From Desulfurellaceae bacterium (GTDB lineage Bacteria; Campylobacterota_A; Desulfurellia; JAGGSF01), in contig JAGMDW010000043.1 of assembly GCA_023128455.1 (NCBI GenBank), forward strand, positions 1 to 33,797: a DNA stretch of 33,797 bases, in the 5' to 3' direction. How positions within the stretch are numbered: the stretch's first letter is position 1; every line of letters begins with the position of its first letter. The position numbers were made by a program, and so were the translations under genes. Below the pieces are notes generated by a model. That model worked only from the letters and a program-made list of their open reading frames with translations. It did no database searches and had not been told where the DNA came from. Of this stretch, positions 1-33,797 are shown one piece after another.

Positions 1-2
1 GT

Positions 3-158
3 CCCGCCCGGCGCACCATTATTTACAACATTTCTGATGAATTACCAATTACTCCATTAGAGAAAATAAGGATAGTCGGCAAGCTGTACAGGATGTATGG
101 GGCGAAATGGGTTCGCCCAAGAAAAGAAGAAAATAAGGAACCTAATGGCACAGAATAA
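3..158 (+). CDS. C-terminal fragment of an unidentified CDS (truncated by window edge)
   Basis: Frame 3 is open from the window start to TAA at 156-158: ...RRTIIYNISDELPITPLEKIRIVGKLYRMYGAKWVRPRKEENKEPNGTE*. Confidence 0.45.
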   Translation, partial: PARRTIIYNISDELPITPLEKIRIVGKLYRMYGAKWVRPRKEENKEPNGTE

Positions 159-199
159 AGTAATCCAAACCCAAAAGCAGCTATGACCATTTCACAAGC

Positions 200-931
200 C
201 TAAAAATTGAAATTTTTAAAAGTGTTCTTGACTATATTAAAAATTAGGAAGTAGTTAATAGCCGCGGTATTGATAATCTGGAGACTGACTTTCGTATATT
301 TTAAAGCCGCAGTATTTAATCTATACTTTTCATATTTTTTTAAATGGATAAGCCTGTCTAATTTAACTATTTTAATTTTTTTATTCCTGCTTTTGTAATA
401 TAGGTTAAGCAAAATTTCAACTCCATATTTAGTTTTTCTCATTCCATTGATAATAGGCAATATATCTTTTTTATAGCAGGCTCTTTCTCCTCCCAGCCAC
501 ACATCGATAGGTCCTGTTATATCCACTTTTGGACTTTTTTCTGGGCAACGACGTCCAATCACCATATCTGCCTGATTTGACACCAAAGGAAATATTAGCT
601 TTTCTATATGTTCACAATTTAATCCAATAATGTCAGCATCAGCAAATACGATGATTTCTCCTGTTGAATTCTCTACACCTGCTACCATTGCGTATGATTT
701 TCCTTTGTTCTTATCAAATTTCACATAACGGAATTGGTGGGATTCAGACAACTGATTTAGTATTTTTGAAGTGCCGTCAGTAGAGCCGTCATTAACCACG
801 ATAATTTCGTCAATTAGCTCACAATTCAACAAACTGATAATCACATTTTTTACGGTTTCTTCTTCATTAAAAACTGAAATTATTGATGTTATTCTTTTTC
901 CACTTAGCATTGCAATAATCCTCCCTGGCAA
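200..931 (-). CDS. Family 2 glycosyltransferase
   Basis: ORF with GT2 motifs: ISVFNEEETVKNVIISLL, EIIVVNDGSTDGTSKIL, FADADIIGL. Confidence 0.85.
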   Translation of the reverse strand: MPGRIIAMLSGKRITSIISVFNEEETVKNVIISLLNCELIDEIIVVNDGSTDGTSKILNQLSESHQFRYVKFDKNKGKSYAMVAGVENSTGEIIVFADADIIGLNCEHIEKLIFPLVSNQADMVIGRRCPEKSPKVDITGPIDVWLGGERACYKKDILPIINGMRKTKYGVEILLNLYYKSRNKKIKIVKLDRLIHLKKYEKYRLNTAALKYTKVSLQIINTAAINYFLIFNIVKNTFKNFNF

Positions 932-969
932 ATCTATCCAATAGGCTACAATCCTTTAAATAAACATTT

Positions 970-1548
970 TTAAAACAAGACAGTAATAATTTGTTTTGAT
1001 ATTTTTTCTGTATCGATCTTTTCCTTTAACATTGAATACTCCAAAAGCAATCCATTCATCGTGCTGATCAACAGAAGAGTAACCATCTCAATATCAATTT
1101 TGTTTTTTAATTTACTGTCTGCAAAAGCCTCTTCAACTATCGGTTGAATCAAATTAACAATCTGTTTTTTTATTTGTATGATCTGTTTTCTTATTTGAGG
1201 ATCAGCCGGTGATAATTTTAGCATTAATGCATCAATAAGATTTTTTTCTTTTAAACCAAAATCTAAATAATTTTTTATAACTTTATACAATTTTCTACTT
1301 CCCGTTTTTTCCTTAGCTGCTTCAGCAATAGATAGACTAAAACCATTAAACGCATCATCAAGCACTTTTTTATAGATTTCTGCCTTACCAGTAAAATGAT
1401 AATAGAGTGCAGGTTTAGTAATATGAAGCTTTTTGGCGATATCGCTCATTGAAACACCAAGATAGGTATATTTTGAAAAAAGCTTACGAGCAGTTTTAAT
1501 AATCTGTTTTTTGGTATTATGAATAACATTTTGTTGTTCAGCAGCCAT
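970..1548 (-). CDS. TetR/AcrR family transcriptional regulator
   Basis: N-terminal HTH typical of TetR (IIKTARKLFSKYTYLGVSMSDIAKKLHITKPALYYHFTGKAEIYKKVLDDAF). Start placed at MAAEQQ because GAGAGG lies 7 nt upstream; the track start is 1563. Confidence 0.9.
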   Translation of the reverse strand: MAAEQQNVIHNTKKQIIKTARKLFSKYTYLGVSMSDIAKKLHITKPALYYHFTGKAEIYKKVLDDAFNGFSLSIAEAAKEKTGSRKLYKVIKNYLDFGLKEKNLIDALMLKLSPADPQIRKQIIQIKKQIVNLIQPIVEEAFADSKLKNKIDIEMVTLLLISTMNGLLLEYSMLKEKIDTEKISKQIITVLF

Positions 1549-1567
1549 ACTCATACCTCTCAATAAT

Positions 1568-1589
1568 TTACTTACCGTTCAGTAAGTAA
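1568..1589. promoter_or_regulatory. Palindromic operator, probably for the adjacent TetR regulator
   Basis: TTACTTACCGTTCAGTAAGTAA, a near-perfect 22-bp inverted repeat just upstream of tetR; promoter-like AGTCAA (TTGACT on minus) and TTTATA (TATAAA on minus) lie further upstream. Confidence 0.7.
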
Positions 1590-1662
1590 CCTTACTTTAT
1601 ATAAAATGCATAAAAAGTCAATTTAAAATTATTTTTATGGGTTTTTCGCTACAGTTTCGCTT

Positions 1663-1836
1663 CTATAACTTGTTTAGGTGTTTAGAGAGTCCTGTTTTTA
1701 ACAGATGATGCTTAAAAATAGTTTTGTCAACAAACCAGAATATGCAAGCTAATATAAATTGCACCAATGACCCTGCAATGCCAGCTAACATCAACCATCG
1801 TCCAAACACATAAACAAACCATTCTTTCGAAAACAT
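1663..1836 (-). CDS. Small hydrophobic (membrane) protein, 57 aa, below the ORF-track size cutoff
   Basis: ATG to TAG: MFSKEWFVYVFGRWLMLAGIAGSLVQFILACIFWFVDKTIFKHHLLKTGLSKHLNKL; one long hydrophobic helix with a basic C-terminus. Confidence 0.5.
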   Translation of the reverse strand: MFSKEWFVYVFGRWLMLAGIAGSLVQFILACIFWFVDKTIFKHHLLKTGLSKHLNKL

Positions 1837-1962
1837 AATACCTGCCCATTTACATCATTTTGGCTTGTTAGATTTTAATATACTTTTGGGATTTTTTCCT
1901 TACAAAAATTAAACCTGCAAACCAAACTTGTCAGCAAAAAGCTTTTATTGTAAAGTAAAGGA

Positions 1963-2748
1963 GTGAAGCTTTATATAAAAGAAGATATAAAAAATATAAG
2001 AGAAATAAAACCTGTGATTCATCACATAACAAATTTTGTGGTGATGAATGACTGTGCAAATATTACACTTGCTTTAGGTGCGCTGCCTGTTATGGCGCAT
2101 GCCTTAGAAGAAGTAGAAGAGATGACCAGTCTATCTCAAGCTTTAAACTTAAATATTGGCACCTTAACAGATGAATGGGTAAAAGCGATGATAAAAGCAG
2201 GAAAGAAGGCAAATGAATTGAATATTCCCGTTGTTTTCGATCCGGTGGGAGCAGGAGCAACTCGCTTTCGCACACAATGCGCAGTTGATATATTGAATGA
2301 AGTAAACATATCTATAGTAAAAGGCAACCAAGCAGAAATAGCCTCTCTCTGCGGTGTTAAATCCGAGGTAAAGGGAGTAGAAGCGGGAAAGATAGAGGCA
2401 GACATGAATGATGTGGTAAAAAATTTTGCGAAAAAAACAAAGTCGGTTGTGGTAGCAACGGGGAAGGATGATTATATAAGTGATGGCAAAAGAACCTGTA
2501 TGCTTGAAGGAAAAGGCAGTAGGATGCTTTCTACCATAACAGGCTCCGGTTGTATGCTGAGCTCTATAATTTCTGCCTTTTCCTGTGTTCAAAAAGATCA
2601 TTTTCTTGCCTCTATTGAAGGGTTGTTATTTTTTGAAAAAGCTTCTGAATATGCTTCTAAAAAATCCCTGCTTCCTGCATCGTTTAAAGTTGCTTTGCTT
2701 GATGAGATTTACCGAATGAATGGAACAGAAACAGAAGAATGGACATAA
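1963..2748 (+). CDS. thiM: Hydroxyethylthiazole kinase
   Basis: VIHHITNFVVMNDCANITLALGALPVMAHA, VFDPVGAGATRFRT, TGSGCMLSSIISAF; GTG start after AAGGAG. Confidence 0.93.
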   Translation: MKLYIKEDIKNIREIKPVIHHITNFVVMNDCANITLALGALPVMAHALEEVEEMTSLSQALNLNIGTLTDEWVKAMIKAGKKANELNIPVVFDPVGAGATRFRTQCAVDILNEVNISIVKGNQAEIASLCGVKSEVKGVEAGKIEADMNDVVKNFAKKTKSVVVATGKDDYISDGKRTCMLEGKGSRMLSTITGSGCMLSSIISAFSCVQKDHFLASIEGLLFFEKASEYASKKSLLPASFKVALLDEIYRMNGTETEEWT

Positions 2749-3386
2749 AAAGTTTCCTTAAAAGCGTAGATCTGTGCGTAATCACAGACAGACACTTTAA
2801 GTGGAGTCACCTGGAAATTGTTCAATCTGCAGTTAAAGGGGGAACGAGGTTTATTCAGTTTAGAGAAAAAGAGCTCTCTACAAGAAAGATGATAGAAATA
2901 GGGGAAAAACTACATAAGATAACAGAAGGAAAGGCATTGTTAATCGTCAATGATAGAATAGATGTGGCATTAGCTGTAGGTGCAGATGGCGTTCACATCG
3001 GTCACGATGATATGCCTCTGAAGATTGCCAGAAACATCTTAGGAAATAAAATTATCGGTGTCTCTGCAAGTAGTGTTCATGAAGCAAAAAAGGCAGAAGA
3101 AGAAGGAGCAGATTATCTGGGTGTAGGTTCAATATTTCCTACTTCTACCAAAGGTGATATAAAAGTCATTGGATTAAGCATGTTAAAAGACATCAGAAAA
3201 ATAGTAAATATCCCCATCGTTGCCATTGGTGGAATAAATGAGAAAAATGTCGGAGAGGTCATTGAAGCTGGTGCAGACAGTGCAGCTGTAGTCTCCGTCA
3301 TCGCAAATAGCGATGAACCTGCTCAGATTGTAAAAAATTTAAGAGAAAAAATTATCCAATTTAAGAAGAGACAGGTAACTTTATAA
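2739..3386 (+). CDS. thiE: Thiamine-phosphate synthase
   Basis: VKGGTRFIQFREKELSTRKM, LLIVNDRIDVALAVGADGVHIGHDDMP, PIVAIGGINEKN; overlaps thiM. Confidence 0.93.
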   Translation: MDIKSFLKSVDLCVITDRHFKWSHLEIVQSAVKGGTRFIQFREKELSTRKMIEIGEKLHKITEGKALLIVNDRIDVALAVGADGVHIGHDDMPLKIARNILGNKIIGVSASSVHEAKKAEEEGADYLGVGSIFPTSTKGDIKVIGLSMLKDIRKIVNIPIVAIGGINEKNVGEVIEAGADSAAVVSVIANSDEPAQIVKNLREKIIQFKKRQVTL

Positions 3387-4395
3387 TAAATGTTGCTCCC
3401 ATGTCACTGCTCTTTACCTGTAATAAGCCTTTGTGCTTTTCTACGATACGCTTACACATAGAAAGACCCAATCCCAGCGCTTCTTTTTTGGTAGTAAACA
3501 ACGGCTCGAATATCTTATCCTTTATTTCTTTAGGTATTCCACCTCCTGTATCGGAGATAGATATATCCACAAAATTATTCTCAGGATAAACATTTATACC
3601 CAGCTCTTTTTTATATTCGCCTACCTCTCTCTCTTTTTCTTTCATTGCTTCATGAGCGTTATCAATGATACTTAAGATTATCTTTTCAACTTGCTGGGAA
3701 TCACCCCTAATATAAGGTAGATCAGGTTCAAAGTGAGTGCTGACCGTGATATTGGAATCTTTTAACTCTTCTCCTATAAGCGCAAGTGCATTAGTAATTA
3801 CAACCTCTACATTCAACGATGTTAATTTTGGTTCTGTCTTAATAGTAAATATCTGGATATGCTTTGCCAATCCTTTGATTTTGTTTATATTTTCTTCCAT
3901 TATCCTTAAATTAGCATAATGAGAACTCTCTTTATCTGTTTTACTCAACATAGTTTTCACAGCATCATCAATAATAGTTACTGGTTTGTCTATCTCATGC
4001 ATAACAGCTGTAACAAGCCTTCCTATAGTAGACAGTTTCTCTGAATGAAGCATCTGTTCCCTGGATTTAAATTCTTCTTTACATGCCTTTTCTTTTCTAT
4101 AACACAACTCATCAGAAAAAATCGCGACAACAATAAACATTACAGCTCTGATAAAGCTATGCATCGAGCAGGAAAATGGAGTTAAGAAGGACATGAGTAA
4201 AGTAATAGCAGCCAGCAATATAGCAACGAATATGGCTTTTCTGGGAAACCATACCGCAGTAAGTATGATGGGGATATAAAAGAAATGTGTGAAAACAACC
4301 TCTGTATGTAATACTAGATAAAAATAAAAAGTAGAGGATATACACAGGGCAAGTAATATACCAATAACTGCTACTTTTAATCTATTCTCATGCAT
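3361..4395 (-). CDS. Membrane-bound sensor histidine kinase
   Basis: Hydrophobic N-terminal region, then H-box HSEKLSTIGRLVTAVMHEIDKPV, N-box IILSIIDNAHEAM, G-boxes ISDTGGGIPKEIKDKIFEPLFTTK...GLGLSMCKRIVEKH. Start trimmed to MHENRLK (track start 4527). Confidence 0.88.
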   Translation of the reverse strand: MHENRLKVAVIGILLALCISSTFYFYLVLHTEVVFTHFFYIPIILTAVWFPRKAIFVAILLAAITLLMSFLTPFSCSMHSFIRAVMFIVVAIFSDELCYRKEKACKEEFKSREQMLHSEKLSTIGRLVTAVMHEIDKPVTIIDDAVKTMLSKTDKESSHYANLRIMEENINKIKGLAKHIQIFTIKTEPKLTSLNVEVVITNALALIGEELKDSNITVSTHFEPDLPYIRGDSQQVEKIILSIIDNAHEAMKEKEREVGEYKKELGINVYPENNFVDISISDTGGGIPKEIKDKIFEPLFTTKKEALGLGLSMCKRIVEKHKGLLQVKSSDMGATFIIKLPVSS

Positions 4396-4465
4396 ATTTA
4401 ATTTCCTAAATAATATTTTATATTCCCCTCTCGTTAAAGTCAATACCAAGTCTTTTACAATACAA

Positions 4466-4488
4466 AATGAGCCTGAAAGAGGCTCATT
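4466..4488. other. Perfect 9-bp hairpin in the divergent intergenic region
   Basis: AATGAGCCT-gaaag-AGGCTCATT; minus-strand transcript continues TTTTGT. Confidence 0.6.
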
Positions 4489-4548
4489 ATTTGTGACTTG
4501 CAAAGACTTGCTAGTGTAAATAAACAAAAAAATGCTATTATAAAAAAT

Positions 4549-5202
4549 ATGGATTTAAAAGCGGTGATATTTGATTTAGACGGAATTATTGTAAATACAG
4601 TTCCTTTGCATTTTAAAGCCTGGAAAAAGATGTTTTCTGAATACGGAAAAGATTTTAGCTTTCAAGATTACAAAGAAAAGGTAGATGGCATACCCAGAAT
4701 AGATGGAGCAAAAACCATTCTGCCTCAATTATCCCAGCAAGAACTAAAAAAAGCAGCCTCAAAAAAACAAAACTATTTCCTGGAATTTTTAGAAAAAGAA
4801 GGAGTAAAGCTTTATGAAAGCACATTAAATTTAATAAAAAACTTAAGGAAGGAGAGTATAAAACTGGCAGTGATATCTTCCAGCAAAAACTGTCTTTATA
4901 TTTTAAAGAAGGCCAATATAGATAATCTATTTGATGTAATAATTACTGGCAACGATATAAAAAGAGGGAAACCTCATCCTGCTGTTTTCCTTCTGGCTAT
5001 TAAGAGATTAAATTTAAGTCCAAAACAATGTGTGGTGTTTGAAGATGCAGTATTAGGTGTAGAGGCAGCCAAAAGGGCAGGCATAAGATGTATTGGGGTA
5101 GATCGCTATAATAATCCAGAAAGGTTAAGAGGTGCTGATTTAGTTATAGGTGATGTAAGCCAAATGGATATTAAACAACTGAAACAATTAATCTCATTAT
5201 GA
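4549..5202 (+). CDS. pgmB: Beta-phosphoglucomutase (HAD superfamily)
   Basis: MDLKAVIFDLDGIIVNTVPLHFKAWKKMF, LAVISSSKN, GKPHPAVFLLAIKRL, VVFEDAVLGVEAAKRAG; 4-bp overlap with a GH65 gene. Confidence 0.87.
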   Translation: MDLKAVIFDLDGIIVNTVPLHFKAWKKMFSEYGKDFSFQDYKEKVDGIPRIDGAKTILPQLSQQELKKAASKKQNYFLEFLEKEGVKLYESTLNLIKNLRKESIKLAVISSSKNCLYILKKANIDNLFDVIITGNDIKRGKPHPAVFLLAIKRLNLSPKQCVVFEDAVLGVEAAKRAGIRCIGVDRYNNPERLRGADLVIGDVSQMDIKQLKQLISL

Positions 5203-7526
5203 AAGATTTTTATTCTCATTATATTGATGATGATTCATGGCTTATAAAAGAAAATAAATGGACAAAATCTTTGCAAAATATTCATGAAGCTCGCTTTGCT
5301 TTAGGCAATGGATACTTAGGTACAAGAGCGGCGTTAGAAGAGATTCCCCATGATGCTATGCCGGGAACATATATCGCCGGCATATACGATAAAATGTTTT
5401 CTCAGGTTGCTGAATTGGTTAATCTTCCCAATCCTTTCAATTTTATATTTACTATTCAAGGAGAAAAATTAGCTTTAGGAATAATGGATGTTCTTAAACA
5501 TCAAAGGATTCTCAATCTAAAGAAGGGGCTTTTACTGCGTCATACCCTATATCAGAACAATAAAAAGCATCATTTTGATTATCAATGTTTGAGGTTTGTT
5601 TCTATGAACAACAAAGATGCTGGCGTGATGCAGATAGCTCTCACTTCTCTGGATAGTGCTTGTGAAATAGATATAAACACAGGAATAGATACATCCGTTT
5701 ATAATGCCCCTATTCTTACCGAAGGCCAAAAACGGCATTTTAGGATAAAAGAGTTGGGCCAATTTCAAAATGCCGGGTATTTACTGGTCCAAACACTGGA
5801 GAAAAAACATATCATAATATATTGGAGCGGTTTCTATTATGAGATTAACGGTAGAAAAATCCTTGCCAAAGACAGCATCTCCAGACTTAAATTAAAGAAA
5901 AATCAAACCATTATATTCACTAAGATATTCTGTATAAAGCATTTCCCATCTCAAAGCAAAATTGTCAAATATAAAAGGGAAACATTTAAGAAATTCTATA
6001 AAGTTTTCCATACTGAGTTTGATATGCTTATTAAAAAGCATATCCAAAGTTGGGAGAAACTCTGGCAGAGAGCAGATATTTTAGTTGAAGGAAAGGTAGA
6101 TTTGCAACGGAATATACGGTTTAATATATATCACATGCTTATCTGCGCCCCTACAGATAATGGCTTTTCCAGCATTGGTGCGAGAACCCTAACGGGCGAA
6201 GGATACAGGGGACATATATTCTGGGATGCAGAAATATTCCTCATGCCCTTTTATCTCTTTACAATGCCAAAAACTGCTAAAAACATTCTGTTATATAGGT
6301 GTTTAAGATTAAAGAAAGCAAGAAAAACTGCTAAGAAATTAAATTTTAGAGGGACAATGTTTCCCTGGGAATCAGCAGACACTGGAGAGGAAGAGACTCC
6401 TACTTGGGCAAGAGATATTGATGGGAGCATAATAAAAATTCATACACATAAAATGGAACATCATATTACCGCAGATGTTGCTTATGCTGTATATAACTAT
6501 TACCTTACAACTGATGATGAAAGATTTATGGAAAGATACGGCTATGAAGTTTTATTTGAAACAGCGAGATTCTGGGCTTCAAGAGTAGAATATAACAAAG
6601 AGAAAAATAGATATGAGATAAATCATGTCATTGGTCCGGATGAATTTCATATAGATGTGAATAATGATGCCTATACTAATATGATGGCAAAATGGAATTT
6701 AACAGTTGCTTGCAAAACATTTTATAGAATTAGGGAAAATGCACCTTTAGTTTATCAACATTTGCAAAGAAAATTAAACTTAAAATGCAAAGAAGTAGAA
6801 AATTGGGAGGAGATAGCTTCTCTAATACCTATAAATATAAATAAAAAAGGAGTTATTGAGCAATTTGACGGATACTTTAAATTGAAAAGAGTTATTTTAA
6901 CGGAGACAGATGAAAACGGTATACCCGTTCTTCCCAAGAGGTTAAAAATCAAAGAGTTAGGTAAAACTCAACTGGTAAAGCAGGCAGATACCCTCATGCT
7001 CATTTACCTATTATCGGATAACTTTGATTTAAAGACAAAAAAGGCAAATTGTGATTTTTATATGAAAAGAACACTACATAAGTCTTCTCTGAGTCCTTCG
7101 ATACACTCAACATTAGCCCTTGAATGTCTGGATCTGCACCGAGCATATGACCTCTTTAATGTATCCTTATGTATAGACGTTGATAATTTATATGGAAATA
7201 CCAAAGAAGGGATTCATGGCGCCTGTCTGGGAGGGACCTGGCAAGCGATTGTTTTTGGTTTTGCAGGGATAAGTATCAAAGAAAAAAGATTGTTTATAAA
7301 TCCAAGAATGCCAATAAGCTGGAGGAAGATGATTTTCTCTTTACTTTGGAAGGATAAGTTATTACAACTAAATTTAACAAATGAGATCATAAAATTAAAA
7401 GCTGTATCTTCTAAAGAAGAAGAGATAGAGATAGGAATTTTTGATAAACTTACCTCTATTAGAACAAATGAAGATTATATCTTTGAAAGAGAAATGCCCG
7501 CTTTAATGGCAGAATATTATTACTAA
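5199..7526 (+). CDS. GH65 family disaccharide phosphorylase (maltose/trehalose/kojibiose phosphorylase-like)
   Basis: HEARFALGNGYLGTRAA, LTGEGYRGHIFWDAEIFLMPFYLF, VIGPDEFHIDVNNDAYTNMMAKWNL (general-acid Glu), VKQADTLMLIYLL, SSLSPSIHSTLALE (phosphate-binding region). Confidence 0.9.
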   Translation: MKDFYSHYIDDDSWLIKENKWTKSLQNIHEARFALGNGYLGTRAALEEIPHDAMPGTYIAGIYDKMFSQVAELVNLPNPFNFIFTIQGEKLALGIMDVLKHQRILNLKKGLLLRHTLYQNNKKHHFDYQCLRFVSMNNKDAGVMQIALTSLDSACEIDINTGIDTSVYNAPILTEGQKRHFRIKELGQFQNAGYLLVQTLEKKHIIIYWSGFYYEINGRKILAKDSISRLKLKKNQTIIFTKIFCIKHFPSQSKIVKYKRETFKKFYKVFHTEFDMLIKKHIQSWEKLWQRADILVEGKVDLQRNIRFNIYHMLICAPTDNGFSSIGARTLTGEGYRGHIFWDAEIFLMPFYLFTMPKTAKNILLYRCLRLKKARKTAKKLNFRGTMFPWESADTGEEETPTWARDIDGSIIKIHTHKMEHHITADVAYAVYNYYLTTDDERFMERYGYEVLFETARFWASRVEYNKEKNRYEINHVIGPDEFHIDVNNDAYTNMMAKWNLTVACKTFYRIRENAPLVYQHLQRKLNLKCKEVENWEEIASLIPININKKGVIEQFDGYFKLKRVILTETDENGIPVLPKRLKIKELGKTQLVKQADTLMLIYLLSDNFDLKTKKANCDFYMKRTLHKSSLSPSIHSTLALECLDLHRAYDLFNVSLCIDVDNLYGNTKEGIHGACLGGTWQAIVFGFAGISIKEKRLFINPRMPISWRKMIFSLLWKDKLLQLNLTNEIIKLKAVSSKEEEIEIGIFDKLTSIRTNEDYIFEREMPALMAEYYY

Positions 7527-7709
7527 TTAAAAAAGTGGATTATATTCAAAATTACAGAAATAATATATCTTACTAAATGATAATATAATAAAATCATAAA
7601 TAACTCACCTATATACTTTAAATAACTCAACCTTGCTTTACTTTTTCAGAAATGAAATTATAGTTAATTTCGGAAGAATTAAAATATTGCGGAGTAGGAG
7701 TAATATCGT

Positions 7710-8756
7710 ATGAGAATTGCGCAGGTCTCGCCTCTCTATGAGAGTGTACCTCCAAAGTATTATGGAGGAACAGAAAGGGCTGTTTCTTATCTGGTAGAAG
7801 AACTGGTAAAAGGAGGACATGATATAACACTTTTTGCCAGTGGAGATTCTATCACTCACGCTCGCCTTATCTCTCCTTGTAAAAGATCTCTCAGATTGGA
7901 CGATAACTGCAAAGATAGAATGTGTTATCATGTTCTTATGGTTCAAGAGGTATTTGAGATGTCTTCTTATTTTGATATTATTCACTTCAATATTGACTAC
8001 ATCCAGTTTCCACTGGTAAGAATATGCAATACGCCGGCCGTTACCACCCTTCACGGAAGGCTGGATTTAAAAGAGTACTTACTCTTCTACCAAAATTTTA
8101 AAGACATACCTGTAATTTCTATTTCAAATAACCAAAGAAAACCTCTTCCCTGGCTCAACTGGCAGGGCACGGCATATCATGGACTGCCAAAAGATTTGTA
8201 CAGCTTCCATAAAAAACCTGGTGAATATTTGGCATTTCTGGGTAGGATATGTCCCGAAAAAAGAGTGGATAGGGCAATAGAGATTGCTGAAAAAGTGGGT
8301 ATGAAATTGAAAATTGCCGCAAAAGTAGATGAAGCCGATAAAGAGTATTTTGAGGATAAAATTAAACCACTGCTTAGAAACCCTTATGTGGAATTTATAG
8401 GTGAAATAGGAGAAAAGGAAAAAAATGAATTCTTAGGAAATGCTTATGCGCTAATTTTTCCCATTGATTGGCCTGAGCCTTTTGGTTTGGTTATGATAGA
8501 ATCCTTAGCCTGTGGTACACCGGTAATTGCCTGGAGATGTGGTTCCGTGCCTGAGGTGATACAAAACGGAGTTACAGGATTTATAGTAGAAAATATAAAA
8601 GATGCAGTGAAAGCAGTGAAAAAAACATCAGGCTTGAATCGCGAAGACTGCAGAAAGGCATTTGAAGAAAGATTCACAACTTCCCGCATGGCAAGAGATT
8701 ATCTTAAAATTTACAGAAAAATGGTTGCGAGAAAGCCCGTCTTGAAAGCAGTGTAA
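7710..8756 (+). CDS. GT4 family glycosyltransferase (group 1)
   Basis: [89 protein letters not shown]. Confidence 0.92.
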
Positions 8757-8924
8757 GCAGAAAGAGTGGCGGATTCTAATTCTATAGTCTATAAGTATAG
8801 TAAAGCTATAATCGAATGTTGTGGATGAGTAAAAAGTAGCATATTCTTCTTCTGTTAGACTAAATAAAAACATTAGAAAAAAAGTAGGATACGCTACATG
8901 AAAAATACTACAGAAAGACAAGGC

Positions 8925-9049
8925 AAAGTCCAGAGGAAGCTGTTTGCCGTTTCCTGGAAATGCTAAATCACCTTTCTTTTCATGCTCTTTTTTCCATTCC
9001 GCCAGCATTTGGTAATTGATACCAAGATCCTTAGATAATTGATAATATT
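8925..9049 (-). pseudogene. Remnant of an IS3-family transposase OrfA
   Basis: Minus-strand frame reads [41 protein letters not shown], the OrfA HTH/linker signature (LGI..xxLxxWKKEYEKxGExAFPGNGK), with stops or lost similarity on both sides. Confidence 0.7.
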
Positions 9050-9140
9050 TTTATAGAATGTTTTTGGCGAATAGTAAGATATATGGTAAATAGTAGTATT
9101 TACTTCAAGTGTAATATACTCTCAGTAAAGGGAGGAGGCT

Positions 9141-10571
9141 ATGGCAGAAGAGAATACTAAGCAGAGACATTACATAAGCACATTCGTACTTGCTATGATG
9201 AATGTCGCTTGTGTAATGAGTTTAAGGGGTTTGCCGATGATGGCAAAAGAAGGGCTGACCATGTTCTTTTATCTTGCATTTGCCGCATTATTGTTTCTTG
9301 TTCCGGTTTCTCTTATTTCGGCAGAATTAGCCAGTGGATGGCCGCAAGGAGGCGGTGTATACAGGTGGGTAAGAGAGGCATTTGGGTCTCGCTGGGGTTT
9401 TACTGCGATATGGCTTCAATGGATACAGAATGTTATATGGTACCCTACTGTTTTGGCATTCGCTGCAGGAGCATTGTCATATTTTTTTATAAACCCAGCT
9501 CTTGATACCAACAAAACATTTAACATTGCGGTTATTCTCATAGTCTATTGGGGAGCGACATTTATGAATTTTCGCGGAATGAAAACAACCGGGCGGCTTA
9601 CTACGATAGGATTATTGGCGGGAACGATATTTCCGGCGGTTCTTATTATTGCTTTGGGTATTCTCTGGATTGTTACAGGAAATCCTGTACAGCTTAACAC
9701 AGCCAGCGGTAATTTTCTACCAAATTTTGCAGATTTCAGCAGTGTAGCATTTCTGGGAGGTATTGTCCTTTTGTTTGCCGGGATGGAGGTAGGTGCTGTG
9801 CATGTCAGGGAACTGCGGAATCCAAAAGTACAGTATACAAAAGCAGTGTTTTTGGCAATGCTTATAATTGTAGTGGTGTTTGTATTGGGTTCCCTGTCTG
9901 TTGCCGTAGTTATCCCGGAAAAAAGCATAAGCCTTACAGCTGGAATTATGCAGGGGTTTAAGGAACTGTTAGATAAATTCAGTATGGGCTGGTTTCTTCC
10001 GATAATGGGATTGTTGGTTGCCTTCGGGGCAGTTGGCGGCGTAATTGCATGGATAGCCGGACCAAGTAAGGGGTTACTTGCTACCGCCAAAGATGGCGAC
10101 CTTCCTCCGTTTTTGCAATATACTAATAAACATGGTGTGCAAACTCATATACTGTGGATACAGGGCGCAATCGTTACTATTATCTCGCTTGTTTATCTTT
10201 TAATGCCCACCATAAGCAGCGCCTTCTTTATTTTAACCGCACTCACAGCAATGCTGTATATTATAATGTACATTTTATTATATGTATCTGCCATAAAATT
10301 GCGGTATTCACAGCCGGATGTCCACCGCACCTATAAAGTTCCGGGAGGTAATTTCGGTATGTGGATAGTGGCTGGTATCGGTATGCTGGCAGTTGTCTTT
10401 GCTATGATTGTTGGTTTTTTCCCTCCATCACAACTTACAGTCGGAAGTCCGACATTTTATGTTTCGTTTTTGATTGTTGGGGTAATCATCTTTGTTGGTG
10501 CACCCTTAATTATTAACGGGTTAAAGCGTCCAGAATGGATGCCGAAAGAAAATAGCCAAACGGAAGAGTAA
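9141..10571 (+). CDS. gadC: APC-family antiporter, probable glutamate:GABA antiporter
   Basis: Multi-TM permease: NVACVMSLRGLPMMAKEGLTMFFYL, AELASGWPQGGGVYRWVREAFG, WIAGPSKGLLATAKDGDLPPFLQYTNKHGVQTHILW; directly upstream of gadB. Confidence 0.85.
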   Translation: MAEENTKQRHYISTFVLAMMNVACVMSLRGLPMMAKEGLTMFFYLAFAALLFLVPVSLISAELASGWPQGGGVYRWVREAFGSRWGFTAIWLQWIQNVIWYPTVLAFAAGALSYFFINPALDTNKTFNIAVILIVYWGATFMNFRGMKTTGRLTTIGLLAGTIFPAVLIIALGILWIVTGNPVQLNTASGNFLPNFADFSSVAFLGGIVLLFAGMEVGAVHVRELRNPKVQYTKAVFLAMLIIVVVFVLGSLSVAVVIPEKSISLTAGIMQGFKELLDKFSMGWFLPIMGLLVAFGAVGGVIAWIAGPSKGLLATAKDGDLPPFLQYTNKHGVQTHILWIQGAIVTIISLVYLLMPTISSAFFILTALTAMLYIIMYILLYVSAIKLRYSQPDVHRTYKVPGGNFGMWIVAGIGMLAVVFAMIVGFFPPSQLTVGSPTFYVSFLIVGVIIFVGAPLIINGLKRPEWMPKENSQTEE

Positions 10572-10623
10572 GCCTCATTAGAGGAATCTCCAACGGGGGT
10601 AAATTTTAAAAAAGGAGGTAATT

Positions 10624-12027
10624 ATGATTCACAAAAAAGTAAAATTAGAAGAGTTGGAGACATCTGACAAAGTATTAACACCGACCTATGCCTCAAGAGA
10701 ACTTAGTACTGCAGTTCCTAAATATGAAATGCCGGAAAACGAGATGCTTCCCAGAACGGCTTACAATATCATCCATGATGAACTTATGCTGGATGGGAAT
10801 TCAAGACTCAATCTCGCCACCTTCGTAACCACATGGATGGAGCCAGAGGCCAGACAGCTTATGGCTGAGACTTTTGATAAGAATATGATTGATAAAGATG
10901 AATATCCTCAGACAGCCGAAGTTGAGATGCGTTGTGTCAATATATTATCTAATTTGTACAATGCTCCCCATGAGGGTAATGCTGCCGGATGTTCAACAAT
11001 TGGCTCCAGTGAAGCGACTATGCTCGGCGGAATGGCACTCAAATGGAAATGGCGGGAACGCATGAAGGCAAAAGGAAAGGCAGGCGATAAACCTAATATG
11101 GTAATGGGAATAGATGTTCAAATCTGCTGGGAGAAATTCTGCCGTTATTGGGATATCGAGCCGCGTTTTGTTTCTATGGAACATGGTCGTTATACAATTG
11201 ATTCGGAAAGAACTCTTGAGCTTGTAGACGAAAACACCATAGGTGTGGTTGCGATTATGGGAACTACATTTACAGGTCAGTACGAACCAGTTGAGAAGCT
11301 TAATAATGCTCTGGATGAACTTAATGCAAAGACTGGCTGGGATGTTCCTATACATGTTGATGCGGCAAGTGGAGGTTTTGTAACCCCTTTTATTCAACCG
11401 GACATAAAATGGGATTTTCGCCTTAAGTGGGTGAAATCTATAAATGTATCCGGCCATAAATATGGTTTGGTTTTTCCGGGAGTTGGCTGGATCATATGGC
11501 GCGATTGGGAGGAACTACCGAAAGATTTGATATTTTATGTTAATTACTTAGGTGGTGACATGCCTACATTTGCGTTAAATTTTTCGCGTCCCGGCAATCA
11601 GATCGTTGCTCAATATTATAACTTTCTGCGATTAGGACGAGAAGGATATACACGCATTATGAAAACGCTGCATGAGACGGTAAAGTATCTATCGGGAAAG
11701 GTTGCTAAATTAGGACCATTTGAATTACTCACTGACGGCAGCGATATTCCTGTATTTGCCTTTAAGCTGAAGAAAGAAACGAATTTTACTGTATTTGATG
11801 TTTCAGAAAGGCTACGCCACCGAGGCTGGCTGGTTCCTGCTTATACCTTACCCAAGAACGCGGAGGATATCGCGGTATTGCGTATTGTGGTAAAGGAAGG
11901 TTTCAGCAGAGACATGGCTGACCTCCTTCTGGATGATTTGAAACGCATATTGAAATATTTTGAGAAACAACCGGGACATAAACCAACCAGGCCGAAGAAA
12001 CGCGATAAATATAGAAGACACTGTTAG
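10624..12027 (+). CDS. gadB: Glutamate decarboxylase (PLP-dependent)
   Basis: NLATFVTTWMEPEARQLMAET, STIGSSEATMLGGMALKWKWRERM, IHVDAASGGFVTPF, INVSGHKYGLVFPGVGWIIWRD (PLP Lys); RBS AAAGGAGGT. Confidence 0.95.
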   Translation: MIHKKVKLEELETSDKVLTPTYASRELSTAVPKYEMPENEMLPRTAYNIIHDELMLDGNSRLNLATFVTTWMEPEARQLMAETFDKNMIDKDEYPQTAEVEMRCVNILSNLYNAPHEGNAAGCSTIGSSEATMLGGMALKWKWRERMKAKGKAGDKPNMVMGIDVQICWEKFCRYWDIEPRFVSMEHGRYTIDSERTLELVDENTIGVVAIMGTTFTGQYEPVEKLNNALDELNAKTGWDVPIHVDAASGGFVTPFIQPDIKWDFRLKWVKSINVSGHKYGLVFPGVGWIIWRDWEELPKDLIFYVNYLGGDMPTFALNFSRPGNQIVAQYYNFLRLGREGYTRIMKTLHETVKYLSGKVAKLGPFELLTDGSDIPVFAFKLKKETNFTVFDVSERLRHRGWLVPAYTLPKNAEDIAVLRIVVKEGFSRDMADLLLDDLKRILKYFEKQPGHKPTRPKKRDKYRRHC

Positions 12028-12068
12028 GGTTTGAAAAAGTTTATTACATATAGTAGGGTTAGTGCCCC

Positions 12069-12086
12069 CGCGGCAAGCCGCGTTTT
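12069..12086 (+). terminator. Probable intrinsic terminator downstream of gadB
   Basis: CGCGGC-aa-GCCGCG followed by TTTT. Confidence 0.55.
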
Positions 12087-12090
12087 GTTA

Positions 12091-12180
12091 TTCCGCACTT
12101 GATGCGGAATCTGGATTTCCGCATTCGCGGGAATGACAGAGGGAATGTCCCCCCGTACTTGACACGGTGGCGGGAATCTA
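12091..12180. repeat. Cluster of ATTCCCGC-type palindromic repeat fragments
   Basis: TTCCGCA-cttga-TGCGGAA at 12091-12109, TTCCGCATTCGCGGGAATGACA at 12117-12138, and a diverged CCCGTACTTGACACGGTGGCGGGAATCT at 12152-12179. Confidence 0.6.
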
Positions 12181-12263
12181 AATTAAGATTCCAGATATTT
12201 TGCTAAAGCAGAATTCCGAAATGACATCTGGTAATAGCCCGCTGCTTGCGGTGGATTTATTTA

Positions 12264-12304
12264 TTCGTTTTGACAACTCTCGTAGAGAGTTGCAAAAAAA
12301 CGAA
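12264..12304. repeat. Hairpin unit 1 of array
   Basis: TTCGTTTTG-a-CAACTCTC-gta-GAGAGTTG-CAAAAAAACGAA. Confidence 0.75.
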
Positions 12305-12310
12305 GTTTTC

Positions 12311-12338
12311 CTTGACAAGTGCTTACAACACTTGCAAG
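12311..12338. repeat. Hairpin unit 2 of array
   Basis: CTTG-a-CAAGTG-cttacaa-CACTTG-CAAG. Confidence 0.75.
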
Positions 12339-12341
12339 CAA

Positions 12342-12368
12342 CTTGACAACTACTTTAGTAGTTGCAAG
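12342..12368. repeat. Hairpin unit 3 of array
   Basis: CTTG-a-CAACTAC-ttta-GTAGTTG-CAAG. Confidence 0.75.
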
Positions 12369-12393
12369 GAAAATAACAAGGTCATTTTCCTTG
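12365..12393. repeat. 10-bp inverted repeat overlapping the end of the hairpin array
   Basis: CAAGGAAAAT-aacaaggtc-ATTTTCCTTG. Confidence 0.75.
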
Positions 12394-12418
12394 ACAATAA
12401 ACATAAAATATATATCTT
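12391..12418 (+). promoter_or_regulatory. Putative sigma70-type promoter of the trp operon
   Basis: TTGACA (12391-12396), 16-nt spacer, TATCTT (12413-12418). Confidence 0.45.
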
Positions 12419-12425
12419 TATACCC

Positions 12426-12479
12426 ATGAAAATGATATTTAAGGTTTGGTGGTGGGCAGTTAAACCTGCTCGCCGGTAA
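12426..12479 (+). CDS. trpL: trp operon leader peptide
   Basis: ATG AAA ATG ATA TTT AAG GTT TGG TGG TGG GCA GTT AAA CCT GCT CGC CGG TAA = MKMIFKVWWWAVKPARR*; three tandem Trp codons at 12447-12455 upstream of trpE. Confidence 0.88.
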   Translation: MKMIFKVWWWAVKPARR

Positions 12480-12500
12480 GTTTGAGATAAGTTTAACTCA

Positions 12501-12550
12501 AGCCGCTTGGCGCAGACAGGGAAAGGATGTCTGAGTCGGCGGCTATTTTT
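12501..12550 (+). promoter_or_regulatory. Attenuator-region hairpin T1 (terminator-like)
   Basis: AGCCGC(12501-12506)/GCGGCT(12539-12544) with inner CAGACA(12513-12518)/TGTCTG(12528-12533), followed by ATTTTT. Confidence 0.6.
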
Positions 12551-12555
12551 GTATG

Positions 12556-12591
12556 GGCTTGACGGCTTGGATGAGTCGTCAAGCCTTTTTT
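12556..12591 (+). terminator. trp attenuator terminator T2
   Basis: GGCTTGACG(12556-12564)/CGTCAAGCC(12577-12585) followed by TTTTTT, just before the trpE RBS. Confidence 0.85.
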
Positions 12592-12604
12592 GTTTGGAGG
12601 TTTT

Positions 12605-14017
12605 ATGTTGAATATGTCCGAAGGTGAATTTTTGGAATATCTAAAAAGTTTTGACATCGTCCCTTTATATGCAGATTTTCCTTGTGATACGGATACAGCT
12701 ATATCTATTTATTTAAAACTCAAAGATTATGGGGCCTGCTACCTTTTAGAGAGTGTAGAGAAAAGTAAAAGATGGGGCAGGTATTCTTTTATAGGATTTG
12801 ACAGATTGGAGACATTTTCCTTTAGCATTGGCGAAGATGAAAAGCCTTTATCTCTACTTAAAGATAGATATTTCTCCAAAAAAACACTCAAATTGAAGGA
12901 ATTGCCTCGTTTTTTTGGGGGTGGAGTGGGGTATATAGGATATGATTGTGCTTCTTTATGGAATAAGATTGCTTTACCTTCAGAAGACATCTATTCCCTG
13001 CCTGACCTTTGTCTTTTATTTACAAAGGCGGTTATCATATTTGATGATTTTCGTAAGACATTTCGCATAGTTTATGATGCAATGCAGCCTCAAGATTATG
13101 AAAAAGCAGAAAAGATGATAGATAAAATTCTGTCTCTCCTTCACCGTCCGTTTTCTTACGATGAGGGGGAAGGCAAATCTTTTCCTGTATCCACTTTACA
13201 CAGAGAAGCGTTTGAAGAGATGGTAAGAAAAGCAAAGAGGTATATAGAAGACGGCGAGATAATACAGTCTGTTTTGGCACATCACATTGTATGTTCAACA
13301 GATGTGTCTCCTTTTGATATCTATCGGACTTTAAGGAGGAGTAACCCCTCTCCTTATATGTTTTATATTGATTTTGATTCTTTTAAACTCATCGGTTCAT
13401 CTCCAGAAGTTCTGGTGAGATTGGAAGGAGAAACCATTGAAATCTCGCCTATTGCAGGTACTCGTCGCAGAGGCAAAACAAAAAAAGAAGATGAGAAATT
13501 GGAAAAAGAACTCCTTCAGGATGAGAAAGAAAAAGCTGAGCATTTGATGCTTGTTGATCTGGCAAGAAATGATGTGGGAAGAGTAGCGGAAGCAGGAACT
13601 GTAAAGGTAGAAAATTTCATGTATGTAGAGAAGTTTTCAAAGGTTATGCATATCGTTTCCGACATTAAAGCAAAAATAGAGAAAGATAAAGATATGTTTG
13701 ATCTATTTAGATCCTGCTTTCCCGCAGGAACGGTGTCCGGTGCACCAAAGGTGAGAGCGATGCAAATAATTGCAAGCTTAGAAAAAACAAGAAGAGGCCC
13801 TTATGCCGGTAGTGTGGGTTACTTTGGATATGATGGGAATATGGATATGTGTATCACCATACGCACCATTGTGTGGAAAGAAAATAAGGCATTTATTGGT
13901 GTGGGTGCGGGCATCGTTTATGATTCTCTCCCTCAAAGGGAATATGAAGAGACGATGGAGAAGGCATCCGCCTGCATCAATGCATTAGGAGAGGAAAATG
14001 ATATTAATGATAGATAA
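12605..14017 (+). CDS. trpE: Anthranilate synthase component I
   Basis: YADFPCDTDTAISIYLKL, SNPSPYMFYIDFDSFKLIGSSPEVLVRLEG, IAGTRRRGKTKKED, FPAGTVSGAPKVRAMQII. Start at the first ATG after GGAGG (track start 12590). Confidence 0.95.
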   Translation: MLNMSEGEFLEYLKSFDIVPLYADFPCDTDTAISIYLKLKDYGACYLLESVEKSKRWGRYSFIGFDRLETFSFSIGEDEKPLSLLKDRYFSKKTLKLKELPRFFGGGVGYIGYDCASLWNKIALPSEDIYSLPDLCLLFTKAVIIFDDFRKTFRIVYDAMQPQDYEKAEKMIDKILSLLHRPFSYDEGEGKSFPVSTLHREAFEEMVRKAKRYIEDGEIIQSVLAHHIVCSTDVSPFDIYRTLRRSNPSPYMFYIDFDSFKLIGSSPEVLVRLEGETIEISPIAGTRRRGKTKKEDEKLEKELLQDEKEKAEHLMLVDLARNDVGRVAEAGTVKVENFMYVEKFSKVMHIVSDIKAKIEKDKDMFDLFRSCFPAGTVSGAPKVRAMQIIASLEKTRRGPYAGSVGYFGYDGNMDMCITIRTIVWKENKAFIGVGAGIVYDSLPQREYEETMEKASACINALGEENDINDR

Positions 14018-14564
14018 TTATGATTCTTTTACTTACAACCTGGTTCATCTTTTAAAGGGAATGAAGAAAGGTGTGGATGTTATTTCCAACGATGAAAAAG
14101 ATTACATTCGGTGGGTAGAAAAAAGCGAAGCTGTATTCATCTCTCCCGGGCCTTCTGTGCCGGAGAATGCAGGCATTAGTGTGGATGTAGTGAGGAGGTT
14201 TTACAAAACAAAACCTATATTTGGGGTGTGCTTGGGTCATCAGGTAATTGTCTATAGCTTTGGAGGAAAGATTGTAAGAGCGAAGAGAATTGTGCATGGA
14301 AAGGCATCTCTTATCTATCATGCGGGTAAATACATTTTTAAAAATATTCCCTCTCCATTCAGTGCCGTCAGGTATCACTCTCTTTCTGTAAGCAGGGAGA
14401 ATTTTCCTTTAGAGTTGGAAATTTTAGCGGCGAGTGAAGATGAAGAGATTATGTCTATCAAGCATAGAAATTTTCCCGTGTATGGGGTGCAGTTTCACCC
14501 GGAGTCTATTCTTACAAAATATGGCGAAATGTTAATCTATAATTTTTTAGAGGAGGCAAAATAA
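13998..14564 (+). CDS. trpG: Anthranilate synthase component II (glutamine amidotransferase)
   Basis: MIDNYDSFTYNLVHLL, ISPGPSVPENAG, GVCLGHQVI, VQFHPESILT. Confidence 0.95.
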   Translation: MILMIDNYDSFTYNLVHLLKGMKKGVDVISNDEKDYIRWVEKSEAVFISPGPSVPENAGISVDVVRRFYKTKPIFGVCLGHQVIVYSFGGKIVRAKRIVHGKASLIYHAGKYIFKNIPSPFSAVRYHSLSVSRENFPLELEILAASEDEEIMSIKHRNFPVYGVQFHPESILTKYGEMLIYNFLEEAK

Positions 14565-15571
14565 TGTTGAGTAAATTGGTACAGGGAGAAAGTGTGAAAA
14601 AGGAGGAAATAAAATCGTTTTTGAAAGATTATCTTGGGGAGAGGAAAACAGAGGCAGAAATGGCCTCTTTCCTTACAGCTTTGCGAATGCGAGGGGAGAC
14701 GGCAGAAGAGATTGCAGCTGTGGTAGAGATAATGGACGAGGTGGCTATACATCTAAATTTAGACGATGAAATAAGAGAGAATGCCATAGATACCTGCGGT
14801 ACGGGTGGTGATGAGAAAGGCACATTTAATATTTCTACAGCCTGCGCTTTTATAGTAGCGGGGGCTGGTGTTTATGTGGCAAAACACGGCAATAGGGCAG
14901 TATCCAGCAGATGTGGCAGTGCAGATCTACTCAATGCTTTAGGCATAAACATAAACCTGGAAAAGAAAAAAGCAGAGAAGATATTAAAACAGGCAGGCAT
15001 TGTCTTTCTATTTGCCCCTTTGTTTCATCCTGCTATGAAAAAGATTGCTCAAGTAAGAAAAGCGTTGGGATTTCGCACCTTATTCAATATTATCGGACCT
15101 TTGCTCAATCCTGCAGGTGTAAAAAGACAGCTTATCGGCGTACCTTCTCAAGCAATGATGGATACTCTATCAGCTGTAATCAAACTCCTGGGGAATAGAA
15201 GAATAATGTTAGTAAATAGTATGGATGGCTTAGATGAGGTGAGTGTATGTGCAGATACGCATATTGCTGATGTAAACGGTATGTTTATAAAGAAGTATAC
15301 AATCTCTCCTGAGGATTTTGGTATAAAGAGATATAGATTAGGTGTTTTAAAAGGTGGAGATGTGGCTGAAAATACTTGTATTATGATGGATGTTTTAAAT
15401 AATAAAGGCAGTGCATATAGAGATGCAGCTTTAGTGAATGCAAGTGTTGCTCTCCTAACGGCGGACAGAGTAAAAAATCTAAAGGAAGGATACAAAATGG
15501 CAGAGTTATCCCTTGCAAGTGGCAAAGCAAAGCAAAAGTTTGAATTATTGAGGAAATTGAGCAATGACTAA
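14564..15571 (+). CDS. trpD: Anthranilate phosphoribosyltransferase
   Basis: DTCGTGGDEKGTFNIST, KHGNRAVSSRCGSADLLNALG, FNIIGPLLNPAG. Confidence 0.95.
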   Translation: MLSKLVQGESVKKEEIKSFLKDYLGERKTEAEMASFLTALRMRGETAEEIAAVVEIMDEVAIHLNLDDEIRENAIDTCGTGGDEKGTFNISTACAFIVAGAGVYVAKHGNRAVSSRCGSADLLNALGININLEKKKAEKILKQAGIVFLFAPLFHPAMKKIAQVRKALGFRTLFNIIGPLLNPAGVKRQLIGVPSQAMMDTLSAVIKLLGNRRIMLVNSMDGLDEVSVCADTHIADVNGMFIKKYTISPEDFGIKRYRLGVLKGGDVAENTCIMMDVLNNKGSAYRDAALVNASVALLTADRVKNLKEGYKMAELSLASGKAKQKFELLRKLSND

Positions 15572-16181
15572 AGTAAAAGTATGCGGTATTACAAATATAG
15601 AAGATGCAATGCTGTGTGTTTCTTTGGGAGCGGATGCATTGGGTTTTATCTTTTATGAAAAGAGCCCGCGTTGTGTAGATATTTATAAGGCTAAGGAAAT
15701 CTGCTCCAGGTTGCCCCCCTTTATTACCAAAGTAGGGGTATTTGTAAATGAAGATAAGAAAAGATTAAGAGATATTTTTTATTTTTCAGGATTGAATGTC
15801 GTTCAGCTGCATGGTGGAGAATCTGTGAATTATGTGTATAATTTAAAAGTATTACTGCCTGGTGTGCATATAATAAAATTTGCAAGAAATATGAATGAAG
15901 CAGAAATGTTTGCTCCTGTTGTAGATTCGTTTATTGTAGATAGCGGTGGAGGCACGGGGAAGGTTTGTGATTGGGAATTTGCCAAAAACTTGAGAGAAAC
16001 AATTTCTCTTCCTCTTATTTTAGCTGGCGGATTGGATGGAAGGAATGTAAAGGAAGCTATAAAAATGGTTCATCCTTATGCGCTGGATGCATGCAGCAAA
16101 TTGGAGAAGGAAAAGGGCAAGAAAGACAATGGAAAATTGGAAGAGTTTATTAAGGAGGTAAGAAATAGTGAAATTGCCTGA
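15564..16181 (+). CDS. trpF: Phosphoribosylanthranilate isomerase
   Basis: [55 protein letters not shown]. Confidence 0.93.
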
Positions 16182-17355
16182 TGAGCAGGGATATTTTGGT
16201 CCATATGGAGGACAATTTATACCAGAGACGCTTGTTTCCGTATTGGATGAGTTAAAACAGAAATATTTTAACATTGTTAAGAGAGATGATTTTCGAAAAA
16301 AACTCAATCACTATTTAAAAACATATTGCGGAAGACCTACACCTCTATATTTAGCGGAGAACATGAGTAGAGATTTGGGGTTTAAGGTCTATTTGAAGAG
16401 AGAAGATTTAAATCATACCGGTGCTCATAAGATGAACAACACATTAGGGCAGGTACTTCTGGCAAAATTCATGGATAAGAAGAGGGTTATTGCAGAAACA
16501 GGTGCGGGGCAGCACGGAGTGGCTACGGCAACAGCCTGTGCACTACTCAATATTCCATGCAAGGTATACATGGGAAAGATAGATTGTGTTAGACAAGAGT
16601 TGAATGTGTTCAGGATGAAACTGTTGGGAGCAAAGTTGGAAGTTGTAGAAAGTGGTTCGCAAACCTTAAAAGATGCAATAAACGAAACGATAAGGGATTG
16701 GGTAACGAATGCCAATGATACATACTATTGCTTAGGTTCGTGTGTAGGGCCGGATCCTTATCCTACAATGGTGAGAAATTTTCAAATTATAATCGGCAAG
16801 GAGACAAAAGAGGAAATATTAAAAGTAGAAGGTAGATTACCCGATGTGTGCGTAGCATGTGTAGGAGGAGGCAGTAACGCCATTGGACTATTTTACCCAT
16901 TTTTAGACGATAAAGTAAAATTTGTTGGAGTAGAAGCAGGAGGAAGGGGAGAAAAATTGGGTGAAAATGCCGCTACCATCTCCTTAGGTCAAGCAGGTAT
17001 ATTGCATGGAGCAAAGACATATATTCTTCAAGACAAATACGGTCAGATTATTCCTACCCATTCTGTGAGTGCAGGTTTGGATTATCCAGGAGTAGGGCCG
17101 GAGCATGTGTTTTTGAAAGAATCAGGTCGTGCTCGATATGAAGCTGCTACAGATACAGAAGCGTTGGAGGCATTTGAATATTTGAGTAAAATGGAAGGTA
17201 TAATTCCCGCTCTGGAGAGTTCCCATGCCATTGCCTATGTAAGAAAATTAAAGGGAAAGTTGGATAAGAATAAAATTGTGATAATAAATCTTTCTGGTAG
17301 AGGGGATAAAGATATGGGGATAGTGCGTGATTTGTTCGAGGCTAAAAATGGATAG
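16168..17355 (+). CDS. trpB: Tryptophan synthase beta chain
   Basis: [75 protein letters not shown]. Confidence 0.96.
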
Positions 17356-18124
17356 GATAAGAAAAAGAATTGAAGGGGCGAACAAAAATAACAGCGGCGC
17401 ACTCATCATATATGTAACTTGTGGTTTTCCTTATAAAGACAGCACAATTGATATTGTACGGGGTTTAGCGGAAGGGGGTGCGGATGTTGTAGAATTAGGA
17501 CTACCATTTTCTGATCCCATAGCCGATGGAAGGATAATTCAAGCGGCATCTCAAAGAGCATTGCAACAGAAGGTAAATACGGATGATTGTTTTTCAACGG
17601 TTAAGAAGATAAGAGAAAACAAAATAGATATACCTATTCTGTTTATGGGTTATTACAATACGATTTTTACCTATGGAGAGAAAAGATTTGTAGAAAGGGC
17701 AAAACAGGTAGGATTGGATGGGTTTATTGTACCTGATCTTCCATTGGAAGAATCAAAGGGGATGCTCGATTTATTAAAGAAATTTTCTTTAAGTATGCCG
17801 TTTTTAGTAACACCTACTACCACCGAAGATAGGATAAAAAAGATTGTCTCTTTATCCTCTGGTTTTGTTTATCTTGTGCCGCGCCTGGGAATAACAGGCG
17901 AAAAGACAAAGGATTTATCTGCGGCTCGTTCCCTGGTTCAAAAGGTAAGAAAATATACCTCTTTGCCCATTTGCATAGGATTTGGGATAGAGAATAAAAA
18001 AGATGTAAATCAGATATTTTCTTTTTGTGAAGGGGCAATCATCGGCAGTAAATTCATACAATTTATAGAAAAAAACCCCTCTCCTGAAAATGCTCGTTTA
18101 TTTGTAGAAAAATTATTATCTTAA
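17348..18124 (+). CDS. trpA: Tryptophan synthase alpha chain
   Basis: [52 protein letters not shown]. Start at ATG 17348 overlapping trpB (track start 17327). Confidence 0.95.
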
Positions 18125-18134
18125 GCTTTGCTAA

Positions 18135-18160
18135 TTTAGCGGGGGTTAACCCCCGCTAAA
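18135..18160. terminator. Bidirectional intrinsic terminator between trpA and groEL
   Basis: TTTAGCGGGGG-ttaa-CCCCCGCTAAA perfect 11-bp stem, then CCTTTTT on plus; convergent genes. Confidence 0.85.
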
Positions 18161-18165
18161 CCTTT

Positions 18166-19806
18166 TTAATACATTCCTGGCATTCCGCCGCCTGAAGGCA
18201 TGCCTTCAGGCATAGACGGTTTTTCTTCTGGAATTTCTGCGATTGTTGTTTCTGTCATAAGCAGTAGTCCTGCTACAGAAGCTGCATTCTGTAAGGCTAT
18301 TCTTTCTACCTTTGCAGGATCGGTAATGCCGGTTTTGAGCATATCTGCATACTCACCCTTTCCGGCATCAAAACCCATATTCTCAACAGTTGATTCTCTC
18401 ACCTTATTGATAATAACAGAGCCTTCATATCCGGCATTATCTGCGATTACTCTGATAGGTTCTTCCAATACCTTCCTAATGATGTTTATTCCCGTTTTCT
18501 GATCTTCGTTCTCTGCTTCTAAATCTTCCAGTGCTTTTTGGCACCTCAAAAGAGCAACTCCTCCGCCAGGGAGAATTCCTTCTTCCACTGCGGCTTTGGT
18601 AGCACTCAATGCACCTTCTACTCTCTGTTTCTTCTCCTTCATCGCCGATTCTGTAGCTGCACCTACTTTTATCACACCTACGCCCCCGGCCAATTTCGCC
18701 TTTCTCTCTTTTAGTTTCTCCTTGTCATATTCGCTGGTTGACTGCTCAAGTTGTGCATCTATTTGTTCTATACGTTCCTGTATATCTTCTTTTTTACCTT
18801 TACCATTAACGATGGTTGTATTTTCTTTATCTACTATTATTTTATCTGCTGCGCCTAAAAAAGAGAGGTCAGCAGCATCTAATTTTGTGCCTGTTTCTTC
18901 AGATATTACTATCCCACCGGTTAAAGTAGCAAGATCTCTCAACATCTCTTTTCTTCTATCGCCGAATCCTGGTGATTTCACAGCGCAACAATTTACCGTT
19001 CCTCTAAGCTTATTTACAACAAGCGTAGCCAATGCTTCGCCTTCTACCTCTTCGGCTATAATCAAGAATGGTTTTCCCGTTTTTGCTATCTTTTCCACTA
19101 ATGGTAAAAATTCTGCCATACTACTGATCTTCTTATCTGTAATAACAATGTATGGATTTTCCAATTCAGATATCATTTTTCCTGCATCAGTTACAAAATA
19201 GGGAGAGACATAACCTCTATCAAACTTCATTCCCTCTACAACCTCTAATGTTGTTTCTATGCCTTTTGCCTCTTCGACGGTAATTACACCATCTCTTCCT
19301 ACTTTTTCCATTGCATCTGCAATGATATCTCCTATTTCTTTCTCGTTGTTAGCAGCAATAGTAGCTACTTCCGATATTTGTCTCTTTTCCGTTATCGGTG
19401 TGGACTGTCTTTTGATTTCTTCCACCACTTTTTTTACTGTTTTGTCTATGCCTCTTTTTACCTCTATTGCATTTGCTCCGGCAGTAATGCTTCTTAAGCC
19501 TTCTCTAAAGATAGCACGGGCAATAACAGTTGCCGTTGTTGTTCCATCACCAGCTGCATCTGATGTTTTAGCAGCCACTTCCCGCACCAGTTGCGCACCC
19601 ATGTTTTCATAGGGATCTTTTAGTTCAACTTCCCTTGCTACGGATACGCCGTCTTTGGTAACGGCAGGAGCTCCATATTTTCTTTCTAAAATGACATTTC
19701 TTCCTCTGGGACCTAAAGTTACCGCTACTGCGTCGGTTAACTGATTTATCCCTTTTAATATTTTATCTCTTGACTCATCTCCAAACAATAACTGTTTACC
19801 TGGCAT
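18166..19806 (-). CDS. groL: Chaperonin GroEL
   Basis: [52 protein letters not shown]-terminal GGMPGMY. Confidence 0.98.
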
Positions 19807-19820
19807 ACATTCCTCCTTTG

Positions 19821-20084
19821 TTAATCCTCAAAAATTCCTAAGATATCTTCTTCCTTTAAGATGATGTAATCTTCGTCTCCTATTTTTACCTCTGTGCCGC
19901 TGTACTTTGCGAATAGCACCTTGTCATTTTTCTTGATATTTTCTACTTCGTTGCCCACCTCTATGATTTCTGCTTTTTGTGGCTTCTCTTTGACCGTATC
20001 AGGAATAATAATTCCTGATTCTGTTTTCTCCTCGCTTTCCAAGAGTTTCGCCAACAGATGATCAGCCAATGGTTTAAATCCCAT
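19821..20084 (-). CDS. groS: Co-chaperonin GroES
   Basis: [63 protein letters not shown]. Confidence 0.96.
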
Positions 20085-20106
20085 AAATCCTCCTTAAATA
20101 AATAAA

Positions 20107-20133
20107 TTAGCACTCAACCATGCCGAGTGCTAA
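20107..20133. promoter_or_regulatory. CIRCE operator (HrcA binding site) upstream of groES-groEL
   Basis: TTAGCACTC-N9-GAGTGCTAA, exact consensus. Confidence 0.97.
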
Positions 20134-20238
20134 CAGTATTAAATTTTTTATCAAATTGCAAATCACAATACCATAGATTTAAGCCTGTTATGATGATTTA
20201 TTTAAAGATAACGCGAAATAATGATTGTTTTCTCAAGA

Positions 20239-20991
20239 TTACTCTGCAATGCAACCTTTATGTATATCTTTTCTGATTATCTCCTTTAATTCTAAGGCAT
20301 TTTTTATGGCATAACCAAAGGCATCATTGTTAAAATAGACAAATACATTACGGTTGGACCTAAATTGAGAGAGAATATATTCTGCGTCCTGCTGTAATTT
20401 TTTTCTATTGTAATACCCTGCATAGGGAGGAGAACCATGTCTTCTTATGTAAATGAACGGATAGTCATCTGTAACTTCTACTAAATTAGGCCAATCTGAT
20501 TGGCAGAGCGCCATATTTTGTTGTTTTATCATCTCGTGTGCTTCTCGGCAGAACCAGGACGGATGTCTAAATTCAAAAGTGTGATGATAATCGGTATAGG
20601 GATAAAGAGCATCTAAGAAATCTTTTAATCTATTTAGATTGCATTTAAAATTAGGAGGCAGCTGCCATAGGATCATTCCCAATTTTTCTTTTAGTAGAGA
20701 AGCTTTTTCAAAGAAGCGTTTAACAGGCTCGGTGCAGTCCTTCAGTCTTTTTATGTGGGTTATAAAACGACTGCCCTTTATGGTAAATAAAAAATCCTTT
20801 GGTGTTCGTTCATACCAACTCAAAAAAGCCTTTTCTTGAGGAAGGCGATAAAAGGTAACATTTAATTCTACTGTATCGAAAAATTGGCTGTAATATTCTA
20901 ATTGTTTTCGTTGGGGTAGTTTTAGAGGATAAAAGACTCCTTGCCAATGTTTATAATAGTAACCACTGGTACCAATCCATATTTCAGCCAT
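20239..20991 (-). CDS. DUF72 domain protein (YecE-like)
   Basis: IWIGTSGYYYKHWQGVFYP, FDTVELNVTFYRLP, FTIKGSRFITHIKRL, FEFRHPSWF, YFNNDAFGYAIKNALEL. Confidence 0.9.
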   Translation of the reverse strand: MAEIWIGTSGYYYKHWQGVFYPLKLPQRKQLEYYSQFFDTVELNVTFYRLPQEKAFLSWYERTPKDFLFTIKGSRFITHIKRLKDCTEPVKRFFEKASLLKEKLGMILWQLPPNFKCNLNRLKDFLDALYPYTDYHHTFEFRHPSWFCREAHEMIKQQNMALCQSDWPNLVEVTDDYPFIYIRRHGSPPYAGYYNRKKLQQDAEYILSQFRSNRNVFVYFNNDAFGYAIKNALELKEIIRKDIHKGCIAE

Positions 20992-21000
20992 TCACCTTCT

Positions 21001-21924
21001 TTAAGTTTCAATGCTAAAATTTAGGTTACTAAAAAGCTTGTTGGTATTTTTGTTCATAATGCATTGGATAATTTCCTGTATTTTAACGGGAGTTTTGGGA
21101 GAGATCTTAACAGATATTTTCCTCGGTTTTTTTATAAATTTCCTGATATCTTTTAAAAAATCTTTTTGCGCTGTTGTTTTTGCTGATGCGATTTGCATAT
21201 CAAGCATTTTACAGGTATTTTCTTTGATTTTTTTCTCACTTATTCCTCTGTCTGTGGCTTCCTTTTTCATCAATCTGTCTATGAGTCCCTCATTTTTAAA
21301 GTAGAATTCAGCGTAAGAAATGGCTGTATCTGAAATATCTTGCAAAGCAACACGAAAATCATCAGGTGACAGCTTGTCAGATTTTTTGCTGACGGACTTT
21401 TGTATTTCTCTTATCTTTTTAAAATCAACATTATTAAGTTTGATAATCAAACCTGCTTTAAAAGCATTTTCTATAGTAGTAACATAATCTATGTTTTGAG
21501 TTCTTGCTGTCTCATTACTGTTAAACTTCATTCTAAAATTTATCTTTAGAGAACCATAACCCAATTTTTTTAGTTTTTCTTCTATCTTTGTAAATTCTTC
21601 ACTACCAGGAGAAGAAATGTGCCTGATTTCTATATCTCCGTATAAAGGAATGTCGTGCTTTGTATCCAAACTTCTCACTAAAACCTCATTTATATATATA
21701 ATTTTTTCTTCAGTGTTTATGCTCAAATTCTTAATGGAAATATATTTCGGAAAAACAGAGGCTTTCACCTTTTCATAGCTAACGATTTTTTCTAATTTAT
21801 TTTTGTGAATATAGTTATCCGTTTGTTCTTTTGCATTTGTTGTTGCCACATGATTAGCTGCAATATAAGCTATTACAAGTAGCAAGACTATTATTATAGG
21901 AATAAAAATGAGTTTTTTATTCAT
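21001..21924 (-). CDS. Hypothetical N-terminally membrane-anchored protein
   Basis: MNKKLIFIPIIIVLLLVIAYIAANHVA signal anchor followed by about 280 aa soluble region; start trimmed from track. Confidence 0.6.
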   Translation of the reverse strand: MNKKLIFIPIIIVLLLVIAYIAANHVATTNAKEQTDNYIHKNKLEKIVSYEKVKASVFPKYISIKNLSINTEEKIIYINEVLVRSLDTKHDIPLYGDIEIRHISSPGSEEFTKIEEKLKKLGYGSLKINFRMKFNSNETARTQNIDYVTTIENAFKAGLIIKLNNVDFKKIREIQKSVSKKSDKLSPDDFRVALQDISDTAISYAEFYFKNEGLIDRLMKKEATDRGISEKKIKENTCKMLDMQIASAKTTAQKDFLKDIRKFIKKPRKISVKISPKTPVKIQEIIQCIMNKNTNKLFSNLNFSIET

Positions 21925-21977
21925 GTTATTTAATTTAACATACTTTTCGTGTGTTTCCAAATATTATTTTTGTGCGT

Positions 21978-22005
21978 TTGACAATATGCTTATTTAATAT
22001 AACAT
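21978..22005 (+). promoter_or_regulatory. Putative sigma70-type promoter for the YchF-like gene
   Basis: TTGACA-16 nt-TAACAT. Confidence 0.5.
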
Positions 22006-22024
22006 AAGTTATAAGAGGTTTTAT

Positions 22025-23074
22025 ATGAAATTAGGATTATTGGGATTCCCAGAGGTTGGAAAGAAAACCTTGCTTGAACTCTTAACGGGCAAAGAGGCCG
22101 GTCTTGTGAAAGGTATAGGCATAGCCTATGTCAGAGATGAGCGTTTCAATCAACTGGTCAAGATGTATAAACCCAAGAAGACAGTTCCGGCTACATTGGA
22201 ATTTTCGATTATTCCGGACATAGGGGAACAAAATAACACCAAAATCTTTCAGACCATGCAGGATGTGGATGTTCTATGCTATGTTGCAAGGGCATTCAAA
22301 GATAATACAGTATTTCACATAAAAGGCAGTATAGATTCTGCAAGGGATATAGAAATGGCAAACGATGAGTTGATTTTAAATGATCTCTTGTTTATAGAAA
22401 AACGCAGCAATAAGTTGAAGAAAGAATTTACGAAAAAATCTGCACAGTCCAAATTGAATGAAGAAAAATTGCTTTTGCGTTTTAAACAACATCTGGAAGG
22501 AGGAAAACCATTGCGTGCCTTGGCCCTTTCTGATGAAGAGGAAAAACTTGTAAAAAGTTGCCCGTTTTTAACCGTTAAAAACATGATCGTGGTGTTGAAT
22601 GTGGGAGAAGATGACATTGCAGATGATAAGTTATTAGAAACATTAAAAAAACACTTTGCCGATCAAAATATGGAATGGGCTCAAGTATCGGCAAAGCTTG
22701 AGAAGGAAATCTCTGCAATGGAATCTGAAGAGGAAAGACAGGATTTTCTAAAGGAGATGGGGATAGATGTTCCTGCTTTAGAGAAACTTACTATATTGTC
22801 CTACAAGGCATTGGGTTTAATTACATTTTTCACTGTAGGAAAAGATGAGGTTAGAGCATGGATGATCCCTCAAGGTTCCACAGCGCCGGAGGCTGCTCGT
22901 GCTGTTCACACAGATATGGAAAGAGGTTTTATTCGAGCGGGAGTTGTAAAATACAACGATCTTATCAAGCTGGGAAGTGAAAAGAATGTTAAGGAATCTG
23001 GTAAATATATGCTTAAAGGTAAAGATTATATCGTTGAGGATGGCGATATCTTGAATTTTCTCTTTAATGTGTAA
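22025..23074 (+). CDS. YchF/Obg-like P-loop protein with C-terminal TGS/DUF933-type domain, altered nucleotide-binding motifs
   Basis: MKLGLLGFPEVGKKTLLELLTG, VRDERFNQLVKMYKPKKTVPATLEF, VLNVGEDD, LGLITFFTVGKDEVRAWMIPQGSTAPEAARAVHTDMERGFIRAGVVKYNDLIKLGSEKNVKESGKYMLKGKDYIVEDGDILNFLFNV. Confidence 0.85.
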   Translation: MKLGLLGFPEVGKKTLLELLTGKEAGLVKGIGIAYVRDERFNQLVKMYKPKKTVPATLEFSIIPDIGEQNNTKIFQTMQDVDVLCYVARAFKDNTVFHIKGSIDSARDIEMANDELILNDLLFIEKRSNKLKKEFTKKSAQSKLNEEKLLLRFKQHLEGGKPLRALALSDEEEKLVKSCPFLTVKNMIVVLNVGEDDIADDKLLETLKKHFADQNMEWAQVSAKLEKEISAMESEEERQDFLKEMGIDVPALEKLTILSYKALGLITFFTVGKDEVRAWMIPQGSTAPEAARAVHTDMERGFIRAGVVKYNDLIKLGSEKNVKESGKYMLKGKDYIVEDGDILNFLFNV

Positions 23075-23085
23075 ATTGCTATAAC

Positions 23086-23114
23086 TTGACTTTTATCTAC
23101 CCTTTTAATAACAT
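23086..23114 (+). promoter_or_regulatory. Putative sigma70-type promoter for the tat gene cluster
   Basis: TTGACT-17 nt-TAACAT. Confidence 0.5.
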
Positions 23115-23137
23115 TTGCCAATGATAAAGGGGGAGAT

Positions 23138-23422
23138 GTGTTTCCATCCATAGGACCAACTGAGCTCTTGATAATTGCCCTCATCGCTATCGTTGTTGTA
23201 GGTCCACGAAGGCTTCCTGAAATTATGCGAGGAGTAGCGAGGTTCTATCGGTCATTAAAGGGTAGCGTAGATGACTTAAAGAACAATGTAAAAAGTTCTA
23301 TAAACATAGATGACGAGGATGAGCCATTTTATAAGAAATCGGTAGATAAGGTGCTTAATTTGGATAGTGGGAAAAAGGATGACAAAGGAGAAGAATCAGC
23401 AAAAAGAAGCAACGGTTCTTGA
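23138..23422 (+). CDS. Twin-arginine translocase TatA/TatB family subunit
   Basis: MFPSIGPTELLIIALIAIVVVGPRRLPEIMRGVARFYRSLKG; GTG start. Confidence 0.88.
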   Translation: MFPSIGPTELLIIALIAIVVVGPRRLPEIMRGVARFYRSLKGSVDDLKNNVKSSINIDDEDEPFYKKSVDKVLNLDSGKKDDKGEESAKRSNGS

Positions 23423-24131
23423 ACACCTGGAAGAACTGCGTCGTAGGCTAATCTTCATTATCATTGGCGTAATCGTAGCTTTATGTATAACATATCCTTT
23501 TTCCAAGAATCTTTTACATATTATTATTTCCCCCCTTCTTATTACATTACCGAAGGGAAGCCACATTATATTTACCGGTTTGACAGAGGCATTCTGGATA
23601 AGATTACAAATCTCGTTAGTAGCGGCTATATTTCTAAGTTCTCCCTGGTTGTTTCTTCAGATGTGGTTATTCGTGAAGCCAGGTTTAAAAATAGGAGAAA
23701 GACGGATTGCCATCCCTCTAATTATTTCATTAACTATATTTTTTATAGGTGGTGCTTTGTTTGCTTATGAGCTGGTTTTTCCGTATGCATTTAAATTTCT
23801 TTTGAGTTATGGTGGGAGTGAACTTACACCTCTTCCGGGCATAAAACAGTATATTAGCTTTGCATTAAAACTCATCTTTGCCTTTGGTATAGTGTTTGAA
23901 ATGCCAATTGTCAGTTTTTTCCTTTCTCGATTGGGCATAATCGATGCAAAGATACTTATTAAAAAAGCAGATTATGCAATTCTCAGTATATTTATTGTGG
24001 CTGCTATATTTACCCCGCCTGATATATTTACTCAACTTCTGATGGTTACTCCCCTGATATTTTTGTACGGCTTAAGCATTGTTGTGGCTGCTATATTTTC
24101 TACCAAGAAAAGGGAAGAACTTTATGAATGA
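23379..24131 (+). CDS. tatC: Twin-arginine translocase subunit TatC
   Basis: VLEHLEELRRRLIFIIIG, TGLTEAFWIRLQISLVAAIFLSSPWLFLQMWLFVKPGL, FGIVFEMPIV, FTPPDIFTQLLMVTPLIFLYGLSI. Confidence 0.94.
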   Translation: MTKEKNQQKEATVLEHLEELRRRLIFIIIGVIVALCITYPFSKNLLHIIISPLLITLPKGSHIIFTGLTEAFWIRLQISLVAAIFLSSPWLFLQMWLFVKPGLKIGERRIAIPLIISLTIFFIGGALFAYELVFPYAFKFLLSYGGSELTPLPGIKQYISFALKLIFAFGIVFEMPIVSFFLSRLGIIDAKILIKKADYAILSIFIVAAIFTPPDIFTQLLMVTPLIFLYGLSIVVAAIFSTKKREELYE

Positions 24132-24870
24132 AGTTTTTGTTTTTATTTTTGGTCTTATTTTAGGTAGTTTCTTAAATGTATGTATATATAGAATACCGCG
24201 TAATGAATCTTTGCTATATCCTTCTTCGCATTGTCCGTCTTGCGGTGCGCATATTAGGTGGTTTGATAACATTCCGATTCTAAGTTATATTATCTTAAAA
24301 GGTATATGTCGAAACTGTAGGGCTCGTATATCTATACGCTATTTGATTGTGGAATTTTTTTCAGCTGTGGCTCTCGTTCTTTTGTATGAAAGATTTTCAT
24401 TTTCTTTTCTTTTCTTAAAATATGCAATATTCAGTTATGCTCTCTTTGTTATCGCATTTATTGATATTGAACACTTAATTGTTCCAGATAAGATTGTTCT
24501 TCCTTTAATCGCCTTAGGTATACTATTTTCATTACCCCATCACATTTTAGGAGCGGTTATAGGAGCAGTGGGTGGTTTTGTTTTGTTTGTCCTTATTGCT
24601 GTCATGGGTAAAATTTTATTTAAGAAGGAAGCGTTGGGTGGAGGGGATATAAAACTAATTGCTGCTTGCGGTGCTTTTTTGGGTATGCCAGGGGTTATAA
24701 TTACAATTTTCTTAAGTGCATTGCTTGGCAGTATCTTCGGTGTATATTTTATTATATTCAAAAAGGGTAAAGCCTCATCGCAAGTTCCTTATGCTCCTTT
24801 TATCTCTGCTGCCGCTTTTCTCTACATTTTTTATGGGGAGATGATTGTAAGATGGTACTTTAATGCTTAA
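24124..24870 (+). CDS. pilD: Prepilin peptidase (A24 family)
   Basis: GLILGSFLNVCIYRIPRNESLLYPSSHCPSCGAHIRWFDNIPILSY, CRNCRARISIRYLIVE, FIDIEHLIVPD, LGGGDIKLIAACGAFLG; start overlaps tatC stop (ATGAATGA). Confidence 0.93.
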   Translation: MNEVFVFIFGLILGSFLNVCIYRIPRNESLLYPSSHCPSCGAHIRWFDNIPILSYIILKGICRNCRARISIRYLIVEFFSAVALVLLYERFSFSFLFLKYAIFSYALFVIAFIDIEHLIVPDKIVLPLIALGILFSLPHHILGAVIGAVGGFVLFVLIAVMGKILFKKEALGGGDIKLIAACGAFLGMPGVIITIFLSALLGSIFGVYFIIFKKGKASSQVPYAPFISAAAFLYIFYGEMIVRWYFNA

Positions 24871-25903
24871 AATTGTAGATAAATACATAATAAAACAACT
24901 TATAAAAACATTTCTCTCTTCATTTATCATATTAACGGCGTTGATGTTATTGGTGAATATTATTCAAATGTCTCATGTTATCTTTGCTCAGGGTGTCACA
25001 CTTCATATAATTTTTAAAATCCTTTATCAGCAAACAACATTCGTTTCTATGTTTACCATTCCTATGGCACTTACAGTAGCTGTCAACTTTGTATATACCG
25101 ATTTTGCCAAAAACAATGAGATTCTTGCTTTCCAAACCAGTGGTATAAGTAAAAGTAATCTATACAAACCTGCTCTTGTTTTTACCATATTTATATTTTT
25201 CATAGCCTTCCTAAACACCTCATCCATAGCTTATAAGCAGAGAGGAGAATTTCACCTTACATTACTTCAGTTAGCCAAGCACAAGATATATTCGGAAATC
25301 TCAGAGAAATCATTTTTTCATTTTTCTAAGAACTCTGTTATCTATGCAGAAACAATCTCTCCTGATACTTTAAAACTCAAATCCATATTTTTACAAACAC
25401 CTCGAGAAACAATCACAGCTCAAGAGGGACATTTTGGAGACTCACCCCAAGGAACAACATTTTCAATGAAAAATGGGAACATGTATAAGGAAACAAACAT
25501 AGGAATAGAAACCGCTACTTTTAAAAAATTCAACACTCTCATCTCTACTCAAAGGATTGTTCAAAAAGAAGAAGAGATAAGAGAAAATCCTAAATACATG
25601 AGTATGTGGCAACTAATGCGTATAAAAGATGATTTTGCAAAGATGCAAATTAACAAGATGTTTGTGCTGGCATTTTCTGTATTTGTCCTTTCCCTAATTG
25701 CCTTTGGTTTAGGCGTGATTTCTAAGGCAGGCAAGTCTTTTGGGTTCGCTCTATGTTTACTAATTTTTGTTTTATTCTATATTTTTCAGATATTTGGTGA
25801 AGGTATTGCTAAATCTATGCATACCCCATTTTATATGTGGTTACCGAATATAATTCTGGCTATTTTTGGTATAATTTTGTTTCTGTCTGTGGTTCGGAGG
25901 TAA
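24863..25903 (+). CDS. LptF/LptG family permease
   Basis: MLKIVDKYIIKQLIKTFLSSFIIL..., PMALTVAVNFVYTDFAKNNEILAFQTSGIS...; N- and C-terminal TM blocks around a periplasmic domain. Confidence 0.88.
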   Translation: MLKIVDKYIIKQLIKTFLSSFIILTALMLLVNIIQMSHVIFAQGVTLHIIFKILYQQTTFVSMFTIPMALTVAVNFVYTDFAKNNEILAFQTSGISKSNLYKPALVFTIFIFFIAFLNTSSIAYKQRGEFHLTLLQLAKHKIYSEISEKSFFHFSKNSVIYAETISPDTLKLKSIFLQTPRETITAQEGHFGDSPQGTTFSMKNGNMYKETNIGIETATFKKFNTLISTQRIVQKEEEIRENPKYMSMWQLMRIKDDFAKMQINKMFVLAFSVFVLSLIAFGLGVISKAGKSFGFALCLLIFVLFYIFQIFGEGIAKSMHTPFYMWLPNIILAIFGIILFLSVVRR

Positions 25904-25909
25904 GTTTTT

Positions 25910-26782
25910 ATGCATATTATAAACCTTATGGATAATAAAAAACCATTTGTCTCTCTTGAATTTTTTCCTCCCAAGGATCAAACTCTGTGGCCAAAATTTT
26001 TTGAGACAGTGGAGAAGTTAAAAATTGTCAATCCTCTATTTGTTTCCGTTACCTGCGGAGCCTTAGGCAGTAGTCAAGAATACACTAAGGAAATTACCAT
26101 TCGTTTAAAACAAGAGTTTAAATTAGAACCTATGGCACATTTAACCTGTATAGGTAGCTCTACAGACAAACTCCATTCTTTTCTGAAGGCGCTACTTAAT
26201 GCAAGGGTAGATAATGTGTTGGCGCTGAGAGGCGATTTCCCTCAAGATAAAACATTTAACTATAAAGAAGGTGAATTTAAACATGCCTCAGACCTGGTAT
26301 CTTTTCTTCGTAAACACTATCCGCAATTCGGTATTGCCGTTGCCAGCTATCCAGAAGGCCATCCTGAGTCTTTTAGTTTGGAAGAGGACTTAAAATTTCT
26401 CAAACTAAAGTTGGATGAAGATGCAGATTTTGCCATTACCCAACTTTTTTTTGATAATAATATCTATTGGAACTTTTTAGAGAGAGTGAGAGATCTTGGC
26501 ATCGACAAACCTATTGTTCCCGGAATTCTACCTGTGACAAGCCTCACAGCTCTTGAGCGTATTCTCTCTCAATGCGGAGCGAGCATTCCAAAGCAGTTTT
26601 TAAGAGACCTGCATATTGCCGACGAAAAAGGTGGTGCTGAGGCAGTGCGGGCATTGGGCATAAAATACGCGACAATGCAAATAAAGGAGCTTTTGGACAG
26701 AGGGGTTCCTGGTGTGCATATTTATACCTTAAACAGAGTGAAGGCTTGTTTGAATATTTTTAGGGCACTTGGGTTGGTATGA
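25910..26782 (+). CDS. metF: Methylenetetrahydrofolate reductase
   Basis: VSLEFFPPKD, FVSVTCGALGSS, LACIGSS-like MAHLTCIGSS, NVLALRGDFPQD, DADFAITQLFFDNNIYW, PGILPVTS. Confidence 0.93.
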   Translation: MHIINLMDNKKPFVSLEFFPPKDQTLWPKFFETVEKLKIVNPLFVSVTCGALGSSQEYTKEITIRLKQEFKLEPMAHLTCIGSSTDKLHSFLKALLNARVDNVLALRGDFPQDKTFNYKEGEFKHASDLVSFLRKHYPQFGIAVASYPEGHPESFSLEEDLKFLKLKLDEDADFAITQLFFDNNIYWNFLERVRDLGIDKPIVPGILPVTSLTALERILSQCGASIPKQFLRDLHIADEKGGAEAVRALGIKYATMQIKELLDRGVPGVHIYTLNRVKACLNIFRALGLV

Positions 26783-26848
26783 TATTCATGGTGCGGTCTT
26801 TTCAGGTTTCAACTTGACGGTTAGTATAAAAAAGTATAAATAGAGCTC

Positions 26849-27955
26849 ATGAATATGCCTACGATTGCCTATATAAATATAGATAATTTAACCAAAAATT
26901 ATCACCTTGTAGAGAAATTGACGAAAACATCTATCATCCCTATTGTGAAAGCTGATGCCTACGGCCACGGTTGTATAGAGGTAAGCCAGATACTTTCATC
27001 CTTTTCTTCCACTAAATACCTGGGTGTAGCATATTCCCAAGAAGGTAAACTATTAAGGGAAAAAGGTATTGAAAAACCCATTCTCATTTTATCTTATATA
27101 TCAGATGATTTTCATATCATAGATGAATACAATCTTACACCCACTCTATATAGTCTTTCGCTAATAGATAAAATGGCAGATTTTGCTAAACAGAAAGGAA
27201 AAAGAGTAAATGTTCACATCAAAATAGACACCGGTATGAACAGATTGGGAATCAACTATAAAGATATACAAAAAATCTATGAAAAATTAAAAAAATATAG
27301 AGATTCTTTAAATATAAAAGGAATAATGTCTCATCTCTGTTGTGCAGACAATGACGATGAGTTTACACTTATTCAGCTAAACAGGTTCAACGATGCTGTT
27401 TCATTTTTAGAAAGCAAAGGATTTTATTTTGAATACAAACATATTGCTAACAGTGCAGCAATAGTAAATTTTCCACAAACCTATCTGAACTGTGTAAGAC
27501 CGGGTATTATCTTATATGGCTATATGCCGAATAAAAACATGCACAATCCAGGGTTCAATCCTATGCTCTCCATAAAATCACACATAATCCATATCCATGA
27601 TTTATATCCAGAAGAAGGTGTAAGTTATGGAAGAACATTTGTCACTAAAGAAAAAATAAAAGTAGGTGTAATTGCTATCGGATATGCCGATGGTTTTCAA
27701 AGAACACTCTCCAATAACTTCTATGTGTTGATTAAGGGAAAAAAATCAGCCATAATCGGTAATGTATGTATGGATATGATTATGTGTAATTTAACATATA
27801 TAAATGCGAAGGTAGGTGATGAGGTAATAATATTGGGTAAAGACCAAGATGAGAAGATAGATGCCTGGGACTACGCTACAAAAACAAATACTATACCCTA
27901 TGAAATACTTACCAATATGGGAAAAAGAATACAGCGCATCTATATAAAAAAATGA
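26849..27955 (+). CDS. alr: Alanine racemase
   Basis: IPIVKADAYGHG (PLP Lys), HIKIDTGMNRLGI, NSAAIVNFPQTYLNCVRPGIILYGY, VSYGRTFVTKEKIKVGVIAIGYADGFQR. Confidence 0.95.
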   Translation: MNMPTIAYINIDNLTKNYHLVEKLTKTSIIPIVKADAYGHGCIEVSQILSSFSSTKYLGVAYSQEGKLLREKGIEKPILILSYISDDFHIIDEYNLTPTLYSLSLIDKMADFAKQKGKRVNVHIKIDTGMNRLGINYKDIQKIYEKLKKYRDSLNIKGIMSHLCCADNDDEFTLIQLNRFNDAVSFLESKGFYFEYKHIANSAAIVNFPQTYLNCVRPGIILYGYMPNKNMHNPGFNPMLSIKSHIIHIHDLYPEEGVSYGRTFVTKEKIKVGVIAIGYADGFQRTLSNNFYVLIKGKKSAIIGNVCMDMIMCNLTYINAKVGDEVIILGKDQDEKIDAWDYATKTNTIPYEILTNMGKRIQRIYIKK

Positions 27956-28722
27956 TTGCTTTCTTTTGTGCAATTGGTCATGGAGCATTACACTTTATAC
28001 AACAGACGGGAAAACTCTTTGTTCTCCTTCTGGAATCTTTATCCAATATAATAAAACCACCGTTAAGAATAAAGCAGACCACTGAACAGATGTATTTGAT
28101 AGGAGTAAATGCCACTTTTGTAGTTGCCCTTACCTCACTATTTATAGGCATGGTATATGCATTGCAGATATATTACGGATTTCACAAGTTCGGGGCAGAA
28201 AACATGATGGGCTATACTGTTGCGGTTACCCTGGGAAGGGAGATATCACCCGTTTTTGCCGCTTTAATGATTACGGCCCGTAGTACCTCAGCTATGGCTG
28301 CAGAAATAGGCACCATGAAAGTAACAGAACAAATTGATGCTTTAAAATCAATGGCGGTAGACCCTATACACTACTTAGCCACTCCTCGTATTATAGCTAC
28401 AACCATAATGACTCCTGTACTCGTTATCTTATCCAACATTGTAGGAAATATCGGAGGATATTTCGTAAGTGTAAATGTTTTAGGTGTAAATTCAGTTGAT
28501 TATCTAAAAAATATACAGATTTATTTAGATATGCAAGATCTTACCTATGGGTTTATAAAAGGTGCTGTATTTGGACTGCTCATATCAACTATTGGATGCT
28601 TTATGGGTTTTGAAACTACAGGAGGGGCAAAAGGCGTAGGTAGATTCACAACCAAAGCGGTGGTAGTAGCTTGTGTAGTTATACTGATTGCCGATTACTT
28701 TTTAACTGCTATTATGTTTTAA
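27952..28722 (+). CDS. mlaE: MlaE-type ABC transporter permease
   Basis: TSLFIGMVYALQIYYGFHKFGAENMMGYTVAVTLGREISPVFAALMITARSTSAMAAEIGTMKVTEQIDALKSMAVDPIHYLATPRIIA. Confidence 0.93.
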   Translation: MIAFFCAIGHGALHFIQQTGKLFVLLLESLSNIIKPPLRIKQTTEQMYLIGVNATFVVALTSLFIGMVYALQIYYGFHKFGAENMMGYTVAVTLGREISPVFAALMITARSTSAMAAEIGTMKVTEQIDALKSMAVDPIHYLATPRIIATTIMTPVLVILSNIVGNIGGYFVSVNVLGVNSVDYLKNIQIYLDMQDLTYGFIKGAVFGLLISTIGCFMGFETTGGAKGVGRFTTKAVVVACVVILIADYFLTAIMF

Positions 28723-28723
28723 G

Positions 28724-29467
28724 ATGATTAAAATTGAGAATTTGTATAAAAGCTTTAAACAGCAAAAAGTATTAGAAAACTTGAATATTTCAATTTATAA
28801 AGGTAAAGTAACAGTAATATTGGGGATGAGTGGAATAGGTAAAAGTGTGCTCTTAAAACATATAATGGGACTTTTGAAACCGGATAAAGGACAGATAATG
28901 GTTGACGGTGTAGATATCGTTCCTTTAAATGAAAAAAATCTAAATAAGATAAGAATGAAATTTGGCATGCTGTTTCAAGATGCAGCTTTATTTGATTATA
29001 TGAATGTATTTGATAATGTTGCTTTTCCATTAAGGGAACACACAAAAATGACACACAAACAAATAACAGAGAAGGTTAAAGAAACTTTACACTCATTGGG
29101 GTTAAGAGGAATAGAAGAAAAAATGCCGGATGAGCTTTCAGGAGGAATGAGAAAACGAGTAGGCTTAGCGAGAGCCCTAATCTCTGATCCAGAGATATTA
29201 TTGTTTGACGAACCTACAACAGGATTAGATCCTATAACTTCTGCTTCCATAGAACAATTGATTAAAAAAACACAAATTGACAGAAAAATAACAATGGTTA
29301 TCATTACCCATGAGATTAAACTAATGAAAAATATTGCAGATTATGTAGGAATGTTGCATGATGGAAAAATCATAGAATTTTGTAAGCCGGATATGTTTAT
29401 AAAAAGTGAAGATTCATATGTTAAGCAATTCATTGAAGGTAATTTTGAAGGACCAATAAGCGTATGA
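28724..29467 (+). CDS. mlaF: MlaF-type ABC transporter ATP-binding protein
   Basis: LGMSGIGKSVLLKHIMGLLKPDKG (Walker A), MLFQDAALFDYMNVFDNVAFPL, DELSGGMRKRVGLARAL, EILLFDEPTTGLDP. Confidence 0.95.
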   Translation: MIKIENLYKSFKQQKVLENLNISIYKGKVTVILGMSGIGKSVLLKHIMGLLKPDKGQIMVDGVDIVPLNEKNLNKIRMKFGMLFQDAALFDYMNVFDNVAFPLREHTKMTHKQITEKVKETLHSLGLRGIEEKMPDELSGGMRKRVGLARALISDPEILLFDEPTTGLDPITSASIEQLIKKTQIDRKITMVIITHEIKLMKNIADYVGMLHDGKIIEFCKPDMFIKSEDSYVKQFIEGNFEGPISV

Positions 29468-30819
29468 AGAAAACAGAATTTGTAGTGGGTTTATTTATAG
29501 TTTTGATTTTAATTGTCTTCGGATACATGACATTAAAGGTAGGGAAATGGACAATAAAAACAGAAAAGGCATACTGTGTTTACGGTCTATTTGAAAATGC
29601 CTCTGGATTGGAGGTAAAAAGATATATAAGAGCGGCTGGAGTGGATGTAGGATACATCAAAGACATTACATTAAGCGACAAAAAAGCAAAAGTGGAAATG
29701 GCTATATATGAAAAATACAAAATACCAAAAGATTCCATTGCTTATGTAAAAAGCGTGGGGCTTTTGGGAGAAAAATGTATAGATATAAGCTTGGGCATAT
29801 CAAACAAATATTTGTCCGACGGCAATGAGATCAAACGAACGGAATCCGAAGCGGAATTAACTGAAATAGCACGGAGTGTAAATAGAATGCTGAGTAACGA
29901 GAACATAGAGATGATGACAAAAACATTACAAAATTTAGAAAGTCTTACCTCAAAAATATCTCTACAAGCAGAAGAGAATAAAGAGGATTTTAGAGCATCG
30001 GTAGAAAATATGAGACAGATAACGCAGACCTTAAGAAAAGACATACCTACAATTACTGCCAAGTTTATAGAAGCAGAAGAAAAAGCCAACCAAATGTTAG
30101 TAGAAAACAGAAAAGAGGTAAAGGAAACGATAACTCAGGCCAGAATAGCTATGAACAAATTGAATAAAACACTGGGTCATGTGGGAGAGATTACAGAAGA
30201 TATTAATCAGGGAAAGGGAACAATTGGCAAGCTGGTAAAAGATGAAAAGATGTATCATGAAATATCAGGCACATTAAGACAGGTCAAGCATCAGCTTCAA
30301 AAAGCAGAGCGGATGCTTGTAGAGATGAGCACAAGGGGTGAATATGGAACAAGACATAGTGATTTTAAAGGATATGTAGGGGCTACTATTTATACCTCTC
30401 CTGATAGATTTTACATAGTGGAAGCGGTTACAGGGAAAAACTACAAAAATGAGAATCCATCAGATTCAAATACCATCCGATTAAATGCTGAATTAGGCAA
30501 GAGATATGGAAATTTAGCATTAAGAGGAGGTATGATAGAATCTACCTTTGGGGTGGGAACAGATTATTACCTATTTGATGATAATTTAAAGCTTTCTTTT
30601 GATGCCTTTGATTTTAATCATGATAATGACTATAGAGATAACAAAGCACATCTGAAATTAGGTGCTGATTACACTATAATGCGTCACTTTCACCTATACG
30701 CTGGTGTAGATGAACTCATAAATCCCAAAACTCGCACTATATTCTTAGGTGGTGGAATGGATTTTGTAAATGAAGATGTAAAATACATGATAACAAAAGT
30801 ACCCGTAAGCTTTAAATAG
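29464..30819 (+). CDS. mlaD: MlaD/MCE-domain protein with long coiled coil and C-terminal beta-rich (probable outer-membrane barrel) domain
   Basis: MKKTEFVVGLFIVLILIVFGYMTLKVG, MCE-type YGLFENASGLEVKRYIRAAGVDVGYIKDITL and VGLLGEKCIDISLG; helical region to about aa 295, then repeated short beta-type segments. Confidence 0.88.
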   Translation: MKKTEFVVGLFIVLILIVFGYMTLKVGKWTIKTEKAYCVYGLFENASGLEVKRYIRAAGVDVGYIKDITLSDKKAKVEMAIYEKYKIPKDSIAYVKSVGLLGEKCIDISLGISNKYLSDGNEIKRTESEAELTEIARSVNRMLSNENIEMMTKTLQNLESLTSKISLQAEENKEDFRASVENMRQITQTLRKDIPTITAKFIEAEEKANQMLVENRKEVKETITQARIAMNKLNKTLGHVGEITEDINQGKGTIGKLVKDEKMYHEISGTLRQVKHQLQKAERMLVEMSTRGEYGTRHSDFKGYVGATIYTSPDRFYIVEAVTGKNYKNENPSDSNTIRLNAELGKRYGNLALRGGMIESTFGVGTDYYLFDDNLKLSFDAFDFNHDNDYRDNKAHLKLGADYTIMRHFHLYAGVDELINPKTRTIFLGGGMDFVNEDVKYMITKVPVSFK

Positions 30820-30820
30820 A

Positions 30821-32407
30821 TCAGATTTTTATCTGTTTGATATACAAAATCCCACTGATTTGAGAAAGTTTATCAACTACAGAAGGGGGTGCAGGTATAT
30901 CTATTTTGACTAAGGCCAATGCTTCTTTACCACCTCTTTTCCTGGCTAAACGGAAGTCAGCAATATTTATGTTGTTTTCGCCTAAAATTGTGCCTATTTG
31001 ACCAATTACACCAGGTTTATCATAATTTTTTATAACTATGATTATTCCTGACGGTTCAATTTCCATAGAAAAACCGTCTATAGTTACTATTCTTGCCCTG
31101 TTCTCTTCAAAAACCGTACCCCCTACGCTTAAATTTTCCTTATCGGTCCATACACTCAATTGCACGAAGTTCTTGAAGTAAAGAGGTTTTTTTTCTTTTT
31201 CCTTTTCCACGACAATACCTCTTTCTTTAGTCAAGTAGGGAGCATTTACATAGTTTACATCTTCACCTAAGACAGGCTTAAGCAAGCCGACCAGCGAGAA
31301 AACTCGTAGAGACTCTATAAACTCACTAATTTCCCCTCTTCCTTCTATTTGTACCCGTTGTATGGAACCATTTGCCACTTGCACTATAAAAGAACCTATC
31401 TGCTCCGCCAAACCGAAAAATGGTTGGAGATGGTCCGGTATTTCTCCTCTGACAAAAGGCAAATTTACGGCGTTTGCATAATCGCGTCCTTTTAATGCAT
31501 CCATAACCTGTTGTGCCACTTGCACTCCTACCCTTATCTGGGATTCACGAGTACTTCCGCCTATATGTGGAGTTACAAATACATTCTCCAACTCAAATAT
31601 TTTATGATTTTTGACGGGTTCATTATCAAAAACATCAATGCTTAGTGATTTTATTTTCCCGTTTTTCAGGGCATCATAGAGGTCGTTTTCGTTGTACAAC
31701 CCTCCTCTGGCACAATTTATAAGTATCACCCCATCTTTCATTTTTTCTATCTGTTTAGAGGTGATCATATTATATGTTTCTTCTGTTTTCGGTGTATGTA
31801 TAGTAATAATATCGGATATTGCCAAAAGCTCATCTAATGTATCTACTATCCTACAACCTAAACTTGTTGCCTTTTCCTTTTTGATATAAGGATCATAGGT
31901 TACAATTTTAGCACCAAAACTCATACATCTTGTAGCAACCCTTGAACCTATTCTTCCAAAGCCTATTATGCCTAATGTTTTTTCACTCAACTCCATTCCT
32001 ATCCATTTTTTTCTATTCCATATATGATTGTGCTTCAATTCACAACAGGCGTTAGGTAGAGACCTCAGGGCACATAAGATGTGAGTCATTGTCAACTCCA
32101 CTGCGGCTAAGGTATTACCGGCAGGGACATTCATTACAATAATGCCTCTGCGAGATGCTTCCTCTATATCTATATTATCTACTCCTACACCTGCACGACC
32201 AATAACTTTAAGCTTCTTTGCTTTACTTAAAAAATTTTTATCAATTGTTGTTGCACTACGTGTTATCATTGCATCTGCATCTTCAACAAAATTCAATAAA
32301 TCACTCTTAGATACAGTATCCATTATTTCTAATTTTATTTCTGGATTATCTTTTAGAAGTTCTATTCCTTCTTCTGCTACCCTATCGCATAAAATAACTT
32401 TAAACAA
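30821..32407 (-). CDS. serA: D-3-phosphoglycerate dehydrogenase
   Basis: VIGRAGVGVDNIDIEEASRRGIIVMNVPAGNT, LGIIGFGRIGSRVATR, NCARGGLYNENDL, FVTPHIGGSTRESQ; C-terminal ACT domain. Confidence 0.96.
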   Translation of the reverse strand: MFKVILCDRVAEEGIELLKDNPEIKLEIMDTVSKSDLLNFVEDADAMITRSATTIDKNFLSKAKKLKVIGRAGVGVDNIDIEEASRRGIIVMNVPAGNTLAAVELTMTHILCALRSLPNACCELKHNHIWNRKKWIGMELSEKTLGIIGFGRIGSRVATRCMSFGAKIVTYDPYIKKEKATSLGCRIVDTLDELLAISDIITIHTPKTEETYNMITSKQIEKMKDGVILINCARGGLYNENDLYDALKNGKIKSLSIDVFDNEPVKNHKIFELENVFVTPHIGGSTRESQIRVGVQVAQQVMDALKGRDYANAVNLPFVRGEIPDHLQPFFGLAEQIGSFIVQVANGSIQRVQIEGRGEISEFIESLRVFSLVGLLKPVLGEDVNYVNAPYLTKERGIVVEKEKEKKPLYFKNFVQLSVWTDKENLSVGGTVFEENRARIVTIDGFSMEIEPSGIIIVIKNYDKPGVIGQIGTILGENNINIADFRLARKRGGKEALALVKIDIPAPPSVVDKLSQISGILYIKQIKI

Positions 32408-32459
32408 TTTACAATCTCCTTCTCTCTCAAATTGAAAGATAATTTACTCTTTTAAAAGT

Positions 32460-32618
32460 TTATTTACTTAATTCATTCGCCGCAATAACCCTTACCGTTA
32501 CTGTCTTGAATGCAGCGCCTGGTCGGGGGGATTCAAACATCCATCCCTCAAGGTTTCGTAAGAATGTTTTTCTCTTTATACCATCCTTTTTCTCCTTAAA
32601 ATACTTTGGATATAGCAT
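32460..32618 (-). CDS. Small ORF, 52 aa, unknown (possibly a gene fragment)
   Basis: MLYPKYFKEKKDGIKRKTFLRNLEGWMFESPRPGAAFKTVTVRVIAANELSK*; below track cutoff. Confidence 0.35.
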   Translation of the reverse strand: MLYPKYFKEKKDGIKRKTFLRNLEGWMFESPRPGAAFKTVTVRVIAANELSK

Positions 32619-32817
32619 CCCAGTCAAAACCTTCTGCTAAATTCAAAGTTTCCTCATAGTGTACATTAGAAAAAGATAGGGCAAATACAACTGCAACCTC
32701 ATTTGTTTCTCTTTTTAATGCAACAACAACGACACCATTATCCTGCCCCGTCTTGTCGTAAGAGATACCTGCCGCATAACCGCGAATTTTGGCTATCCTT
32801 AAAATATCCCCGCTATT
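32596..32817 (-). other. Open frame downstream of traT without a canonical start (ends ...LNLAEGFDWDAISKVF*)
   Basis: Frame after traT stop reads ILRIAKIRGYAAGISYDKTGQDNGVVVVALKRETNEVAVVFALSFSNVHYEETLNLAEGFDWDAISKVF*; protein-like composition but no ATG/GTG/TTG near its 5' end. Confidence 0.35.
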
Positions 32818-33551
32818 TCACCTGATAGTTTATTTTCTATAACAGGAACAGCCTCTTGCATGTTTATGTTCGTTCTTGTTGCCTCAACCACGATACGGGT
32901 GCGGTAAGCTTGATAATTAGAAACGGCACGATGAGATGATTTTACAGTCGTTCCTATGCCCTGCTTTAAATTAGATTGAGTGCTTGTTGCCACCGTTCCC
33001 TGTAATATTTTTTCTTTTACCTGAATATCCACTACACCCATATAAGTATCCACATGAATAGCCGAACCAATGAGCATACCAGCAGCAGAACCGATTAAAG
33101 CACCAGCTGCAGCACCAGTATATCTTCCTGTTCCTCTACCTGTTGCTGCACCAATCAAGGCACCTCCATATCCTCCTGTTAAAGCCGCATCTGAAGTGAG
33201 ATGCTTTTTCTCCTTGCCCATGTAAAGGACATTTGCTTGCAACCAATAGTGTGCCCTATATGGATCATCTGTTATAATCCTATATCCTTTGCATGCAAGT
33301 TTCTGGATTACTAATTCCTGCAGATGGATAGGCACATCACTTGTGTTTTTGACTTGAACAAACACCGTTTTTTCTGCTTGTGGTGTGGGAGTAAGAAAGA
33401 TAGTGTCACTCATCTTTGCAGATGTTTCTAATTTTGCATGCTCCACAGCAGACATTGTTGTAGCACATGAAGCAAGTGAAATTATTAAAAATAACCCAAC
33501 CATAGTAAAAGTAAGTTTTTTAAAGTATAAAAACCACGAAAACCTACACAT
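32799..33551 (-). CDS. traT: TraT-family (complement resistance) outer-membrane lipoprotein
   Basis: Lipobox LASC; KMSDTIFLTPTPQAEKTVFVQVKNTSDVPIH, KGYRIITDDPYRAHYWLQANVLYM, Gly/Ala-rich middle, YQAYRTRIVVEATRTNINMQEAVPVIENKLSGEIAGIF; RBS AAAGGAGGTG. Confidence 0.88.
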   Translation of the reverse strand: MCRFSWFLYFKKLTFTMVGLFLIISLASCATTMSAVEHAKLETSAKMSDTIFLTPTPQAEKTVFVQVKNTSDVPIHLQELVIQKLACKGYRIITDDPYRAHYWLQANVLYMGKEKKHLTSDAALTGGYGGALIGAATGRGTGRYTGAAAGALIGSAAGMLIGSAIHVDTYMGVVDIQVKEKILQGTVATSTQSNLKQGIGTTVKSSHRAVSNYQAYRTRIVVEATRTNINMQEAVPVIENKLSGEIAGIF

Positions 33552-33614
33552 TTAAGCACCTCCTTTAATATAATTTTTTCCATGTCCAATTCTGTAATGT
33601 ATAGTTTTATTATA

Positions 33615-33643
33615 ATTATTATCTTTCGTCAAGTTTATGTCAA
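33615..33643 (-). promoter_or_regulatory. Putative sigma70-type promoter of traT
   Basis: Minus strand TTGACA (33643-33638), 17-nt spacer, AATAAT (33620-33615), adjacent TATAAT. Confidence 0.5.
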
Positions 33644-33797
33644 ACCATGTGGTTGCTATATTAAAGTCAAGCACAGTTTACACATTTTTGTTCCCTATTA
33701 CAGATAAATATTTTTGCTCGTCAAAATCGGAATGTATTGGCAAAACTACCAAACAGATAGAAAAAGAATTTAAGCCTCTGGATTACCTCAGATACTG

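Follow-up and report, generated by a model that had tools for sequence, protein, structure and literature searches.

REP sequences and BIMEs are short palindromes of 20-50 nt that are dispersed between genes, occur in pairs and in tandem copies, and are presumably mobilised in trans by a Y1 HUH protein encoded in single copy (PMC8266576). Insertion sequences of the IS200/IS605 family insert 3′ of a target of 4-6 nt, TTGAT for ISDra2 (PMC2806898), and carry guide sequences complementary to their cleavage sites (PMC8266576). PATEs are non-autonomous, heterogeneous derivatives of IS200/IS605 that have lost the transposase (PMC3119063). Rickettsia palindromic elements occur within unrelated coding genes, where their insertion keeps the reading frame (PMC10969869), and the mitochondrial double-hairpin elements of fungi (Allomyces and others) are mentioned in a passage of PMC5910586 that refers to Paquin et al. 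2000.

The hairpin array studied here lies in a window of 33,797 nucleotides, which is contig C164 of a 1.23-Mb, 225-contig Desulfurellaceae genome (G000), and we judge its element to be a new variant of small mobile palindromic elements. The genus was sampled with three genomes, G000 itself, G001 and G002 (AUK015), all of them fragmented MAGs studied by sequence analysis alone; the TrpD protein of the window is 90% identical to one in JAGGSF010000042.1 of the AUK015 genome. An earlier note on this DNA had drawn three bulged hairpins with one unpaired A at the same place in each. Both features are present in the sequence as quoted, the hairpins at 12268-12297, 12311-12338 and 12342-12368. The 151 nt from 12250 to 12400 fold at -48.3 kcal/mol, as against -26.9 ± 3.7 kcal/mol for 200 dinucleotide shuffles (z -5.7), and none of the 200 was equally good.

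The repeated unit is larger than had been drawn and consists of two abutting hairpins, TTGA^[CAA-stemA-TTG][CAAG-stemB-CTTG]A (Table 1). Hairpin A is formed by CAA, stem, loop and TTG, and hairpin B by CAAG, stem, loop and CTTG followed by A; a single bulged T is common in hairpin B, and the length of the element is usually 42-60 nt. The pairing of TTTTCCTTG with CAAGGAAAA described earlier is present, while the term alternative fold for 12365-12393 understated what is there: CAAGGAAAATAACAAGGTCATTTTCCTTG forms hairpin B, the second one, of the last unit in the array, and a hairpin B, or a remnant of one, occurs in nearly every unit of the family. The outer pairing TTG-a-CAA...TTG-CAA is that of the left target with the central CAA, which pairs alternatively with the right TTG inside hairpin B. 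Back-to-back hairpins were also scanned for generically; the noise was too high for element counts, and the scan served only for reading the feet.

Table 1. Features of the hairpin array and the adjoining trp promoter and leader in the window
Feature	Position	Strand	Basis
TTGA, leftmost target site, left of the array	12270-12273	+	sequence
Element 1, 42 nt	12274-12315	+	sequence; covariance-model match
Element 1 hairpin A, CAACTCTC-GTA-GAGAGTTG	12274-12292	+	sequence
Element 1 decayed hairpin B, CAAAAAAACGAAGTTTTCCTTG, then A	12293-12314	+	sequence
Element 2, 31 nt	12316-12346	+	sequence; covariance-model match
Element 2 hairpin A, CAAGTG-CTTACAA-CACTTG	12316-12334	+	sequence
Element 2 minimal hairpin B, CAAG-CAA-CTTG, then A	12335-12345	+	sequence
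Element 3, 48 nt, complete	12347-12394	+	sequence; covariance-model match, E 6e-7
Element 3 hairpin A, CAACTAC-TTTA-GTAGTTG	12347-12364	+	sequence
Element 3 hairpin B, CAAGGAAAAT...ATTTTCCTTG, then A	12365-12393	+	sequence
trp promoter -35, TTGACA, shared with the right end of element 3	12391-12396	+	sequence; conserved in L094 (G001) and L061 (G002)
trp promoter -10, TATCTT	12413-12418	+	sequence; conserved in L094 (G001) and the array-free L061 (G002)
trp leader peptide MKMIFKVWWWAVKPARR, three Trp codons (context, outside the element)	12426-12479	+	translation; conserved in L061

The earlier note had considered that the genome and its relatives might hold no further units, and this is not the case. 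The pattern TTGACAA-N-TTGCAA occurs 26 times in G000, 49 times in G001 and 10 times in G002, and the reversed control pattern in none of them; outside the genus, matches are few, scattered and non-palindromic. A covariance model built from 16 units detected 38, 57 and 15 places in G000, G001 and G002, respectively, some of these being the same place counted once per strand; because arrays often fall at contig ends, the copy numbers are minimum values. The model gave no credible match in 22 other genomes of the class, where one match had E 0.003, and none in 236 other genomes searched at a threshold of E 1e-4. Rfam returned no match at gathering scores, and two pattern scans of IMG/VR viral contigs found no element. 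Larger nested palindromes are seen at L109 and L110 (e.g. TTGTCAAGTAAAAGTTTTGACAAAACTTTTACTTGCAA), where elements seem to be inserted into one another or inverted.

We then considered the stems. The 72 parsed units contain 45 distinct A sequences and 54 distinct B sequences. In 16 units of equal length, 95.6% of the pair cells are standard, and 34 cells are doubly changed as against 9.5 in shuffles, a number reached in 0 of 500. Exchanging arms among distinct units lowered the pairing from 93% to 61-62%, and from 92-95% to 57-59% when one unit was taken per distinct left arm; these covariation figures are not strict probabilities, since related sequences have a common history, and the effect is large. 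The compensatory pattern claimed for the three window units is thus borne out across the family. In the stems, structure is conserved over sequence. The conserved fold is most likely the feature by which a mobility machinery recognises the DNA in single-stranded or cruciform form; the recognised unit would be the hairpin fold plus its feet, because the stem sequence is almost free yet complementarity is kept.

Orthologous flanks were compared across the three genomes, the filled and empty pairs coming from genomes about 97% identical to each other. In L100 (G001), 47 bp, CAACTGTCTATGACAGTTGCAAGCAAACACCAGAGGTGTTTGCTTGA, follow TTGA and are absent from L164 (G000); the downstream flank is colinear, and upstream the two sequences run colinear for about 38 nt before they diverge. 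L112 carries 48 bp after TTGA that L170 does not have, with colinearity on both flanks. This site is within an rsmA-type gene (PF00398), which stays open with the element and gains 16 residues (258 vs 242 aa). A third insertion, of 42 bp, is found in a coding gene at L216; it is missing from L233, where both flanks are colinear, and also from G002. One gene (L215, L229, L235) contains two, one or no units of 42 nt, each worth 14 residues. The 14-residue unit SGQLPSSYQQMEHL derived from the element has two copies in G001 and one in G000 and is missing from G002, an instance of protein repeats being added by a mobile hairpin. The trp promoter has three, one and no units in G000, G001 and G002, respectively, the upstream flanks in G002 being too diverged for an exact empty site.

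At the three filled and empty sites, the insertion lies 3′ of a target that is short and fixed, and the target site is otherwise unchanged; a target duplication of 3-4 nt would look identical, since the element ends in TTG(A). The cut falls after TTG or TTGN, and L113 and L216 each fit one choice only without a point mutation. The first TTGA of every array is directly followed by CAA, so that the first junction is always TTGACAA, and the last junction is TTGANN (TTGACA 33 times, TTGATA three times, TTGAAA twice, and four others). This is expected if the element starts with CAA on the left and ends with TTG(A) on the right. We hold with some assurance that the hairpins are copies of a very short mobile DNA element, and not an RNA or operator array. 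The array of the window would then represent three tandem insertions of a non-coding element restricted to the genus. The element enters directly after a TTG(A) target, as seen at three sites, and its own TTGA right end restores that target, as is observed. Further insertions could stack on the regenerated target, as the tandem arrays suggest; some tandem arrays are clearly later tandem duplications. Copies in genes would be tolerated where the reading frame is kept.

The last arm of the array had been proposed as the source of the trp-promoter TTGACA, and we confirmed this, the -10 sequence TATCTT starting at 12413. A -10 match (TANNNT-type) at a spacer of 16-18 is present at 35 of the 42 array ends with terminal TTGA, as compared with 7.3 of 42 on average in shuffles and 10-18% of other TTGA sites. 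The arrays are stacked on -35 boxes in one orientation. The box of the empty allele L164 is already promoter-like (TTGATT-17-TATAAT), which indicates that a promoter was there before the element inserted and was rebuilt by it. Since the right end is TTGA, the target is regenerated, and a -35 box that has been hit remains TTGANN at the right distance from the -10. The genes downstream of arrays are unrelated and include tRNA-Met, Val, Gly and others, trp, and many more. Candidate reasons for the hits on -35 boxes are the letters of the box, local opening of the DNA, or survival after selection.

The majority of copies have TTG on the left, CAA in the centre and TTG on the right. A subfamily in coding genes has TGG/CCA (L215, L216, L229), and a single copy, the second element of L216, has CTG/CAG/CTG. 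In the L217 copy, TTG/CAA is kept and the feet of hairpin A are changed compensatorily to CGA/TCG. The target and guide pairs TTG/CAA, TGG/CCA and CTG/CAG thus vary together, over about four loci of one subfamily and few independent changes. These joint changes of target and guide suggest an IS608-like guide-target pairing. The central CAA(G) can base-pair either with the right TTG, in hairpin B, or with the TTG of the left target, around hairpin A; it probably serves as an internal guide and selects the cleavage sites in the manner of IS608.

Of the reading in the earlier note, the covariation of the stems and the conservation of structure over sequence are borne out. A regulatory site of fixed position, be it a folded RNA or a set of bulged protein sites, is not supported, since the units are polymorphic insertions with exact empty sites, some are in frame within coding genes, and unit number and sequence differ at orthologous promoters. 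An RNA or attenuator function was rejected as the primary role, because units upstream of the -35 lie outside the transcript of that promoter. Integron attC-like sites were discarded as well: there are no cassettes between the units and no attC boxes. It is unlikely that the units form a regulatory array in which protein-bound bulged palindromes, or a cruciform, control the adjacent downstream promoter. The abutment of 35 of 42 arrays on a -35 box in one orientation would fit such control, as would the orthologous promoters that keep arrays in two or three species, but arrays are absent from orthologous promoters with the same -35/-10 (L061, L164, L163, L178), copies sit in coding genes, the downstream genes have nothing in common, and there is no conserved core beyond the feet.

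Two further explanations dispense with transposition. Tandem slippage combined with hairpin-templated (quasipalindrome) repair in place would account for identical tandem copies, such as the six 48-nt units of L103, and for drifting stems that stay complementary. However, a complete unit with exact TTG(A) borders does not arise in this way at a unique site far off, nor would the same stem types recur across loci and species, as they do here, and we regard this explanation as highly improbable; such processes may act on copies after insertion. We give even less credence to the idea that homologous recombination or gene conversion between arrays has spread the units. In its favour, contigs frequently end in arrays, and at L007/L115 and L021/L099 the upstream flank is wholly changed and the downstream flank colinear between genomes about 97% identical (L009/L160 is alike, and the arrays at these three pairs look like rearrangement or assembly break points). 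Yet the empty sites L170 and L233 are colinear on both flanks, L164 has about 38 colinear nt upstream, and only 3-4 nt of homology are available for insertion at these three sites. Several points count against the mobile-element reading itself: stems as variable as these are uncommon in a family that has transposed recently, no enzyme is tied to the elements, the target/guide covariation comes from few loci, the position of the cut is ambiguous, and the genomes are fragmented.

Mobility is most likely via single-stranded or cruciform DNA, with cleavage by a putative HUH-type enzyme acting in trans. One orthologous PF01797 (Y1) gene, fused to a Bac_DnaA_C domain, is present in all three genomes (L127, L128, L129), and G000 only has an extra, intact Y1 gene. 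Where a class relative has NNHYHILL, the shared protein has NSCFHLL (HYH vs CFH): the first histidine of the HUH motif is Cys in all three species and intact in class relatives, so that a metal ligand is missing. No elements flank this single-copy gene at the Y1 loci of the three genomes, the Y1 loci found carry no element-like ends of a complete IS encoding TnpA, and relatives of the protein occur also in class genomes without elements. The shared Y1/RAYT protein was rejected as the mobilising enzyme, its HUH histidine being missing and its gene unlinked to the elements; for these two reasons the element is not filed under REP/RAYT. A search for an IS91-type Y2 transposase gave no match in these genomes, and the controls likewise gave none.

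Like REP/BIME with TnpA-REP (RAYT), the elements are high-copy short palindromes, often in tandem and mostly intergenic. They differ by having feet of TTGA/CAA and no GTAG-type foot tetranucleotide, by stems that are hypervariable instead of family-conserved, by the TTG(A) target that the empty sites reveal, and by the lack of a cognate intact tnpA-REP flanked by elements, the shared Y1 having lost one HUH histidine. Hairpins at both ends and insertion 3′ of a short target are shared with IS200/IS605 (IS608, ISDra2) and PATEs; unlike IS200/IS605, the element is about 45 nt in total, the feet of its hairpins border the junctions without a linker in between, both ends seem to be served by a single central guide, and no related complete IS was found in the genomes searched. 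In-frame copies in genes recall the Rickettsia palindromic elements, which are about 150 bp and family-conserved in sequence, whereas ours are 42-48 nt and mostly at promoters. The mitochondrial double-hairpin elements reportedly consist of two hairpins placed back to back, tens of nucleotides in size, for whose mobility there is evidence, and we know of no guide/target covariation in them. They resemble our elements, by analogy only, in having two adjacent short hairpins with evidence of mobility, and are organellar and not known to target -35 boxes; common descent is unlikely. By analogy, the element can be said to work like REP/BIME or a PATE and to be built like the fungal mitochondrial double-hairpin elements.

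Our confidence is high for the mobility of the elements and modest for a single-stranded, guide-directed mechanism. As a tentative and somewhat doubtful scheme, a single-stranded DNA element of about 45 nt would be recognised by its fold, one guide triplet would set both cuts and could mutate to retarget the element, and the restored end would lead to accumulation at -35 boxes. To our knowledge, the spread of REP-like palindromes is an unresolved question. Here a very small element displays exact insertion polymorphism between near-identical genomes, its fold is kept while almost every stem base changes, and its entry into promoters leaves the -35 box intact; recognition by structure only and guide-target pairing become testable with short oligonucleotides.

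Downstream of the array, 12426-12586 has the layout of a classical trp attenuator, with the leader peptide followed by a terminator-like hairpin at 12555-12586; conservation of the leader and the promoter extends to L061 and L094. The trp operon (12590-18124) has the order E-G-D-F-B-A, with no trpC (indole-3-glycerol phosphate synthase) among its genes and an overlap of trpD and trpF. Just upstream of the array, 12060-12200 holds a second, unrelated dispersed repeat of the ATTCCGCACTTGATGCGGAATC...CGGGAATGACA type, and a sequence resembling it is also found near L094 and L109.
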